Positions 1 through 64,000 of a DNA stretch of 64,000 nucleotides are shown here, piece after piece (positions within the stretch are counted from its first letter, which is position 1; the number at the start of each line of letters is the position of its first letter). Source of the stretch: Natrinema sp. CBA1119 (GTDB lineage Archaea > Halobacteriota > Halobacteria > Halobacteriales > Natrialbaceae); the NCBI RefSeq assembly GCF_002572525.1, contig NZ_PDBS01000001.1, positions 3,100,001-3,164,000 on the forward strand, given 5' to 3'. Both the position numbers and the translations under genes were made by a program. A model generated the notes under the pieces. It made no database searches and had not been told where the DNA came from. It was given only the letters and a program-made list of their open reading frames with translations.

Positions 1-1164
1 GCCGTCGCGGGTCGTCACCGCGACGCGGGCGGCGTTGGAGTCGTAGGGCAACTCCTCGTCGACGGCCAGCGAGACCCGTTCACGAACGGTCTGAACCGCC
101 GGCTCGTCGATGTTGTCCTCGTCGAATGCGGCGAGTCCGACGTCCCGGTCGGCGATCGCGCGCCCGATCAGGTACGGCATCGAGAACTTCGCCTCGAGTC
201 CCGTCGCAGGGTCGTCGTGGGCGAGCGCGTCGGCCGCGCCCTGGGAGGCCGTCACCCGAACCTCGTCGATATCGGCCGCCTCGAGGGCGTACTCCTCGGC
301 GAGCTCGATCGCGGCGTAGATCGCGGTGTGAGTGTAGTAACAGCAGGGATACTTCTTGACGTCGATGCCGTCCTCGCACAGCGCCCAGTGCGAGCCGAGG
401 TCGGGCACCCGCTCGAGGTCCGGTTCGCGGTCCCCGCGATAGAGGTCGAAGAAGCCGCGATCTCCGTCGATCGCTCTCGAATCGGCGGTCGCCCCCTCGG
501 CGGCGAGTAGGGCCGCGGTCGTGCCCGATCGAGCGGCCTGGCCAGCGTGGATCGACTTGGTCGTCGTCCCGAAGTTTCGCTTGAGGCCGGCCGGCATCGA
601 GGCGGCGATATTGAGCGCGTGTTCGGCGTGGCCGGGGGAGAGCCCGAGCAAGTTCGCGACGGCCGCGGTGGCACCGAAGAGGCCGATCGTCGACGTGGCG
701 TGCCAGCCGCCCTCGTAGTGGCCGGGGCTGATCGGTCTCGAGAGGTAGTGTTGCGCCTCGAAACCGGCGACGAAGGCCGTAAGAACGTCTCGTCCGCTCG
801 CTCCCTCGCGCTCGCCGACGGCCAGCAGCGGGGCGACCATCGGCACGCTCGGGTGACCGTCCATCGCCGCCAGCGCGACGTCGTCGAAGTCCAGCGCGTG
901 GCCGGCGGTCGCGTTCACCAGGACGGCGTCGGACAGCGGGAGTTGCCGGTCGCGACCGAGCACCGTCGTCTCGCCGGTTTCGGCGGCGGTCGCACTCCCG
1001 GCGACGGTCCCGCCCTCGGCACCCGCTCCCGCGAGGGTCACGCCGACGGTATCGAGGATCGCGCGTTCGGCCAGTCGACGCGCGTCGTCGGGCACGTCGT
1101 CGTCCGAGAGCGATACCACGAACGCTGCGAGGTCGGTTGCCACGCCGCTCTCGCCTGCGGGCAT
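1..1164 (-). CDS. MmgE/PrpD family protein (partial, C-terminus beyond window)
   Basis: An ATG at 1164 opens 388 codons on the minus strand with no stop before the window edge. The family includes 2-methylcitrate dehydratase and cis-aconitate decarboxylase, usually about 450 residues, so roughly 60 residues are missing. Recognisable segments are GHALDFDD (88-95), GWHATSTIG (153-161) and KSIHAGQAA (203-211), typical of the helical MmgE/PrpD domain. It is the last gene of a minus-strand group after an acyl-CoA ligase and an acyl-CoA dehydrogenase relic, and its ATG lies two bases past the relic's TAG. The context suggests catabolism of a branched or dicarboxylic acyl-CoA. The exact substrate cannot be read from sequence. 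Confidence 0.88.
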   Translation of the reverse strand, partial: MPAGESGVATDLAAFVVSLSDDDVPDDARRLAERAILDTVGVTLAGAGAEGGTVAGSATAAETGETTVLGRDRQLPLSDAVLVNATAGHALDFDDVALAAMDGHPSVPMVAPLLAVGEREGASGRDVLTAFVAGFEAQHYLSRPISPGHYEGGWHATSTIGLFGATAAVANLLGLSPGHAEHALNIAASMPAGLKRNFGTTTKSIHAGQAARSGTTAALLAAEGATADSRAIDGDRGFFDLYRGDREPDLERVPDLGSHWALCEDGIDVKKYPCCYYTHTAIYAAIELAEEYALEAADIDEVRVTASQGAADALAHDDPATGLEAKFSMPYLIGRAIADRDVGLAAFDEDNIDEPAVQTVRERVSLAVDEELPYDSNAARVAVTTRDG

Positions 1165-1166
1165 CA

Positions 1167-1364
1167 CTACAGATCCTCCGGAAGCAGGAGTCTCATCCAG
1201 CCGTGGTCGACCAGCGCGTCGACGAACTCGTGAGGGGACTCCCCCTCCGCGGGGTGTCGACGCCGGCACTCGGCGTCGTAATCGGAGCAGACGTTGCGAA
1301 CGCTCGAGCGGACGAGCCGCTGGCTTTCCGTCAGCTCGACCGCATCGCGCAGAGGTTGGACCAT
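1167..1364 (-). pseudogene. Acyl-CoA dehydrogenase N-terminal relic
   Basis: The 65-residue frame begins with the helical N-terminal segment of acyl-CoA dehydrogenases (LTESQRLVRSSV, then SPHEFVDALVDHGWMRLLLPE) and stops right after it. Intact family members run near 380-400 residues and continue into an EYGG-like motif, FAD-binding beta domain and catalytic base, none of which is present. The TAG sits two bases before the MmgE/PrpD start, so about 320 codons appear to have been deleted without disturbing the next gene. It might still be translated as a coupling leader, but cannot be an active dehydrogenase. Confidence 0.75.
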
Positions 1365-1439
1365 CGGGTTACCCTCATCCAGTCGGGCAAAAAGCGTTGC
1401 GCCGCTCCCCCTCGATTTCCGGAATTTCGGATCCGTTCG

Positions 1440-3101
1440 CTATCCCCCAAATCGGTCTCGTATCCGCTCCCTGAGCGCGGTCTTTCGGACCTTCTCCCCG
1501 TTCGGTCCCTCCGTCGTGGGGAAGCCGTCGACGAACTCGAACGCCTCGGGGACCTTGTAGTCGGCCACGCGGGACTCGAGGAACGCCTCGAGGCCGTCGG
1601 ACGTGGGCTCGTCACCATCGGACTCGACGGGGACGACGAACGCGACCGGCACCTCGCCGTGGCGGGGATGGGGCGCGCCGACGACCTCGCAGGAGCGAAC
1701 GTCGGGGTGGTCCTCGACGGCGGCTCCGATCTCGCGGGGTGCGACGAGGAAGCCGCGAACTCGCAGGGCGTCGTCGAGCCGCGACCGATAGTAGACGTAA
1801 CCGTCAGCGTCCGTCTCGGCGAGATCACCGGTGTAGAACCATCCCTCTTCATCGAAGGCCGCGGCCGTCGCCGTCGGCTTGCCGAGGTAGCCGTCGGCCA
1901 GTAGATAGCCCCTGATCGCCAGTTCGCCCTCCTCGCCGGCCGGCAGTTCCGCGCGCGTTTCGGGATCGACGACTCTCGCCTCGATCTCTGGGTGGATCGG
2001 CGGCCCGCCGACGCGTTTGCGTTGCTCCGCCGGATCGTCGGGATCGCCGACGAAGATCTGGCTGTTGGCCTCCGAGAGACCGTAGGGCTGGACCAATGGG
2101 AAGCCGAACGTCGATTCGATACGCTCGAACAACTCCTCGTCGAACCCCTTGCTGATGAAGCCCACGACACCCGTCTCGACGGTCTCGACCCGCGATGGGT
2201 CGAAGACATCGTGCTCGAGCATCCGTTCGAACATCACGCCCAGCCCCGTGAGGTACGTCGCGTCGTACTCGTCGACTAGCCGAATCGTCTCGCCGGGGTC
2301 GAAGTGAGTCTGCGTTACGAGCGTCGCTCCCGTTGCGAGTGCGCTGAAGAGCGTGTTGTACCCCCAGATGCCACAGAACGGAAGCGTTGCGACACCGACG
2401 TCATCCTCGGTCACGCCGAGATGGTCCGCGACGTGGGCGGAGTGATTCAGCAGCGACCGACTCGACTGGAGACACCCTTTCGGATCACTCGTCGTTCCGC
2501 TCGTGTAGAAGATCGCTGCGGGGGCCTCGGGATCGCTCGCTGGCTCGAGATCGACCCGATCCCGCGCTCGGCCGGTCTTCAGGACATCGTCGTAGGCTCT
2601 CAGCGCTGGCAGGTCGGCCGACGGCTCGAGGCTCACGGCCGCCTCGAGGGCGGGAATCGAATCGGGATCGAATTCCGCGGGCGACTGTTCGCGAACCTCG
2701 GGAACGGCCGTCGCGAGCATCTCGTGGTAGTCCCGTCCGAGCAGTGCGTCCTCGGTGACGAGGACGCTCGCGCCCGAATCCTCGAGCATGTACTCGAGTT
2801 CGTGGGTTCGGTAGCGGGTGTTGACCGCGACCATCGCCGCGCCCAGCAACGAGGTCGCGAGCTGACAGGCGATCCACTCGGGGCGGTTTCCCAGCCAGAC
2901 CGCGACGACGTCGCCCCGGGACACGCCCAGATCGGCGAGCCCGCGGGCGAGTGCGCGACTCTCCGCGAGCAGGTCGTCGTAACTCCACACTGTTTCGTCG
3001 AAGACCACGGCCCGCCGCTCCGGGTCGGTCGCCGCCACTGACGCGATCCCCTCGTAGATTGTCTCGTCTGGCCACGCAAGCATGACTGGTACGCTCGACA
3101 A
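1440..3101 (-). CDS. AMP-dependent acyl-CoA synthetase/ligase
   Basis: This 553-residue ANL-superfamily enzyme activates a carboxylic acid to its acyl-CoA through an acyl-adenylate. The P-loop-like motif YTSGTTSDPKG is at 199-209, YGLSEAN at 340-346 and YTGD at 423-426. The small C-terminal domain ends with NGEKVRK (534-540), where the adenylation lysine is expected. Length and motif order are normal. It heads a minus-strand group with the acyl-CoA dehydrogenase relic and MmgE/PrpD, consistent with organic-acid catabolism. Chain length and substrate are not predictable. The upstream flank, between this start and the DUF7344 stop, is only 68 bp. Confidence 0.93.
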   Translation of the reverse strand: MSSVPVMLAWPDETIYEGIASVAATDPERRAVVFDETVWSYDDLLAESRALARGLADLGVSRGDVVAVWLGNRPEWIACQLATSLLGAAMVAVNTRYRTHELEYMLEDSGASVLVTEDALLGRDYHEMLATAVPEVREQSPAEFDPDSIPALEAAVSLEPSADLPALRAYDDVLKTGRARDRVDLEPASDPEAPAAIFYTSGTTSDPKGCLQSSRSLLNHSAHVADHLGVTEDDVGVATLPFCGIWGYNTLFSALATGATLVTQTHFDPGETIRLVDEYDATYLTGLGVMFERMLEHDVFDPSRVETVETGVVGFISKGFDEELFERIESTFGFPLVQPYGLSEANSQIFVGDPDDPAEQRKRVGGPPIHPEIEARVVDPETRAELPAGEEGELAIRGYLLADGYLGKPTATAAAFDEEGWFYTGDLAETDADGYVYYRSRLDDALRVRGFLVAPREIGAAVEDHPDVRSCEVVGAPHPRHGEVPVAFVVPVESDGDEPTSDGLEAFLESRVADYKVPEAFEFVDGFPTTEGPNGEKVRKTALRERIRDRFGG

Positions 3102-3169
3102 CGGAGTATCAGCGTAAAATCGTTGCGCGCCAGTAGCAGGCAGCCAGGAGATGCTATTAGTATCGACCG

Positions 3170-3787
3170 TCAGTTCGCGGATCGCATCGAGAGCGGTGCG
3201 TCGACGCCGTTCGAGGCGACCGTGGCTAGCACGAATAGGGTCATGATGATCGCTCCGAGGACCGATCCGGGGATCGAGAGCACGCCCATTGCTGAGATGA
3301 GCAGAAGACTACTGCTCGCGGCGATCGCAGTCCGGAAATACGCGCTATCGACGCGAGCAGTGGCCGATCGATCGGCGTCGGTTCTCGGTCGCTCGAGTTC
3401 GTCGTCCGACGCCTCGAGATACGGTCGGAATATCTCCAGTCGATCGGTCGGTCGAACGACCCCGCGGGGCTGGTCGTACTCGATGATTCCCTTCTTGTCG
3501 AGTTTCGGAAGATGCGACTGATACAGCGGGATGTAGACGCGCTGGCGCTGTGCAGACGTCAGTTGCGCCACCGTCGTCTCGTGTTCCGTCGCCGCGACGT
3601 GCTCGGCGACGTCGCGCATCTTGACGAGTCCGTCCTCGTCGAGCAGATATCGGATCGTCTCTCGTCTTCGATTCGTCTGGAGCACGTGAAAAATATCGTC
3701 CGGAGATAGCTCGGCCATCTCGTCGAACTGCGGATCGCTGGAGGGCGTCTCCGAAGTGCGGGATGGGATATCGGATCTGGAGGTCAT
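3170..3787 (-). CDS. DUF7344 winged-helix protein with C-terminal membrane anchor
   Basis: The 205-residue protein has an N-terminal winged-helix-like domain (about 25-120), starting with LSPDDIFHVLQTNRRRETIRYLL and continuing through the HLPKLDKKGIIEYD recognition-wing segment. This is typical of haloarchaeal DUF7344 proteins. Two hydrophobic segments near the C-terminus (about 150-170 and 175-195) suggest membrane attachment. The likely role is a membrane-bound transcriptional regulator, which is an inference. The ATG overlaps the TGA of a nine-codon upstream frame, and a 17-bp palindrome lies upstream of the likely TATA element. Confidence 0.75.
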   Translation of the reverse strand: MTSRSDIPSRTSETPSSDPQFDEMAELSPDDIFHVLQTNRRRETIRYLLDEDGLVKMRDVAEHVAATEHETTVAQLTSAQRQRVYIPLYQSHLPKLDKKGIIEYDQPRGVVRPTDRLEIFRPYLEASDDELERPRTDADRSATARVDSAYFRTAIAASSSLLLISAMGVLSIPGSVLGAIIMTLFVLATVASNGVDAPLSMRSAN

Positions 3788-3813
3788 GCGCTACGGTCGG
3801 GAAAGGAGACCAT
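3784..3813 (-). other. Nine-codon upstream ORF coupled to the DUF7344 start
   Basis: ATG at 3813 encodes MVSFPDRSA and its TGA overlaps the ATG of the DUF7344 gene as ATGA. A TATA candidate at 3843-3855 would start transcripts a few bases before this ATG, so the small frame would be translated first. The overlap type matches normal translational coupling in this genome. It may still be chance: there is no conservation evidence. Confidence 0.3.
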
Positions 3814-4123
3814 GTCTACGTAAATCCTTCGGGACTTCATTCTAACTAAAATATTCCTATATGACTGATGAGATAGTACAATACTATCAATGATTTTACT
3901 GAGCACCGTAAAGGAAAGAGGGGCAAGCGGTCGCTCGAGCGTCAGGCGAATCCGTCCGACCGTTCGCAGTGTCGATCTAGGTTGAAAATACGGTGCAAGC
4001 GTGATAACTCTGCTACCAACAGTGTTTGGTGTGAGTGAGTCGGTCCCACTGAAAAACCGACGACACGACTGCGCCGACGGTACGACTGCGAGGACTGCAC
4101 GGGTCCCGGCAGACGGGAGCCAG
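3788..4123. other. Intergenic region upstream of the DUF7344 gene
   Basis: This 336-bp gap holds the promoter of the DUF7344 gene: an AT-rich TATA candidate at 3843-3855 (minus strand) and a palindrome at 3872-3888. A short upstream frame (3784-3813, minus) overlaps the gene start. The rest, toward the ferredoxin stop, shows no coding signal or RNA gene that I recognise. Confidence 0.6.
3872..3888. promoter_or_regulatory. 17-bp palindrome upstream of DUF7344 TATA box
   Basis: GATAGTACAATACTATC is a perfect inverted repeat of 7-bp arms around CAA. It lies about 20 bp upstream of the TATA candidate (3843-3855, minus strand) of the DUF7344 gene. The position fits an activator or autoregulatory operator. 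Function is inferred from symmetry and place only. Confidence 0.45.
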
Positions 4124-4453
4124 TCACCGGTCGTCGACGTCCTCCGCGTCCGGGCCAAACTCCGAGGCGAGCAACTCGGGAACGTCCGCCGGTGTGACGT
4201 CCGAGTACCACGCGTTTCGCGGTTGAATCGAGAGTGCGGTTCCGCTCTCGCTGCACAGCCCCAGACACGAGGTCGTACTGACCGAGACGCTCGTCCAGAA
4301 CGCGTCGCGATCGCGTAACCACGTTTTCGCCGCGGCGACGGTCTCGTCGGCCCCGGCGCTACCGCAACTCGCGTGTTCGGAATCGCGATCGGTGGTGCAG
4401 ACGAACACGTGGGCCTCGAGGCGTTCGCGGTGTTCTTCGGTCCGATTCTTCAT
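4124..4453 (-). CDS. Thioredoxin-like [2Fe-2S] ferredoxin
   Basis: The ATG at 4453 gives 109 residues. The cysteine pattern is that of thioredoxin-like [2Fe-2S] ferredoxins: VFVC, a second Cys eleven residues on (ASCGS), then SCLGLC. The start overlaps the cbtA stop as ATGA, so it is translationally coupled as the third gene of the cobalt-uptake operon. Ferredoxins of this type often sit beside cobalamin genes in haloarchaea, where they may supply electrons for corrin-cobalt reduction. That role is inferred from context. It is a soluble cytoplasmic protein, with no signal peptide. Confidence 0.82.
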   Translation of the reverse strand: MKNRTEEHRERLEAHVFVCTTDRDSEHASCGSAGADETVAAAKTWLRDRDAFWTSVSVSTTSCLGLCSESGTALSIQPRNAWYSDVTPADVPELLASEFGPDAEDVDDR

Positions 4454-5226
4454 GGACTGCTCAGCAGTTCCTCGCGTTGCTCGGCGGCCGATCGCCCGTC
4501 GGATCGCGGCCGAAGCCAGCCGAAGCACCCGGCCACGAGGATCCACAGGGCGGCCTGGCTCAGGACGGTCAGTCCGCGGAACGCGGCGACGAGATCGGCC
4601 GGCACCGCGCCGGATTCGACGATAGTCGGCGCCGCGATTGCGGTACCCGCGACGAGGGCAACGATGGGAACCGCCGCCGTGATCACTCCGAGTGGGAGAC
4701 TCCGAGCCGACCCGCGGGTATACCCGTAGATCGATGCCGACGCGACGACTGCGCCGACGGCGATGAGACCGACGTAGATTGCGATCCGAAGCGTTGGATC
4801 GTACGCCTGTTCGGCCCCCGGTACCGTCGGCGGCAACACCAGCCACGGCGCGACCGAGACGGTGAGGAAGCCGGCACCGGCCAGTACGTAGGCCTTGACG
4901 TTCCCGCGGCCAGGCAGCGCCGGTTCGAGGAAGTAGAAGCCGAGGGCGAAGACGCCGCCCAGCAGGATTCCCCAGAGGACGCCGCTGCCGATGCTCACGG
5001 CGGCCGTCGTCGCTTCGCTTACCGCATGTGCCTGTTCGCCGGCAGCGTGGGCGTGCTCACCGGCCTCGTGAGCATGTTCGCCCGCTTCGTGAGCGTGCTC
5101 GCCGCCCTCGACGAGTGTTTCCATGTACCCGATAAGCGGGTTCGCAACGAACGCCATATACGCGCCGTACGCGATCCCGGCGATCGCGCCGGCGAGGACG
5201 CCGCGCTCGAGGTAGTCGACGAGCAT
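4450..5226 (-). CDS. cbtA: CbtA, predicted cobalt transporter subunit
   Basis: The 258-residue membrane protein starts with a hydrophobic helix (about 8-30) and has further transmembrane segments through the C-terminal half, matching CbtA. Between helix 1 and helix 2 (about 42-68) it carries four near-tandem copies of an AGEHAHE-like heptad. This histidine-rich loop probably binds Co2+ outside the membrane. CbtAB are predicted cobalt importers for cobalamin synthesis. The gene follows cbtB with a one-base TGATG overlap and couples into the ferredoxin gene. Substrate assignment comes from family knowledge. Confidence 0.85.
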   Translation of the reverse strand: MLVDYLERGVLAGAIAGIAYGAYMAFVANPLIGYMETLVEGGEHAHEAGEHAHEAGEHAHAAGEQAHAVSEATTAAVSIGSGVLWGILLGGVFALGFYFLEPALPGRGNVKAYVLAGAGFLTVSVAPWLVLPPTVPGAEQAYDPTLRIAIYVGLIAVGAVVASASIYGYTRGSARSLPLGVITAAVPIVALVAGTAIAAPTIVESGAVPADLVAAFRGLTVLSQAALWILVAGCFGWLRPRSDGRSAAEQREELLSSP

Positions 5227-5411
5227 CAGTGGCAGATCACGCCGGCCGCGTGCCGGAAGTTGTGCATGGAGTCGTGGGCCAGCGGCTCCTGCAGGAACAG
5301 CAGTGTGAACGCCAGCGCCGCGACGAACGCGAAGACGGCCACGAGCTGGCCGGTCGTGAGGTCATCGCGTGCGGTCCCGATTCGATCGTGAACGGTTTCG
5401 GTTGTCGTCAT
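5226..5411 (-). CDS. cbtB: CbtB, small cobalt transporter subunit
   Basis: The 61-residue protein has one transmembrane helix (LVAVFAFVAALAFTLLFL) followed by HDSMHNFRHAAGVICH, the His-rich tail typical of CbtB. I chose ATG at 5411; a TTG nine bases upstream is a weaker alternative. It is the first gene of the cbtB-cbtA-ferredoxin operon. A 6+6 inverted repeat sits 9 bp upstream of the ATG. I see no cobalamin-riboswitch B12 box in the leader. Confidence 0.85.
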   Translation of the reverse strand: MTTTETVHDRIGTARDDLTTGQLVAVFAFVAALAFTLLFLQEPLAHDSMHNFRHAAGVICH

Positions 5412-5419
5412 ACAAGTCA

Positions 5420-5437
5420 ACTTTCCCTACTGAAAGT
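5420..5437. promoter_or_regulatory. Inverted repeat immediately upstream of cbtB
   Basis: ACTTTC (5420-5425) and GAAAGT (5432-5437) form a perfect inverted repeat with a six-base spacer, ending 9 bp from the cbtB ATG. For a leaderless or short-leader transcript this would overlap the transcription start and could block it, like a metal- or cobalamin-responsive operator. This is an inference from position. It could also be a small hairpin in the leader. Confidence 0.4.
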
Positions 5438-5641
5438 CCGATTGTAAAACTACCGATCGTCCAGCAGTACCAGGGATTGGACACGCGTCGGCCGATCGGC
5501 GATGACGCCGGTAAACTGACACGAACGACCGAATCGAACCCGCCAGAACGGACGACTGCCGGCGAATAACGAAATCGTTTTCCTACGGCTACCGCTTGGT
5601 TCGACTAACAACTAGAGTCATGAGTGCTCAACAACGGTCGC

Positions 5642-5646
5642 CAGGA
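5642..5646 (+). promoter_or_regulatory. Shine-Dalgarno GGAGG setting the mrpE start
   Basis: GGAGG lies about ten bases before GTG 5657 and matches the anti-SD end of archaeal 16S rRNA. It argues for GTG 5657 over the GTG at 5624 as the mrpE start. Confidence 0.55.
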
Positions 5647-5656
5647 GGGAAACGCA

Positions 5657-6691
5657 GTGGCGGTTGAACGCCTGCTCGTCCCGCTGTCGGACACGGTGAC
5701 CGTTCGCCAGACGGTCGGCTATGCCGTTCAATCGGGTCTCGAGAGCGCCGACTCGCTCGAGTGTCACCTCGTCGTCGCGATGCCCTACGACGCCGACGTT
5801 CCGGAGAGCGAGCAGTACAGCGAGGATGCCAACGGACTGCTCTCGCGGGCACGAAACTGGGTCGAGGAGGACGCCGGCGACGCCGACGTGACGATCGAGA
5901 CGGCGATGCTCGGGACCGACGAGTACCTCTTCGGGCCGCGAGACTACGCCGAAATCTTCGACGCTTATGCCGACGAACACGGGATCGACCGCGTCGTGCT
6001 CGATCCGGAGTACCAACCGGGCGTCACCGCACAGATGCTCCAGCCCCTCGAGCGCGAACTCGAGCGAATCGGGGTCGCCTACGACGAGGCGCCGGTCGAG
6101 CGGTCGGCCCGCCGCGGTCGTCTCGCCGGCGGGACCGAGGACTTCGACCGCCTGTTCGCGACGTTCCTGCTCTCCTACGGCTTCTATCTCGTCCTCGGGG
6201 ATCCGACCTACTGGTTCGATCTCCTCACCGGCGCTGCGGTCGCCGGTATCGTCGCCGTCTCGCTCGCACGGGTGACGTTTACCGTGCCGCTTGACCGCGT
6301 GCAGTCGCCGCTTCGGATCGTTCGGTTCACCATCTACATCCCGTACCTGCTCTGGGAGATCGTCAAGGCCAATCTCGCAGTATCGGCCGTGATACTCCGG
6401 CCGTCGATGCCGATCGAGCCCACGCTGACTCGCGTTAACTCCCGCGTGCGAAGCGGCCTGCCGCTGCTCGCGCTGGCCAACAGCATCACGCTCACGCCGG
6501 GGACGCTGACCGTTCGGGCCACCAACCAGCAGCTGCTCGTCCACACGCTGATTCCCACCGCCCGCGACGACCTCTTCGACGGCGGGCTCGAGCGGGCGAT
6601 TCGATTCGTCTTCTACGGTCGGGATTCGGCGGCGATCCCCTCGCCGAGAGAACGCGGTGACGCCGAAATAGTCGGGGGTGACGAGCTGTGA
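5657..6691 (+). CDS. mrpE: Mrp antiporter subunit E with N-terminal UspA-like domain
   Basis: Start GTG 5657 has an upstream GGAGG and gives 344 residues. Residues about 1-145 resemble a universal-stress-protein fold (VERLLVPLSDTVTVRQTV at the start, then GIDRVVLDPEY). The rest is the MnhE/MrpE membrane domain with two or three helices and the typical NSITLTPGTLTV motif. MrpE is an accessory subunit of the multi-subunit Na+/H+ antiporter. Bacterial MrpE is only about 160 residues, so the extra domain doubles its size. It is the first gene of a nine-gene operon and overlaps mrpF by GTGA. Confidence 0.9.
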   Translation: MAVERLLVPLSDTVTVRQTVGYAVQSGLESADSLECHLVVAMPYDADVPESEQYSEDANGLLSRARNWVEEDAGDADVTIETAMLGTDEYLFGPRDYAEIFDAYADEHGIDRVVLDPEYQPGVTAQMLQPLERELERIGVAYDEAPVERSARRGRLAGGTEDFDRLFATFLLSYGFYLVLGDPTYWFDLLTGAAVAGIVAVSLARVTFTVPLDRVQSPLRIVRFTIYIPYLLWEIVKANLAVSAVILRPSMPIEPTLTRVNSRVRSGLPLLALANSITLTPGTLTVRATNQQLLVHTLIPTARDDLFDGGLERAIRFVFYGRDSAAIPSPRERGDAEIVGGDEL

Positions 6692-6969
6692 CCCCGGTCT
6701 CGCTCGAGGACGTCTTCCTCGCCGCGGCCGCGCTATTCGTGCTCCTCGCGATCGCGATGTTCTATCGCGCGATCGTCGGCCCGACGACGCAGGACCGGTT
6801 ACTGGCGGTGAACGTCCTCGGGACGAACACGGTCGTTATCCTCGCCCTGCTAGCCGCGGGGCTCGATCAGGCGTGGTTCCTCGACGTGGCGTTGATCTAC
6901 GCGTTGTTGAACTTCCTGATGTCGATCGCGATCTCGAAGTTCACCGTCGAGCGAGGTGATGTCCTGTGA
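6688..6969 (+). CDS. mrpF: Mrp antiporter subunit F
   Basis: The 93-residue protein has three transmembrane helices and the conserved loop YRAIVGPTTQDRLLAVNVLGT, a hallmark of MnhF/MrpF. GTG at 6688 overlaps the mrpE TGA. The next gene starts with a second GTGA overlap at 6966. It is a small membrane subunit needed for complex assembly in characterised Mrp antiporters. No unusual features. Confidence 0.93.
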   Translation: MTPVSLEDVFLAAAALFVLLAIAMFYRAIVGPTTQDRLLAVNVLGTNTVVILALLAAGLDQAWFLDVALIYALLNFLMSIAISKFTVERGDVL

Positions 6970-7334
6970 TCGAGACGCTCCGATTCTGGGCGATCGTCGT
7001 CCTTCTCGGGTTCGGTGTGCTCTTTACCCTCGTCTCGACGGTTGGCGTCATCCGCCTCCCGGACATTTACGCGCGGGCTCACACCGCGTCCCAGACGGAC
7101 ACGCTCGGTGCCGGGTTCGCACTCGCCGGCGTCGCGTTGGCGTTCGGCTGGCAGCACGCGGCGGTTTACACCGTCCTCCTCCTGTTCTTCGTGTTCATCA
7201 CGAACCCGACGGCGGCCCACGCGATCGCCCGCTCCGCGGCGGAGACCGGTGTCGAACCCGTGCTCGCCGAGGAGGGAACCGGCGCGGAGACGGACGAAAC
7301 CGAGCCCGCTACCGAAACGGACGGTGAGCCGTGA
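6966..7334 (+). CDS. mrpG: Mrp antiporter subunit G
   Basis: The 122-residue MnhG/MrpG subunit has three transmembrane helices and the family signature GVIRLPDIYARAHTASQTDTLG. The C-terminal 25 residues are a Glu/Thr-rich acidic tail, common in haloarchaeal membrane proteins. GTG at 6966 overlaps the mrpF stop, and its own TGA overlaps the next ATG. It is part of the same coupled operon. Confidence 0.93.
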   Translation: MIETLRFWAIVVLLGFGVLFTLVSTVGVIRLPDIYARAHTASQTDTLGAGFALAGVALAFGWQHAAVYTVLLLFFVFITNPTAAHAIARSAAETGVEPVLAEEGTGAETDETEPATETDGEP

Positions 7335-7873
7335 TGAGTCTGTTCGCGTACACCCTCGCGGCGTTCATCCTCGCGACGGCCGTCGCGACCGCGCTGTTTC
7401 GCGACGTGCTGTCGGCGATCATCGTCTTCGGCGCCTATAGCCTCGGAATGGCGATCCTCTACACGTTCCTGCTGGCTCCCGACGTCGCGATGACCGAGGC
7501 CGCGATCGGTGCCGGCGTGACGACGCTGTTGCTCCTGCTGACGATCGCGCGCACGACGCGGCCCTCGACGGATCGGCTCACGGAGCGAATTCACGTTCCG
7601 GCAGTCGTCGTCGTCGGGGCGTTCGTGCTCGTGCTCTGTACCGCCGTCCTGCCCGAGATGTACGCGGTCGGCGGCACGGAGACGCCGGTCTGGTCGAACC
7701 CGGACGTGACCCAACAGTACATCACGGAGACGTACGCCCAAACCGGCGTCGAGAACGCGGTGACGTCCGTCCTCGCCGCCTACCGTGGCTTCGACACCTT
7801 CGGCGAGGCGGTCGTCGTCTTCGCCGCCGGCGTCTCGACCCTGCTCGTCCTGAAACGCGAGGTGTTCGCCTAA
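7334..7873 (+). CDS. Mrp antiporter DUF4040 subunit (MrpA C-terminal-type)
   Basis: The protein is 179 residues from ATG 7334; a GTG one codon earlier is also possible. Residues 1-80 match DUF4040 (SAIIVFGAYSLGMAILYTFLLAPDVAMTEAAIG), which in bacteria forms part of the C-terminal region of MrpA. The rest resembles the MbhE-like segment. So what is one giant MrpA in Bacillus is split here. The TGATG junctions on both sides show tight coupling to mrpG and mrpB. Confidence 0.85.
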   Translation: MSLFAYTLAAFILATAVATALFRDVLSAIIVFGAYSLGMAILYTFLLAPDVAMTEAAIGAGVTTLLLLLTIARTTRPSTDRLTERIHVPAVVVVGAFVLVLCTAVLPEMYAVGGTETPVWSNPDVTQQYITETYAQTGVENAVTSVLAAYRGFDTFGEAVVVFAAGVSTLLVLKREVFA

Positions 7874-8409
7874 TGTCCCAATCCGTCGACGATACCTACA
7901 CCGAGAGTCAGGTGATCATGACCACCGTCAAGATCATCGCACCGTTCACGCTCACCTACGGACTGTTCATGACGTTCCACGGTGGCGACGCCCCCGGCGG
8001 CGGCTTCCAGGGCGGAACCATCGTCGGCGTCACCGTCCTCATGCTCGCCTTCGCCTTCGGCATCGAACCGACCCGACAGTGGCTCCGGAACTCGTTCCTC
8101 GTCGGCCTCGTCACCGGCGGCGTCGTCATCTTCGGCGCGATCGGCCTCGCCATGGTCGCGCTCGGCGGGAACTTCCTCGAGTTCACCATGCTCAAAGAGG
8201 TCTTCCACATCAAACCGAAGTGGGGGCTCGAGGCCGTCGAGATCGCCGGTATCTCGCTGATCGTTTCCGGGACCATCATCAGCCTCTTCTTTACGATGGC
8301 AGCGGGGTTCTCGCCCGATCGACCGAGCGGGACCGGTGGCGTCAGCGGTGCTCCCAATGCCGCCGATGCTCCCGACTCGCCCAGTGCGGAGGTGAGCGAC
8401 GATGATTGA
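7873..8409 (+). CDS. mrpB: Mrp antiporter subunit B
   Basis: The 178-residue MnhB/MrpB protein carries the signature FHGGDAPGGGFQGGTIVG in its first third and four transmembrane helices. A proline/Asp-rich tail of about 30 residues follows the last helix. ATG at 7873 overlaps the preceding TAA by one base, and its end overlaps mrpC by eight bases. In characterised complexes MrpB packs against the A subunit. Confidence 0.93.
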   Translation: MSQSVDDTYTESQVIMTTVKIIAPFTLTYGLFMTFHGGDAPGGGFQGGTIVGVTVLMLAFAFGIEPTRQWLRNSFLVGLVTGGVVIFGAIGLAMVALGGNFLEFTMLKEVFHIKPKWGLEAVEIAGISLIVSGTIISLFFTMAAGFSPDRPSGTGGVSGAPNAADAPDSPSAEVSDDD

Positions 8410-8773
8410 CCTCCTGACGAGCCACTACACGTACGTGCTGGTGTTCGTCCTGCTGGGTCTCGGGATCTACATGGTGATCGCCAGCGAGAACCTCGTGAAG
8501 AAGCTGATCGGGGTGAACCTCTTCCAGACGGCCATCTTCCTGTTTTTCATCTCGATGGCCTATATCGAGGGCGGCTCGGCACCAATCGTCCCCCACGAGG
8601 GCGTTCCGGGGGAGGTCATGGTTGCGAGCCCGCTGCCACAGGTCATCGTGTTGACCGCCATCGTCGTCGGCATCGCGCTGACGGCGGTCGGACTGGCCCT
8701 GATCATCCGCATCTACGCGGAGTACGGGACGCTCCGCGAGGACACCCTTCGAGAGGTGCGCGCCGATGAGTAG
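8402..8773 (+). CDS. mrpC: Mrp antiporter subunit C (NuoK-like)
   Basis: The 123-residue protein has three helices and is homologous to NuoK of complex I. Typical segments are GIYMVIASENLVKKLIGVNLFQ and LPQVIVLTAIVVGIALTAVGLAL. Start and stop overlap both neighbours. As a NuoK-like subunit it carries membrane acidic residues used in proton transfer (family knowledge). Confidence 0.93.
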   Translation: MIDLLTSHYTYVLVFVLLGLGIYMVIASENLVKKLIGVNLFQTAIFLFFISMAYIEGGSAPIVPHEGVPGEVMVASPLPQVIVLTAIVVGIALTAVGLALIIRIYAEYGTLREDTLREVRADE

Positions 8774-10328
8774 CGTCGACCTGCTCTTGCCGCTGCTGAT
8801 CGCGGTCCCCATCATCGCCGCGACGATCCCGATCGCGCTGGGACTCCGGTTCGACCGGACCGGCTGGTCCGTCACCGGGCTCACGACGACCGGTCTCCTC
8901 GCCGGAGCCCTCGCCCTCGCGAGCGTCGTCTACACCGACGGGCAGGTGAACCACACGCTCGGCGGCTACCCCCGGACGTACGGGATCGAACTCGTCGCCG
9001 ACGAGTTCTCCATGCTGATCGTCCTGCTCGTGACGGCGGTCGCTACCGGCGTCCTCGCGTACACGCGCCGCGGCGGCCCGCGCGGGAACACGTTCTACAC
9101 CGCGTACCTGCTGTTAGTCGCCGGCCTGCTCGGCATCTCGCTGACCGGCGACGTCTTCAACCTCTTCGTCTTCCTCGAGATCACGAGCATCGCGACCTAC
9201 GCGCTCGTCGCGAGCGGCGACGGCCCGGAGGCGGCGGTCGCCTCCCTGCAGTACCTGATCCTCGGGACCGTCGCCGCGTCGATGTACCTGATCGGCGTCG
9301 CCTTCGTCTTCATGGCGACGGGGACGCTGAACATGATCGAACTCGCCGACGCGATTCCGGCGGCCGAACGCCCCGTCCTGGTCCGGGCCGGCTTCGCGTT
9401 CATCGTCGTCGGCTTCGCCGTCAAGGTCGCCCAGTGGCCCCTGCACACCTGGCAGCCGAGCGCGTACCAGCGGGCTCCCGACGGCGTGACGCCGCTGATC
9501 GCCGCGCTGGTTTCGACCGCCTCGGCCTACGCCTTCGGCCGCGTGATCGTCACCGTCTTCGAGGTCGAGTACCTCTCCGCGATGCCGAACGCGGCGGCGA
9601 TCGTCCTCGCGGTCGGCTGCGTGAGCGTGCTCGCGGGAACCGTCCTCGCCGTGATCCAGACCGAGGTCAAACGGATGCTCGCCTACTCCTCGGTCTCGCA
9701 GTTCGGACTGGTCATCGCCGCCTACGGTGTCGTCATCGCCGGCAGTTCCGAAACGGCGCTGATCGGTGCGGCGATCCACCTCGTCGGCCACGGCCTGTTG
9801 AAGGCAGGCCTCTTTCTGGCGGCCGCCGTCGTCGCGACGAGCTACGGGGCTCGCACCGTCGACGAGTACGCCGGACTCGCAAGGGAACGTCCGTTCGTCG
9901 CCGGTTCGATGGCCGTCCTCCTGCTGGTTCTGGTCGGCGTCCCGCCGGGCGTCGGCTTCGTCGGCAAGTGGTACATCGCCCTCGGGGCCGTCCAGTCGGA
10001 ACTGTGGCCCGTCGCCGCCGTGATCTTCCTCAGCACCATGCTCACTCTCGCCTACGCCGCTCGCCTGCTCGAGAAGATGTACTTCACACCACCGCTCTCG
10101 GTCGGTTCGGCGGACGCGCCGGGCTCGATCGCGACGGACGGCGGAACTGCCGACGCTGACGACGGCTCCGCCGGCACTTCCACGTACGGCAACGCCACCC
10201 CCGACGCCGTCTCGATCGGTATGATCGCGATCGTCGTCGGCTTCGCGCTCACCGCTGTCGCGCTCGGCTTCGCCGGCGGGACGTTCGCCGACTTGCTCGA
10301 GCCGTTCGTTACGGAGGTGTTCAACTGA
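8766..10328 (+). CDS. mrpD: Mrp antiporter subunit D (NuoM/N-like), first copy
   Basis: The 520-residue proton-translocating subunit belongs to the NuoL/M/N family, with about 14 predicted helices. Conserved segments include FNLFVFLEITSIATYALV (helix 5 region with the key Glu), KVAQWPLHTWQPSAYQRAP and KRMLAYSSVSQFGLV. It is the closest of the three large subunits to classical MrpD. A short Gly/Asp/Thr-rich stretch (about 445-475) precedes the last helix. It overlaps both neighbours (ATG 8766 inside mrpC; TGATG at 10328). Confidence 0.92.
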   Translation: MSSVDLLLPLLIAVPIIAATIPIALGLRFDRTGWSVTGLTTTGLLAGALALASVVYTDGQVNHTLGGYPRTYGIELVADEFSMLIVLLVTAVATGVLAYTRRGGPRGNTFYTAYLLLVAGLLGISLTGDVFNLFVFLEITSIATYALVASGDGPEAAVASLQYLILGTVAASMYLIGVAFVFMATGTLNMIELADAIPAAERPVLVRAGFAFIVVGFAVKVAQWPLHTWQPSAYQRAPDGVTPLIAALVSTASAYAFGRVIVTVFEVEYLSAMPNAAAIVLAVGCVSVLAGTVLAVIQTEVKRMLAYSSVSQFGLVIAAYGVVIAGSSETALIGAAIHLVGHGLLKAGLFLAAAVVATSYGARTVDEYAGLARERPFVAGSMAVLLLVLVGVPPGVGFVGKWYIALGAVQSELWPVAAVIFLSTMLTLAYAARLLEKMYFTPPLSVGSADAPGSIATDGGTADADDGSAGTSTYGNATPDAVSIGMIAIVVGFALTAVALGFAGGTFADLLEPFVTEVFN

Positions 10329-12337
10329 TGGTCGCAGATCTCCGACCGCTCGCCGCCGTGTTGGTGTCGGCGGTCGCCATCGTTCTGATCGTCGCGTCTC
10401 ATCGCCGGCCGAACCTCCGGGAGGGCTGGTCCGTCCTGGCCGCTCTCGCGAAGTTCGGCATCATCGTCAGCATGCTCCCCGCGGTCATGGACGGCACCGT
10501 CTTCCGGTGGAGTCTCGCGGAATCGACGGGGATTCAGTTCCTCGCGGGCATCGACTTCGCCCTGCGAGCGGACCCGCTGGGGATCTTCTTCGCGCTCCTC
10601 GCGAGTTTCCTCTGGATCTTCACGTCGTTCTATGCAACTGGATACATGCGCGGACTCGACGAGCACGCCCAGACGCGCTTCTTCGCGTCGTTCGCGGCCA
10701 GCCTCTCCGCTGCCGTCGGAATCGCCTTCGCGGCGAACTTGGTGACGATCTTCATCTTCTACGAACTGCTCTCGCTGGTCACCTATCCGCTGGTCGCCCA
10801 CAACGAGGACACCGAGGCCCGCATCGCCGGCCGGAAGTACCTCACCTACACGTTCTTCGGCGGCGGCGTCTTCCTGCTGGCCGGCACCGTCCTCATCTAC
10901 TGGCTCACGAGTCTGGTCAGTTCGGGGCCGACGCTCGCCTTCGAGGCGGGCGGTATCGAGGCGCTCGCGACGGCCGCGCAGGCGGAACCGGTCTACGCGC
11001 AGGCCGCCTTCTTCCTGCTCATCGCCGGCTTCGGCGTCAAGGCCGCGCTGATGCCGCTGCACTCGTGGCTCGCCGACGCGATGGTCGCGCCCACGCCCGT
11101 CTCCGGGCTGCTCCACGCCGTGGCGGTCGTCAAGTCCGGCGCGTTCGGCATCGCTCGAGTCATCCTCGAGGTCTTCGGTCCCGGACTGATCCGCGACCTG
11201 CCGCTCGACGTTCCCGGAATCGGCGAGATCGGACTGAACATCCCGGTCGCGATCGTCGCCGCGTTCACGCTGACCGCTGCGAGTATCATCGCGATGCGAA
11301 AGGACCACCTCAAGCGCAGACTGGCCTACTCGACGACGGCACAGCTCTCCTACATCGTGCTCGGGCTGTCGATGCTCCACCCCTACGCCATGGTGGGGGC
11401 CCTTTTCCACATCCCCGCGCACGCGTTCGCGAAACTAACCCTGTTCTTCTGTGCGGGCGCGATCCACGTCGAGACCCACACGGACTACATCAGCGAGATG
11501 GCCGGCATCGGGAAACGGATGCCGCTGACGATGGCCGCATTCACCGTCGGCGCGGCCGGCATGGCCGGGCTCCCGCCGATCGCCGGCTTCGTTAGCAAGT
11601 TCTACATGCTGATCGGGGCCGGCTACATGGGCGGCGAGTACTGGCTGTTCGCCGGCGCATTGTTGCTCTCGGCCGTGCTCAACGTCGCGTACTTCTGGCC
11701 GGTCGTCTACACGGCCTTCTTCGAGAGCGAGGACCGCCACGACGCCAAACCGCTTCTCGAGTTCCCCCGGGGTGGAGTACTGCGATCCTACGGCGGGACC
11801 GATTCGGACGACGATCACGTCGCCGCTGACGGCGGGGATCCGACCGACAGAGCGGAGACGGCCGACGCAACTGACGGGGAGTCCGCAGATGAGGAGGAGT
11901 TCGAGTACGCCGTCGACAAGTACCCGAGCGATCACACGACCGCCGATGGAGTGGACGGGACGAGCCACTCCGCCGACGCTCAAGCGTCCGAAACCGTCGA
12001 TTACGGCGATCGAGCTGATGACGGCGATGCACCCGGCCACGACGATCACGGTGACGCCGTCGACGCTGTCGACCACCACGGCGACCACGACGATCACCTC
12101 ACCGGCGGCCCGCCCGCGGACGGCTGGCAACGCCGCTCGCCGTTCGCGGAGAGCACGTGGCTCATGCTCGCGCCGATTGCGGTCATTGCGACGGGCGCGA
12201 TCGTCCTCGGGATCGGCCCCGACTACGCCGTCTTCCTCGAGTTAGCGACTCGGATCGTCGAGGGCGTCTTCGGGATGCCGTTCGAGGAGCTGGGCGGCGT
12301 TCCGCTCGACGAACTCGTGACGGAGGTGAACGACTGA
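10328..12337 (+). CDS. Mrp antiporter large subunit D/A-type, second copy, with His/Asp-rich loop
   Basis: The 669-residue NuoL/M/N-family subunit carries conserved helices (FIFYELLSLVTYPLVAHNEDTEA, KAALMPLHSWLADAMVAPTPVSGLLHAVAVVKSG, RRLAYSTTAQLSYIVLG). The SGLLHAVAVVKSG segment is the MrpA/NuoL-like type. Between the penultimate and last membrane parts (about 480-595) it has a soluble insert very rich in Asp and His. This insert is absent from usual family members of about 500-550 residues. The gene sits between two other D-like subunits and is coupled by TGATG at both ends. Confidence 0.9.
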   Translation: MVADLRPLAAVLVSAVAIVLIVASHRRPNLREGWSVLAALAKFGIIVSMLPAVMDGTVFRWSLAESTGIQFLAGIDFALRADPLGIFFALLASFLWIFTSFYATGYMRGLDEHAQTRFFASFAASLSAAVGIAFAANLVTIFIFYELLSLVTYPLVAHNEDTEARIAGRKYLTYTFFGGGVFLLAGTVLIYWLTSLVSSGPTLAFEAGGIEALATAAQAEPVYAQAAFFLLIAGFGVKAALMPLHSWLADAMVAPTPVSGLLHAVAVVKSGAFGIARVILEVFGPGLIRDLPLDVPGIGEIGLNIPVAIVAAFTLTAASIIAMRKDHLKRRLAYSTTAQLSYIVLGLSMLHPYAMVGALFHIPAHAFAKLTLFFCAGAIHVETHTDYISEMAGIGKRMPLTMAAFTVGAAGMAGLPPIAGFVSKFYMLIGAGYMGGEYWLFAGALLLSAVLNVAYFWPVVYTAFFESEDRHDAKPLLEFPRGGVLRSYGGTDSDDDHVAADGGDPTDRAETADATDGESADEEEFEYAVDKYPSDHTTADGVDGTSHSADAQASETVDYGDRADDGDAPGHDDHGDAVDAVDHHGDHDDHLTGGPPADGWQRRSPFAESTWLMLAPIAVIATGAIVLGIGPDYAVFLELATRIVEGVFGMPFEELGGVPLDELVTEVND

Positions 12338-14166
12338 TGGAACTCGAACTCCTTTCACTGGCCTACCCGCCGCTTATCGTCTTCGTGGCGGCCCTGCTCG
12401 TGCTCGTCCTGCCGCGAATCGCCGGCTTCGCCGTCGGCGCGCTCAGCCTCGCGGCGGTGCTGGCGATCTCGCTGGTCGCCCCCGGAGGCCAGCACCTCGC
12501 CGGGACCTTCCTCGGGTTCGAAGTCGTCCCGTTCTACGTCGACGACTTCTCCCGAATGGTCGGCCTCGGCCTCGGCTTTTTGGGCGTCTGTAGCGTGATT
12601 TATGCGTACTCGAGCGAGGCGAGTCGAACGCTGGTCGCGTTCGCGCTCGTCTACGTCTCCTCGTCGATCGGGGCGGCGTTCGCGGGCGACTGGCTCGTCC
12701 TCCTGTTCATGTGGGAGCTGATGGCCGTCACCAGCACGCTCGTGGTCTGGCACTACGGCGGCGAGGCGGTCCGGGCCGGCTTCCGGTACGCGCTCTTCCA
12801 CGGCACCGGCGGGGTGCTCGTGATGATGGCGGTCGCCATCCACTACGTCGAGACCGGTACGTTCGTCTATACCGAGGCTGGTATCGCTAACGGGATCCCG
12901 GCGCTGCTCGCGGTGCTCGGGATGGGCGTCAACGTCGCTTTCATCGGGTTCCACACGTGGCTTCCCGACACCTATCCGCGACCCCACTTCGCAGCCTCGG
13001 TGTTCCTCTCAGTCTATACGACGAAGACGAGCGCGTTCGTCCTCTATCGGGCGTTCCCAGTCGGCGGAGAGAGCGACCTCTCGATCTACATTGCGTACAT
13101 GGGCGGCCTCATGGCCGTCTACGGCGCGACATTCGCGTTGCTCCAACACGATATGCGGGCGCTGCTGTCCTATCACATTCAGGCCCAGCTCGGCTACATC
13201 GTCGCCGCGATCGGGATCGGTTCCAACCTCGCCGTCGCCGGCGCGATGAGCCACCTGTTCAACAACATCCTCTTCAAGAGTCTGCTGTTCATGGCCGTCG
13301 GCGTCGTAATCTACCGGACCGGCGAGGAGGACCTGTACGACCTCGGTGGCCTCTGGCGCGAGATGCCCCTGACCGCGATCGGGTTCGGCCTCGGCGCGCT
13401 CTCGATCACCGCGATCCCGGGCTTTAATGGCTACGTCAGCAAGGGAATGATCTTCGACGCCGCCAATCCGGGCTACTACGGCCAGCCCGAGTATCAGGCG
13501 CTGTACTGGCTGCTCTGGCTCGGCGCGATCGGAACGCTGCTCTCCTTTATCAAGCTCGGCTACTACGTCTTCTTCCACGGCGAGAGCGACCTCGAGGTCG
13601 CCGACGCCAAACCCGGCCAGACCGTCGCGATGCTCGGCCTCGGCGGTGCCTGTCTCCTCTTCGGCGTCTGGTGGCAGGGGCTGGCCGACCTCGCGCCGAC
13701 GATCCACGGGAGCCATTTCGCGTTCTCCTACTACGGTGGCGAGAGTAACCTCCATCCCTACAGTCCGAGCCACCTCGAGACGGCCGGGATCCTCACGGGG
13801 GTCGCGGCCGTTGCGTTCGTCGTCGTCAGAAAGCCGCTCTCGAAACTCGATCTCGGCGACCCGGCGATGGTCGTCTACCCCGCGACCTACCACCTCAGCC
13901 GGTGGACGATGCTCGCAGTGACGGAAACCTACGCTATCGTCGACGCCACTGTCGTCGGAGCCGTCAAACGATGCTACTGGGTCGGAAACAACCCCGTCCT
14001 CGCCGTCGACGCGGCCGCACGGCGGCTCCCGCTGGTCGATGTCGACGAGCGGCAGCCGACCGACGGCGGTCGCCCCTCGACGATCCACCTCCGGACGAGC
14101 ATCGGGACGAGCGTCCTCCTGTTGACGCTCGTCCTGACGGTGATCCTATGGCTGCTGGTCGTTTGA
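12337..14166 (+). CDS. Mrp antiporter large subunit D-type, third copy
   Basis: ATG 12337, overlapping the preceding TGA, gives 609 residues. The core is a NuoL/M/N proton-channel domain (LLFMWELMAVTSTLVVWHYGG, FIGFHTWLPDTYPRPHFAASVFLSVYTTKTSAF, HDMRALLSYHIQAQLGYI, SHLFNNILFKSLLFM). The C-terminal extension has further helices, ending with a single helix after a soluble stretch. It is the last gene of the operon; no coding follows for 340 bp. Three D-like subunits imply three proton or ion paths, by analogy with complex I. Confidence 0.9.
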   Translation: MELELLSLAYPPLIVFVAALLVLVLPRIAGFAVGALSLAAVLAISLVAPGGQHLAGTFLGFEVVPFYVDDFSRMVGLGLGFLGVCSVIYAYSSEASRTLVAFALVYVSSSIGAAFAGDWLVLLFMWELMAVTSTLVVWHYGGEAVRAGFRYALFHGTGGVLVMMAVAIHYVETGTFVYTEAGIANGIPALLAVLGMGVNVAFIGFHTWLPDTYPRPHFAASVFLSVYTTKTSAFVLYRAFPVGGESDLSIYIAYMGGLMAVYGATFALLQHDMRALLSYHIQAQLGYIVAAIGIGSNLAVAGAMSHLFNNILFKSLLFMAVGVVIYRTGEEDLYDLGGLWREMPLTAIGFGLGALSITAIPGFNGYVSKGMIFDAANPGYYGQPEYQALYWLLWLGAIGTLLSFIKLGYYVFFHGESDLEVADAKPGQTVAMLGLGGACLLFGVWWQGLADLAPTIHGSHFAFSYYGGESNLHPYSPSHLETAGILTGVAAVAFVVVRKPLSKLDLGDPAMVVYPATYHLSRWTMLAVTETYAIVDATVVGAVKRCYWVGNNPVLAVDAAARRLPLVDVDERQPTDGGRPSTIHLRTSIGTSVLLLTLVLTVILWLLVV

Positions 14167-14506
14167 TCGAGTCGAGCTATCATGGCGTGTAGACTAAGGG
14201 GAAAACGCTGCATAACTTCGGTCTGGTCACTCAGTGTGCGGTGGCGCGCGCTGTCGGCTGGCCGAACGAGAGTGAGGTCAGCTGACGATACTGTGCGAGG
14301 GATGAGCGAGCGACAATAGGAGCGAGCGAATCGGTTGGGGAGGGTGTGGAAATCCCGCGCCGCCACGATAGCGGAACGCTCACTCTGTCGTCATTTTCAC
14401 CCTTGGGCCAGATCGTTCCCATTCACTCTTGTCCGTGATAGACGGATCGACAGAAAATCGCCAACATCGAATACAAACACACGATAGAACGATCGCCCAT
14501 ATCCGC
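14167..14506. other. Intergenic region between the Mrp operon and the integrase
   Basis: This 340-bp region separates two convergent transcription units. It should hold their terminators, though no strong T-tract hairpin stands out. I looked for a tRNA or its 3' end as an integration target and see none. AT content rises between 14400 and 14500. Confidence 0.4.
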
Positions 14507-15628
14507 TCAGTCCGTCTCCGTCGACTCGTCTCCCTCGACCGGCTCGGCATCCACTACCGTGGACTGGGAGTCCGGAACGACGATCGACTGCTCGAGCACC
14601 GACGCCCGAAGCGTCGGCTTCGACGCCGTCGCCTCCTGTCGGTACGACGCCCCCGATCGATCTCGGCGGACGCCCCGCGGCGTCAGATAGTCGCCGTCGA
14701 CGTCGATCCCGGCCCCCTCGCAGAGCCGGCGCAACACCGACCGCGCCCCCTCGGTGGTGATCGCCGGCGGCGCGATCGAGCGCTCGCGAGCGAGTTCCGT
14801 CGCCGTCGCGTCCTCGAGCAGGGACTCGATCGTCTCCTCGTCGTACCCTCGATCGCGCAGCACGGACCGCACGCGACCGGCGATCGACGGCGCGTGGGCC
14901 GTCGGGAACAGCGGCCAGTCGTTCGACGGCGGATCGAGGACGACCCGGTAGCGTCGCAACGGCGTCCGGGCGCGGGCGGGGAGGGGAACGTCCTCGAGTC
15001 GCTGGGACTTCCCGAGGACGCGGATCGTCCCCGTATAGAAATCGACGTCGTCCCACGTTGCACCCGCCCGGCGATCGTCGTCGGGGACCCGGAACAGCTC
15101 CGCGCCGCGGACCGTCGAGTGGGCGAGGACGGCAACCATCGCGTACTCGCGCAGTCGACTGCGTCGCTCGCGCATCGACTGACCGGTATCGAGCGCCCGT
15201 TCGCGGACGTAGCATTCGAGGTCGCGACGCTGTCGCGCGGTCCAGAAATCGCTCGTCGGTCGCTCGTCGGCGGTCGGTAGCGCGGCCTCCGCGCGGTCGG
15301 TCGCGGCGGGATTGTCCGCGAGGATCCCACCGCGGACGCACCACGAGAGGAACGCCCGGACGACCGCGTAGTACGTTCCGGCGGTCGAGGCTGTGTACTC
15401 GCCGCGACCGGTTTTGCGCCGGAGTTCTTCGGCGTACGCGCGCATGTGTTCGACCTCGAGTGCGAACAGCGAGGTCAGTCCGTGGTCCCGCTCGAGCCAG
15501 TCGGCCCACCGGCGGAGGATCGATTCCGCGTTGGACGCGTACGCTCCGGCACCCGAGCCGTCCGGATCGCCGACGGCTTTCCGCTGCAGGTAGGCGTCGA
15601 CCGCGTCCGTGACCGCCACTTCGGTCAC
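14507..15628 (-). CDS. Tyrosine-recombinase family protein lacking the catalytic tyrosine
   Basis: The 373-residue protein has a SAM-like core-binding domain (about 5-110, with EVEHMRAYAEELRRKTG and TYYAVVRAFLSWCV) and a catalytic-type domain. The box I arginine is in STVRGAELF and the beta-hairpin lysine in LGKSQRLEDVPLP. Box II reads LTPRGVRRDRSG, so the usual HxxR histidine is Arg, a change seen in other haloarchaeal members as I recall. The C-terminal segment after it (TLRASVLEQSIVVPDSQ) has no Tyr where ALRH...Y normally occurs. It may be a degraded or repurposed integrase. No phage or plasmid genes flank it. Confidence 0.8.
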   Translation of the reverse strand: MTEVAVTDAVDAYLQRKAVGDPDGSGAGAYASNAESILRRWADWLERDHGLTSLFALEVEHMRAYAEELRRKTGRGEYTASTAGTYYAVVRAFLSWCVRGGILADNPAATDRAEAALPTADERPTSDFWTARQRRDLECYVRERALDTGQSMRERRSRLREYAMVAVLAHSTVRGAELFRVPDDDRRAGATWDDVDFYTGTIRVLGKSQRLEDVPLPARARTPLRRYRVVLDPPSNDWPLFPTAHAPSIAGRVRSVLRDRGYDEETIESLLEDATATELARERSIAPPAITTEGARSVLRRLCEGAGIDVDGDYLTPRGVRRDRSGASYRQEATASKPTLRASVLEQSIVVPDSQSTVVDAEPVEGDESTETD

Positions 15629-15930
15629 GGGCTGATCACCCGCCGTCGAACCGCTCGAGCGACCGCGGCCGGTCGTCGGTTCGGGCGCGGATCGCTCTCC
15701 GGTCGCTCGAGTGAGCCGTCGGGACGCTCAGGCCGGACCGCGGGGGCGATACCACGTATCATCCGTTCGTGTGATACTGTTCCCCCGCCCTAAATCTGTG
15801 TTTCGGTCACGCGTAATCTGAAAAAAGTGGATCGAGTACCGGTTCCGGAACGCTATCGATGCAACGACGGGGCGATTCAACAACACAACGACGCAGCGAT
15901 TCAACAGCGCAACGACGCAGCGAGCGAGAT
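15629..15930. other. Intergenic region with inverted and tandem repeats
   Basis: The region between the integrase start and the glycerophosphodiesterase stop has no credible gene. It contains an inverted repeat GTATCA/TGATAC (15756-15761 and 15772-15777), a possible operator for the integrase. It also contains a 24-bp-period tandem repeat at 15862-15922 just before the phosphodiesterase stop. Confidence 0.5.
15862..15922. repeat. Tandem repeat, period 24, about 2.5 copies
   Basis: Copies are at 15862-15885, 15886-15909 and 15910-15922 (partial). Copies two and three are identical over their overlap and copy one differs at four bases. The repeat ends nine bases before the stop codon of the minus-strand glycerophosphodiesterase, in its 3' flank. 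Confidence 0.85.
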
Positions 15931-16995
15931 TCAGTTCGTCGCGCCGAATCGGAGGACGTCAGCGTGATCGCTGATGAGCCCGTCGACGCCGACCGCTGCG
16001 AGCCGCTCCGCCTGGTACCACGTCTCGAGCGTGAAGACGTTCACGTCCCGACCTTCCTCGTGGGCCACATCGAGGAGGTCGATATCGGACCAGCCCGTGT
16101 CGTCCTCGTAGTGTTGGTCGGCGTAGAACGGCGTCCCCCGAATCATGTGATAGGGCGGATGGATCGCCTCGGCGTCGTACCGTCGAGCGATTTCGACGCC
16201 GTCCCGAACGGAGTTCCAGAGCAGCGGTGCGACCGCAGAGTCCGATGCGTCGCGGGTCGTCGCCAGCGCCGCCTCGTAGAACGACGAATAGAGGACCTCG
16301 TGATCGAAGTCGTCGACGACCGCGAGCACTCGCGCGACGAACGGGTGCCAGATCGCTTTCTGTGTCTCGAGGTCGTCCCCCGAAAGCGATTCGGCGAACC
16401 GGACGTCGAACGAGCCCGGATTCTTCAGTTCGACGTTGACGCCGACGTGACTCGGGATCGCCTCAAGCACGGTCCGAAGGCGAGGGACGGTCTCCCCGCT
16501 CTCGAGGACATCGGCGCTCGTGACGGTCTCCGTGTCCGTCTCCCAGACGACGCCCGCAGTGTCCGTGAGTCCGCGATCGCCGCCGTCGCGTTCCGCGAGC
16601 CGGTCGTCGTGGAAGACGACGACGTCGCCGTCGGCCGTCGGGACGACGTCGATCTCGATCATGTCCGCACCCCGGGACGGCGCGTACGATGATTGCCCGC
16701 CGCGGGCCGCGGCCTCGACAGCGCCAACGGTGTTTTCGGGGTACAGCCCGGCGAACCCGCGGTGAGCGATCAGGTCCGGATCGGTCGTGCGATCGAGGAA
16801 TCGATCTCCGTCTCGCTCGTCGTCTCGCCGATCGTCGGCACCGTCGGTCTCTCTCCCGCGACCGGGAAATGCACCGGCAGTGCCGACCACTCCCGTCGCT
16901 GACGCGCCCGCCGCGACGATGAACGACCGTCGGCGGAGCGCGGAGCCGCTCGTGTCCGGATGATCGGTTCGCCTCTCGTCGGTGGTATCGGACAT
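15931..16995 (-). CDS. Tat-exported glycerophosphodiester phosphodiesterase
   Basis: The 354-residue protein starts with a Tat signal (RRRSFIVAAGASATG, 21-35). The TIM-barrel GDPD domain follows: HRG at 78-80, YPENT at 85-89, E115 and D117 in IEIDV, and H130 in VFHDD. These are the metal- and phosphate-binding catalytic residues of the family. It cleaves glycerophosphodiesters to sn-glycerol 3-phosphate and an alcohol, probably at the cell surface on lipid head groups or external substrates. A charged Asp/Arg linker (45-70) separates signal and domain. It is monocistronic. Confidence 0.92.
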   Translation of the reverse strand: MSDTTDERRTDHPDTSGSALRRRSFIVAAGASATGVVGTAGAFPGRGRETDGADDRRDDERDGDRFLDRTTDPDLIAHRGFAGLYPENTVGAVEAAARGGQSSYAPSRGADMIEIDVVPTADGDVVVFHDDRLAERDGGDRGLTDTAGVVWETDTETVTSADVLESGETVPRLRTVLEAIPSHVGVNVELKNPGSFDVRFAESLSGDDLETQKAIWHPFVARVLAVVDDFDHEVLYSSFYEAALATTRDASDSAVAPLLWNSVRDGVEIARRYDAEAIHPPYHMIRGTPFYADQHYEDDTGWSDIDLLDVAHEEGRDVNVFTLETWYQAERLAAVGVDGLISDHADVLRFGATN

Positions 16996-17503
16996 CTGTA
17001 CGTTCGGGGATACTCCCTGCCGTGAAAGCCGATTATAATTTCTGTCTATACCTGAACTGGAAAATTCCCATGCGAACGTTTTTCACTGGTCTCGCTTCTC
17101 ACAGCGATCGCGACCGTTCTCAGCGCGTGGTATCGAATCCCGCCGTGTCGATCTGGCCGGACAGCACTGGGATCGGCCATCTGTTTCGAGATATTTGAAC
17201 CCCTTCGAGACCGCCTTTCCGCCGCGATCGTGGAGTAAGCGCACGTATTCTCAGTCGTCCTTCGATATGGACCGACGAGCAGACAGGAATTCACACTGAT
17301 CGCGCACAGAAGGTGATTTCATATAGCGTTATACGATTTATGAGGTGGGGAGAGTCGACTCACGGGAGCTGTCCGGCGGCGATGCGGCGAGCAGCGCGAG
17401 CGACTGCCATCGGAACGAAACGCTGTCGCTACGGATCACAGAATCACAGTGACCGGGTCGCGAATGAAGGCACTTTCTAATACTCATCGACTCCGACCAT
17501 CTC
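16996..17503. other. Gene-poor 508-bp region
   Basis: AT-rich DNA directly upstream of 16995 probably holds the glycerophosphodiesterase promoter. The rest gives only short Arg/Ser-rich frames without recognisable domains, which I regard as noncoding. A short imperfect palindromic AT stretch (ATATAGCGTTATAC) occurs near 17321-17334. No RNA gene was recognised. Confidence 0.4.
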
Positions 17504-17593
17504 TCAGGACGGATCCTGATGTCGGATCTTCTCGGCGGTCATTCCCGGCACTGGCGTCCCGCAGTCCGTACACTTCCAGGTCGGCGTCGTCAT
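17504..17593 (-). pseudogene. Small zinc-ribbon-like peptide, possibly frameshifted
   Basis: ATG 17593 encodes 29 residues with the motif WKCTDCGTPVPGMTAEKIRHQ. The same frame continues upstream of this ATG with sensible sequence (VACGAHLEFKHDLEKESG) but no start codon. An ATG in another frame at about 17657 would begin MTHTTYRL. A single-base indel near 17640 would join them into a 50-residue protein with a Cys before the CxxC. So it is either a 29-residue protein or a recently frameshifted small zinc-binding protein. I do not recognise the family. Confidence 0.35.
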
Positions 17594-18127
17594 TCCGGAC
17601 TCCTTCTCGAGGTCGTGTTTGAACTCGAGGTGTGCACCACACGCAACCGGTAGGTGGTGTGGGTCATAGCGGAACCGACTCTCTCGAAGTGCAAAAACGG
17701 TTCGCCGGAGACCGGGAGTCGATCGGTACGTCGAGCGCGAGGTATCGTCGTGCGAGGGGTCCGACGGAGGCCGCTTTGGGGAGACCACGGATCGACTCGT
17801 TTGTCGGCAGCAAGGTTCGGCGTCGACAGATGCACAGGAAGTCTCGCCCGGTCACCTGAAACCGGGAAGAGAGCCGCTGTTGGTCGATATCACGGTCGTC
17901 TGGTAAGTGGGGCTCTCTCCGACCCGTATTCACAGCGATGGGGGTTCGAACGCTTCGACCCAGGGGTTCGTCCGTCCCTGAGCCGCTCCTCGCGGCTCGC
18001 TCGAGGTCGTCCGTCTCGGTGGGTCACGTCCGTTGGGTTCGGCCGACGCGCTCGAGCGTCGATCAGTCCAGTCGTCTCGCACGGGAACATCGCTGTCAAG
18101 GAAGCTGGGGTCGTCAGTGGGAGATGA
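17594..18127. other. Gene-poor region upstream of the alpha/beta hydrolase
   Basis: Apart from the possible 5' part of the zinc-ribbon-like gene (about 17594-17660), I see only low-complexity, Arg-rich frames. The 3' end presumably holds the promoter of the hydrolase at 18128. No RNA structure was recognised. Confidence 0.4.
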
Positions 18128-18865
18128 ATGCCAGACAGACACCGAATCCGGATCGAAACCGCGGCAGCGGGACGAAATCCACCGGAACTTGCGGCCGTCC
18201 ATCACGAGGCACCGTCCGACGACTGGCTCGTCTTTTGTCACGGCCTCCGGAGCGACAAATCCGGCAGCTACGAGCAGCGATCTCGCCGCGCGGTCGCGGC
18301 CGGTTACAACGCGGTTCGATTCGACTGTCGCGGCTGCGGTGAATCGGACGGTGAGTTCGTCGAGTCGACGCTCGAGGCTCGATTGACCGATCTCCGTCGC
18401 GTCGTCGATTACTTCGATCCCGACTCGTACGCCCTGTTCGGCTCGAGTTTCGGCGGGAAAGTCGCGTTCCACGCCGGAGCAGCCGATGACCGAGTCGAAG
18501 CGATCGCTACGCGAGCGCCGGTGACGACCACCGAGACGTTCGACGAGTATCGTGCGACGGTCGAACGCGAGGGCGAGGTAATCTTCGACACCGGCGAGCG
18601 CCTCGACCGGCGGTTCTTCGACCACCTCGAGCGGTATCCATTCGACGACGTCGCGTCGACGCTATCGGTTCCGGTCGCGATCTTCCACGGCGGGGATGAC
18701 GGTGTCGTCGATCCCGCCGATAGCTTCGACGCCGCTCAGCGACTGAGGAACGATGTCCTCGTAGAGCGATTCGCGGGCGAAGGCCACCGATTTTCGCGGG
18801 CTGGCGAGGATCGGTTGCTCGAGCGGTTGTTCGGCTGGCTCGAGTGGGCGGTCGACCGCCCCTGA
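18128..18865 (+). CDS. Alpha/beta hydrolase
   Basis: The 245-residue serine hydrolase has an oxyanion-hole segment FCHGLRSDKSG (36-46), nucleophile S107 in GSSFG, an acid at about D195 (GGDDGVVD) and H220 in GEGHRFS. This is a complete triad in normal order. It resembles small haloarchaeal esterase/acyl-hydrolase proteins, and DxxGxGxSDG-like DCRGCGESDG follows strand 4. It is a cytoplasmic single gene, flanked downstream by exporter debris. The substrate is unknown. Confidence 0.88.
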   Translation: MPDRHRIRIETAAAGRNPPELAAVHHEAPSDDWLVFCHGLRSDKSGSYEQRSRRAVAAGYNAVRFDCRGCGESDGEFVESTLEARLTDLRRVVDYFDPDSYALFGSSFGGKVAFHAGAADDRVEAIATRAPVTTTETFDEYRATVEREGEVIFDTGERLDRRFFDHLERYPFDDVASTLSVPVAIFHGGDDGVVDPADSFDAAQRLRNDVLVERFAGEGHRFSRAGEDRLLERLFGWLEWAVDRP

Positions 18866-18950
18866 GGACGGCTCGATTCCTCTCTGAACTGGGCCATAAA
18901 CTGCATTCCGGTATACAAAACTTCACGGTCGAGCGAACGCCGCTCGCTAC

Positions 18951-19554
18951 GAGTACCGGTTCTTGCCGGACTCGATCCCGGACTGCATGAATTGCGCTAA
19001 AATCCGGCCGATACTGCTCCCGGCCGTCCACATCGCTTCTTCGGCGACAGTATCGCCGTCCGTCGGCTTCCTCTCGAACGCGGCCAAAGCGACGATCCAC
19101 CGCGACGACGGCGAGTATCGAGCGCTCCGTCTCTCGGTGGGGCTCTCCGGCGGGGCGGATACCGGAACCGTCACGGACGAGATGCGGGGGGATCGCGTTC
19201 ACGCCCGAAACGGCCATCATCGCCGTGATCGGGATCGGGATCGGCGTCGACTACGCCATCCGTATCGGCGAACGGTTCCTCGAGGAGTACCGCGGCGGCG
19301 GCAGCGATCACATCGCGTCACTTCGACGGACGGTGCGCGGAACCGGCGGCGCGTTGCTGGCCAGCGCCACGACGACCGCGGCCGGGTTCGGCGTGCTCGC
19401 GCTCGTCCCGTCGCTCCAGCGCTTTGGCATCATCACGAGCGTCGCGATCGGATACGCGTTCCTCGCGAGCATTCTCGTCCTGCCGAGTTTGCTCGCGGTC
19501 TGGGCGATGAACACTGGCGACGCCGATACGGACGCGGACGCTGACACCGCCTGA
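18951..19554 (+). pseudogene. RND/MMPL exporter relic, internally deleted and frameshifted
   Basis: The 3' part (19192-19554) reads FTPETAIIAVIGIGIGVDYAIRIGERFLEEY and runs to LPSLLAVWAMN. This is the last transmembrane bundle of an MMPL-type RND exporter. About 40 residues upstream (ending TVTDEMR near 19185) resemble the periplasmic-loop end of the same family but lie in another frame. The 60-plus residues with helices that should connect them are missing. Everything N-terminal is also gone, from a family usually 700-1,000 residues long. It is a remnant of a once complete exporter. Confidence 0.75.
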
Positions 19555-19629
19555 GCACGCCGAGCTCTCGTTGGTGGCCACGACGGGTTCAGGAGTCTTT
19601 TCTCACCCAGAAAAACCGGACCGCTTTTC

Positions 19630-19655
19630 ATAGTTATACCGAAACGAACAACTAT
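19630..19655. promoter_or_regulatory. Inverted repeat in the HTH gene promoter
   Basis: ATAGTT (19630-19635) and AACTAT (19650-19655) are perfect inverted arms 14 bases apart, ending five bases before the GTG start. Each is followed or preceded by TATACC, so the region looks like two half-sites across the TATA/start area. This would suit autorepression by the winged-helix protein it precedes. Confidence 0.4.
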
Positions 19656-19659
19656 ACCA

Positions 19660-20007
19660 GTGAGTGAGGACACCGACTTGTCGACGCTGCTCGCGGTGCT
19701 CGACGACGAGTACGCACGTGAAATCCTCACCCATACGAGCGTCGAACCCATGTCTGCCAGTACCCTGAGCGAACGGTGTGACGCCTCCCTCCCGACGATC
19801 TATCGGCGACTCGACCGACTCGAGGAGTGTCACCTCGTTACCGAAGAGACGGAACTCGCGCCGGACGGCAACCACTACAGCGTCTACAGTGCGAACCTCG
19901 ACCGGCTGGAACTGTCGCTGGACGAGGGCTCGTTCTCTCTGGAGTTGACCTACCGCGAGGAAGACGTCGCTGACAAGTTCACGCGTATGTGGGAGGGGAT
20001 GCGATGA
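19660..20007 (+). CDS. Winged-helix transcriptional regulator (ArsR-like)
   Basis: The 115-residue protein starts at GTG 19660. The N-terminal helices (LSTLLAVLDDEYAREILTHTS) and the recognition-helix segment ASLPTIYRRLDRLEECHLV are typical ArsR/PadR-like winged-helix features in haloarchaea. There is no metal-binding Cys cluster, so it probably does not sense metal. Its stop overlaps the start of the DUF7521 membrane protein as ATGA. Such HTH/DUF7521 pairs recur in haloarchaea. Confidence 0.82.
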   Translation: MSEDTDLSTLLAVLDDEYAREILTHTSVEPMSASTLSERCDASLPTIYRRLDRLEECHLVTEETELAPDGNHYSVYSANLDRLELSLDEGSFSLELTYREEDVADKFTRMWEGMR

Positions 20008-20315
20008 GTCGGAACGTCGTGCGGGTCGACGAAGCGACAGTGTTCGAACTGTTGACCGTCGCGAGTCTCTTCCTCGTCGCGCTCTTCGGGACGCTCATCG
20101 CCTATCAGGCCTACCGTGGGTATCGCCGGAACGGCGCCCGCTCCATGCTGTATCTCGCGCTCGGGCTCCTCCTGTTGACGCTGTTCCCGTTCCTGCTCAA
20201 CGTCGTGGTCACGACGCTCGTTGATCCCGAGCAGGTCGTCATCGCGCTACTCGAGAACGTGAGCCGGCTGCTCGGTCTCGTTGCGATCACCTATTCGTTG
20301 TACGGGCATCATTGA
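20004..20315 (+). CDS. DUF7521 family membrane protein
   Basis: ATG 20004 overlaps the regulator's TGA and gives 103 residues with three hydrophobic helices (about 15-35, 45-70, 80-100). A basic loop YRGYRRNGARS lies between helices 1 and 2. This matches DUF7521, found coupled to winged-helix regulators. It may act as a membrane partner or sensor for the HTH protein, which is inferred from the coupling. No enzymatic motif is visible. Confidence 0.78.
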   Translation: MSRNVVRVDEATVFELLTVASLFLVALFGTLIAYQAYRGYRRNGARSMLYLALGLLLLTLFPFLLNVVVTTLVDPEQVVIALLENVSRLLGLVAITYSLYGHH

Positions 20316-20781
20316 CGACACCGTGGGAAGTACGGGTCATCACTGACGGCAGCGCCGAGAGTACGGTCACCAGTAGCGGACGACAGTACCGTCGAGAAGC
20401 GAATCGGGCCAACGGGATTTCAGTACCGCGAGCGACGGGAGCGGGCCGAAGCGAGCCACCGACGGTCGAATCCTGCCGGCAGCGAGAAGGGGCGGCCGAC
20501 GCAACGCGGTCCCGCGGGAGGGGGATTGCGGGACGGCGTGGGACGTGCGTCGCGACCCCTGGGACGATCGGATTCAGGGAAGTCCGGGGGACCACCGAGG
20601 CGTGTGGGAATGGCCTCTCTCGTCCCCCGTGCGTTCGTGACAGTGCCGTCGTATTAGTGATGCGAGCGCGTTTTCTGGGTCGGAAAATACGGCGTCCTTC
20701 CGGATCGGAAACGACCGCGTCCCGCGGCGGCTCGGCGTCACGTTCCGGAGCTTTCTTCGAGATCGACGGCGTCGATCCGTT
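20316..20781. other. Gene-poor 466-bp region before the stress-protein gene
   Basis: One long frame crosses the region but is Arg/Ser/Gly-rich without domains and looks noncoding. The stretch near 20575-20600 (AGGGAAGTCCGGGGGACC) slightly recalls RNase P RNA region I, but the matching ACAGAA and other core elements are absent. I assign no gene. The 3' end should contain the promoter of the 20782 gene. Confidence 0.4.
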
Positions 20782-21165
20782 ATGCACTATCTCGCGGGAA
20801 CCGACTCCGTCCACACGACGGCGGCGATCTGTGACTATCTCGACGAGCGAGCGACGGGCGACGACACCGTGACCGCGATCGCGGTCGTTCCGGCCGACGA
20901 TCCAACGGCGCGCCGCGACGGCGACGAAGCGCTGAACGTGGCTCCCGTTCGACTCGCTACCGTCGGCGACGTCGCGACCGAGCGCCGCTCCGGTCCCCCC
21001 GCGGACACGCTCGCCGAGGCAGCGAGGGAGTACGACGTCGACGAAATCGTCATCGGCGCACACGGCGGCGATCCCGATGCGACGCGCGAACTCGGTTCGA
21101 CCGCGCGACGGCTCCTCGAGGGCGCGACCCGGCCGGTCGTCGTCGTTCCGATCCCCGAACTCTGA
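20782..21165 (+). CDS. Universal stress protein family (UspA-like)
   Basis: The 127-residue single-domain Usp is on the short side. It ends with the nucleotide-binding type motif IVIGAHGGDPDATRELGSTARRLLEGATRPVVVVP (G2xG9xGS/T pattern). The N-terminus is shortened (MHYLAGTDSVHTTAAICDYL instead of ILVPTDGS). It is likely an ATP-binding stress protein in the cytoplasm and stands alone between a gap and the DegT gene. Confidence 0.85.
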   Translation: MHYLAGTDSVHTTAAICDYLDERATGDDTVTAIAVVPADDPTARRDGDEALNVAPVRLATVGDVATERRSGPPADTLAEAAREYDVDEIVIGAHGGDPDATRELGSTARRLLEGATRPVVVVPIPEL

Positions 21166-21226
21166 GTTCGAGCGCTCAAGTAGGGGCCGACGAAACACCA
21201 GTTTTCCGGACGGTAACGAACGTCTA

Positions 21227-21233
21227 CTTAATT
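21227..21233 (+). promoter_or_regulatory. TATA box of the DegT-family gene
   Basis: CTTAATT is centred about 27 bases before ATG 21258, the spacing of leaderless haloarchaeal promoters. It supports 21258 rather than the in-frame ATG at 21243 as the start. Confidence 0.45.
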
Positions 21234-21257
21234 CATCGCTCGATGACGGACGAGTCG

Positions 21258-22436
21258 ATGAGCGATTCGATACCGTTATTCGAAATTCCGTGGGGCCAGC
21301 GGGACGTGGCCAACGCCGTCGATTCGATCACTCGAGGGAGCCACTGGGCGAACGGGCCGTACGTCGAGGTGTTCGAAGCGGGCCTCGAGGAGTATCTCGG
21401 CGTCGAACACGCGGTGACGGTCAGTTCGGGAACGACTGCACTGGTTGCCGCGCTGACCGCTCACGGCGTCGGTGAGGGCGACGAGGTGATCGTCCCCTCG
21501 TTTACGTTCATCGCGACGGCGAACGCCGTACGACGGGTCGGTGCGCGCCCGGTGTTCGCGGACATCCAGCGCGCTGCCTACGGGCTCGACCCGGACGCCG
21601 TCGCCGACGCGATGTCCGACGAGACGGCCGCGATCGTTCCCGTCCACCCCTACGGTGCCGCCTGCGAGATCGACGCACTCACCGAGTTGGCCGCCGACGC
21701 CGATATCCCGCTGATCGAGGACGCGGCCGAGGCGTTCGGGGCCGATTACGAGGGGAAACTCCTGGGGACGTTCGGGGAATCCGCAGCGTTGAGCTTCTGC
21801 CAGAACAAGATCCTTCCGACGGGCGAGGGTGGTGCTGTCGTCACCGACGACAATGGGATCGCCCGTCGGGTCAAACGGTATCGATCCCACGGTCGTGCGT
21901 CGGACGAGTACTTCCAGTCGGCCGACAGCGGCGAGTACGTCGGCGTCGGGACGAACGTCCGGATGTCCGATCTCGTCGCGAGCATCGGGTGCGCCCAACT
22001 CGAGAAGGTGGAGGCTAACATCGCCGGCCGGCGACGCGCGGCCGAACAGTTGTCGGCGGGACTCGCCGACGTTCCCGGTATCGAACCGCACGCGGCCGCC
22101 GGTCGCGGCCGGCACGTCTATCAGCTGTATACGGTCACGCTCGAGGCGGATATCGATCGATCGGTCGTTATCGACACCCTGACCGAGCGAGAGATCGCGT
22201 CGAAAGTCTACTGGGAACCCGCCGCCCACCAGACGGAGGCCTACAGCGAGGAGAACGGCGAGTCGGCGTCGCTGCCGGTTACCGAGGACGTGGCCGGTCG
22301 CGTGCTTTCCCTCCCGATTCATCCCGAGTTGCGCTCCGCGGAGGTCGATCGGATCGTCGCCGGCGTCAGCGCGGGCATCGAACGCGGACGGTCTACTGCG
22401 CCGCGTCTCGAGGCTCGAGACGCCCGGCCGAAGTGA
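21258..22436 (+). CDS. DegT/DnrJ/EryC1/StrS family aminotransferase
   Basis: The protein is 392 residues from ATG 21258; ATG 21243 is a possible alternative. It is a PLP-dependent sugar aminotransferase fold: TVSSGTTALVAAL near the N-terminus, IPLIEDAAEAFGADYEGK with the PLP-pyridine Asp, and SFCQNKILPTGEGGAVVT with the Schiff-base lysine. Members transfer an amino group to nucleotide-linked keto-sugars for surface glycans. The gene precedes a CBS-epimerase fusion by about 200 bp on the same strand, suggesting joint synthesis of an amino sugar. A short 18-bp-period tandem repeat overlaps its end. Confidence 0.93.
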   Translation: MSDSIPLFEIPWGQRDVANAVDSITRGSHWANGPYVEVFEAGLEEYLGVEHAVTVSSGTTALVAALTAHGVGEGDEVIVPSFTFIATANAVRRVGARPVFADIQRAAYGLDPDAVADAMSDETAAIVPVHPYGAACEIDALTELAADADIPLIEDAAEAFGADYEGKLLGTFGESAALSFCQNKILPTGEGGAVVTDDNGIARRVKRYRSHGRASDEYFQSADSGEYVGVGTNVRMSDLVASIGCAQLEKVEANIAGRRRAAEQLSAGLADVPGIEPHAAAGRGRHVYQLYTVTLEADIDRSVVIDTLTEREIASKVYWEPAAHQTEAYSEENGESASLPVTEDVAGRVLSLPIHPELRSAEVDRIVAGVSAGIERGRSTAPRLEARDARPK

Positions 22437-22479
22437 GATGACGGGTCGAAGTGAGACGCCGGGTCGAAATGAATTCGAT
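22426..22479. repeat. Degenerate tandem repeat, period 18, three copies
   Basis: Copies at 22426-22443, 22444-22461 and 22462-22479 share GG(C/T)CGAA(G/A)TGA. The first covers the aminotransferase stop codon, so the repeat spans the coding end and the 3' flank. Confidence 0.75.
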
Positions 22480-22652
22480 CGCCGCTCGAGCGGTTCGATC
22501 GTTCCGGCCGATTCGGACCGAAACCGTGTCCGTTGGCGGCCGTTTTGCTATCAAAACGTATCCATAACAAAGGGGTACCGTCAGGGTAGACTGAACAAGC
22601 CGTGTCGGCGTCGGTGTCCGACCGACCACGGACGGCAGTCGATAACGCAACC

Positions 22653-24206
22653 ATGAGATGGCCAGTCACAGCAGACGAAGGGATGTCGATCCGCGACGCG
22701 ATGGCCCGGATCGATCGCTCCGGATCGGGAGGTATCGTCGTCGTCGACGAGGAGAATCGGCTCGTCGGGACCGCGACGAACGACCGTCTCAGACGGAAAC
22801 TTCGTTCGGGGATCGCACTGGAGACGCCGCTGTCGGCCGTCGTTGACGACGATCCGACCGTCCTCGATGCGGACGAAACGAGTCGTCGGATCGGCGGACT
22901 GCCGAGTTCGAAGACTGAGGCCGATCGAAACGGGTCCGCGGCGAGTGGGGATCGACCCGACGCGACGGCGGGGGATCGGACCGGCACTGCAACGACGGGA
23001 GACCGGATCGGATTCGCGATGGAACGTAACCGGACCGGCTCCAGCGTGGTCCCGGTCGTCGACGGGGACGGCGGCGTCGACGTGGCCGCGGTGGCCGACG
23101 ACGACCGACCGCACGATGGGGGAATCGATCCGACTGCCGTCCAGACGGTCCTCGTGGTCGGCGGTGCGGGGTATCTGGGATCCGTTCTCTGCCGCCAACT
23201 GCTCGACGACGGGTTCGACGTCCGCGTGCTCGATCCGCTGTTGTACGGTGATTCCGGAATCGCCGACCTCCTCGAGCTCGATCGATTCTCGGTGATCCGG
23301 GGCGACGCCCGATCGGTCGAGACGGTCGTCGACGCGGTCGCGGGAGTGGACGCCGTCGTCCACCTCGGCGGCATCGTCGGCGACCCCGCCTCCGAACTCG
23401 ATCCGCAGAAGACCCTCGAGTACAACTATCACTCGACGCAGTTGCTGGCGTCGCTGTGCAAGTACTATCAGATCAATCGCTTCCTGTTCGCGTCCTCCTG
23501 TAGCGTCTACGGGCGGGCCGAAGCCGACCACGGGCGCTGCACCGAAGACGCGCCGCTCAACCCCGTCTCGCTGTACGCCCGGTTGAAGATCCAGTCCGAA
23601 CAAGTACTTCGTTCCTTCGCCGATGGGAACTTCTCGCCGACGATTCTCCGGATGGCGACGATCTACGGTCGCTCGCCCAGAATGCGATTCGATCTCGTCG
23701 GGAACGTGCTGCCCGCCAAGGCCTACCACGAGGGAGTCATTCCCGTCTTCGGCGGCGATCAGTATCGGCCGAACGTCCACGTCGACGACGCCGCACGCGC
23801 CTACGTCGATTGCCTGACTGCGCCCATCGAGGACGTCGGGGATACCGTCTTCAACGTCGGGTCGACGCTACAGAATTACCGGATCGACGAACTCGCGACG
23901 ATCGTCTCCGACTGCTTCCCCGACGCCACAATCGAGTATCACGACGATCGGACGGACGACCGAAGTTACCGGGTCGCCTTCGATCGGATCGCCGACGCGC
24001 TCGGCTACGGGGCCGACGTGACCGTCCGCGATCACTGTCAGGAGCTCCGAGCCGCGTTCGAATCCGGCGAGTTCACCGACTACACCGCCGATCGCTACAA
24101 CAACTGTGCGTCCCTCGAGGGGCTCGACGAGTTCGAACGGACGACGGCGGTTCCCGACCACCACGAGCCGCCCACGCAGGAGACGCTGCCCTCTACTGGC
24201 GTGTGA
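22653..24206 (+). CDS. CBS-domain / NAD-dependent sugar epimerase fusion
   Basis: From ATG 22653 the protein has 517 residues; GTG 22602 is an alternative start. Residues 1-85 are CBS-like and resemble the CBS part of sugar nucleotidyltransferases (SIRDAMARIDRSGSGGIVVVDEENRLVGT). Residues 86-129 are a repetitive GDR/T-rich linker, and 130-148 look like the end of a second CBS motif. An extended SDR follows: VLVVGGAGYLGS (166-177), SSCSVYG (281-287), Y308 and K312 of YxxxK. The enzyme probably epimerises or dehydrates a nucleotide sugar under control of an adenylate ligand. Gene context pairs it with the DegT aminotransferase. Confidence 0.9.
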   Translation: MRWPVTADEGMSIRDAMARIDRSGSGGIVVVDEENRLVGTATNDRLRRKLRSGIALETPLSAVVDDDPTVLDADETSRRIGGLPSSKTEADRNGSAASGDRPDATAGDRTGTATTGDRIGFAMERNRTGSSVVPVVDGDGGVDVAAVADDDRPHDGGIDPTAVQTVLVVGGAGYLGSVLCRQLLDDGFDVRVLDPLLYGDSGIADLLELDRFSVIRGDARSVETVVDAVAGVDAVVHLGGIVGDPASELDPQKTLEYNYHSTQLLASLCKYYQINRFLFASSCSVYGRAEADHGRCTEDAPLNPVSLYARLKIQSEQVLRSFADGNFSPTILRMATIYGRSPRMRFDLVGNVLPAKAYHEGVIPVFGGDQYRPNVHVDDAARAYVDCLTAPIEDVGDTVFNVGSTLQNYRIDELATIVSDCFPDATIEYHDDRTDDRSYRVAFDRIADALGYGADVTVRDHCQELRAAFESGEFTDYTADRYNNCASLEGLDEFERTTAVPDHHEPPTQETLPSTGV

Positions 24207-24318
24207 CGGGTTCGAGAGCCACTCGAGACGCTTCTCCCGATTCAGTCCGCGACTCCGTGGCACCGCTGCACTGACCGACGGGATCGGTGGGTAAGCGAGC
24301 GGAGAACGAGAATCTCGT

Positions 24319-25113
24319 CTAGAACGGGAACAGCGAGTCGGCCTCGAGGTCGCGCTCGATGAGTTCGATTTCGTGTCCGTCCTGGTCTTTCGTGAACGCG
24401 TACATGTTATCGCAGCTCTCGGGATCGCGGTAGTCCGCGGCTTCCCGCGTCATGAGCCGCTCCCAGTCCTCCTCGAGGTCGTCGATGCGGAGACAGAGGT
24501 GGCCCCAGGCGTCGCCCATCTCGTAGCTGCGGCCGTCGTAGTTGTAGGTGAGTTCGACGGACATCGCCTCGGGGGCGGCGTCTTCGGGTTCGACGAAGTA
24601 GTTCGCGAAGGTGTCGGACTCCCAGCGGCCGACCTCGTCGTACTCGAACTTTCGGGTCCAGAAGCCCAGCGCCTCGTCGGCGTCCTCGACGCGGATCATG
24701 GTGTGATCGAGCGACCACAGCGCGCCCTCGTCGGGGTCGCGCTGGACGATCTCGATCTCGTGGCCGTCGGGGTCTTTGACGAAGGCGTAGCTCCCACCGC
24801 AGGACTCGGGGTCGCGGTAGTCCTCGACGCCCTCGTCCAGCAGCTGCTGGTAGTAGTCCTCGAGTTCGCCCTCCGGAACCCGGACCGCGATGTGGCCCCA
24901 GGCGTCACCGACCTCGGGCTCCTCGCCGTCGTTGTGTGTAATCTCGAGCATCGCCCCGTCCTCGTGCACGTCTTCCGGCCCGAGGTAGACGATGGTGAAG
25001 TCGTCGCCCTCGAAGCGATCCTTCTCCTCGTACTCGAGATGGGTCTGATACCACTCGAGCGATTCCTCGAGGTCAGCGACGCGGATCATCGTGTGATCGA
25101 GCGTTCCGTCCAT
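24319..25113 (-). CDS. VOC superfamily protein with two glyoxalase-like domains
   Basis: ATG 25113 gives 264 residues. Two tandem vicinal-oxygen-chelate domains each begin LDHTMIRV (about 5 and 134) and contain GDAWGH and DPDGHEIE/DQDGHEIEL. These supply metal-binding His and Glu residues of glyoxalase I-type enzymes. Possible roles are lactoylglutathione lyase-like detoxification with a haloarchaeal thiol, or extradiol dioxygenase. The substrate is undetermined. The next gene, NhaC, follows on the same strand but 20 bp beyond the stop. Confidence 0.9.
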   Translation of the reverse strand: MDGTLDHTMIRVADLEESLEWYQTHLEYEEKDRFEGDDFTIVYLGPEDVHEDGAMLEITHNDGEEPEVGDAWGHIAVRVPEGELEDYYQQLLDEGVEDYRDPESCGGSYAFVKDPDGHEIEIVQRDPDEGALWSLDHTMIRVEDADEALGFWTRKFEYDEVGRWESDTFANYFVEPEDAAPEAMSVELTYNYDGRSYEMGDAWGHLCLRIDDLEEDWERLMTREAADYRDPESCDNMYAFTKDQDGHEIELIERDLEADSLFPF

Positions 25114-25161
25114 ACGCGAACGGACGCCTGCGCGCTCCAAAAAATTGGCGAAGGCGGCGGT

Positions 25162-26886
25162 CTAGCCGGACCGCTCGGTCGAATCGGCGTCGACCTCGGC
25201 GTCTCGTTCGGCGAGGTCGGCGGCCGGGTTCGTCGGGACCGGCTCGAGCCCCTTTCGGTCGGCGTCGAGTCTCGAGAGGCCGACGACGAGTCCGACGAGA
25301 GCGACGACCCCCAGGGGCAGGAAGACGATCGGCGGCACGCCGAGGTAGCCGTTGAGCAGGTAACAGCCGACGACCACGCCGAAGACGGTCAGGGCGTAGG
25401 GCAGTTGCGTGCGGACGTGATCGATCAGGTCAGCGCCGCTGAACGTCGCCGAAAGCACCGTCGTGTCGGAGATCGGCGAGGCGTGATCGCCGAAGATCGC
25501 CCCGGAGAAGACGGCTCCGACGGCGACCGGTACGAGTTCGAACCCGGTCCCGAACTCGTAGGCGACCTGGATGGCGATGGGCGTCACGAGTCCCATCGTC
25601 GCCCAGGACGACCCCATGGTGAACGCGACGAACGCGGCGACGAACAGGACGAGAACGGGGAGCAACTCAGCCGTGATGTAGGGTTCGGCGACGCTCGCGA
25701 CGAATTCGCCGGTGCCGAGCGTCTCCGCGACGCTGCTGATCGTCCACGCGAGCACGAGGATCGTCACCGCCGTCAGCATGATACCGAAGCCGTCGATGAC
25801 AGTATCGACGCCGTCGCCGATATCGAACAGGCCGTAGGCCAGTCCGATCGCGATCGCCGAAGCGACCATGGCGAACGAGCCCCAGATCAGCGCCGTCGCG
25901 AAGTCGCCCGCACCGACGATGTCGATCAGCACCTGCGTGAGCCCCGTGTCGTCCACGGCGGCACCGACCGCCGTCGGCGCTCCCGCCTCGGCCTGGCTCG
26001 AGAGCCACGACTGGTACCCGGTCCAGAACGCGCCGCCGAGCGTCACTGCGATCAGGACGACGACGGGCGCGAAGAACGTTCGGAGCATCGGCCGGTCGTC
26101 GATCGGCACCCCCAGATCTTCCTCGACCTTCTGGAGCGGCTGTGCGCCCTCGCGGTTGACCGCCCCCGTCGTCCGTGACCGATGCTCGGCATCCAGCATC
26201 TCGCCGTAGTCCCGGCCGGTGTAGACGACGATCCCGACCATGACGATCGCCAGCAGCGCATAGGTGTTGTAGGGAATCGAGCCCACGAACGTCGCGAACG
26301 CCGTCGGTGCCTCGTCCGCGACGCCCATGTCCTCGTAGGCGCTGCTGATCAGCGACAGCTGAAACGCGACCCAACTCGAGATGCCAAGCGTCGCGACGGG
26401 CGCGGCCGTCGAGTCGACGATGTACGCGAGCTTCTCGCGGGAGACCCGCAACTCGTCGGATATCTCGCGCATCGTACTCCCGACAATGGCCGTGTTGGCG
26501 TAGTCGTCGAAGAACATGGCGAGTCCCAGGCCCCACGTGGTCAGCCCGACGGCCCGCTGGGACTCGAGGTGTTCGGTCGCCCACTGGCGGACGGCGATCG
26601 CGCCACCGAGCCGCCAGATGAGCGCGACGCCGGAGCCCAGCAGCAGCGTAAAGAGGAGAATCTGGACGTGAAAGCCGTCGTCGACGATGATCGCGCTGAC
26701 GATCCAGTCGAAGGTCTGTGCGATGCCGAGGCCCTCGGTGTGGATGATCGCCCCCGACCAGATGCCCAGAAACAGGGAGAGCATCGGCCGACGGGTTACG
26801 ATCGCGAGGACGATCGCGAGCACCGGCGGCACGAGTGAGAGCGCCCCGGACTCAATCAGCTGCGAGAGCCACCCGAAATCAACCAT
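25162..26886 (-). CDS. nhaC: NhaC-family Na+/H+ antiporter
   Basis: This 574-residue polytopic protein of about 12 helices has typical NhaC features: GLGLAMFFDDYANTAIVGSTMREISD, FTMGSSWATMGLVTPIAIQV and AVFSGAIFGDHASPISDTTVLSATFSGADLIDHV. The last is the strongest family signature. It exchanges cytoplasmic Na+ for H+, complementing the Mrp complex. The C-terminal 40 residues are a polar acidic tail. Its own promoter presumably lies in the 139 bp before the DRG gene. Confidence 0.92.
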   Translation of the reverse strand: MVDFGWLSQLIESGALSLVPPVLAIVLAIVTRRPMLSLFLGIWSGAIIHTEGLGIAQTFDWIVSAIIVDDGFHVQILLFTLLLGSGVALIWRLGGAIAVRQWATEHLESQRAVGLTTWGLGLAMFFDDYANTAIVGSTMREISDELRVSREKLAYIVDSTAAPVATLGISSWVAFQLSLISSAYEDMGVADEAPTAFATFVGSIPYNTYALLAIVMVGIVVYTGRDYGEMLDAEHRSRTTGAVNREGAQPLQKVEEDLGVPIDDRPMLRTFFAPVVVLIAVTLGGAFWTGYQSWLSSQAEAGAPTAVGAAVDDTGLTQVLIDIVGAGDFATALIWGSFAMVASAIAIGLAYGLFDIGDGVDTVIDGFGIMLTAVTILVLAWTISSVAETLGTGEFVASVAEPYITAELLPVLVLFVAAFVAFTMGSSWATMGLVTPIAIQVAYEFGTGFELVPVAVGAVFSGAIFGDHASPISDTTVLSATFSGADLIDHVRTQLPYALTVFGVVVGCYLLNGYLGVPPIVFLPLGVVALVGLVVGLSRLDADRKGLEPVPTNPAADLAERDAEVDADSTERSG

Positions 26887-27025
26887 AGCTACCTAGTCTT
26901 CGGGCTGCCGGATATTCTTGATCGTTCCGATCCGAATAGTGTCTATTCACCGACTATGCCCGGTTGAATACCGATAGCAGGTAAGGCACGATTTCGTCGC
27001 TCTCGAATCGTCCGATACCGCCCGG

Positions 27026-28138
27026 TTACCGACGCAGAATCAGCTTCAGCACGTCCTCGTCCTCGAGGACGTGATCTTTCCCGACCTGCTGTTGATCGTG
27101 GGCCGCGCTGGGGCCGGTGACCCGGGCGAAGCGGAACCGCTCTTCCATCTCGCCGCCGAGTTTCTCGATGGCCTCGCCGACGGTTGTTCCCCGCTGGACC
27201 ACGAGCGGTTCCTCCCAGTCGATGCCGCGGCCGGGCTTCTCCATGTAGACCCGAATGAGGCCGAGTCGCTCCCAGATCCGATCCTTGAGCACGTCGAGGC
27301 CCTTCTCCTCCTCGGCGCTGATAAAGGTCACCTCCTCGGGGTCTAAGTCGCGCTGACGTAGCTCCTCGTCGACCGTCTCCTTGTAGCCGGGATCGATCAG
27401 ATCGACCTTGTTGACGCAGGTGATCGAGGGGATGTACTCCCGATTCTCCATCAGCCCGTCGACCAGCCGGTCGATGGAGACGTTCTCTTGCAGGTTGACG
27501 ACGGCGTTGACGTAGCCGTGCTCGCGGATGACCTGCTTGATCGTCTCTTCGTCCAGGTCCTGGTCGGTGCTCGAGGTGATCTTGATACCGTCTTTGATCT
27601 TCGGCCGGACCGTGACCTGCGGGGGCTCCTGATCGACGCGGATGTTGATGTCGTAGAGCTCTTCCTGGAGCCGGTCGTACTGCTCGATCTCGAACACCGA
27701 GAGCATGTAGATGATGAGGTCGGCGTTGCGGACGACCGCCAGCACCTGCTGACCGCCGCCTTTGCCCGCCGCCGCGCCCTCGATCAGCCCCGGCACGTCG
27801 AGCATTTGAATGTTCGCGCCGCGGTGGTTGAGCATCCCCGGGTTGACGTCCAGCGTCGTGAACTCGTAGGAGCCGGTTTCGCTCTCGGCGTTGGTCAGCG
27901 AGTTCAGCAGCGACGACTTGCCGACACTCGGGAACCCCACCAGCGCGACCGTCGCGTCGCCGTGTTTTTCGACGGAATACCCGCCGCCACCGCCCGATCC
28001 GGACTGCTGCGTCTCGAGTTTCTCTTTCTTCTCCGCGAGCTTCGACTTCAGCCGGCCGATGTGGGCCTCCGTCGACTTGTTGTAGGGCGTATTGGCTATT
28101 TCGTCCTCGATTTCCTCGATTTCATCCTCGAGCCCCAT
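27026..28138 (-). CDS. DRG-family GTP-binding protein with TGS domain
   Basis: This 370-residue OBG/DRG GTPase is conserved in archaea and eukaryotes. A coiled-coil N-terminus (1-45) precedes a Gly-rich linker. G1 is GFPSVGKS at 68-75, G3 DVPG at 114-117, and G4 is NKVD near 243. The C-terminal TGS domain starts around IRVYMEKPGRG and ends DEDVLKLILRR. It acts in translation or ribosome function in the cytoplasm. It is transcribed divergently from the CARDB surface protein. Confidence 0.95.
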   Translation of the reverse strand: MGLEDEIEEIEDEIANTPYNKSTEAHIGRLKSKLAEKKEKLETQQSGSGGGGGYSVEKHGDATVALVGFPSVGKSSLLNSLTNAESETGSYEFTTLDVNPGMLNHRGANIQMLDVPGLIEGAAAGKGGGQQVLAVVRNADLIIYMLSVFEIEQYDRLQEELYDINIRVDQEPPQVTVRPKIKDGIKITSSTDQDLDEETIKQVIREHGYVNAVVNLQENVSIDRLVDGLMENREYIPSITCVNKVDLIDPGYKETVDEELRQRDLDPEEVTFISAEEEKGLDVLKDRIWERLGLIRVYMEKPGRGIDWEEPLVVQRGTTVGEAIEKLGGEMEERFRFARVTGPSAAHDQQQVGKDHVLEDEDVLKLILRR

Positions 28139-28378
28139 TTGTCAGTATGCAACCGGCCGTGCCGAAAAACCCTTTCGAGACACGCGTTGGACCGCGCGAG
28201 GCGACGGCGTCCGAACGAGTACCGCCGCGCTCAGACCGACGCTAACGACCACAGCGACCGGGCCGCCGATTCCCGTCCCCACAGACATCCCCGTCGAACT
28301 GAACACTCGTTTCCTCGAGTGCGTTCCGTTCGCCAAGGTTGTGTTAGCTATACCGTTCTGTGCCGCATCTGTTCTCGT

Positions 28379-30025
28379 ATGCGACGGCGAGAGTACGTTA
28401 CGGCAGTGGGGAGTAGCGTGGGTGCCATCGCGACGACGGGGGTCGAGAGTGCGCAGACGCAGACCCTCGAGCGAGTCGTCCCGGCGGAGCGCACGACGGC
28501 CGTCCGACCCGGCGACGGCATCGGGTTCGAAATCGCGGCGACCCCGGGAGTCGAACCGCGGGCGACCGACTGGCAGGTCGACGGATCGAACGAGCCGGAC
28601 GTCACACCGGCGGATCCGTTCTATAGTTACACGTACGTCACGGGGAACCCGGCGGCCTCCGGTCAGTTCGACGAGTCAGGGACGTACGAGGTCGGCGTGA
28701 CCGTCGACGGAACGACGATCACCTGGTTGGTCGAGGTCACCGAGAGCGCGCCGGCGCCACCGAGCGTCGACGCGACCTGCGATCCGGGACCGGACGCCAC
28801 GATCACGGTGCGCGACGACATCGAAGTGACCGCGTCGTTGGCCGACGAATCCGGGGCGCTCCGACGGCTCTTCTGGCAGGAAGGGCGCAACGCAACGTAC
28901 GTCGACAGCACTTCGCTGTCGGGGGCGACGGCGACGGTCACGTACGCGATATCCGGTCGCGACGCGATCTGGTTCATCGGCGGCTATCCGATGATGGCGT
29001 GGGTCGCCTGTCGCGACGGCCGACTGTCGGTCGCCCGCACCGAGGGGCCGTCGATCGCCGCGGTGCGCGACGTGAGGATCACCGGGACGAACGCGCCAGT
29101 CCGAGCGGGTGACGATCTCGTCGTCGACGCAGAAATCGCGATCGACGGGGACTCCACCTACCACGCGTTCGTCGAGGCGGCACCGGAGCTGATCGTCGGC
29201 CACGACCCCACGCGCGTCGACAGCGAAACGGTCGAGGTGTTCGCGGGGAACAGCGAGACGGTCCAACTTGAGTTCACGACGGCAACCGTGCGCAACACGC
29301 AGACGTTCCCCGTTCGCGTCGAGACACGTCACGCGGCATCGGAGACCGACGTCACCGTCATCGGGACCGACGACGCCGAGAGTCACGGCCACCTCGAGGT
29401 GACCGGCCTCGAGACGAACGCGCCCGTGACGGGTGGAGAACGGCTCGAGGTGACAGCCACGCTCGAAAACACCGCCGACGGGCCGGCCAGCCGTGACGTC
29501 GAACTCGTCGTTGGGGACGACCCGACGACGGTCGACATGCAGGGGGTGATCGTCGGCGCTGGCGAGACGACGACCGTCACGCTGGGGTATGAAACCTATC
29601 CCGTCGAGAACAACGACGAGTTCCCCGTCTACGTGGAGACGAGCGATGATACCGCCACACAGCAGGTGCTCGTCTACGGCCGCAGCGGGGACGATACCGG
29701 CGACGGCGGGGAACGAGACGAGGCGACGTTCGCGGTCTCGATCACCGGGACGAACGCGCCGGTGACCGGCGGCGAGTGGCTCTCGGTGACCGCCGTCGCC
29801 GAGAACGTGGGGAGCGAACCCGGCAGACACGACGTCCAGCTCGTCGTGGGCCACTCGCCGGAGGTAGTCGATACGCTCCGCGTGAGTCTCAATCCCGGCC
29901 AATCCCAGCGGCTCTCGCTCGGCTACGAAACCTACCCCGTGACCAACGACGACACCTTCCCGATCGTCGTTCGGTCGCCACACGCGAGCGACGAGCGAAT
30001 CGTGACGGTCCACGGAACGGGCTGA
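28379..30025 (+). CDS. CARDB-repeat secreted or surface protein
   Basis: I chose ATG 28379, where a Tat-like signal begins (MRRREYVTAVGSSVGAIAT); total 548 residues. The body is beta-rich: an N-terminal Ig-like region, then three CARDB-type repeats each opening with TGTNAPV or ETNAPVTGGE and closing with YETYPV...FPV. The last two repeats are the most alike. Function is likely adhesive or structural at the cell envelope; no enzyme motif is seen. A perfect 33-bp tandem duplication spans its stop codon. Confidence 0.75.
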   Translation: MRRREYVTAVGSSVGAIATTGVESAQTQTLERVVPAERTTAVRPGDGIGFEIAATPGVEPRATDWQVDGSNEPDVTPADPFYSYTYVTGNPAASGQFDESGTYEVGVTVDGTTITWLVEVTESAPAPPSVDATCDPGPDATITVRDDIEVTASLADESGALRRLFWQEGRNATYVDSTSLSGATATVTYAISGRDAIWFIGGYPMMAWVACRDGRLSVARTEGPSIAAVRDVRITGTNAPVRAGDDLVVDAEIAIDGDSTYHAFVEAAPELIVGHDPTRVDSETVEVFAGNSETVQLEFTTATVRNTQTFPVRVETRHAASETDVTVIGTDDAESHGHLEVTGLETNAPVTGGERLEVTATLENTADGPASRDVELVVGDDPTTVDMQGVIVGAGETTTVTLGYETYPVENNDEFPVYVETSDDTATQQVLVYGRSGDDTGDGGERDEATFAVSITGTNAPVTGGEWLSVTAVAENVGSEPGRHDVQLVVGHSPEVVDTLRVSLNPGQSQRLSLGYETYPVTNDDTFPIVVRSPHASDERIVTVHGTG

Positions 30026-30072
30026 CACTGGTACCGATCGGTCCACGGAACGGGCTGACACTGGTACCGATC
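30007..30072. repeat. Perfect 33-bp tandem duplication across a stop codon
   Basis: Copies at 30007-30039 and 30040-30072 are identical. The first contains the TGA (30023-30025) of the CARDB protein. The second lies wholly in the 3' flank. Identity over 66 bp suggests a recent event. Confidence 0.95.
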
Positions 30073-30220
30073 ACCGTGGCTCGACACTCGAGCGGGGCCG
30101 CCAGATACCGGGCTACGCTTTTCTGCCGAAGGATCATGCACGGACCCCCCTCACCCGAAACCATTACCAATACCAACGAACTTCGACACACATAAGCGGT
30201 GCGCGAGGAATGAGTTCCCT

Positions 30221-30424
30221 ATGACAAACGCGTCGCAGCTGCGTGACAGTACCCAGATCGTCCTCCCCCGGGAGACGCTCGAGGGCCTCGAAGCGCAGCT
30301 CGACGATGAGTTCACGGTCTCCGTCGTCTCGGACGGCGAGGACCACTGCCGAATCATCGGCAGCCCCGTCGAAATCAAAGCCGCGAGCGACTTTCTCGCT
30401 CGCCACGGCATCAGCGTCCGCTAA
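30221..30424 (+). CDS. VNG_1110C family small protein
   Basis: The 67-residue protein (ATG 30221) has the sequence type LRDSTQIVLPRETLEGLEAQLDDEFTV, ending with SPVEIKAASDFLARHGISV. It looks like the small conserved haloarchaeal VNG_1110C family. The composition suggests a compact alpha/beta fold without signal or membrane helix. Function is unknown. It is convergent with tiaS. Confidence 0.8.
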   Translation: MTNASQLRDSTQIVLPRETLEGLEAQLDDEFTVSVVSDGEDHCRIIGSPVEIKAASDFLARHGISVR

Positions 30425-30499
30425 CTCGTCGGCGTCAAGCGGTCGTCGTCTCACGCTCTGCAGCCCGTCTCGGACTCGTTCCGCGAGAATCGGACCGAT

Positions 30500-31867
30500 C
30501 TACCGCTCCGGATGCGTCGGCGCGTCGAATTCGCCGCGGACGAGCGGCTTCGCGACGTGTCGGCGTGCACACGGCGGCACCTCGTACCACCCCGGCTCGA
30601 GGTCGCGCTCGAGCGATCGGTTCGCTTTCCCCGCAGCGTCAGTCCCGCAGTCCCGGCAGCGATAGCCCTGATTTCGGCCGGCGCTCTCCATCGTTCGCTC
30701 GCAGCCGGGACAGATCGGTGTGACCCGTTCGGTCCGTACGAGGTCGCGGACGGCGAACTTCTCGAGTTTGAGCGTTCCGTCGGACACTTCGCCGCAGGCG
30801 GTGATCCGGTCGCCGGCGCGCAATGCTCGCACGCGATTCCGAAAGCGCTTCGTCGGCTCGAACGCGGCGCACGCGAGTCGGTTCGCCGATTCGTCACCGG
30901 CCGTCTCGTCTGTGGCTGCACCGTCGTTAGCCGCATTGCCGTTGGCCGCACCGTCACTGACCACATCGCCATCGGTCGGCGACTCGAGAGTAACGAATAC
31001 GTGTCCGCCGCGCCGCGTCTCGGGTTTGCTCGCGACCCGGCCTTCGAGCCGGTAGGCTCGACCGTCCGCGACGTCTCCGATCGCGCCGTCTTGCAGGTGA
31101 ACGTCGGTCCCCTGATTGGTCACGAAGCGCTGGCTGGTGGCGACGGGTTCGCTTTCGATTCGGTCGGCGACGGCCCGGACGGCGTCCGTCTCGTCGCCAC
31201 GGATCCCGTACAGGATCGGGCCGGGCGTGTGGGGGACACAGACGGTCTCGTTCTCGTCGCGGTCGACCGTGTCCCACACGTCGGGATAGCCCCACTCCGC
31301 TGCTGCGAAGACGCTCTCGTGGTTGACCTCGCGAGGCGTCCCCCAGCGCTCGGGTTCGCGGTAGGCGATGTACTCGTCGGTCCACTCCTCGAGTGCCGTC
31401 CACGCGCCGATCGCGGCCAGCGCGCCGATCCGCCCGCGGCCGTCGCCGGCGTGCCACGACTGATAGCCGTGTCGGTCGATCAGGGCCGCGGCGTCGGAAA
31501 TCTCGAGGTGGTCCCGGATCGCCGCGTGCGCGAATCGACTCACGTCGTCTGCGGGAACGGCTTCGTCCGGATCGTGAGCCGCCACGACCAGTCCGGGATT
31601 CGTCCGCTCGTCGTCGGTTTCGGAACGCGCCTCGAGTCGCTCGCGAGCGATCTCGAAGGCGCGGTCGGAGTCGCATTCGGTGTGAATCGCGAGCGCGGCG
31701 TTCCCCCGCGTTTTGTACTCGACGGCGGGATTGAGCCGGACGAGGAGGAGCCTCGAGACGCTCGCCGAGTCAGCTTTCTGGAGCCGGTCTGCGATCTCTC
31801 TGGCGACGTACGTCGTACACATGCCTCGCTCGCGCGAGTCGGTATCGTCGATCCCGACGACGGTCAT
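30500..31867 (-). CDS. tiaS: tRNA(Ile2) 2-agmatinylcytidine synthetase TiaS
   Basis: ATG 31867 places [18 protein letters not shown] at the N-terminus, as in the family; total 455 residues. TiaS modifies the wobble C34 of tRNA-Ile(CAU) with agmatine and ATP so that it reads AUA. Visible are the ATP-binding IDDTD, a [14 protein letters not shown] central motif, an OB-fold near 275-390 ([20 protein letters not shown]), and a C-terminal zinc ribbon (ICPGCERT...YRCRDCG). An Asn/Asp/Ala-rich insert lies in the OB fold. It is archaea-specific and essential in known cases. Confidence 0.95.
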
Positions 31868-32002
31868 CGCCCGTGCTTGCACGCCGGTCGAGTAACGCCT
31901 TTCGGGATCCCCGTCGCCGCAGTCGCGCAATCACCTATATAAGTATACTCCCGATACGACCCGCAATCGCGACACGGGACACGGACATCCCGGGGAAAAC
32001 GT

Positions 32003-32010
32003 CTTATAGG
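32003..32010 (+). promoter_or_regulatory. TATA box of the HTH regulator
   Basis: CTTATAGG is centred about 26 bases before ATG 32032, giving a leaderless transcript. A second AT-rich element (TATATAAGTATAC near 31937-31949) probably drives tiaS on the other strand. Confidence 0.5.
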
Positions 32011-32031
32011 AGGAATCGCTTACAACCCCGT

Positions 32032-32997
32032 ATGTCCCGCTCCGCACTTGTCGGTAACGTGACCGCGATGTTAGAGGACGCGGGATTCATGGTGAGTGAT
32101 CGGTGTGCGATCCGACCGAAGAGTTTCGATATCGCCGCACGACGCGGTGAGGACCTCGTCCTCGTCAAGATTCTCGCGAACATCGACGCGTTCAACCGCG
32201 CGACCGGTCAGGAGATGCGACGCCTGGGAACCTACCTCAATGCGACGCCCCTGGTCATCGGCCTGCGCAGCCGCGACGAAGATCTGAAACCCGACGTCGT
32301 CTACTTCCGACACGGCGTCCCCGTCTTCAGCCCCGATACGGCGTATAACCTGTTCATCGAGGAAGTCCCGCCGCTGATTTACGCCGCCCCCGGCGGCCTC
32401 TATGTCAATATCGACGGCGACCTGCTGGCCGACGAGCGCGAGGACCGCGACTGGAGCCTCGGCCAACTCGCCAGCGAACTCGGCGTCTCCCGGCGGACAG
32501 TCTCGAAGTACGAGGACGGCATGAACGCCTCCGTCGAGGTCGCGATGACGCTCGAGGAGATGTTCGATGCCCCGCTTACGAGCCCCGTCGACGTCCTCGA
32601 GGGGGCCGACGACGTCCACGAGAGCGAGGCGACGCCGGACGATCCCGACGCGGATCCGGACGACGAACAGGTGGTCGCCGTCCTCACGCGGGCCGGCTAC
32701 AGCGTCCATCCGACGGCACGGTCGCCGTTTACGGCCGTCAGCGAGGACGAGGACGACAGCGACATCGTGCTGACCGGCCACTCAAAGTTCACGAAGGCCG
32801 CGGAGAAACGCGCCCGGATCATGAGTTCGATCGGCCAAGTTACGCGCACGCAATCGGTCTACGTCGTCGACCGAGCGAAACAGGAGTCCGTCGACGGCAC
32901 TGCTCTGGTCGAGCGTGACGAACTCGCGACGTTCCGGAACACCGACGAACTCCGGGACGTCATTCGAGAGCGCTCCGAGTACGAAGAAGCGGCCTGA
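32032..32997 (+). CDS. Archaeal HTH-type transcriptional regulator
   Basis: The start at 32032 fits the TATA box and gives 321 residues. The N-terminal part (1-120) resembles a PD-(D/E)XK-like or sensory domain common to the family ([22 protein letters not shown]). A Cro/C1-type HTH is at 141-164 ([24 protein letters not shown]). The C-terminal domain repeats a nuclease-like fold ([22 protein letters not shown]). This is the widespread 'putative HTH-type transcriptional regulatory protein' of euryarchaea. It is divergent from tiaS. Confidence 0.88.
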
Positions 32998-33321
32998 TCC
33001 GGTCAGTACTGTTCATCACGGGCGATAGTTCCTCGAGTGCTGACCGTGAGGAACGCCGCTGGAGCGGAGTGGTCTGTCGCAATCGTCAGTCGGCGCCGCG
33101 CGTTCCTCGTCTCATCATCACAGTTCTCGGACTCGTCTTCAACTACGGAACGACCGTCACGACGGCGGCCGATGCGGCGGTGTTCGACGGCGTCTCCGTC
33201 GGTAGCGGCTATCTCGTGTTCACGGTACGCAGCCTGCTTTCGAACCGATTCTGGTGGGAACCGTAATCGCTCCGCCGACAAACTGCCTGCTGAAGAACGA
33301 ACTGCAATCGACTTCCAGAGT
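32998..33321. other. Region between HTH regulator and glutaredoxin, with a possible membrane-peptide frame
   Basis: A plus-strand frame (GTG 33069 to 33266, 65 residues) reads LIITVLGLVFNYGTTVTTA and then FDGVSVGSGYLVFTV, ending FWWEP. It looks like part of a small membrane protein, but its first 13 residues are not convincing. It may be a real small gene or a decayed one. Nothing else is seen in this gap. Confidence 0.35.
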
Positions 33322-33579
33322 TCAGGTTGCGCCGTTTCCGTACGTTTTCTCGAGGTACGCGACGATATCGTCGCTCTCGCTCATCCCGTCGACGCCGTTC
33401 GCTTCGTCGACGATGACGGGGACGCCGGTCTGTCCGCTGACGTCCTCGACTTCGGTGCGGTCGGCGTGCGAGCGCGGCACCTCGATGGTATCGTACTCGA
33501 GTTCGAGGTCGTCGAGCTTTGATCGGACCTTTGCACAGAACGGACAGCCGGGAAGCTCGTACATCGTGATGTCTGCCAT
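33322..33579 (-). CDS. Glutaredoxin / GST N-terminal-like protein
   Basis: This 85-residue thioredoxin-fold protein has a CPFC redox motif at 12-15. The cis-proline segment is TGVPVIVDEANGVDGMSESDDIVAYLEKTYG. It probably reduces disulfides or mixed disulfides with gamma-glutamylcysteine, the haloarchaeal thiol; that partner is an inference. It is cytoplasmic and monocistronic. Its stop lies 324 bp from the regulator's stop (convergent). Confidence 0.9.
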   Translation of the reverse strand: MADITMYELPGCPFCAKVRSKLDDLELEYDTIEVPRSHADRTEVEDVSGQTGVPVIVDEANGVDGMSESDDIVAYLEKTYGNGAT

Positions 33580-33708
33580 ACGGCGTATTGCCGCGGAAGA
33601 CGTATTATCCCACCGGTCGACCGGGCGGTTGCCGGAACCGAGGGTTCTGAGGGCCCTGCGGTCAGATCGGGAAGAACAGCCGTTGCCGACGGAGAGCGGC
33701 GGTCGACG

Positions 33709-35145
33709 CTAGAACGAGACCATTCCGGCGTCGACGGCGAAGAAGACGGCGAAATAGAGGATGAACGCGACGGCGAGTATCCACTGTCCGACGGAGATGT
33801 CTTCGGTTTCACCCGTCGCGGCTTTGACGAGCGGGTAGCTGATGATCCCAGCGGCGAGTCCGTTCGAGATAGACGCGGTTAGCGGCATGACTGTGATCGT
33901 CAGCCCGGCGGAGATCGCCCAGGCCGGATCCTGCCAGTCGATGTCGGTGACACCCTGCAGCATGATGATGCCGACGACGACCAGCGCGAGGTACGATGCG
34001 TACTGTGGGATGGCACCGATCAGCGGCACGATGAGCAGGGAGAGCACGAAGAGGAGGCCGACGACGAGAGCGGTGAAGCCGGTTCGCCCACCCTCCTCGA
34101 CGCCGGTCGACGATTCGATGTACGTCGTCACCGTGGACGTTCCGACCATCGCGCCGAGGGTGGTGCCGATCGCGTCGGCCATCAGCGGCTTCTCGATTTC
34201 AGGGAGGTCACCGTCCTCGTCGAGGAATCCGCCGATCTGCGAGACACCGATGAGGGTCCCGGCCGTGTCGAAGAAGTCGACGAAGAAGAACGTGAAGACG
34301 ACCAGCGTGAACACGAGCGGGTCGTCGGTGATCATCCCGAGGCCGTCGACGAAGCCGGCGGCCAGCGGCGTGAAGTCGTACTGGACGTTCGCGATCAGGC
34401 TTAGGATCCCGTCACTGGAAATCTGATCGTAGGTAGCGGCGGGAACGAGCGTTCCCGGGGAGACGACGTCGGCGACGGTCAGTACCCATCCAGCGACGGC
34501 AGTGGCGAGGATTCCGATGACGATCGATCCTCGAATCCCGCGAGCGTGAAGGATAAGCATCAGCGCGAGGCCGACGACCGAAAGCGCTGCGACCGCGCTC
34601 GTCGCGACGTTACCCAGCGTAACGAGCGTGTCCGGATGGTCCACGACGATCTGCATCTCCTGAAGTCCCAGAAAGAGCAGGTAGACGCCGATCCCGGCCC
34701 CGACCGCGAATTTGACGGGTTCCGGGAACAGTTCGATGATGTACTTCCGCGCGCCGACCGCCGTCAGCGCGATGAAGATAATCCCTTCCACGAAAACGGC
34801 CGCGAGCGCGACCTGCCACGGGACCCCGAGGCCGATGACGACCGTGAACGCGAAGAACGCGTTCAGCCCCATCCCGGGCGCGAGGCCGAACGGTCTGTTG
34901 GCCCAGAACGCCATGACAAAGATGGCGACCGCCGACGCGAGGATCGTCGCGACGGCGATCATCTGTTGGACTTCGCCGGCATCGTAGCCCTCGAGTGCGA
35001 TCGCCTCGCTGAGAATGAGCGGATTGACGACGATGATGTACGACATCGCGAGGAACGTCGTTATTCCCGCGACCGTTTCCGTCCCGAGGTCGGTATCGTG
35101 TTCGTCGAACCCGAAGTACGTCGCGAGTGTCTCGAATGCCCCCAT
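33709..35145 (-). CDS. NCS2-family purine permease (AzgA-like)
   Basis: The 478-residue transporter has about 13 helices. AzgA-type features are TFLAMSYIIVVNPLILSEA near the N-terminus, GLAPGMGLNAFFAFTVV, FFFVDFFDTAGTLIGVSQ and MVGTSTVTTYIESSTGVEEGGRTGFTALV. These are characteristic of adenine/guanine/hypoxanthine permeases. It likely imports purine bases with protons. It is divergent from trkA-like 35385, sharing an AT-rich promoter region. Confidence 0.92.
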   Translation of the reverse strand: MGAFETLATYFGFDEHDTDLGTETVAGITTFLAMSYIIVVNPLILSEAIALEGYDAGEVQQMIAVATILASAVAIFVMAFWANRPFGLAPGMGLNAFFAFTVVIGLGVPWQVALAAVFVEGIIFIALTAVGARKYIIELFPEPVKFAVGAGIGVYLLFLGLQEMQIVVDHPDTLVTLGNVATSAVAALSVVGLALMLILHARGIRGSIVIGILATAVAGWVLTVADVVSPGTLVPAATYDQISSDGILSLIANVQYDFTPLAAGFVDGLGMITDDPLVFTLVVFTFFFVDFFDTAGTLIGVSQIGGFLDEDGDLPEIEKPLMADAIGTTLGAMVGTSTVTTYIESSTGVEEGGRTGFTALVVGLLFVLSLLIVPLIGAIPQYASYLALVVVGIIMLQGVTDIDWQDPAWAISAGLTITVMPLTASISNGLAAGIISYPLVKAATGETEDISVGQWILAVAFILYFAVFFAVDAGMVSF

Positions 35146-35384
35146 ATTGGATGCTCGAGCATAATAACACCGATTAGTTAAATGTTCTTGTCCGAATCGG
35201 CCGGAATTTGGGCACGGACGTGGGTATCATTAAAACCCCTACATTTCCACCACTCGATTCCGCGCGGCGGTCGAACGACCGGACGAAATCCTCGCGAGTG
35301 GGGCGGGGACTCATCGCGGTTGAAACGGTGCTCCTCGAGAGTGGAGACCAACGTATTTCACCTCGGAGCGCGTACCACGGTAGC

Positions 35385-36047
35385 ATGAGGTTTGTCATCG
35401 TGGGTTACGGTCGGGTCGGTTCGCGGACGGCGACGATCCTCGCGGAGGAGGGTCACGAGGTCCGCATCGTCGACGACAACACGGACCGGATCGAACGCGC
35501 CACCACCGACGGGTTCGAGACGGTACACGGCGACGGAGCTGACGAAGACGTCCTCGTCGACGCCGGGATCGAAACCGCGGATGCGATCGGCGCGTTCACG
35601 CCCGATCTCAACGCTAACTTCGCCGCGTGTATGGTCGGGACTCACCACGGCTGTCGGACCGTTCTCCGGATCGACGAGGACTACCGCGAGGACATCTACG
35701 AGAAGTACGCCGAGGAGGTCGACGAGATTATCTACCCCGAACGGCTCGGTGCTGCGGGCGCGAAGACCGCCCTGCTGGGCGGTGACTTTAACGTTGTCGC
35801 CGATCTCGCCGAGAACCTCCAGTTGACCGTCCTCGAGATTCGGGACGGATCGCCGGCGGTCGGCAAACGAATGAGCGAACTCGAGTTGCCCGAAACCGCA
35901 CGGATCTACGCCCACGGTCGCGCTCGGGAACCGCTGACGATCCCGCTCCCGGGGACCGAACTCGAGGCCGGAGACGAGGTTGCGGTCATCACCGACGCGG
36001 ATCGCGCCGAAGAGGTTCGGTCGACGTTATCGCCCGCAAACGCCTAA
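35385..36047 (+). CDS. TrkA-type K+ uptake regulator (RCK_N-RCK_C)
   Basis: ATG 35385 opens MRFVIVGYGRVGSRTATIL, the NAD-binding Rossmann start of RCK_N (GxGxxG at 7-13, acidic D30 region VRIVDDNTD). Residues about 140-220 form an RCK_C domain (LEIRDGSPAVGKRMSEL). The 220-residue length is normal. It gates a TrkH/Ktr potassium channel according to nucleotide state; no TrkH partner lies nearby. Potassium uptake is central in haloarchaea. Confidence 0.9.
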   Translation: MRFVIVGYGRVGSRTATILAEEGHEVRIVDDNTDRIERATTDGFETVHGDGADEDVLVDAGIETADAIGAFTPDLNANFAACMVGTHHGCRTVLRIDEDYREDIYEKYAEEVDEIIYPERLGAAGAKTALLGGDFNVVADLAENLQLTVLEIRDGSPAVGKRMSELELPETARIYAHGRAREPLTIPLPGTELEAGDEVAVITDADRAEEVRSTLSPANA

Positions 36048-36447
36048 GTCGGGTCGTCTCCGGGCTCGAATTGGCCCTCGAACCAACCGCTGTGACTCGA
36101 TCAGGCTGGTCGACGCGATAAAAGGGGGAGAGAAACGGGAGCAGGCGCGCAGGCGGATGGGGGAGGGGTGGGGAGGCCGCCTCGCGCCTGTTCCTTCCGT
36201 CGCGCCGGTGCCCAATAAAACCGCGTCAGACGATCGACTGACGAGGGTCAGACGGACCGCTGTCAGCCGGTTTCGGCGCGCCCGAATGACGGTCGTGATC
36301 CGCCGGAAGCCCGGTGCGGAAATCCGTCTCAGACGGTGCTCTCGGCGGGTGCTGTAACCCGGACTCATCAGGGTCGGCCGACGATCTTGACTCGCTCACT
36401 GTCGGCCGACGACCCCGGCTCGCTCACTGCCGGCCGACGATAGCGGC
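36048..36447. other. Gene-free 400-bp region with tandem repeat
   Basis: No credible reading frame occurs between trkA and the methyltransferase stop. A G-rich run is at 36158-36175, and a 28-bp-period tandem repeat at 36374-36450 abuts the methyltransferase stop. Both neighbours end here, so terminators are expected. Confidence 0.5.
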
Positions 36448-36450
36448 TCA
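36374..36450. repeat. Tandem repeat, period 28, about 2.8 copies
   Basis: Copies at 36374-36401 and 36402-36429, with a partial copy from 36430, share TCGGCCGACGA and CTCGCTCACTG. The last copy reaches the stop codon (36448-36450) of the minus-strand methyltransferase. Confidence 0.85.
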
Positions 36451-37602
36451 GTCGTCGCTTTCGCCCTCGTCCTCGAGGCGGAAGACGAGGACGTTCTGGT
36501 GGACCATCGAGGGGACGAAGGAAAACGGATAGCCGTAGACGTGGAGGTCCTTCGTGGGGTCATACCAGATCAGGTTCGCCGCGAGGGTTAGCGGCGCGGT
36601 CGACTCGATCGCTCGCGCGAGATCCGCCGAAAGGAACTCGTAGGACTGTTCGCGGTACATATCGCCGATGAAGACGACGACGTGACCGTCCGGCGCGACG
36701 GCGTCGGTGAACTGGTCGAACTTGCCCGCCATATCGTCAAGCCAGTCGGCTTTCGTAACCCACTCTTGACGTTCCTCGGGTGATTCCGAACCGTCATCCC
36801 CGTTGGACGGTTCCGAACTGCCATCCTCGTTTGACGACTCCATGGTGGCATCCCCATCCGACGGCTCCGAATCGGCATCGACCGCCGTCTCGCCGTCTCG
36901 CTGCCCGTCGAACGAGCCCAACTTGCTCTCGCGAGTCCGGCGCTCGTTGCGCGTCTGCTCGAGTTCGTCCATGTGCCAGTAGGGGACGTCGGTCAGCAGG
37001 AGGTCGACCGAGTCGTCGGGGACGCCGTCGATCAACTCGGCACAGTCGCCGTGTCGCACGTCCCCTTCGGCCAGTGGCGGCTCGCCGCGTGCGCGACGCT
37101 CCTCGTTCTCCCGCTCGAGAACCGTCTCGTAGATTTCGATCCATCGTCTGGTCCGCTCGAAGCCGATCGCTTCCCGGAGGCCGGTGCCCTCGTGTTCGCA
37201 GAAACTCGCGCCCAACAGGGTGCCGCCGACGCCCGCGAAGGGATCGAGGACGGTGTCGCCGGCCTTGCTGAACCGGCCGATCAGCTCCGCGCAGAGTCGC
37301 GGCGGTTTCTGGCCGCCGTGTTCGCTGCGCAGGTCGTGCTGGACGGCGGGCGGGTAACCCTCGGAGATCACGGACTTCGTGGCGTACTTCCACTCCTTGC
37401 CCGTGAGGTCGTTCACCCGGTTGCGCTCGTCGTAGATCCCTCTGTCTTCGACGTAGCGCTGGTGGTCCGCGAGGTCGTCGGTATCGATCACCTCGCCGTC
37501 CTCGACCGGGAGGGACTCTTCGCGCGCTCGATCGGCGTCGAAATCGCCGTCATCGTCCGTGAATAGGCGGCTCTGGCGGTGTCGATCCCCGTCGTCTGCC
37601 AT
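36448..37602 (-). CDS. Solitary DNA methyltransferase
   Basis: ATG 37602 gives 384 residues. The AdoMet motif I is DPFAGVGGTLLGASF (about 120) and the catalytic loop is TDVPYWHMDE (about 205), so the order is I then IV. The C-terminal HVYGYPFSFVPSMVHQNVLVFRLE is common in amino-methylating DNA MTases. DVPY departs from the usual DPPY. A Ser/Asn/Gly/Asp-rich repeat insert (about 232-268) separates halves of the domain. No restriction endonuclease is adjacent, so it is probably an orphan epigenetic enzyme. An RNA methyltransferase is possible. Confidence 0.8.
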   Translation of the reverse strand: MADDGDRHRQSRLFTDDDGDFDADRAREESLPVEDGEVIDTDDLADHQRYVEDRGIYDERNRVNDLTGKEWKYATKSVISEGYPPAVQHDLRSEHGGQKPPRLCAELIGRFSKAGDTVLDPFAGVGGTLLGASFCEHEGTGLREAIGFERTRRWIEIYETVLERENEERRARGEPPLAEGDVRHGDCAELIDGVPDDSVDLLLTDVPYWHMDELEQTRNERRTRESKLGSFDGQRDGETAVDADSEPSDGDATMESSNEDGSSEPSNGDDGSESPEERQEWVTKADWLDDMAGKFDQFTDAVAPDGHVVVFIGDMYREQSYEFLSADLARAIESTAPLTLAANLIWYDPTKDLHVYGYPFSFVPSMVHQNVLVFRLEDEGESDD

Positions 37603-37706
37603 ACCTCGAGTGCTCACTCGGATCGCTTAAACACCCGTGGCTCCGGTCGAACGGTCGAATCGATCGCCCCGTCCGCTTGCCCGCCGTTTTTCATGCTCCC
37701 CTTCGA

Positions 37707-38711
37707 ATGGATCTGTTATCGATGGTACCCGTCGGTGATGTCGTCCTGTTCGGTATCAGCATTCTCGCCCTGTGGATCGGAGCGCGGCTGCTCGTTACCG
37801 GTGCCTCGAGACTCGCCAGCGCGGCCGGCGTCTCCGCGCTCGTCGTCGGCCTCACGGTCGTGGCCTTCGGAACCTCCGCCCCCGAGGTCGTCGTTTCGAC
37901 CGAGGCCGCACTCGAGGGTCGAGGCGACGTCTCGGTCGGGAACGTCGTCGGCTCGAACGTGTTCAACATCGGCGTGATTCTCGGCCTTGTCGCCGTCATT
38001 TCGCCGTTTCGCGTCGCGGAAACGCTGCTCCGCCGCGACGCGCTCGCGATGGCCGCATCGACGATCGTCGCGGCCGCCGTCCTCGCTAACGGCGTCGTTT
38101 CGCGGCTCGACGGCGCGATTCTGCTCGCACTGCTGGTCGGCTATCTGGGCGCGCTCGCCGTCGCGATTCGAAGGGATACAGCTGGCGACGGTGATGAGGC
38201 CCGGCCAGAGGTGACCGGCGGAGCAACCGGTTCTCCCGACGGCCGTGACGAACGCGAGGTCCGATTCGGCCTCGAGGCCGGACGCGTCCTCGCCGGCCTG
38301 CTCCTCGTGATCGTCGGCGGACGCGTGCTGGTCGACTCGGCAGTGGGACTCGCCCTCGCCGTCGGTATCTCGGAGTGGGCGATCGGCGCGACGGTCGTCG
38401 CGGCCGGGACCTCGATACCGGAGCTCGTGACCTCCGTCGTGGCCGCCCGCGGGGACGACGTGAGTATCGCCGCAGGGAACGTCATCGGATCGAACGTCTT
38501 CAACGTCGTCGGCGTGCTGGGGATCGCCGCCGTCGTCAGACCGCTGACCGTCGACCCGGCCGTCTTCGTCGCGCTGGCGTGGCTGGCCGCACTGACCGCG
38601 TTCGCGACGGTCGTGCTCGCGACCGGGCGGTGGCTGACGCGACTCGAGGGCGTCGCGCTTGTCGTCCTCGGAGCGGGGTACTCGGTCGCGAGTTTGGTGC
38701 TGGTGTTCTAG
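37707..38711 (+). CDS. CaCA-family Na+/Ca2+ exchanger
   Basis: From ATG 37707 (ATG 37722 also possible) the protein has 334 residues and two inverted alpha-repeats. The first is VVAFGTSAPEVVVSTEAALEG with GNVVGSNVFNIG; the second is VVAAGTSIPELVTSVVAA with GNVIGSNVFNVVG. These contain the ion-binding Glu residues. About ten helices with a central acidic loop (168-190). It exports Ca2+ against Na+ (or H+). It is divergent from the DNA methyltransferase. Confidence 0.94.
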   Translation: MDLLSMVPVGDVVLFGISILALWIGARLLVTGASRLASAAGVSALVVGLTVVAFGTSAPEVVVSTEAALEGRGDVSVGNVVGSNVFNIGVILGLVAVISPFRVAETLLRRDALAMAASTIVAAAVLANGVVSRLDGAILLALLVGYLGALAVAIRRDTAGDGDEARPEVTGGATGSPDGRDEREVRFGLEAGRVLAGLLLVIVGGRVLVDSAVGLALAVGISEWAIGATVVAAGTSIPELVTSVVAARGDDVSIAAGNVIGSNVFNVVGVLGIAAVVRPLTVDPAVFVALAWLAALTAFATVVLATGRWLTRLEGVALVVLGAGYSVASLVLVF

Positions 38712-38813
38712 GCCCGCTGGTCGACCGGATATCGATCGACTCCGGTCGTCGTGGAGCCCCGGTGACACGAGGGTTAGCGAGAGCCTTTGTCGTTCCGGGC
38801 CCTCTATTCGTAT

Positions 38814-39863
38814 ATGAACATGCTCGTCGACGGCGAGTGGCGAACCGATGCGCTCGAGTCGACCGACGACGACGGCTCGTTCGAGCGGCAGGAAACGACC
38901 TTCCGGAACGAGATTCGCGACGATCCGGACGCTCGATTCCAGCCCGAGGCGGGCCGGTACCACCTCTACGTCTCCTATGCCTGCCCGTGGGCCCACCGGA
39001 CGCTGGTGACGCGTGCGCTGAAGGGGCTCGAGGACGCGATTTCCGTCTCGGTCGTCGATCCCTATCGCGACGAGGACGGCTGGCAGTTCACCCCCGAGAA
39101 GGCGGGCTGTACGCCGGATCACGTCCACGGCGCGGATTTCCTGCGTGAGTTGTACGTGCGCGCGGATCCGGACGCGACCTGTCGCGTGACGGTGCCGGTG
39201 CTCTGGGACAAACAGGAGGACGCCATCGTCAACAACGAGTCCGAAGAGGTCATGCGGATGCTTGACACCGAATTTGACGGAATCGCCTCACGAGACGTGG
39301 ACCTCTACCCTGAGGGCTATCGTGACGAGGTCGACCGGATCATCGACGAGATCTACGAGCCAATCAACAACGGCGTCTATCGTGCGGGCTTCGCGACGAA
39401 ACAGGAGCCCTACGACGAGGCGGTCGACGACCTCTTTTCGGCGCTCGATCACTGGGACGAGGTGCTGGCGGACCAGCGCTACCTCGCGGGCGATCGGCTC
39501 ACCGAGGCCGACATCGCGATGTTCACGACGCTCGTCAGATTTGACAACGTCTACCACACGCACTTCATGTGTAACGTCCAGTATATCCGCGAGTACGACA
39601 ATCTCTGGCCGTATCTGCGCGATCTCTATCAGACCGGCGTCGCCGACCGAAGGGAGGGGACGCCGAGCGAACGAACGAGCGTGGCGCAGACGGTGAACAT
39701 GGACCACATCACGGAGCACTACTACACGACCCATCCCGACGTGAACCCGCACGGCATCGTCGCCCGCGGTCCCGACCTCGAGTTCGAAAAACCCCATGAC
39801 CGCGACAAGCTTCCGGGCGGCCCGCCGTCCGACCTCGTCGCGGCCGCGAGCGCCGACGACTAA
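38814..39863 (+). CDS. Glutathionyl-hydroquinone reductase-like GST family protein
   Basis: ATG 38814 gives 349 residues. The thioredoxin-like domain has the signature YHLYVSYACPWAHRTLVTRAL with the catalytic Cys. A helical GST C-domain follows (RYLAGDRLTEADIAMFTTLVRFDNVYHTHF). This matches the Xi-class GST/YqjG family, which reduces glutathionyl-hydroquinones. In haloarchaea the thiol would be gamma-glutamylcysteine, an inference. The N-terminal MLVDGEWRTDA is conserved in the family. Confidence 0.9.
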   Translation: MNMLVDGEWRTDALESTDDDGSFERQETTFRNEIRDDPDARFQPEAGRYHLYVSYACPWAHRTLVTRALKGLEDAISVSVVDPYRDEDGWQFTPEKAGCTPDHVHGADFLRELYVRADPDATCRVTVPVLWDKQEDAIVNNESEEVMRMLDTEFDGIASRDVDLYPEGYRDEVDRIIDEIYEPINNGVYRAGFATKQEPYDEAVDDLFSALDHWDEVLADQRYLAGDRLTEADIAMFTTLVRFDNVYHTHFMCNVQYIREYDNLWPYLRDLYQTGVADRREGTPSERTSVAQTVNMDHITEHYYTTHPDVNPHGIVARGPDLEFEKPHDRDKLPGGPPSDLVAAASADD

Positions 39864-39896
39864 CGAGGGCTCGTCCTCGAGACGGAAACGGCGGCG

Positions 39897-40223
39897 TTAG
39901 GATTCGGCTGCCGTCTGGTCCGCGTCCGCGTCTTCCGGTTCGGCGTCTTCGGCCTCGGTGTCTTCGGCGGCGGCGTCTTCGGGTTCGGATTCGGCGGCTT
40001 CGTCACGGTTGGAACCGGTACGGCCGGATTCGCGTCGCCAGTTCTCGAAGCTGTGTTCGAACTCCTCGTCGGCGACGAACACTTTCCAGAGAATCCACAC
40101 GGGGACGAGGACGGGGATCAACGGGAGAAGAACGATTAGGAGTACTGCGCCCATAATATAGCCGAACAGGGACATCTGGGTGTTCGGCCCGTAGCCCGTC
40201 GAATCTGACACCTTAACTGACAT
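39897..40223 (-). CDS. DUF7535 family small membrane protein
   Basis: The 108-residue protein has one long hydrophobic segment (IMGAVLLIVLLPLIPVLVPVWILWKVFV, about 23-50). An acidic C-terminal tail (about 75-108) is composed almost entirely of Glu, Asp and Ala. It matches haloarchaeal DUF7535. Function is unknown. The tail is repetitive at DNA level, like other low-complexity tracts in this window. Confidence 0.78.
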   Translation of the reverse strand: MSVKVSDSTGYGPNTQMSLFGYIMGAVLLIVLLPLIPVLVPVWILWKVFVADEEFEHSFENWRRESGRTGSNRDEAAESEPEDAAAEDTEAEDAEPEDADADQTAAES

Positions 40224-40320
40224 GTGCGGTAATACGAACGTGTCGGTATTCGGTCTTTCGAATCCGTGAGTCGCCTCCGGCGACGAACGGCTCGAGGTCT
40301 CCCTTGCGACCGCCGGCGGA

Positions 40321-41124
40321 TCAGGCCGTCTCGAGGTCGTCGCGGCCGTCCGACTCGTCGCTCAGGACCGCCTCGGCGTCGCCTTGTGGCCGGTACTCGA
40401 GAGCCTGCATGGTCTCGGCGAGCGAGAGGAACCGCTCCGAGTTGTCGGAGATTCCGTGGGTGATCAGTGGTGACTCCGGAAGCGTTGCCGTCGCGGCCGC
40501 GTCGAGCAGCCGCCGACAGTCGCCGGGGCTGAGCCACATCGCGCGGGCGTAGCGCTCGCCGGCACCGTCGCGTTCGTCGCACACTTGGCGGAGTTCGTCC
40601 CGGGTGAGCAACCAGCCGATCCGGAGGTTCACCACCTCGAACCCGTGTCGCTTGGCGTAGTACGACCCCATTGCCTCGCCGAAGACCTTCGTGACGCCGT
40701 AGAAGGTGTCCGGATCGGTCGGATCGTCCGGCCGGACGATCTCGGGGCTCCCGACCGTCGACTCGGGCCGGATCGCCGAGACGGTGTTTCGCCTGTTGAC
40801 CGCGTGGTTCGAACTCGCGAAGACCACCCGCTCGAGGTCGTTTTCGACCGCGGCCTCGAAGGTGTTGGAGAGGCCGTCGACGTTCGGCCCGCGCACCTCA
40901 TCCCACGACGCACGCGGCGAGGCGTTGGCCGCGAGGTGGATCAGCACGTCCTGGCCCTCGAGCGCGTCGACGAACGCCTCTCGATCGGTGATCTCGAGGG
41001 GTGTCGTGTCCAAATCCTCGGTCTCGCTGTGGGAAAAGAGCGTGAGATCGTGGTCGTCCGGAAACGCGTCGATGGCCACCCGGCCGACGTTCCCCGCCGC
41101 GCCGGTGATCGCGATGTTCGTCAT
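40321..41124 (-). CDS. Extended SDR: NAD-dependent sugar dehydrogenase/epimerase-like
   Basis: The 267-residue protein begins MTNIAITGAAGNVGRVAI with a GxxGxxG Rossmann motif. It has the SDR catalytic triad as SSNHAV and YGVTKVFGE (YxxxK), and VVNLRIGWLL. Its size and motifs resemble haloarchaeal NAD-dependent glucose-6-phosphate dehydrogenase (Azf), L-arabinose dehydrogenase and uronate dehydrogenase. The substrate cannot be assigned from sequence. It is cytoplasmic and preceded by a zinc alcohol dehydrogenase on the same strand but separated by 226 bp. Confidence 0.88.
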   Translation of the reverse strand: MTNIAITGAAGNVGRVAIDAFPDDHDLTLFSHSETEDLDTTPLEITDREAFVDALEGQDVLIHLAANASPRASWDEVRGPNVDGLSNTFEAAVENDLERVVFASSNHAVNRRNTVSAIRPESTVGSPEIVRPDDPTDPDTFYGVTKVFGEAMGSYYAKRHGFEVVNLRIGWLLTRDELRQVCDERDGAGERYARAMWLSPGDCRRLLDAAATATLPESPLITHGISDNSERFLSLAETMQALEYRPQGDAEAVLSDESDGRDDLETA

Positions 41125-41234
41125 ACTCGAGAGACGATAACGAGGCCAAAATAGGTCGGGCCAGCGCCTTCCGGCTAGTCGGACGAGTCGGAACGGATTC
41201 CGGGATCACGAGGGTGCCGCGAGACGACGATACC

Positions 41235-41354
41235 CTGAAAGCCCCTTCCGGTTCCGGACTCCCGGGCCTCGCTGCGCGCTTCGGTCATTCGCTCCGCTCA
41301 CTCCCTGCAGTGCTTGCGTCGTCCGGGTTCGCCCAGACCGGAAGCCCCTTTCAT
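41235..41354. repeat. Intergenic inverted repeat (imperfect 18-bp arms)
   Basis: CTGAAAGCCCCTTCCGGT at 41235-41252 pairs with ACCGGAAGCCCCTTTCAT at 41337-41354 over 14 of 18 positions. The right arm overlaps the stop codon of the alcohol dehydrogenase. The 84-bp interior is rich in CGCT/GCTC. It could be a terminator-like structure or a dispersed intergenic repeat. Confidence 0.6.
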
Positions 41355-42427
41355 TCCCGCCCCGCGGCGGAACGATCGGGTGGCCGAGACGCGTTCGAAG
41401 GCCAGTTGTCGTCCGACGGTTCGACGACGAGCTTGCCGACGCTCTCGCGATCCTGCATCGCCGCGAAGGCGTCGTCGGTGTCCTCGAGCGCGTACGTCCG
41501 ATCGATTTCGGGGCGTAGTCGGCCGTCGGCGGCGAGTTCGACGAGCCGTCGGAGATCGTCCTGGGTGCCCATCGTGGAGCCGACGATGCGCTTGTGGCTA
41601 AGAAAGAGGCTCGCCACGTCGATCGTGGATTCGCCGCCGGCCGTGCGGCCACAGATCGCCATCGTCCCGCCGCGGCGCATGACGGACTGGCCGAGTCCGG
41701 TGAACTCGCCGCCGAGGTGGTTGATCACCGCGTCCGGCGCGCCGATCGCCTCGACCTCGTTCCGGATCTCCTCGATATCGGTCGATCGAATTCCGTGATC
41801 GAGACCGAGTTCGCGGACCCGCTCGAGTTTCGCTGCCGACGAGGAGGTCCCGATCGTCTCGGCACCGAAAACGTCCGCAAGCTGGATCGCGGCGACGCCG
41901 ACGCCGCCCGTCGCGCCGGGGACGAAAACGAGGTCGCCGGGGCCGACCTCGGCCCGCCGGAGCATGTGGAACGCGGTCATGTACGCCGTCGGGATCGCGG
42001 CAGCCGTCGTCGTGTCCATCCCCTCGGGCAACGGAACGAGCCGATCAGCCTGCACGCTGGCGGTCTCGGCGAGGCCGCCGTGGAACAAGGAGAACCGCTC
42101 GCACACGTTCTCGGGCCCCTCGCGGCAGAATCGACAGGATCCACAGGTCTCGTTCGGACAGAGAACGACCCTCTCGCCGGGCTCGAGACCGCGAACACCG
42201 TCCCCGACGTCGCTCACGACGCCGGCCACGTCGAGGCCAGTGACGAACGGGAGGTCGTCGGCGTCGACCATCGCAGAATCTCCCTCGAGGATCCAGAGAT
42301 CGTGACGGTTTATCGCGCAGGCCTCGACGTTCACCAGCGCCTCGTCGGGGCCGGGTTCGGGGTCGTCTCGTTCGATCACGCTTACTCCCTCGGGGCCGAT
42401 CAAGTCGGTGAAGGCTGCGGCTCGCAT
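41351..42427 (-). CDS. Zinc-binding alcohol dehydrogenase family protein
   Basis: ATG 42427 gives 358 residues of the medium-chain dehydrogenase family. The structural-zinc cluster CPNETCGSCRFCREGPENVC is complete. Catalytic-zinc residues come from ACAINRHDLWIL (Cys/His, Asp). The NAD(P)-binding motif is FVPGATGGVGVAAIQLA. Oxidises an alcohol or reduces a quinone/enone; the GATGGVG motif also fits quinone oxidoreductase. It is the upstream gene of a short same-strand pair with the SDR. Confidence 0.93.
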   Translation of the reverse strand: MRAAAFTDLIGPEGVSVIERDDPEPGPDEALVNVEACAINRHDLWILEGDSAMVDADDLPFVTGLDVAGVVSDVGDGVRGLEPGERVVLCPNETCGSCRFCREGPENVCERFSLFHGGLAETASVQADRLVPLPEGMDTTTAAAIPTAYMTAFHMLRRAEVGPGDLVFVPGATGGVGVAAIQLADVFGAETIGTSSSAAKLERVRELGLDHGIRSTDIEEIRNEVEAIGAPDAVINHLGGEFTGLGQSVMRRGGTMAICGRTAGGESTIDVASLFLSHKRIVGSTMGTQDDLRRLVELAADGRLRPEIDRTYALEDTDDAFAAMQDRESVGKLVVEPSDDNWPSNASRPPDRSAAGRE

Positions 42428-42609
42428 CACTCTCCCAGTCGGTCTCGAGGGCAAAGATCCTAGGGACTGAGCCGCCGCGGCTCGCGGTCATCCGATCGCT
42501 GGCCGACGACGCCGCGGCGCTGTTCGATGCGCTCGCGGCCAGCGGCAGTCGAACGCACGTCCCGACCGGTTCGGACTGAGTCCTCGCGAGCCGATCGTCT
42601 CGTCGCCGT

Positions 42610-43875
42610 TCACTCCGACGACGGATTCGGCGCGGGCAGGGACCGAAGCTCCCGTGGCGGAACGAGGTAGTTCGCTCTGTTCGTGACGCTGATGTACTGG
42701 AGAATACCGCTGTTAAACATCGGGGTATCGAGATCGGTCCCGGTCATCGCTTTGCGGGTTTTCACGAAGTCCTCGATCGATTGCTGGTGCGAGAGGAAGT
42801 GGGTTGCAGCGGTCTCGTCGTCGGTCGAATCGAAGTCGCGCCGGAGGATGATCGGTTCGCCGTCTTCGCGCGCGCGAGCGGCCTTCTGGGCGTGGCCGAC
42901 AGTTCCAGTGCCGGTCGAAGCCGGGTCGCCGCCGACCTCGGTCACGCGACTCGAGTCGCCGAGATTGTGGCCGGCCCCCTCGACGAGATCCGCCGCGTTG
43001 TGGTTCGGCGAGAACATCTTGGAGACGCGCTGACCGCGGCTGTCCTGATTGTACCACTGATGCAGGTGCAACTGAATCTTCGAGAGGTGGATCGTCGTCC
43101 CGCCGGCGAACGGTCCCTCGTCGATCGTCACGCGGTCCTCGCTCGCCTGATTCTGCCTGAAGCCGGATTTGAACCCCATGAACATCGGCGCGTCCTCCGG
43201 AACGGGATCGCCGTCGGGGATGCCGTGGACGCCGGACTGATTGTCGGCCGGGAGGCCGCGGCCGATGAACCCGGTTCTGCGGTCGCGCACCTCGAAGATC
43301 CCGTCGAACGTTCCCTCGACTTCGATCCCGTTGAGTTCCTCGAGTTCACCTTTGAGAGCCTCCTCGACGCTCAGGGTGACGTGACCGTAGTCGCTGGCCA
43401 CCTGAAGCAAGGCGTCGTACTCGTCGAGTTCCGGATCGTCGAACGGCGTCAGTGACGTCGGCTCGGGCAGATCAATCCCCGCGAGGTCGGCGTCGAAGCG
43501 GTCGAAGTAGGCCGGGCCGTAGGCCATCGTGAACGCCAGTCCCTCGTTACCGCGCTTGTACGCTTTCTCGAGCGTTCGGAACGCGGCCTCGAGTCGTTCG
43601 CGTTCGGCCGTCGCGTCGGCGGGACCGTCGCCGACGTACTCGAGGCCGAGCAGGAGGTGGTGTTCGGGCGGCCGAACGTTTCCGTCGTCGTCCGTCCCGA
43701 GGAACTCGTTCCACGCGTGCTGGCGATCCGGGAGCGCATCGGGGGCGAGCGTGGCCTGGGGCACGTCCTCGGTCTCCTCGCGCTGGAGGCAGGCTGACAG
43801 CGCGCTCGCACCGCCGATGGCGACGGCGCTGCGCACGAACGCGCGACGCGAGAGTCCGCGATCCGAACCGTTCAT
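42610..43875 (-). CDS. Tat-exported DUF7405 / Dyp-peroxidase-like protein
   Basis: The 421-residue protein begins with a Tat signal ending in a lipobox: SRRAFVRSAVAIGGASALSAC (LSAC at about 26-29). It is therefore a predicted Tat lipoprotein. The body resembles haloarchaeal DUF7405 proteins and distantly Dyp-type peroxidases (GIDLPEPTSLTPFDDPELD and HFLSHQQSIEDFVKTRKAM). I could not identify a clear haem-ligand His, so peroxidase activity is uncertain. It stands alone, with an unusually long 480-bp 5' region. Confidence 0.78.
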   Translation of the reverse strand: MNGSDRGLSRRAFVRSAVAIGGASALSACLQREETEDVPQATLAPDALPDRQHAWNEFLGTDDDGNVRPPEHHLLLGLEYVGDGPADATAERERLEAAFRTLEKAYKRGNEGLAFTMAYGPAYFDRFDADLAGIDLPEPTSLTPFDDPELDEYDALLQVASDYGHVTLSVEEALKGELEELNGIEVEGTFDGIFEVRDRRTGFIGRGLPADNQSGVHGIPDGDPVPEDAPMFMGFKSGFRQNQASEDRVTIDEGPFAGGTTIHLSKIQLHLHQWYNQDSRGQRVSKMFSPNHNAADLVEGAGHNLGDSSRVTEVGGDPASTGTGTVGHAQKAARAREDGEPIILRRDFDSTDDETAATHFLSHQQSIEDFVKTRKAMTGTDLDTPMFNSGILQYISVTNRANYLVPPRELRSLPAPNPSSE

Positions 43876-44355
43876 ACACGACCCTCAGGGGTTGGCAACT
43901 AAGGATATTGCGGTCACACCGATTGGCCGGACGACGGACAGCCGACCGGTGGTTGTCGGGCGAGACCGACTGTCGACGCTACGTGGGTCGGTACGGCAGT
44001 CGCAAGCAAAGATTGATTCGTCGAGTTATGGGAGTCGATCGGTGGGATGTCCAACGAAAAACCACACGCGGCAGGACCCCCCTCGATGGAACGGGACGCC
44101 GAAACGAACCCGGCGGGTCATTTCGTCCGCGGGGAACCCGGCGACGCGCCGCTCTCGACGAACCGTCGGTTCAACGACAGCGCGTAGCCCGCTCGAGCCG
44201 ATCGGCTCGTCACGCGCCTGCGATTCGAGGCCGATCGAGGCCCGAACCGATCGCTCCCGTGGTCGATACCGCGTCTCCTCACCGTTCCGGAGCCGTGACC
44301 GAAATCACCGACGGGTGACCGGTACAGCCATCCCCATGTGTGTACTACGTTATCT
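43876..44355. other. Gene-poor 480-bp region with a possible small ORF
   Basis: Between the divergent DUF7405 and SRPBCC genes the only frame of note is a 46-residue plus-strand ORF (44047-44187), listed separately. AT-rich DNA near 43990-44040 and 44335-44355 likely holds promoters. No RNA gene was recognised. Confidence 0.4.
44047..44187 (+). CDS. Putative 46-residue hypothetical protein
   Basis: ATG 44047 to TAG 44187 encodes a hydrophilic peptide beginning MSNEKPHAAGPPSMERDAE and ending NRRFNDSA. It has no Cys, helix or known motif. The composition is moderately acidic rather than Arg-rich, unlike the random frames nearby, which is the only support. It may be noncoding. Confidence 0.25.
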   Translation: MSNEKPHAAGPPSMERDAETNPAGHFVRGEPGDAPLSTNRRFNDSA

Positions 44356-44802
44356 ATGAACGTTGTCGAAGTGTTCGTCGAGATCGACGCGCCGCCCGAT
44401 GTCGTCTGGGAGGCGCTGCTCGAGTTCGAATACTACCCGGAGTGGAACCCCGTCAGTCGGACCGTCGAGGGAATCGCGATCGACGGGACGGAGCGACGGG
44501 GCCGGTACCCGCCCGTCGATTCCCGTCGATCCCTCGACGGGCCGATGATCGTCACCGTCGAGCCGTACAGACGGCTCGCCTGGCTCGAGCGGTTCGTTCT
44601 CCCGTTCGCGCTCGATCGCTACCACGAGTTTCACCTCGTACCGATCGACGACGGGCGGCGGACGCGATTGCTACAGCGAGAGACGGTCAGAGGTGCGCTC
44701 GTCCCGCTGCTGTTCGACGAGGGGCGGGTCGAACGCGCGTTCGTCGCGATGAACGAGTCGATCGCGGCCCGTGCCGAACGACGGGCGAGGACGCCAGCGT
44801 AA
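44356..44802 (+). CDS. SRPBCC / polyketide-cyclase-like protein
   Basis: ATG 44356 gives 148 residues. The sequence VFVEIDAPPDVVWEALLEFEYYPEWNPV is the classic N-terminal strand and helices of the SRPBCC (START-like) fold. The C-terminal helix carries FVAMNESIAARAERRA. Such proteins bind hydrophobic ligands in a deep cavity. The ligand is unknown. It precedes the HTTM membrane protein by 108 bp on the same strand. Confidence 0.88.
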   Translation: MNVVEVFVEIDAPPDVVWEALLEFEYYPEWNPVSRTVEGIAIDGTERRGRYPPVDSRRSLDGPMIVTVEPYRRLAWLERFVLPFALDRYHEFHLVPIDDGRRTRLLQRETVRGALVPLLFDEGRVERAFVAMNESIAARAERRARTPA

Positions 44803-44910
44803 CCGAGACGGGTCCTCCCGTCGGGACGGTTCATTCACGTTTTCGAGCGCCGGAGAGGAGAAAATACTTATATTCCGGTTGACAATCCGGGGTCGATCCG
44901 ACTGCTCCGT

Positions 44911-46419
44911 ATGACTGGCGACCGATCGACACTCACGACTGCCGACGGCGAGTCGACGACGCTTGCGTCGCTTCGCACGTTCGGTCGGTCGCGACTGGGG
45001 ATCGATCCCCGCGCACTGGCTGCGTTCCGGATCGGACTGGGGCTCGTCGTCCTCTGTGATCTCCTCTTCCTCCGCGTTCCGGGGCTGGGAACCTTCTACA
45101 CCGACGAGGGGGTCCTCCCCCGGTCCGCCCTCGCGGAGGCGTCTCCGACGCTCGCGACATGGTCCCTGCACGCCCTCTCCGGCTCGGTGTGGCTACAGGC
45201 CTTGCTGGTCGCGACCGCGGGCGGTGCCGCCGCATGCCTTCTGGTCGGCTACCGACACCGACTCGCGGCGGTCGTCTCGACACTCCTCCTCGCGTCGCTG
45301 TTCGCCCGCAATCCGTATCTCGTCAACGGCGGCGATACGATCCTCCTCTCCCTGCTCGTCCTCGCAGCGACGCTTCCGCTCGAGCGGCGCTGGTCGCTTC
45401 GCCCGCGTCGCCTCGCGGACGGACGCTCCGATCCCAGCGATCCGCGCGTCGTCTCGGCGGCGACCGCGACCGTTCTCCTCCACGTCGCGGTGATCTACCT
45501 GCTCAACGCCGTCCTCAAGTTCCGGAGCGACGCCTGGATGAGCGGTACGGCGGTCGGGCGCATCTTCCAGCTTCAGGACTTCGTCTTCCTGCTCGGCCCG
45601 ACCGCCGCGGAGTATCCGGCGCTGCTCACTGCGGCCAACTGGCTCTGGATCGCCGTCCTGTCGACGTCGCCGCTGCTCGTGCTCGCGACCGGCCGGCTCC
45701 GGATCGCGACCGTCGGCGCGTTCGTCGGCGCGCACCTCGGGATGGCGGCGACGATGCGCCTGGGTGCCTTTCCGTTCGTGATGATCGCCGCCCTGCTGTT
45801 GTTCCTCCCGCCGCGGCTCTGGGATCCCGTCGACGAGTTCGTGTCGCGGACCGCGTCGGGACGCCGTCTCGAGGCGCTCGCAACGTCACGGGACGAAGGC
45901 GGAACTGGTCCGCGTGATTTCTTGGGCGCGCCCCGGGTCCGGCGCGGGATTCGACTCGGGACGACGGTGCTGTTCGCCTGTGTCCTTCTCTCCGTGGTGA
46001 GCTGGCAGGTGACCGCGGCCGGCCTCGTCGATACCGGGCCGGCTCCGGGCGGCGAGGAACTGGGCGGTGCGAGCTGGGCCTTCTTCGCGCCCGATCCGCC
46101 GGACGAGTACAGCTGGTACGTCGTCGAAGCCGAGCGCGAATCGGGCGAGCCGATCGATCTCGTCGACGGCGGGACGGTCGATTTCGATCGCCCGCCTGAC
46201 GCCATGGACCGCTATCCGTCGACGCTCTGGAAGCGCTACGGAACGAAGCTACGCGGCGGCGGTGGAGACGCCCACCTCGATCCCGCGGCGGCGTACTTCT
46301 GTGACCGCGCCCCCGACGACGTCGAGTCGGTGACCGTCTACCGCGTCGATCAGCCGGTCGACGCGGACGGCCCGGTCGGCGAACCGGTTCCCCGCGAGCG
46401 GATCTCGACGTCCTGCTGA
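44911..46419 (+). CDS. HTTM-domain membrane protein
   Basis: The 502-residue protein has about nine helices. The first half matches the HTTM domain (related to vitamin K-dependent gamma-carboxylase): ALAAFRIGLGLVVLCDLLFLR, FYTDEGVLPRS and LLNAVLKFRSDAW. The C-terminal third is a soluble exposed domain (FFAPDPPDEYSWYVVEAERESG). In haloarchaea the enzymatic activity is undemonstrated. A TATA-like ATACTTATATT lies about 40 bp upstream. The operon relationship to the SRPBCC gene is uncertain. Confidence 0.87.
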   Translation: MTGDRSTLTTADGESTTLASLRTFGRSRLGIDPRALAAFRIGLGLVVLCDLLFLRVPGLGTFYTDEGVLPRSALAEASPTLATWSLHALSGSVWLQALLVATAGGAAACLLVGYRHRLAAVVSTLLLASLFARNPYLVNGGDTILLSLLVLAATLPLERRWSLRPRRLADGRSDPSDPRVVSAATATVLLHVAVIYLLNAVLKFRSDAWMSGTAVGRIFQLQDFVFLLGPTAAEYPALLTAANWLWIAVLSTSPLLVLATGRLRIATVGAFVGAHLGMAATMRLGAFPFVMIAALLLFLPPRLWDPVDEFVSRTASGRRLEALATSRDEGGTGPRDFLGAPRVRRGIRLGTTVLFACVLLSVVSWQVTAAGLVDTGPAPGGEELGGASWAFFAPDPPDEYSWYVVEAERESGEPIDLVDGGTVDFDRPPDAMDRYPSTLWKRYGTKLRGGGGDAHLDPAAAYFCDRAPDDVESVTVYRVDQPVDADGPVGEPVPRERISTSC

Positions 46420-46606
46420 GGTGTCCCGGAACGGGCGTCCATCCCCCACAGTTCCACTGACTGGACCACTATCCCGACGGATCTCGAGAACGCAGATGTC
46501 CGCAGGTTCAAGTACGGACGGGCGGCCAGAGTCGCCGTGACCCGTCACACAGATCCCCGCTCGAGCCTCGAGCGAACCGACTCGACCGCGGCAGACAGGG
46601 TGGACG

Positions 46607-47239
46607 ATGGGGCATAGGGCGCTCGTCGCCTACCGGCGACCGGATCGGCTCTACGACCTGCGGTACAGCCACTGGGGCGGCGAGACGCTGTCGCTGGCCG
46701 GGGAGATCACGTCCGCCACGCCGCTGGCCGACGGCTCGGTCGCGGGGCCCTTGGTGGCGGACTCGATCAGCCGCGATCGAATCCTGACGGATCATCTCGA
46801 TCCCTGCGTCCACGAAGCCCTCTATCTGGTCGATCCGGCGACCGACTACGCGGTCGACGCCTATCGGGTCTGCTGGCTCGAGTGGGGCGACGGCCGCGAC
46901 GGCGGCCGCGGCGCGATCGTCGAAGCCGATTCCGAGGCAAAGAACTCGGTCGGGCGCTGGTTTCGCGCGACCAAGACCGCACTGGCCGACGTCATCGAGA
47001 TGGGGGCGCTCTCGCGGCGAGCCGCGCAGGCGTACCTCGAGGCCCGGATCTGCGAGGAGTACGACGGAACGCTCTACACCTACGGCGAGTCGATCGATAC
47101 CGAACCCGGAACCGGGTACGAGCCCACGCCGGACCGCTGGCTCGAGGACGAAAACTGGTCCGATACCGAAGACCGCCTCGAGGATCGATCCGATCGCGGG
47201 GACCGGACGGACGACGGGGACCGGAGCGGACCGTCGTAA
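46607..47239 (+). CDS. DUF6735 family protein
   Basis: The 210-residue protein begins MGHRALVAYRRPDRLYDLRYSHWGG, the conserved DUF6735 start. The family is widespread in haloarchaea without known function. The central part (LVDPATDYAVDAYRVCWLEWGD) is beta-rich. The last 30 residues are Asp/Arg-rich, low complexity. It ends one base from the convergent MutS-like gene. Confidence 0.83.
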   Translation: MGHRALVAYRRPDRLYDLRYSHWGGETLSLAGEITSATPLADGSVAGPLVADSISRDRILTDHLDPCVHEALYLVDPATDYAVDAYRVCWLEWGDGRDGGRGAIVEADSEAKNSVGRWFRATKTALADVIEMGALSRRAAQAYLEARICEEYDGTLYTYGESIDTEPGTGYEPTPDRWLEDENWSDTEDRLEDRSDRGDRTDDGDRSGPS

Positions 47240-47240
47240 C

Positions 47241-49016
47241 TCACTCGCCGGCGGTCCAGCGAGCGTCCGCGAGCGTCCGCTGGACGACCTCGTTGCCGAC
47301 GGCCTCGGCCAGCGTCTCGAACCCAGAGCGCTCGCCCCGATCGCTCGCGTTCGCGACGAGCCGCGAGACGATGAACTCCGGCGTCGACCGGCCCACCGTG
47401 CCGAAGCGGGGCTGGTAATCGACGAGCAACTCGAGGTCGGGGTTCAGCCCCTCCGCGAAGATGCCGTCGACCCGCGCTTGCGGGGGCAGCGGCTCGAGGT
47501 CGTCCGCGAGGTGGGTGACGAAGACGCCCAGCGCCTCGCGGTCGACGGAGAGCGTGACCAGTCCGTGAAGCAGGTCCGCCGCGCTGCCCGGCTCCGTGAT
47601 CGCCTCGAACTCGTCGACCAGCATGAGGGTGCGGCCGTCCGACGAGAGCGGGGGGACGATCGACCGCAGCGTAGACTCGAGGACGCCGGCGTTGAAACTC
47701 GCGTGCCGGCGGTGGAAGACCAGCGAGTCGACGGGCGTCACCTCGGCCCGATCCGCGGGGACCGGCAGCCCCATCGTCGCCAGCAGAACGATCTGACACA
47801 GCGTCTCGAGCAGGGTCGTCTTCCCGCCGCTGTTCGCGCCCGTCAGGACGGCGACGCGCTGTTCGCCGGGGACCGCGTTCACACCGTCCGGAACGCTCGC
47901 GATCCCGTGCTCGCCGAGCCCGTAGGTGACCGGCTGGACCGACTCGTCGTCTCGCGCGGCGAGCGTGAGGTTGCGCGCGTTGACCACGGAGACGGCCGCG
48001 TCCTCGCCCGTTACGAAGACGGGGCGAGTGCAATCGTACTCGAGCGCGAAGCGGGCCAGCGAGAGGTGCAAGGCGATATCGTCGACCGCTTCGACCGCCT
48101 GATCGACGGCATCGCGGGCGTCCGCGAGCGTTTCCCGGAGCTCGCTCGCGACGGTTTCCTCCCGTTCGTCGACCGCCGCCGTGAGATCGGTCCGCAGCGT
48201 TCGCAGCGTGTCCCCGACGAAATCGGTCGCGTCCGCCGCGTCGGTCGGCATCGCGTCCCGAACCCGATCGATCGTCACGTCGGTCTCGCTCAACAGGCGG
48301 TCCTCGAAGGCCTGGCGAAAGCCCTCGACGTCGTGGACGCCCTCCGAGCGAAGGTCCTCGATCAGCGCGAGGGCGTCGGCGTCCATGTCTTCGACCGCAC
48401 CCAGCGCGTCCCGGAGACGGTCGAGTTCCTCGTCGGCATCCTCGCGGACTCGGCCGCCGTCCAAGGCCGCCAGCGCGTCGGCGGCCGCCCCGAGCCGGTC
48501 GCGCTCGAGGTCGGCAATCGCGGCGAACGGCCCCGAATCGACGCCGGCTGCGAGCAACGCGAGCGCGGCCTCGACGGCCGCGTGCTCGCTCCCGGCGCGC
48601 TCGTCGTAGCGTTCGTAGGCCGCGAGGACGGCCTTGCGGTCGTCGTCGGCGAGGCCAGCCCAGGCGTCCCGGGCTGCAAGCACGTCGTCGAGTCGGTCGT
48701 CCATCGCCGCCCGGCTATCCAGGGGTGTCAGCACCCGAATTCGGTCCGCCGCGCGCTGCGTGACGGCGTGGTCGACCGCGAGGTCCAGCAGCTCCTTGTA
48801 GGCCGACCGCGCGTCGCTGGTCGCCAGAACGTCCATTCCCGCACCACCGGTCGCTCGGCGCAAGATCCGCGTCGCTCGCCCGCGGGCGAGCCCGGCGTCG
48901 GCGAGCGCCCGTACGTCTCCGCTTTCGATCGCCTGGATCGCCCGCTCGTGACCCAGCTCCTCGATCAACGTCTCCCGCGTCTTCGGGCCGACCCCCCAGT
49001 ACTCCTCGAGTCGCAT
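47241..49016 (-). CDS. MutS-family ATPase with N-terminal helix-hairpin-helix
   Basis: ATG 49016 gives 591 residues. Residues 1-60 form a helix-hairpin-helix DNA-binding segment (MRLEEYWGVGPKTRETLIEELG...AGLARGRATRIL). A long helical core (70-320) leads to a MutS-type ABC ATPase: TGANSGGKTT at 392-401 and Walker B LMLVDEFEAIT, with LSSDGRTL before it. The mismatch-recognition domain of MutS1 is missing, so this is closer to MutS2/MutS5-like proteins. It may act in recombination or repair; that is inference. No MutL lies next to it. Confidence 0.88.
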   Translation of the reverse strand: MRLEEYWGVGPKTRETLIEELGHERAIQAIESGDVRALADAGLARGRATRILRRATGGAGMDVLATSDARSAYKELLDLAVDHAVTQRAADRIRVLTPLDSRAAMDDRLDDVLAARDAWAGLADDDRKAVLAAYERYDERAGSEHAAVEAALALLAAGVDSGPFAAIADLERDRLGAAADALAALDGGRVREDADEELDRLRDALGAVEDMDADALALIEDLRSEGVHDVEGFRQAFEDRLLSETDVTIDRVRDAMPTDAADATDFVGDTLRTLRTDLTAAVDEREETVASELRETLADARDAVDQAVEAVDDIALHLSLARFALEYDCTRPVFVTGEDAAVSVVNARNLTLAARDDESVQPVTYGLGEHGIASVPDGVNAVPGEQRVAVLTGANSGGKTTLLETLCQIVLLATMGLPVPADRAEVTPVDSLVFHRRHASFNAGVLESTLRSIVPPLSSDGRTLMLVDEFEAITEPGSAADLLHGLVTLSVDREALGVFVTHLADDLEPLPPQARVDGIFAEGLNPDLELLVDYQPRFGTVGRSTPEFIVSRLVANASDRGERSGFETLAEAVGNEVVQRTLADARWTAGE

Positions 49017-49110
49017 ACGCTGTGAACTCGAGGCAACGCTCTTGAACGCTGTGTCTCGAGCGCCGTGATACTCGACCCACAAAAATCTCACCGCGGGAGT
49101 CGTCGAGCGG

Positions 49111-49479
49111 TCACTCGTAGATTTTCCAGTCGCCGTCTTCCGTTCTGAGCTCGATCGTCATCTCGTTGGTCGTCGATTCGCCGTCCTGTTCCATCGTTAT
49201 CTCGGTCCGGACCTCGGCAATGCTGTCCGTTTCATCGACGACTTCAGTCTCCTCGACCGTCATTTCCGTGTCCTCGAGATTGGACATCTCCTCTTCCGAA
49301 ATCTCGCCGGATGGTGAGTCGGAGTGAAGAAGATCGTTGACAGTCGCTCTGTCCCCGTCGTTCGCTGCCTGATAGAACTTCTCGACCACTTCGCCTGGGC
49401 TATCGTTGAGAACGCCCATTCAGCCGGCGAGTCCGACCGTTGCCACAGCGGCCGTCCCCAGGAACTGTCGTCGTTGCAT
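49111..49479 (-). pseudogene. NTF2-like (DUF4878-type) lipoprotein gene with TGA at the lipobox cysteine
   Basis: ATG 49479 encodes MQRRQFLGTAAVATVGLAG, a Tat lipoprotein signal ending LAG. The next codon (49420-49422) is TGA instead of the expected Cys. The same frame continues ATGGGCGTT and encodes 102 residues (GEVVEKFYQAANDGDRATVNDLLHSD...ELRTEDGDWKIYE), an NTF2-like/DUF4878-type domain. The domain itself is intact. It could be a one-base nonsense mutation, a sequencing error, or reinitiation at the adjacent ATG (TGAATG) giving a cytoplasmic form. Confidence 0.8.
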
Positions 49480-49806
49480 CGGCCTATATCAGAAACCAGG
49501 ATTGTTTATCTGTTTCGGCCAACTGTATCGATCTCGCTAAAATAAATGCCACTCACTACTGGAGTTGTGTTTTGTTCGCGCCGAGAATGGGCGAACGAAC
49601 GCTCGGCGGACTGAACTGGTGCGATCCCGTCAATTCCGTCTCGAGACGCCGATAGCAACGATTCATCGAGCGCCGTCGGACGGAAAGACTACTGTCGCGC
49701 AATTTCTCGATCAATATGCACGATTGTGGATACAATTCACATTCGGAGGGAGTCGAAGAAGCACAAACACGGGGATTTTTATCGGCTCGATGCCCTACTG
49801 ACTCCC
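49480..49806. other. Divergent promoter region of the lipoprotein gene and purF
   Basis: This 327-bp region holds the AT-rich promoter of the minus-strand lipoprotein (around 49490-49550) and the TATA box of purF (49776-49783). The middle part shows no gene. Confidence 0.5.
49776..49783 (+). promoter_or_regulatory. TATA box of purF
   Basis: TTTTTATC lies about 27 bases before ATG 49807, pointing to a leaderless transcript starting there rather than at the in-frame ATG 49846. Confidence 0.5.
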
Positions 49807-51318
49807 ATGACTGATGGGCGGGGCGAAACTCCCCGGCGAACAGGAATGACCGAAAAGTGCGGCGTCGTCGGCGTCTCACTTGACGGTCGGGACGCGGCGC
49901 GACCGTTGTACTACGCGCTTTACGCACTCCAGCATCGCGGGCAAGAGTCCGCAGGAATCGTTACCCACGACGGCTTTCAGCAGCACAGCCATGTCGAGAT
50001 GGGGCTCGTGGGCGACGCGTTCGGCGAGGACGATCTCGATGCGCTCAACGGATCGGCAGGAATCGGGCACGTTCGGTATCCGACTGCCGGCTCGGTCGAC
50101 TCCTCCTGTGCACAGCCGTTCTCTGTCTCGTTCAAGAGCGGTTCGCTCGGCCTTTCGCACAACGGCAACCTCGTCAACGCCGACGAGATCCGCGACGAAC
50201 TCGCCGCCGCGGGCCACGCGTTCACCAGCGACGGCGACACCGAGGTCATCGCCCACGACCTCGCGCGCAACCTCCTCGAGGAGGACCTCGTCCGCGCCGT
50301 CAAACGGACGATGGGGCGGATCCACGGCTCGTACTCGCTGACGATCACCCACGACGACACCGTTCTCGGCGTCCGCGATCCGCAGGGGAACCGCCCGCTG
50401 TGCATCGGGGAACTCGAGGACGGCTACATTCTCGCGTCGGAGTCGGCGGCGATCGACACGTTAGACGGTGAACTCGTCCGCGACGTCCGGCCGGGTGAAC
50501 TCGTCGTCCTGCAGGAGGACGGCGACGGCTTCGACTCCTACCAACTCGTCGAACAGGAGAACACCGCCCACTGCTTCTTCGAACACGTCTACTTCGCGCG
50601 CCCCGACAGCGTCATCGACGACACGCTCGTCTACGAGGCGCGCCGCAATCTCGGCCGGAAGCTCTGGTCGGAAAGCGGCGTCGAAACCGATGTCGTGATG
50701 CCCGTCCCCGACTCCGGGCGGGCCTTTGCCTCGGGCTACGCCGACGCCGCGAGCGAGACGACTGCCGACGGCGAGCCCCGAGCCGCGGACGACGACGGCG
50801 TCGAGTTCGCCGAGGGGCTGATGAAGAATCGCTACGTCGGCCGGACGTTCATCATGCCGACCCAGGACGAGCGCGAGCGCGCGGTGCGGCTCAAGCTCAA
50901 CCCGATCAAATCCACGATCGAGGGCAAGACCGTCACCGTCATCGACGACAGCATCGTCCGCGGGACCACCTCGACACAGCTCGTCCAGCTCCTCAAGGAC
51001 TGCGGGGCCGAGGAAGTCCACGTCCGCATCGGCGCGCCGGCCATCGTCGCCCCCTGCTACATGGGCATCGACATGGCCACCCGTGAGGAGCTCATCGCAG
51101 CCGACAAATCGACCGCCGAAATCCGCGACGAGATCGACGCCGACAGTCTCGCCTACCTCTCGACCGACGCCGTCGCCGACGTGCTCGAGAAGGACCGACT
51201 CGACCTCTGTCTGGGCTGCGTGACCGGCGAGTACCCCTACGATATCGAGGGCGAGGAGACCGACCGCGACGTGAGCCGGCCCGATGTGGGCGGGACGCAG
51301 TTGCCCGCGGACGACTAG
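49807..51318 (+). CDS. purF: Amidophosphoribosyltransferase PurF
   Basis: PurF catalyses the first step of purine synthesis: PRPP plus glutamine to 5-phosphoribosylamine. ATG 49807 fits the TATA box and gives 503 residues with a 17-residue propeptide before the N-terminal nucleophile Cys18 (CGVVGVSLDG). ATG 49846 would leave a four-residue propeptide. The Ntn glutaminase domain has YALQHRGQESAG and SHNGNLVN. The PRPP loop is VTVIDDSIVRGTTST. The cluster CLGCVTGEYPYD at the end resembles the Fe-S-binding tail of Bacillus-type PurF. The length is normal. Confidence 0.96.
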   Translation: MTDGRGETPRRTGMTEKCGVVGVSLDGRDAARPLYYALYALQHRGQESAGIVTHDGFQQHSHVEMGLVGDAFGEDDLDALNGSAGIGHVRYPTAGSVDSSCAQPFSVSFKSGSLGLSHNGNLVNADEIRDELAAAGHAFTSDGDTEVIAHDLARNLLEEDLVRAVKRTMGRIHGSYSLTITHDDTVLGVRDPQGNRPLCIGELEDGYILASESAAIDTLDGELVRDVRPGELVVLQEDGDGFDSYQLVEQENTAHCFFEHVYFARPDSVIDDTLVYEARRNLGRKLWSESGVETDVVMPVPDSGRAFASGYADAASETTADGEPRAADDDGVEFAEGLMKNRYVGRTFIMPTQDERERAVRLKLNPIKSTIEGKTVTVIDDSIVRGTTSTQLVQLLKDCGAEEVHVRIGAPAIVAPCYMGIDMATREELIAADKSTAEIRDEIDADSLAYLSTDAVADVLEKDRLDLCLGCVTGEYPYDIEGEETDRDVSRPDVGGTQLPADD

Positions 51319-51323
51319 AACAA

Positions 51324-51383
51324 CGAAATTTTGTTCTGCGCGAGCAGCGGCGCGACGCGCCTCGCTCGCTCGACAAAATTTCG
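51324..51383. terminator. Large stem-loop downstream of purF
   Basis: CGAAATTTTGT (51324-51334) and ACAAAATTTCG (51373-51383) are perfect 11-bp inverted arms around a GC-rich 38-base loop that can itself fold. It starts six bases after the purF stop. The AT-rich arms with T runs suggest a bidirectional terminator between purF and the convergent SLC13 gene. Confidence 0.5.
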
Positions 51384-51542
51384 ATCAAAAGCACTCCTCC
51401 CTCCGTTCGCTCGTTGCTCGCGGCGAAGCCGCTCGCTTTCGCGTCACCACGTGCCGCGCTCTCGCTCACATCGGTCGTCGGCCCGCTCGCGCCGCCGGCG
51501 CTCGCGGAAGTATCGGTGTTTTCGGACCGCTAACCGCACCGG

Positions 51543-53252
51543 TTATCCTTGGAACGCGTCCGCGAACTCCGTCGGGAGCGTTCCGATCTCGATTCCCCAG
51601 GCGATCGGCAGCCAGCCGACCGCGACGAGCGTAATGAGGATAATTCCGATGACGTTCAATCCGACGCCGATCTTGGCCATCTGGGGCAGCGTGATGTAGC
51701 CGCTGCCGAAGACGATCGCGTTCGGCGGGGTCGCGACCGGGAGCATGAACGCGAAGGAGGCCGCGGTCGCGCCGGCGATCATGAGTCCGAAGGGGTGGAC
51801 GCCGATGCCGACCGCGACGCCCGCGAGAATGGGCATCAACATCGCCGTCGTCGCCGTGTTCGAGGTGACCTCCGTCAGGAAGATGGTCATCACGACCACG
51901 GCGAACAGGATGGCGATCATCGGGACGCCGCCGAGCAACTCGAGGCGCTCGCCGATCCAGGCCGCGAGCCCGGTGTCACCGAAGCCGCTGGCGATCGCGA
52001 GGCCGCCGCCAAAGAGCAGGATAACGCCCCACGGGATGTCGACGGCGTTCGTCCAGTCGAGCAGGAAGGTGTGGTCGCCGTCTTCGGTCTCCGTCGGTAG
52101 GGTAAACAGGACCATCGCGCCGCCGATGGCCACAATCGTGTCGGCGTCCTCCGGCGGCGTGATCCCGAGGAGGGGATCGATCAGGCTGGCACCGATCCAG
52201 GCCGCCGCCATCCCGACGAAGACGACGGCGACCATTTTTTCCTGCCGAACCATCGGCCCGAGCCGCTCGAGTTCGCGGTCGATCGTGTCCGCGCCGGCGG
52301 GGAGTTCCTCGAACTCGGGCGACACCGCGCGAGTGACGTAGACGTAGACGGCGACGAGACCGATCGCGGAGATCGGGACGCCGTAGAGCATCCACTCCGC
52401 GAAGGAAACCGATTGGTCGAAGAGCGCGTCGGCCTGGCCCGCGAAGAGGACGTTTGGCGGCGTTCCGATGAGCGTCGAGACGCCGCCGACGGACGCGCCG
52501 TAGGCGATACAGAGCATCAGCGCGATGCCGAAGGAGAAGTTCCCCTCGCTGGTGTCCACCTCGAGGTTGGCCTCGTCGACCAGATCGGCGGTCTGGTAGA
52601 TGACCGCCAGCGCGATGGGGACCATCATCATCACGGTCGCGCTGTTGGAGACCCACATCGAGAGGAACGCCGTGGCGAGCATGAAGCCGAGGATGAGCCG
52701 CGAGGGCTCGGTGCCGACGGCCTTGATCGTCCGCAGCGCGATCCGCCGGTGGAGGCCCCATCGCTGCATCGCCATCGCGAGGAAGAACCCGCCCATGAAC
52801 AGGAAGATCAACGGATGGCCGTAGGAGGGCGTCGTGTCCGCGACGGGCAGCGCGCCGGTCAGCGGAAAGAGGACGATCGGCAACAGCGATGTCGCGGGGA
52901 TCGGGATGGCCTCGGACATCCACCAGACGGCGACCCACGCGGTGACGGCGGCGACCGCCTTCCCCGCGGCCGAGAGGCCGTCCGGCGTCGGCGAGAGGAA
53001 GATCAGCGCGAACAGGAGCGGCCCGAGAACGAACCCAATCCGCTGCCGGAGATCGTACGTCCCGCCGACGTCGAACGGGGAACCACCGCCGTCGCCACGG
53101 TCGCCTCCGGAGCCGCCGTCATCGGGGTCGGTTCCGGTCCCGTCGGCGGGATCGAGATCGCCGCGTTCGTCGCGATCGCGACCGCCGTCGGGAAACACCC
53201 GCTGAGCGAGGCGTCGCTCTTCGGGCTCGAGATCGTCCATATCGGCGATCAT
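51543..53252 (-). CDS. SLC13/DASS-family anion:Na+ symporter
   Basis: ATG 53252 (or 53240) gives about 569 residues. An acidic Asp/Gly-rich cytoplasmic N-terminus (about 1-70) precedes some 12 helices. Family features: MWVSNSATVMMMVPIALAV and TEVTSNTATTAMLMPILAG, the two SNT motifs that bind Na+ and carboxylate. Also GGVSTLIGTPPNVLFAG and LPVATPPNAIVFGSG. It imports dicarboxylates, sulfate or phosphate with Na+; the exact substrate is open. Confidence 0.92.
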   Translation of the reverse strand: MIADMDDLEPEERRLAQRVFPDGGRDRDERGDLDPADGTGTDPDDGGSGGDRGDGGGSPFDVGGTYDLRQRIGFVLGPLLFALIFLSPTPDGLSAAGKAVAAVTAWVAVWWMSEAIPIPATSLLPIVLFPLTGALPVADTTPSYGHPLIFLFMGGFFLAMAMQRWGLHRRIALRTIKAVGTEPSRLILGFMLATAFLSMWVSNSATVMMMVPIALAVIYQTADLVDEANLEVDTSEGNFSFGIALMLCIAYGASVGGVSTLIGTPPNVLFAGQADALFDQSVSFAEWMLYGVPISAIGLVAVYVYVTRAVSPEFEELPAGADTIDRELERLGPMVRQEKMVAVVFVGMAAAWIGASLIDPLLGITPPEDADTIVAIGGAMVLFTLPTETEDGDHTFLLDWTNAVDIPWGVILLFGGGLAIASGFGDTGLAAWIGERLELLGGVPMIAILFAVVVMTIFLTEVTSNTATTAMLMPILAGVAVGIGVHPFGLMIAGATAASFAFMLPVATPPNAIVFGSGYITLPQMAKIGVGLNVIGIILITLVAVGWLPIAWGIEIGTLPTEFADAFQG

Positions 53253-53527
53253 GGCCGGCGCGTCGAGCGTGAGATACGCCTTCGTTCGGGCGTTGACGAC
53301 CCACAGGTACGACCACAACCGCCGTGTGACCGATCTGGAGGTCGACGCTCGCTCCGTCTCCATCCTCTCCGATGCTCCCACGGGACGGCGTATAACTAGT
53401 GATCGCTTACGTCGATTGCGCGAGCGGAAACGGAAGCGAACAGGGCGGACCGAGACGCAGCACTGATCGGATTTCGGATCGGGTTCGACCGCGGAACACA
53501 CAAGACGCTGACCGGCCAAACCGGAGT

Positions 53528-53914
53528 ATGCCGCTGTTGCAGTTCGATACGACGCTGTCGCTCTCGGATGAGAAAAAGGCTGCCCTCGCCGACCGGGTAA
53601 CGGAGCTGTACACGTCTGAGATGGAGACGACGCGGGGACACGTCGCCGTGACGATCCGCGAACGCGACGAGGCCGATCTCCACCTCGGGCGGGCCGTCGA
53701 CGGACCGCTGCTCTTTCTCGACGCGGAGATCCGCCGCGGCCGTTCGTTCGAGCGGAAGCGAGCGTTCGCGCTCGCTACGTTTGGGTACGTCGGGGATAGC
53801 TTCGACATCCCCGAGGAGAACATGAAGGCCGTCTTCACCGAACACCCCGGCGAGTCGATGATGGGCGTCGACCGCGTCGGCGGCGAGTGGAACGAGGACG
53901 GCGGCGCGGAGTGA
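53528..53914 (+). CDS. Tautomerase-superfamily protein
   Basis: ATG 53528 gives 128 residues beginning MPLLQFDTTLSLSDEKKAALADRVTELYTSEM. Pro2 would be the N-terminal catalytic base after Met removal, and the chain has the MIF/4-oxalocrotonate tautomerase fold. It likely tautomerises a keto acid; the substrate is unknown. It is a single gene, followed 120 bp on by a stress protein. Confidence 0.87.
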   Translation: MPLLQFDTTLSLSDEKKAALADRVTELYTSEMETTRGHVAVTIRERDEADLHLGRAVDGPLLFLDAEIRRGRSFERKRAFALATFGYVGDSFDIPEENMKAVFTEHPGESMMGVDRVGGEWNEDGGAE

Positions 53915-54034
53915 TCCTCGAGTCCGCAATCGCTTCGATCCGAGATGCGTCAGTGTTCGGTCCGAGGACAGCGATGAGTGCACTGGAGCCGTTCCGCGGC
54001 CGCTGAAACCACTATCCGTTTCGCTCTCGTACGT

Positions 54035-54496
54035 ATGCCCATGTACCGCGTTCTACTGCCAGTCGACGAGAACGAATCGCGGGCGCGGGCCCAGGCCACC
54101 GCCGTCCGCGACCTCCCGGGCGCGGCGACGGACGTGTCGGTCGACGTCCTCCACGTCCGCGAGGAAACGGGAGGAACCGACGCCGAGTGGGCGGCGGGCG
54201 GGTTCGCCGAGGAGTACGCCGATGAAATGGCGCGAGTCACCGACGACGATTCGCTCCCCGCGTCGGTCGAGGCGGCGGTCGACGCACTCGAGGAGGGGGA
54301 TCTCGAGTGGCGGGTCCGCACGGCCACTAGAGATCCCGCGGACGCGATCCTCGAGGCGGCAGCGGCGTCCGACAGCGACGCGATCGTCGTCGGCGTCGAA
54401 GGCCGATCGCCCGTCGGCAAGGCGCTCTTCGGGAGCGTCGCCCAGTCCGTGATTCTCGAGGGGGATCGGCCGGTGACGGTCGTTTCCGACGAATAG
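54035..54496 (+). CDS. Universal stress protein
   Basis: ATG 54035 gives 153 residues, a normal single-domain UspA. MYRVLLPVDENESRARAQA is the N-terminal strand and helix. The ATP-binding motif is IVVGVEGRSPVGKALFGSVAQSVILEGDRPVTVV. Cytoplasmic. It converges with the Get3/ArsA-like gene, 26 bp apart. Confidence 0.92.
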   Translation: MPMYRVLLPVDENESRARAQATAVRDLPGAATDVSVDVLHVREETGGTDAEWAAGGFAEEYADEMARVTDDDSLPASVEAAVDALEEGDLEWRVRTATRDPADAILEAAAASDSDAIVVGVEGRSPVGKALFGSVAQSVILEGDRPVTVVSDE

Positions 54497-54522
54497 GCCA
54501 CGAGCGAGGAGCGGCCGATCGA

Positions 54523-55776
54523 CTACCGCAGACAGGCCGCCACGACCTCGAGCATCGCCTCGCCGCGGACCTCGTCGGCGAACAGCGGGACGCGCCGGAC
54601 CTCGGTGCCGCGGAAAAGGTCCTGGGCCTCCGCCAGTGCGTTCTGCTGGACGTCCCAGCGCCGCTGGCAAAACGCGCAGTCGTCGAGGTTCGGCTGCAGG
54701 AACTCGCCGTCGACGTCGTCGGTGACGTTCGACAGCGGCTCCATCACTCGGTTGACGACGACGGTGCCCACGGGGATCTCGAACTCTCGGAGTTGCTGGC
54801 GCAGGCGCTTCGACTCGAAGACGCTCATCTCCTCGGGGACCATAACGATCCGGAAGTCCGTCCGCGCGGGATCGCGCAGGGCCGCCCGCAGGCGCTCGAT
54901 GCGTTCGCGCAACACGTCCAGATCCTCGAGATCGTCCTTCTCGGTGTCTTCGCCCCCGCCGAACATCCCCTTGACGCCGTCGAGCATTCCGCCGATCTGC
55001 TGGCGGAACTTGACGAGCCGGCCCATCATCGTGTCCATGATCTCGGGCAACTGGAGCAGTCGGAGGGTGTGGCCCGTCGGTGCCGTGTCGACGATCACGC
55101 GATCGAACCGGTCGTCGTCCATGTACTCGAGCAGGAGTTGCATCGCGGCGGCCTCGTCGGCTCCGGGCATCGCGCCGCCGAAGAGGGCGTCCATCGGCGA
55201 CTCGCCGCCGAGCATCTCGCCGAGGCCGCCGAGCGGACCGCCATCGCCGCCAGCGCCACCGGGGAACGGGGAGCTGCCGGCGTCATCGCCGCCAAAGGGC
55301 GTTCCCTCGTCGGATCCAGGTCCGGGTCCCGAATTCGCGTCCGTACTCGCGCTCGAGCCCCCGAAGGGAGTCTCGCCCTCCTCGATCGCGGCCTCGGGAT
55401 CGATTTCGGCCGCGTAGAGGGGGATGTCGTCGCGGATCCGTCCGGGGTCGGCCGGGATGTCGGTCTCGAAGGTATCCGAGAGCGAGTGCGCCGGATCGGT
55501 CGAGACGACCAGCGTCCTGGTGCCGCCGCGGGCGCTGTCGAGCGCCGTCGCAGCTGCCATCGTCGTCTTCCCGACGCCGCCTTTGCCGCCGTAGAGGACG
55601 TACTCGGGGCCGTCGATCGGCTCGTCCGACGGCTCGACGTCGATCGTCTCGCGTTCCGCTGGCTCCGCGTCGTCGACCGAGTCCGTCGGCGTCACCTCGA
55701 TGGTGTGTGCGTCGTCGCTGTTCCCCTCCCTCGCCTCGGCTTCCTCGTCGACCGGTTCGACGTCGATGCCACTCAT
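54523..55776 (-). CDS. Get3/ArsA-type ATPase
   Basis: The 417-residue single-domain protein has a deviant P-loop GGKGGVGKTT (63-72), switch I STDPAHSLSD and switch II DTAPTGHTLRLL. CAFCQRRWD near the C-terminus is the CxxC that bridges zinc in Get3 dimers. Archaeal homologues handle tail-anchored membrane proteins; arsenite transport is less likely with no ars genes nearby. Before PGADEAA it has a Gly/Pro/Ser-rich insert (about 134-205), longer than usual, and the first 55 residues are an acidic extension. Confidence 0.9.
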   Translation of the reverse strand: MSGIDVEPVDEEAEAREGNSDDAHTIEVTPTDSVDDAEPAERETIDVEPSDEPIDGPEYVLYGGKGGVGKTTMAAATALDSARGGTRTLVVSTDPAHSLSDTFETDIPADPGRIRDDIPLYAAEIDPEAAIEEGETPFGGSSASTDANSGPGPGSDEGTPFGGDDAGSSPFPGGAGGDGGPLGGLGEMLGGESPMDALFGGAMPGADEAAAMQLLLEYMDDDRFDRVIVDTAPTGHTLRLLQLPEIMDTMMGRLVKFRQQIGGMLDGVKGMFGGGEDTEKDDLEDLDVLRERIERLRAALRDPARTDFRIVMVPEEMSVFESKRLRQQLREFEIPVGTVVVNRVMEPLSNVTDDVDGEFLQPNLDDCAFCQRRWDVQQNALAEAQDLFRGTEVRRVPLFADEVRGEAMLEVVAACLR

Positions 55777-55848
55777 ACGGCTCGGTTCCCCGTCCCAACA
55801 CGAGTATTCGTCGGTCTCGACTCCCGATTGGTGGCGAGACCACCGCGC

Positions 55849-57270
55849 TCACTCCGTCGGCGTCCCCGAAACCGACGATTCGTCGCCGGTGACGGCGTCG
55901 CGGAGCGCCAGCGCGAGCGGCACGGCCCACAGCGTGGCGTATAGAGCTTGCGTGAACGGGTTCGAGAGCAGCGAGTAGCGAAGTCGCGCCCAACGGCTCT
56001 CGAAGGGCACGGCCTGCCAGGCCGCGCGAGCGGACCGGACGCTGTAGTACGCCCAGACGACGGCGTTGTAGGCGACGAGCGCCGCGAGGAGCGGGGAGAG
56101 GGAGAGCCACCCGGCCACGGTCGCCAGTGCGACCACCAGCCCGACCGGGATTCCGACGATGTTCGTGACCGCGAGCAGGTGCGTCAGACCGGTCCCGGTC
56201 ACGAACCGGAGTCGATCGAACGCGGACCAGTTCGGCGCTCGAAGGCGTCGGTACGGCTCGGAGACCTGCCGTTGTTTCTCACGGACCCACTCGTCGATAC
56301 CGGTCGGACAGCGGGTCCGGACGTACCGATTCAGGATACCGAGCGTGTATCCTCGCCGGAACGCCGCCGCGTCGAGCGGCATCGATCCGGTCGCGCCGTC
56401 GCGTCGCCAGTCTTCGAGGTCGGCCAGCACGTCGGCCGGCAGGAAGTATCCCTCCTCGAGCAATCGGTACGGTCCGGTGTTCGAGTTTGCGAACAGCAGG
56501 TCCGAGTGAATCGCGCTGCCCGCGGACTCGAGCAGCGGAAGGAGTCCGTCGCCGACGTTCCCCGCGGTTCGTTTCGCCTGCACGATATCGTCCTCCGCGA
56601 GGCCGGCGACGGCGAGTTCGAACGCGTCGACGGGGAACCGCGTGCCCGAGTTGACGACGGTCACGATATCGTCGTCATCGACCGAGAGCGTCGCGAACGC
56701 CTCTGAAATCGTGTCAGTACCGACTCGAGAGTCGCCACGGTCGGTCCGCGTCGGGTCCCCCGCAGTCTGACCGGCCGCACGAATCGCGGCGACGGTTTCG
56801 ACTAGTTCGACCGTCAGACCGCTCGCTCGCCCCGCCTCGAGGGCGTCGGTCAACTCGGCCACAGCGGGTTCGCCGGGCCCGGTGATGACGGAGACGGAAA
56901 CGCGGTCGACGGGGTAGCTCTGTCCGGCGATCGACGCGAGCGTCTCCTCGAGCGCCTCCCTCTGGCTACCGGAGAGGGGGACGAAAACGCGAATTCGCCG
57001 CTGTGCGGTCGCTGGGAGCCGGCAGTCGGGTCCGGGACCGTCCTCGACAGGTGGTGTCGGCTCCGCCGCGAGGCCCTGATCACCGGCTGTCCGCCTTTGC
57101 TGTGGTCCCGTCGCGGAGTCGTCCCTCAATTCCTCGAGCACTCGACCGAGAGTCCGTTCGTCGACCGCGTTGAGCGGCCGACGGGCGAACAGCCCAACGA
57201 GCCCGCAGCTGACGACGAAATAACCGATCTGGCTCGCGACGAACGCAGCGACGACGGCCTCGAGCAACAT
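55849..57270 (-). CDS. Membrane-bound family 2-like glycosyltransferase
   Basis: The 473-residue protein has one N-terminal helix (about 5-30), a cytoplasmic GT-A-like domain (IRVFVPLSGSQREALEETLASIAGQSYPV) and three or four C-terminal helices (about 355-460). The strand normally carrying the DxD motif reads VVNSGTRFP, so Asp is replaced by Asn. It may transfer a sugar to a lipid or glycan at the membrane, but catalysis is uncertain with this substitution. No other glycan genes are adjacent. Confidence 0.78.
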   Translation of the reverse strand: MLLEAVVAAFVASQIGYFVVSCGLVGLFARRPLNAVDERTLGRVLEELRDDSATGPQQRRTAGDQGLAAEPTPPVEDGPGPDCRLPATAQRRIRVFVPLSGSQREALEETLASIAGQSYPVDRVSVSVITGPGEPAVAELTDALEAGRASGLTVELVETVAAIRAAGQTAGDPTRTDRGDSRVGTDTISEAFATLSVDDDDIVTVVNSGTRFPVDAFELAVAGLAEDDIVQAKRTAGNVGDGLLPLLESAGSAIHSDLLFANSNTGPYRLLEEGYFLPADVLADLEDWRRDGATGSMPLDAAAFRRGYTLGILNRYVRTRCPTGIDEWVREKQRQVSEPYRRLRAPNWSAFDRLRFVTGTGLTHLLAVTNIVGIPVGLVVALATVAGWLSLSPLLAALVAYNAVVWAYYSVRSARAAWQAVPFESRWARLRYSLLSNPFTQALYATLWAVPLALALRDAVTGDESSVSGTPTE

Positions 57271-57324
57271 GACTCACCGGCTGGACGGCCCAGCCGCGTA
57301 TTTGTATTGTGGCCGGATCGCGTC

Positions 57325-58425
57325 TCACTCGAAGTACGCCGCTAACCGCTCAGCCGCCTCCTCGACGCGCGGCGTGACGAGCGCGAATCGCAGCCACTCC
57401 GTCCGCGACTCGCCGAAGGCCTCGCCGGGCATGCCGGCCACGCCGGCCTCGTCAATCAGTCGCTCGACGTTCGCGAGCGTGCCCGGATAGTCCTCGAAGC
57501 GGGCCATCACGTAGAACGATCCCCTTGGTGTGGTGTACTCCGCGCCCGCGGCCTCGAGCGCGTCGGTGAACGTCGCGACGCGCTCCCGGAGCCGCTCTCG
57601 GTTGCGCTCGTAGTAGTCCGGTCCCGTCTCGCGCAGCGCCCGCAGGACCGCGAACTGGCCGGGCCGGGTGGTGGCGACGTTGACCAGCATGTGTCGGCTC
57701 TTCGCGTTCGCGACGAGTTTCGGCGGGAAGATCGCGTAGCCGACCCGGGCTCCGGTGATCGCCATCGACTTCGAAAACGCGTTGGTGACGACCCGGTGGG
57801 CCGAATCGGTCTCGAGCGCGCTCGCGAACGTCCCCGAGAGGTCGTAGTGGTCGTACACCTCGTCGCTGATCAGGACCGCGTCGTACGTCTCGGCGATGGC
57901 GATCAGCTCCCGCATCGTCTCCGCGGGATAGACAGCACCGGTCGGGTTGTTCGGCGTATTGACCACGATCGCCGCCGTCTCCTCGCTCGCGGCCGCGCGG
58001 ACGTCGTCAGGATCCAGTTGCCCCTCATCGTCCGCCGCGACGAAGCGCTGCGTTCCGCCGAGCATCGTCGTCTTTCCCGGGTAGTAGGGGTAGACGGGGT
58101 CAGTCAGCAGGATCTCGCTCCCGCGCTCGCGCTCGAGGGCCCGCGCCATCGCGAGGTAGTTCGCCTCGCCTGCACCGTTCGTGACGACGATCTGGTCGAC
58201 GTCGACGCCGCGGCGGGCGGCGATCTCCTCGCGCAACTCGAGAAGCCCCTCACTGGGCGGGTACTGAAACCGGTCCGGCTCGAGGTCGGCGTACTCCCGA
58301 AGCCCTTCCCGGAGCGCCTCGGGGGGCTCCCAGTCGGGGTTCCCGCTCACCATGTCGATGACGTCGCGCTCCGCGGCGTCCGCGTATTCCATCACGCGGA
58401 AGAACAGCGGCGTCTCGTAGTTCAT
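57325..58425 (-). CDS. Class I/II PLP-dependent aminotransferase
   Basis: The 366-residue fold-type I enzyme has VVNTPNNPTGAVYP (cofactor-binding Asn), ISDEVYDHYD (Asp/Tyr to the pyridine ring) and NAFSKSMAITGARVGY with the Schiff-base Lys. Arg in WLRFALVTPR would hold the substrate carboxylate. It transaminates an amino acid, likely aspartate/aromatic type; specificity is unknown. It is followed on the same strand by a glycosyltransferase 54 bp away, probably unrelated. Confidence 0.93.
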   Translation of the reverse strand: MNYETPLFFRVMEYADAAERDVIDMVSGNPDWEPPEALREGLREYADLEPDRFQYPPSEGLLELREEIAARRGVDVDQIVVTNGAGEANYLAMARALERERGSEILLTDPVYPYYPGKTTMLGGTQRFVAADDEGQLDPDDVRAAASEETAAIVVNTPNNPTGAVYPAETMRELIAIAETYDAVLISDEVYDHYDLSGTFASALETDSAHRVVTNAFSKSMAITGARVGYAIFPPKLVANAKSRHMLVNVATTRPGQFAVLRALRETGPDYYERNRERLRERVATFTDALEAAGAEYTTPRGSFYVMARFEDYPGTLANVERLIDEAGVAGMPGEAFGESRTEWLRFALVTPRVEEAAERLAAYFE

Positions 58426-58492
58426 GTGCGACGGTATAGCGTCGGCAGCAGTCAGTGTGGCGATTCACTCTGTCCGATCCGTATCGTCGCCT

Positions 58493-59917
58493 TCAGAGAC
58501 GATCCGAGATCCGCTCGATCGCGGCGGGTGCATCGATACGGCCGGCACCAAGTCCGTCGGTGTTGTCTCCCGAGAGTTCAACTGCACCCTGCGTGATCGC
58601 CTGTCGGACGCGCCGCGGGTGCAGGTCGGGCGCGAGCTCGCGGAGCAAGCAGGCGAGTCCGGCGACCTGCGGTGCCGCCATCGACGTGCCGGGTTTGTAC
58701 AGATATCGCTTGCCGTAAATCGATTTCGGGACCGTTGAGAGGACGTAGTTCGTCGGATACGGGTACGCGACCGCGTCGGGATCGGTCGTCCGTGTTTTCG
58801 CTCGCGTCTCGTAGCCGCCGCCGGGCGCAGCGACGTCGACCGTCCCGTTACCGTAGTTCGAGTAGCTGCTGCGTTTGTCGGTCGGGCCGGTCGCCGCGAC
58901 GGTGACCGTTCCGGGGGTCTCGGCGGGGAGCACGTAGTCGGATTCACGGTCGACGTTGACCCCTCTGTTGCCAGCGGCGGCCACGACTACGACTCCTTGT
59001 TGCATCGCGTGTTGCACGACGCGGCGCACCGCGGCGAACGCGCGGCTGTTGTTGGGTCGGATTCCGCGAATGCTCGCGTTGACCACGTCGACGCCGAGAT
59101 CGACGGCGTAGTCGATCGCGATGAGGATGTCCGCGAGCGTCCCGATAAGCTGGCTGTACGTCGTCCCGCCGTAGGAGTACACGGGGTCGAAAAACATCGT
59201 GCGAAGCGAGACGATCGACGCATCGGGGGCCATCCCGACGATCCCGGAGCCGTTGCGCGGTGCGGCGGCGATGCCGGCGACGTGGGAGCCGTGTCCATCG
59301 ACGTCGGCGGCGACGGGCCGTGTGACCCGTTCGGTCGGCTTCAGTACGAGTCCGGAGTTCGTCGCCGTCCGCACCTCTCCGGTTCCGGCGTGGACGTGTG
59401 CGTTTCGAACGAATCGGCTCCGGTCGGCATCGATTCGCGACGCGAGATCCGGGTGGTTGAAACTGACTCCCGAGTCGATAATCGCGATCGTCGTTCCATC
59501 GCCGGTCGCCCGGTCGTGGGCCGCGTCCGCGCGGATGAGTCGCTTATCCCACTGTTTGTCGGACAACGGCTCGTCCCTGCGAACCACCTCGCCCTCGCTT
59601 TGTTCGATATCGTCGAAAACGTACGTTTCGTTCGTGACGGCGTCAGTGACGGCCGCCATCGACCGAAGCTCGTCGCGCTTCGCTTTCGGCCCTTGAACGA
59701 TGAAAACCGCTCCGTCGGCCAGTTCGTGTCGTACTTCGAACCCGGCCCTCGAGAGTCGGGAGCGGAGCCCACTCCCCCCACCGAGAACGATATAGACCTC
59801 GCGGTCGTCCGCCCCAGTCCGGTCGCTCCCGCTAGCGGTTCCGACCGCACCGATGATGCCACTCCCACCGATCCCTTTGATCAGCGACCGCCTCGAAACG
59901 CTTCTGTACTCTTCCAT
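58493..59917 (-). CDS. Tat-exported subtilisin-like serine protease (S8)
   Basis: The 474-residue protease begins with a Tat signal (SRRSLIKGIGGSGIIGAVG). A short I9-like propeptide (about 40-100) precedes the catalytic domain. Catalytic residues: D148 (IIDSG), H209 (DGHGSHVAG), N317 (AAGN) and S412 (GTSMAAP), all intact. Halolysin-type C-terminal extensions are absent. An insertion sequence begins 18 bp upstream of its ATG and has displaced it from the AT-rich DNA that probably held its promoter. Confidence 0.93.
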   Translation of the reverse strand: MEEYRSVSRRSLIKGIGGSGIIGAVGTASGSDRTGADDREVYIVLGGGSGLRSRLSRAGFEVRHELADGAVFIVQGPKAKRDELRSMAAVTDAVTNETYVFDDIEQSEGEVVRRDEPLSDKQWDKRLIRADAAHDRATGDGTTIAIIDSGVSFNHPDLASRIDADRSRFVRNAHVHAGTGEVRTATNSGLVLKPTERVTRPVAADVDGHGSHVAGIAAAPRNGSGIVGMAPDASIVSLRTMFFDPVYSYGGTTYSQLIGTLADILIAIDYAVDLGVDVVNASIRGIRPNNSRAFAAVRRVVQHAMQQGVVVVAAAGNRGVNVDRESDYVLPAETPGTVTVAATGPTDKRSSYSNYGNGTVDVAAPGGGYETRAKTRTTDPDAVAYPYPTNYVLSTVPKSIYGKRYLYKPGTSMAAPQVAGLACLLRELAPDLHPRRVRQAITQGAVELSGDNTDGLGAGRIDAPAAIERISDRL

Positions 59918-59926
59918 GAGCGTTCG

Positions 59927-60880
59927 CTTGAATAGGCTCTGGTGAATCGTTGGACGGCGTCGGTTTCGACCGTCAGAACTAGGAGTATGAAGCGGGAAAC
60001 CGCCGATGCTCTATGTCGAAAATCTCCCGCTTCACGAGCAAAGTCGTTCAGTTAGCTAAAAATGCTGTTGGTGAGCGAGGCGAAGTCGCCGCCCCCGAAG
60101 GGGGTGGCGGCTTCGCCGAGTATGCGGTAGTGTCGCTGCACTGTCTGCGGGTTTACCTGGAAAAATCCTACCGAGAAGCACTCGATTTGCTGAGCGAGAT
60201 GCCACAAATACTCGGGGAGATCGGCCTTGAACCGACCGATCTCCCCGATCACTCGACGCTAGTCAAGTGGTTTGATAGGATTAAGACCGCACTCTGGCGA
60301 GTGCTGCTGCGCCTCTCGGCGCAGCTGCACGGCCAGAGCGGTCACGCCGCCATTGACGCGACGTTTTTCGACCGCGAAAACGCTAGCAAACACTACTGCC
60401 GTCGGACGAATTACCGGGTTCAGACGCTCAAAGCGACAGCTCTCGTCGACACAGAAAGCCAAGCAATTCTGGACGTTCACTGTACGACCGAGAAACGCCA
60501 CGACACACAGCTCGGCTGGCAGGTCGCCCGCCGCAACGCGGGCGACCTCGCCAGCCTCGCTGCCGACAAAGGCTACGACTGGATGGATTTACGCGAAAAA
60601 CTCCGCGAAGACGGCGTGAGACCGCTGATCAAACATCGTGAGTTTCGGCCCATCGATCACGCGCATAACGCGCGGATCGATGGGCCTCGATACCGCCAAC
60701 GAGCGATGTGTGAGACCGTCTTTTCAACGATCAAGCGCACGCTCGGCGACGCCGTGCGTGCGCGAACTTGGTACGGTGAATTTCGTGAACTCGTTTTGAT
60801 GTGTGTGGTTCACAACACCAAGCGATCTCTAAAACAGTGAAATCAAGCTACGTCTGGCGATTCACCACGTCCCTTGAATA
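59927..60880. mobile_element. Complete ISH1-like (IS5-family) insertion sequence with 8-bp target duplication
   Basis: The element proper spans 59935-60872 (938 bp). The flanks carry the 8-bp direct repeat CTTGAATA (59927-59934 and 60873-60880). Imperfect terminal inverted repeats of about 22 bp (59935-59956 and 60851-60872) share TGGTGAATCG. An 8-bp duplication and the transposase type fit the ISH1 subgroup of IS5. Identical duplications suggest a fairly recent insertion. Confidence 0.93.
60013..60840 (+). CDS. IS5-family (ISH1-type) transposase
   Basis: The 275-residue DDE transposase appears intact. The catalytic residues are probably D115 (HAAIDATFFDRE), D185 (AADKGYDW) and E234 (MCETVFSTIKR with the YREK-like YRQRAMCE). 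The N-terminal helical region (SLHCLRVYLEKSYREALDLLSEM) is standard for the group. It is oriented away from the subtilase. The single full-length frame suggests the element could still move. Confidence 0.95.
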   Translation: MSKISRFTSKVVQLAKNAVGERGEVAAPEGGGGFAEYAVVSLHCLRVYLEKSYREALDLLSEMPQILGEIGLEPTDLPDHSTLVKWFDRIKTALWRVLLRLSAQLHGQSGHAAIDATFFDRENASKHYCRRTNYRVQTLKATALVDTESQAILDVHCTTEKRHDTQLGWQVARRNAGDLASLAADKGYDWMDLREKLREDGVRPLIKHREFRPIDHAHNARIDGPRYRQRAMCETVFSTIKRTLGDAVRARTWYGEFRELVLMCVVHNTKRSLKQ

Positions 60881-60992
60881 TTATTTCTGCAAAACTAAAA
60901 TAATTACGGACAATACTACTATTGTATTATTGTAGATAGGGCGGATCGCTGCCCCCGACGACTTGACAAGCCGTCGGCTTGTTACTCAAACC
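60881..60992. promoter_or_regulatory. AT-rich region and hairpin before cinA; displaced subtilase promoter
   Basis: Positions 60881-60945 are far more AT-rich than surroundings. Before the IS arrived this DNA lay directly upstream of the subtilase ATG and probably contained its TATA box on the minus strand. A perfect palindrome ACAAGCCGTCGGCTTGT (60966-60982) lies just before the cinA start. It may be a regulatory site or the end of a lost mobile element. Confidence 0.5.
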
Positions 60993-61517
60993 GTGAACGA
61001 CGACATCGACCGCGACCTGCCGATGGACATCGCCGACGCGCTTCGCCATCGCGAGGAGACGCTGGCGGTCGCCGAATCCTGCACCGGTGGACTGATCGGC
61101 GCGGCGATCACCGCCGTTCCGGGCGCGAGCGACTACTTCGACGCCGGGCTGACGACGTACGCCTACGACGCCAAGCGCCGACACCTCGGGGTCAGTCGCG
61201 AATCGCTGGACGAACACGGTGCCGTCTCCGAGCCGGTCGCGCGCGAGATGGCTCGCGGAATCCGCGATGTCGCGGACGTAACGTGGGGTCTCTCGACGAC
61301 CGGTGTCGCCGGCCCGACCGGGGGCAGCGCCGACACGCCGGTCGGCACCGTCTACATCGGCGTTTCCTACGCGGGACCGTGGGGCAGCGAGGAGTCGTAC
61401 GCGACCGTCTCGAGATACGAGTTCGACGGCGACCGCGCCGACGTTCGCGCCGAGACCGTCGATCGGGCGCTCGCGGACCTGCTTTCGGAACTCGAGGCGC
61501 GGGAGACGAGTCGCTGA
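60993..61517 (+). CDS. CinA family protein (nicotinamide-nucleotide amidase domain)
   Basis: From GTG 60993 the protein has 174 residues; ATG 61023 is a possible later start. It consists only of the C-terminal CinA domain: VAESCTGGLIGAAITAVPGASDYFDAGLTTYA (catalytic Ser in AESCTGG) and TTGVAGPTGGSADTPVGTVYIG. Such stand-alone PncC-type proteins deamidate NMN in NAD recycling. A palindrome precedes the start. Confidence 0.9.
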   Translation: MNDDIDRDLPMDIADALRHREETLAVAESCTGGLIGAAITAVPGASDYFDAGLTTYAYDAKRRHLGVSRESLDEHGAVSEPVAREMARGIRDVADVTWGLSTTGVAGPTGGSADTPVGTVYIGVSYAGPWGSEESYATVSRYEFDGDRADVRAETVDRALADLLSELEARETSR

Positions 61518-61715
61518 CCGTCACTGGACGCCCGGTCGAACGACGACCGTCCAATCGGTGTGTGAATCCTTCGATCGGGAGCGCACGAGCGACCGATTCG
61601 ACTCGGTGAGACATTCGTCTGCACCTCGAATCAGTAATGAACCCGATACATGTCTGACTTGATGACAATTCCGAAAGAAAAACTATTCCTTCCACGACTT
61701 CCCAGATGCGGATAG

Positions 61716-62201
61716 ATGAACAAGAAGGGCCACGTGCTGAACGCCGTTCTGCTGAGCATCGGGTTGGGTTATCTGCTCGAGCCGGCGGGGGATATGGGGA
61801 CGTTCAGAACGATCGTGATGATCGGCGTGCCTGTGACGCTCGGAGCGCTCTTTCCGGACGTCGACACCGCCTTCGGCAAACACCGGAAGACGCTGCACAA
61901 CCTGCCGATTCTGATCGGATTCGTCGCCTTCCCGTTCGTGTTCGGCAACCTCGAGTACGTCTGGATTGGCGTGTTGACCCATTACGTTCTCGATATCGCC
62001 GGGAGCAAGCGCGGTATCGCGCTGTTTTACCCGCTCTGGAAGGAAGAGTTCGGACTCCCGATCGGCGTCGCGGTCAGCAGTAAACGCGCGGATCTCATGA
62101 TGGTAATCGTCACCGTCGGCGAACTGGCCCTCGCCGCCGCGCTCGTGTTCGAAGTCCCCCGGTGGGGCTTCGAGATGGGGCGACAGGTACTCGGGCTGTA
62201 G
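61716..62201 (+). CDS. YdjM-like membrane protein (putative metal-dependent hydrolase)
   Basis: The 161-residue protein has four or five hydrophobic segments. MNKKGHVLNAVLLSIGLGYLL starts with the N-terminal conserved GH, followed by GALFPDVDTAFGKHRKTLHNL. The latter holds Asp and His residues conserved in the LexA-regulated YdjM family, often annotated as membrane-bound metal-dependent hydrolases. Activity is unproven. ATG 61716 is the only sensible start. Confidence 0.87.
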   Translation: MNKKGHVLNAVLLSIGLGYLLEPAGDMGTFRTIVMIGVPVTLGALFPDVDTAFGKHRKTLHNLPILIGFVAFPFVFGNLEYVWIGVLTHYVLDIAGSKRGIALFYPLWKEEFGLPIGVAVSSKRADLMMVIVTVGELALAAALVFEVPRWGFEMGRQVLGL

Positions 62202-62286
62202 TCGACTGCCAGTTCTAGCGAGAATCGGACGAATACCGATTCGGTATCCCATTGCTTACCCGTCCGGCGGCCCGTCGAATACACGA

Positions 62287-62721
62287 ATGCCAGCAGCAGA
62301 TCGCCAGCGTCCACGGTCGGATTCCGCCGATGACCAGCCGCCCATTCGCTGTGACGAGTGCCGGTCTGCCCTCCGATCAGATCGGCAGCAGGCCGTTTCG
62401 TTCCTCCTCCTGGACCAGCTCACGATTCCCGTTCTCAGCTGTGACGACCACCTCGAGCGGTTCACCTCGATCTGTGGGCTCACGACCGAATCGACGGCCG
62501 ATCTCCTGCACCACCGACCGGCCGGTGGTATCACCTGTCCCGGCTGTCGCCTCGCACGGTACAATTCGACCCAACACATGATACCGGTCCAGGAGGGAGT
62601 AATCGTCCCCATGGCATGTCCGGAGCACCAGTCGAAAATCGTTCAGCGGTTCCAGACGGGGCTCCAAACGCAACAACAGCTGTCAGTCAGCCTCGGTACG
62701 ACTCCGAACGGCGCATTGTGA
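62287..62721 (+). CDS. Hypothetical protein with zinc-ribbon-like cysteines
   Basis: The 144-residue soluble protein has CDEC (22-25), then a Cys/His set SCDDHLERF, a CPGC (about 84-87) and ACPEHQ. The spacing suggests two zinc sites. I do not recognise a named family. The sequence RPAGGITCPGCRLARY looks conserved in type. It follows the YdjM-like gene on the same strand by 86 bp. Function is unknown. Confidence 0.7.
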   Translation: MPAADRQRPRSDSADDQPPIRCDECRSALRSDRQQAVSFLLLDQLTIPVLSCDDHLERFTSICGLTTESTADLLHHRPAGGITCPGCRLARYNSTQHMIPVQEGVIVPMACPEHQSKIVQRFQTGLQTQQQLSVSLGTTPNGAL

Positions 62722-62834
62722 GCTACCCGTTTGTGATCACGAACGGGCACGCGTACAGCGGTAGTACAGTCGAGAAGAATGACAGCCGAGAAAACCGAAC
62801 ATCGCTCTCGTTCTGAACCGCTTTCGGCTGCTGA

Positions 62835-63827
62835 CTACTGTCGGTTCGGCGTCCACTCCTCGCAGGCGTCCATGTCGTCCATCGCCGTTTCGTGGCGGGC
62901 GCAGTAGGGGACCATCCCCTCCGAGGAGCGGACGTACTCGAAGTGCGTGCAGTTCCCGCAGTAGCGGTCCGTCGGTTCGTTCGGCTGCTCGGTCGGCGAC
63001 TCGACGATCTCCGCGTCGGTGCCGTCGCCCGACTCGAGCGGCGAGGAGATGTCCGAGGCAGCGGACCCGCCGTCGCTGGTCGCAGCGCCGACGGATCGGC
63101 GGGTAGGTGAGCCGGTTCCCCTTCCGCCGGACGTCCCCGTTCGACCCGTCGACTGTCGCGACGCGGTCGTCCGCTCCGCTTGCCCGTCGGAGACCGTCGT
63201 CCGGCTCTGGTCGGCGTCGGCGTTGGTCTGCGTCTCCACGTCCCCGTCCGGCGTGCCGCCGAGGAATCCGATGCCCCCGAGACCGCCCGAGTCGCTCTCG
63301 TCGGACTCGATGACCGTCTTGTTGTGTCGGGTGACGTTCATCTGGAGGGCGCCGCCGGGATCGTTGCGCCGCTTGAACGTCGCGACGGCGGTGAACAGAC
63401 ACCAGACCGCGGTCAGGAGCCCGAGCAGGTAGACGACGCTCACCTCGAGCGTGAGCTGGTCACCGCCGTAGCGCCAGTGGGCGGGGTAGGCGTGCCAGAA
63501 GAGCGCGACGCCGAGCAGGCAAAGGCTCGCGCTGATCGCGGCGGCGGCCTGGACGCGCCGGCCGGCCGGTAAGACGACAAAGACGCCGACGAGGATGATT
63601 GGAACGCTGAGTCCGGCCAGAACGCCCGCGGCGCGGACGGTCGCGAACTGGGCGGCCATCTCGCCCGAGAGCTCGACCGCGTAGCCGCCGACGAAGTCGG
63701 TCGTCGCCACGAGGACCGCAACGACGGCCAGCGCCGCGCCGAGCACCACGAACGCCGTTCCCGTGTACAGCCGGCGGCTCGTCACCTCCGGTGCCGTCCC
63801 GTCGTAGACCTCCGTCAGGCTTGTCAT
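62835..63827 (-). CDS. DUF7139 family membrane protein with C-terminal Cys domain
   Basis: ATG 63827 gives 330 residues. Four helices (about 22-45, 65-85, 90-112, 125-150) match DUF7139, and the conserved FKRRNDPGGALQMNVTRHNKT follows. A Ser/Thr/Gly-rich linker (about 170-275) leads to a C-terminal module with CGNCTHF, CARH and DACEEW, likely zinc-binding. The start was chosen at MTSLTEVYDG, typical of the family. The role is unknown. It diverges from the partial gene at the window end. Confidence 0.83.
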   Translation of the reverse strand: MTSLTEVYDGTAPEVTSRRLYTGTAFVVLGAALAVVAVLVATTDFVGGYAVELSGEMAAQFATVRAAGVLAGLSVPIILVGVFVVLPAGRRVQAAAAISASLCLLGVALFWHAYPAHWRYGGDQLTLEVSVVYLLGLLTAVWCLFTAVATFKRRNDPGGALQMNVTRHNKTVIESDESDSGGLGGIGFLGGTPDGDVETQTNADADQSRTTVSDGQAERTTASRQSTGRTGTSGGRGTGSPTRRSVGAATSDGGSAASDISSPLESGDGTDAEIVESPTEQPNEPTDRYCGNCTHFEYVRSSEGMVPYCARHETAMDDMDACEEWTPNRQ

Positions 63828-63965
63828 ACGCGGCCGTTGGGCTCCCCACCACAAAACGATACGTCAGACACATGTCTGACTTTCGAGGCGAACGGCGTCG
63901 GAGCCCGGCTCGAGCCGACCGGCGGAAGCGAAAGCTTGAATCGCCGCCCTCGCAAACGACCGCCC

Positions 63966-64000
63966 ATGAGTGACGAGGAGGCGGAGCCGGCAGTCTCACT
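63966..64000 (+). CDS. Partial CDS at window end (N-terminus only)
   Basis: ATG 63966 opens MSDEEAEPAVS and runs off the end after 11 codons. Acidic composition and the divergent promoter position fit a real haloarchaeal start. No family can be assigned. Confidence 0.45.
   Translation, partial: MSDEEAEPAVS

Follow-up and report, generated by a model that had tools for sequence, protein, structure and literature searches.

A TGA codon at the lipobox of a Natrinema Tat lipoprotein gene, probably a recent nonsense mutation

A Tat lipoprotein signal peptide, a TGA stop codon at the lipobox position and an open frame for an NTF2-like domain follow one another in a single reading frame of the window (the whole 64,000-nucleotide stretch of DNA analysed here, G000:C1:3100001-3164000, from a 5.06-Mb genome of the GTDB genus Natrinema). 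This arrangement is probably the result of a recent one-base nonsense mutation in an accessory Tat lipoprotein gene, with loss of export and lipidation. A first, sequence-only reading had offered a fresh nonsense mutation, a sequencing error and a natural switch as explanations, and the nonsense mutation is the best supported of the three because the syntenic orthologues keep both the signal and the cysteine, the stop is private, and the domain has not decayed. As expected of a nonsense pseudogene, intact orthologues at this locus lack the in-frame stop.

Signal peptide and stop codon at the lipobox

The minus strand from 49479 to 49111 translates as MQRRQFLGTAAVATVGLAG, a stop, MGVLNDSPGEVVEKFYQAANDGDRATVNDLLHSDSPSGEISEEEMSNLEDTEMTVEETEVVDETDSIAEVRTEITMEQDGESTTNEMTIELRTEDGDWKIYE and another stop, the second frame consisting of an ATG and 101 sense codons with its terminal TGA at 49113-49111. 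The LAG-ending Tat signal from 49479 and the TGA at 49420-49422 described earlier were exact in both coordinates and reading. The features of the locus are listed below, with their basis.

49423-49479, minus strand: Tat lipoprotein signal peptide, codons 1-19, ending LAG (sequence; kept in orthologues)
49420-49422, minus strand: TGA stop, codon 20, where orthologues have the lipobox cysteine (sequence and orthologue comparison)
49417-49419, minus strand: ATG, codon 21, abutting the TGA, a possible reinitiation codon (sequence)
49111-49419, minus strand: 102-codon open frame encoding an intact NTF2-like domain, MecA_N / DUF4878 / SnoaL-like (Pfam, AlphaFold, Foldseek)
49505-49520, minus strand: conserved promoter-like block GGCCGAAACAGATAAA, -41 to -26 from the first ATG (ungapped three-copy comparison)
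47241-49025, minus strand: mutS-like ATPase gene (MutS domain V), downstream neighbour (in 29 of 29 genus genomes searched)
49846-51318, plus strand: purF (amidophosphoribosyltransferase), divergent upstream neighbour, longest frame from GTG 49726 (frame list, Pfam)

The peptide of codons 1-19 has a twin-arginine motif at its N-terminus and a hydrophobic stretch, and its match to Pfam TAT_signal is weak, under the cut-off of that family. A lipobox with cysteine at +1 in one open frame is found in the orthologues, while the window gene has TGA at that codon. That a signal happens to lie before an unrelated soluble gene was ruled out, given that the orthologues hold both parts in one frame. The whole genome was surveyed with the CTNGCNGGNTGA pattern for LAG-TGA, and among the 30 sites read (of 32) a Tat signal preceded LAG-TGA at the window site alone. 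Intact Tat lipoproteins retrieved by a regular expression from one 400-kb sample of genome stretches were too few for a useful rate. Elsewhere in the window (42610-43875, minus strand), a further signal of Tat type was observed (MNGSDRGLSRRAFVRSAVAIGGASALSAC), whose lipobox-like ALSAC is intact, indicating that the organism encodes ordinary Tat-type examples.

The gene offers 42 possible single-base nonsense changes, one of which hits the lipobox codon (~2%). The position of the stop is therefore a notable coincidence of roughly 2%, spotted post hoc in a case picked for it. Against the nonsense reading, the residue hit is the most consequential one to lose, and the stop lies directly against an ATG (~1/42); the event is otherwise ordinary except for where it fell.

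Orthologues and patchy distribution of the gene

Syntenic orthologues in the interval between the mutS-like gene and purF were found in 2 of the 28 other Natrinema genomes, namely N. versiforme (G025; L005/L032) and N. salsiterrestre (G027; L004/L031). Both read LAGC or FAGC, with a TGT cysteine codon opposite the TGA of the window, and the codons that follow the cysteine are GCT and ACC, not ATG. A 61%-identical relative from another family (G042) has TGC and then ATG at its lipobox, and all clear signal-bearing homologues that were read, from many haloarchaea, retain the lipobox cysteine. The comparison with orthologues that had been proposed as a check thus returned a cysteine codon in relatives (TGT in two, TGC in G042), and orthologues devoid of a signal peptide, which had been named as evidence against the reading, did not turn up: the orthologues carry the signal. 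Within the genus, the TGA stop context is private to the window genome. By parsimony, the window lineage would once have had the cysteine and lost it through one base change.

The remaining 26 genus genomes gave no strong match to the lipoprotein gene anywhere in the genome. The gap between the mutS-like gene and purF was readable in 21 of these 26, the purF start not being recognised at the locus in the other 5, and none of the 21 held a lipoprotein homologue there (in L042 the gap is 0 bases). A single-protein query of genome contigs gave zero matches; an alignment query recovered both Natrinema orthologues. In the nearest species (G008), alignment at ~90-92% on both sides flanks an unrelated stretch of ~440 bases that replaces window positions 49061-49693. 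The third-position GC of the lipoprotein gene is 0.71 versus 0.89 in its mutS-like neighbour, and no second intact copy of the gene exists in the whole genome. The whole-block replacement in G008 and the lower third-position GC both fit a patchy accessory gene, and one that looks dispensable because no homologue was found at the locus in the 21 genus genomes with a readable gap, G008 included, or as a strong match anywhere in the 26.

Two further observations concern the neighbourhood and the family. The likely ATG of purF is at 49846 and its frame continues upstream from there (window 49726-49845), where a KHKHGDFYRLGALLTPMTDGRGETPRRTG-like stretch recurs across several genus genomes; purF may truly start further upstream than expected, or else its leader consists of conserved DNA. 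Another genome of the same archaeal family (G088) holds at least 4 paralogues of the lipoprotein, two of which (L075 and L089; G088:C1:1204139-1204543 and 1587555-1587845) carry TAA and TGA in the mature domain with the lipobox cysteine intact. Given these interrupted paralogues, the lipoprotein family may decay often.

Mature domain, upstream element and the possibility of reinitiation

The 102-codon frame had been described as uninterrupted with an NTF2-like domain, and this was borne out. MecA_N matched at 23.7 bits (Pfam cut-off 22), with DUF4878, SnoaL_2/3 and others under the cut-off. AlphaFold, from a five-sequence alignment, predicted three helices and four strands with a mean pLDDT of 88.8, and Foldseek retrieved the RsgI9 S1C-NTF2 structure (E 2.7e-5), PBP2a/PBP5 structures and small NTF2-like proteins. 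Sequence matches and the predicted fold thus support an intact NTF2-like domain. The dN/dS between the window gene and three orthologues was about 0.24-0.32 (dN 0.28-0.35, dS 1.1-1.3), compared with 0.31-0.53 among the remaining orthologue pairs. Lineage-unique changes numbered 5 in the mature domain of the window gene and 4, 2 and 4 in the others (8 versus 5, 4 and 4 over the whole protein). The gene contains no second lesion besides the TGA, and no clear relaxation after it. Because dN/dS is low and unique changes in the domain are not in excess, inactivation, and so any decay of the gene, would be recent. However, continued use of the domain is likewise compatible with an open frame free of any second lesion, and the lack of clear relaxation and of further lesions suits a nonsense mutation of very recent date and a domain that remains in use equally well.

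When the three syntenic copies were compared without gaps over the 75 bases that precede the first ATG, a block emerged with the versions GGCCGAAACAGATAAA, GGCCGGAACAGTTAAC and GGCCGAAACGGCTAAC, in which as many as 12 of 16 positions are invariant. This level was matched in 0 of 20000 shuffles, which ignore shared ancestry, so that the score speaks for conservation relative to the flanking bases and not for function. By likeness to known haloarchaeal promoters, we infer a BRE plus TATA box. A block of this kind would put the transcript start near the first ATG, as in a leaderless haloarchaeal mRNA, with the second ATG inside the transcript.

According to the favoured nonsense reading, the TGA arose by a single-base change from the lipobox cysteine codon of a Tat lipoprotein gene that is lineage-restricted. 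Transcription would probably still begin at or near the first ATG; ribosomes would translate the 19-residue signal peptide and stop, and the lipoprotein would not be made. Ribosomes terminating at the TGA might sometimes restart at the abutting ATG and produce the 102-residue NTF2-like domain, which, lacking a signal, would remain cytosolic and begin (M)GVLNDSPGEVVEK. As far as its original, membrane-anchored role is concerned, the gene would then be a recently arisen null. A degree of reinitiation at TGAATG is plausible, because Haloferax volcanii pairs reinitiate when stop and start overlap or lie very close together: its genome holds stop-start pairs at distances 0-6, and reinitiation falls substantially at 13-14 nt and almost to zero at 22-23 nt (PMC10666635), with coupling shown for 9 of 9 pairs (PMC6728339).

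Competing explanations and known systems

An assembly or sequencing error, the organism really having a cysteine codon and an ordinary Tat lipoprotein, is unlikely, even though the case is one private base difference in one assembly with the rest of the gene intact. Nonsense pseudogenes are common among prokaryotic genomes, which counts against the need for an error, and the genes shared with G008 between 41 and 64 kb of the window show no clear interruption. One apparent interruption, when followed up, turned out to reflect an intact gene extended at its upstream end; other stops look, by eye, like shadow frames. Broad assembly decay near the site was thus not seen over this range, and with the shared genes uninterrupted the local sequence accuracy looks good. 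In our judgement, a true mutation is several times likelier than an error. Readthrough or recoding of the TGA by a selenocysteine, cysteine or suppressor tRNA to give a full-length, possibly lipidated protein is barely credible. Cysteine is one base from TGA, and in-frame stops with signs of constraint have been reported in prokaryotes (PMC7918605). However, the whole genome yielded no tRNA-Sec above the cut-off (the best matches being tRNA-Arg and tRNA-His) and no SepSecS, in a search with a positive control in Methanocaldococcus jannaschii, and no other Tat signal with LAG-TGA occurred among the 30 sites read. Moreover, changing the lipobox cysteine to serine blocked processing in tested haloarchaeal Tat lipoproteins (PMC2945643). 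Selenocysteine and other TGA recoding were rejected on these grounds, and the earlier dismissal of selenocysteine was right.

A functional switch, in which the stop has been kept and TGAATG serves for termination-reinitiation that yields a soluble, relocalised cytosolic NTF2-like protein, appears improbable. The geometry proposed for it is permissive, since a stop-start distance of 0 lies within the H. volcanii reinitiation range and the last 15 nt of the upstream gene are reported to suffice for coupling (PMC10666635), and the domain shows neither damage nor visible relaxation. By contrast, the stop is conserved in no relative, the ATG is missing in both syntenic orthologues (ACC and GCT after the cysteine), and a recent mutation accounts for the intact domain equally well. 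A Shine-Dalgarno-like motif is not obligatory in every termination-reinitiation pair. No Shine-Dalgarno-like 4-mer stands just before the second ATG (49419), although haloarchaea make ample use of such motifs for reinitiation (PMC6728339). Comparative data thus give the functional switch no backing and no sign of selection for reinitiation. Slightly less probable again is that one base change in the lipobox cysteine codon, by making the zero-distance stop-start pair, turned an exported, lipid-anchored protein into a cytosolic one, and that the supposed pseudogene continues to be translated and is maintained for its relocalised product.

As a nonsense mutation, the case has small import beyond annotation, where the 102-codon frame, a lipoprotein remnant, may be entered as a soluble protein. 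Synthesis of the reinitiation product, should it occur, would represent a one-step route for a haloarchaeal protein to switch compartment, and would provide a natural setting in which to test stop-start reinitiation that lacks a Shine-Dalgarno motif.

The window gene shares with haloarchaeal Tat lipoproteins of the LAGC type (PMC2945643) a twin-arginine signal, a hydrophobic stretch, LAG before +1 and a mature domain after it, whereas a stop codon occupies the place of the +1 cysteine required there. The N. versiforme and N. salsiterrestre orthologues match the window gene in gene position, signal, NTF2-like domain and upstream element, and differ in having TGT, no ATG after it and longer linkers. 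With NTF2-like domains such as MecA_N, DUF4878, the PBP2a N-terminal region and the RsgI9 NTF2 domain it has in common helices on a curved sheet and sequence matches, the window version being a small stand-alone domain in a lipoprotein. Finally, as in H. volcanii termination-reinitiation pairs (PMC6728339, PMC10666635), the start codon directly follows the stop, but the window pair comes from one gene, with no overlap, no Shine-Dalgarno-like motif and no conservation.
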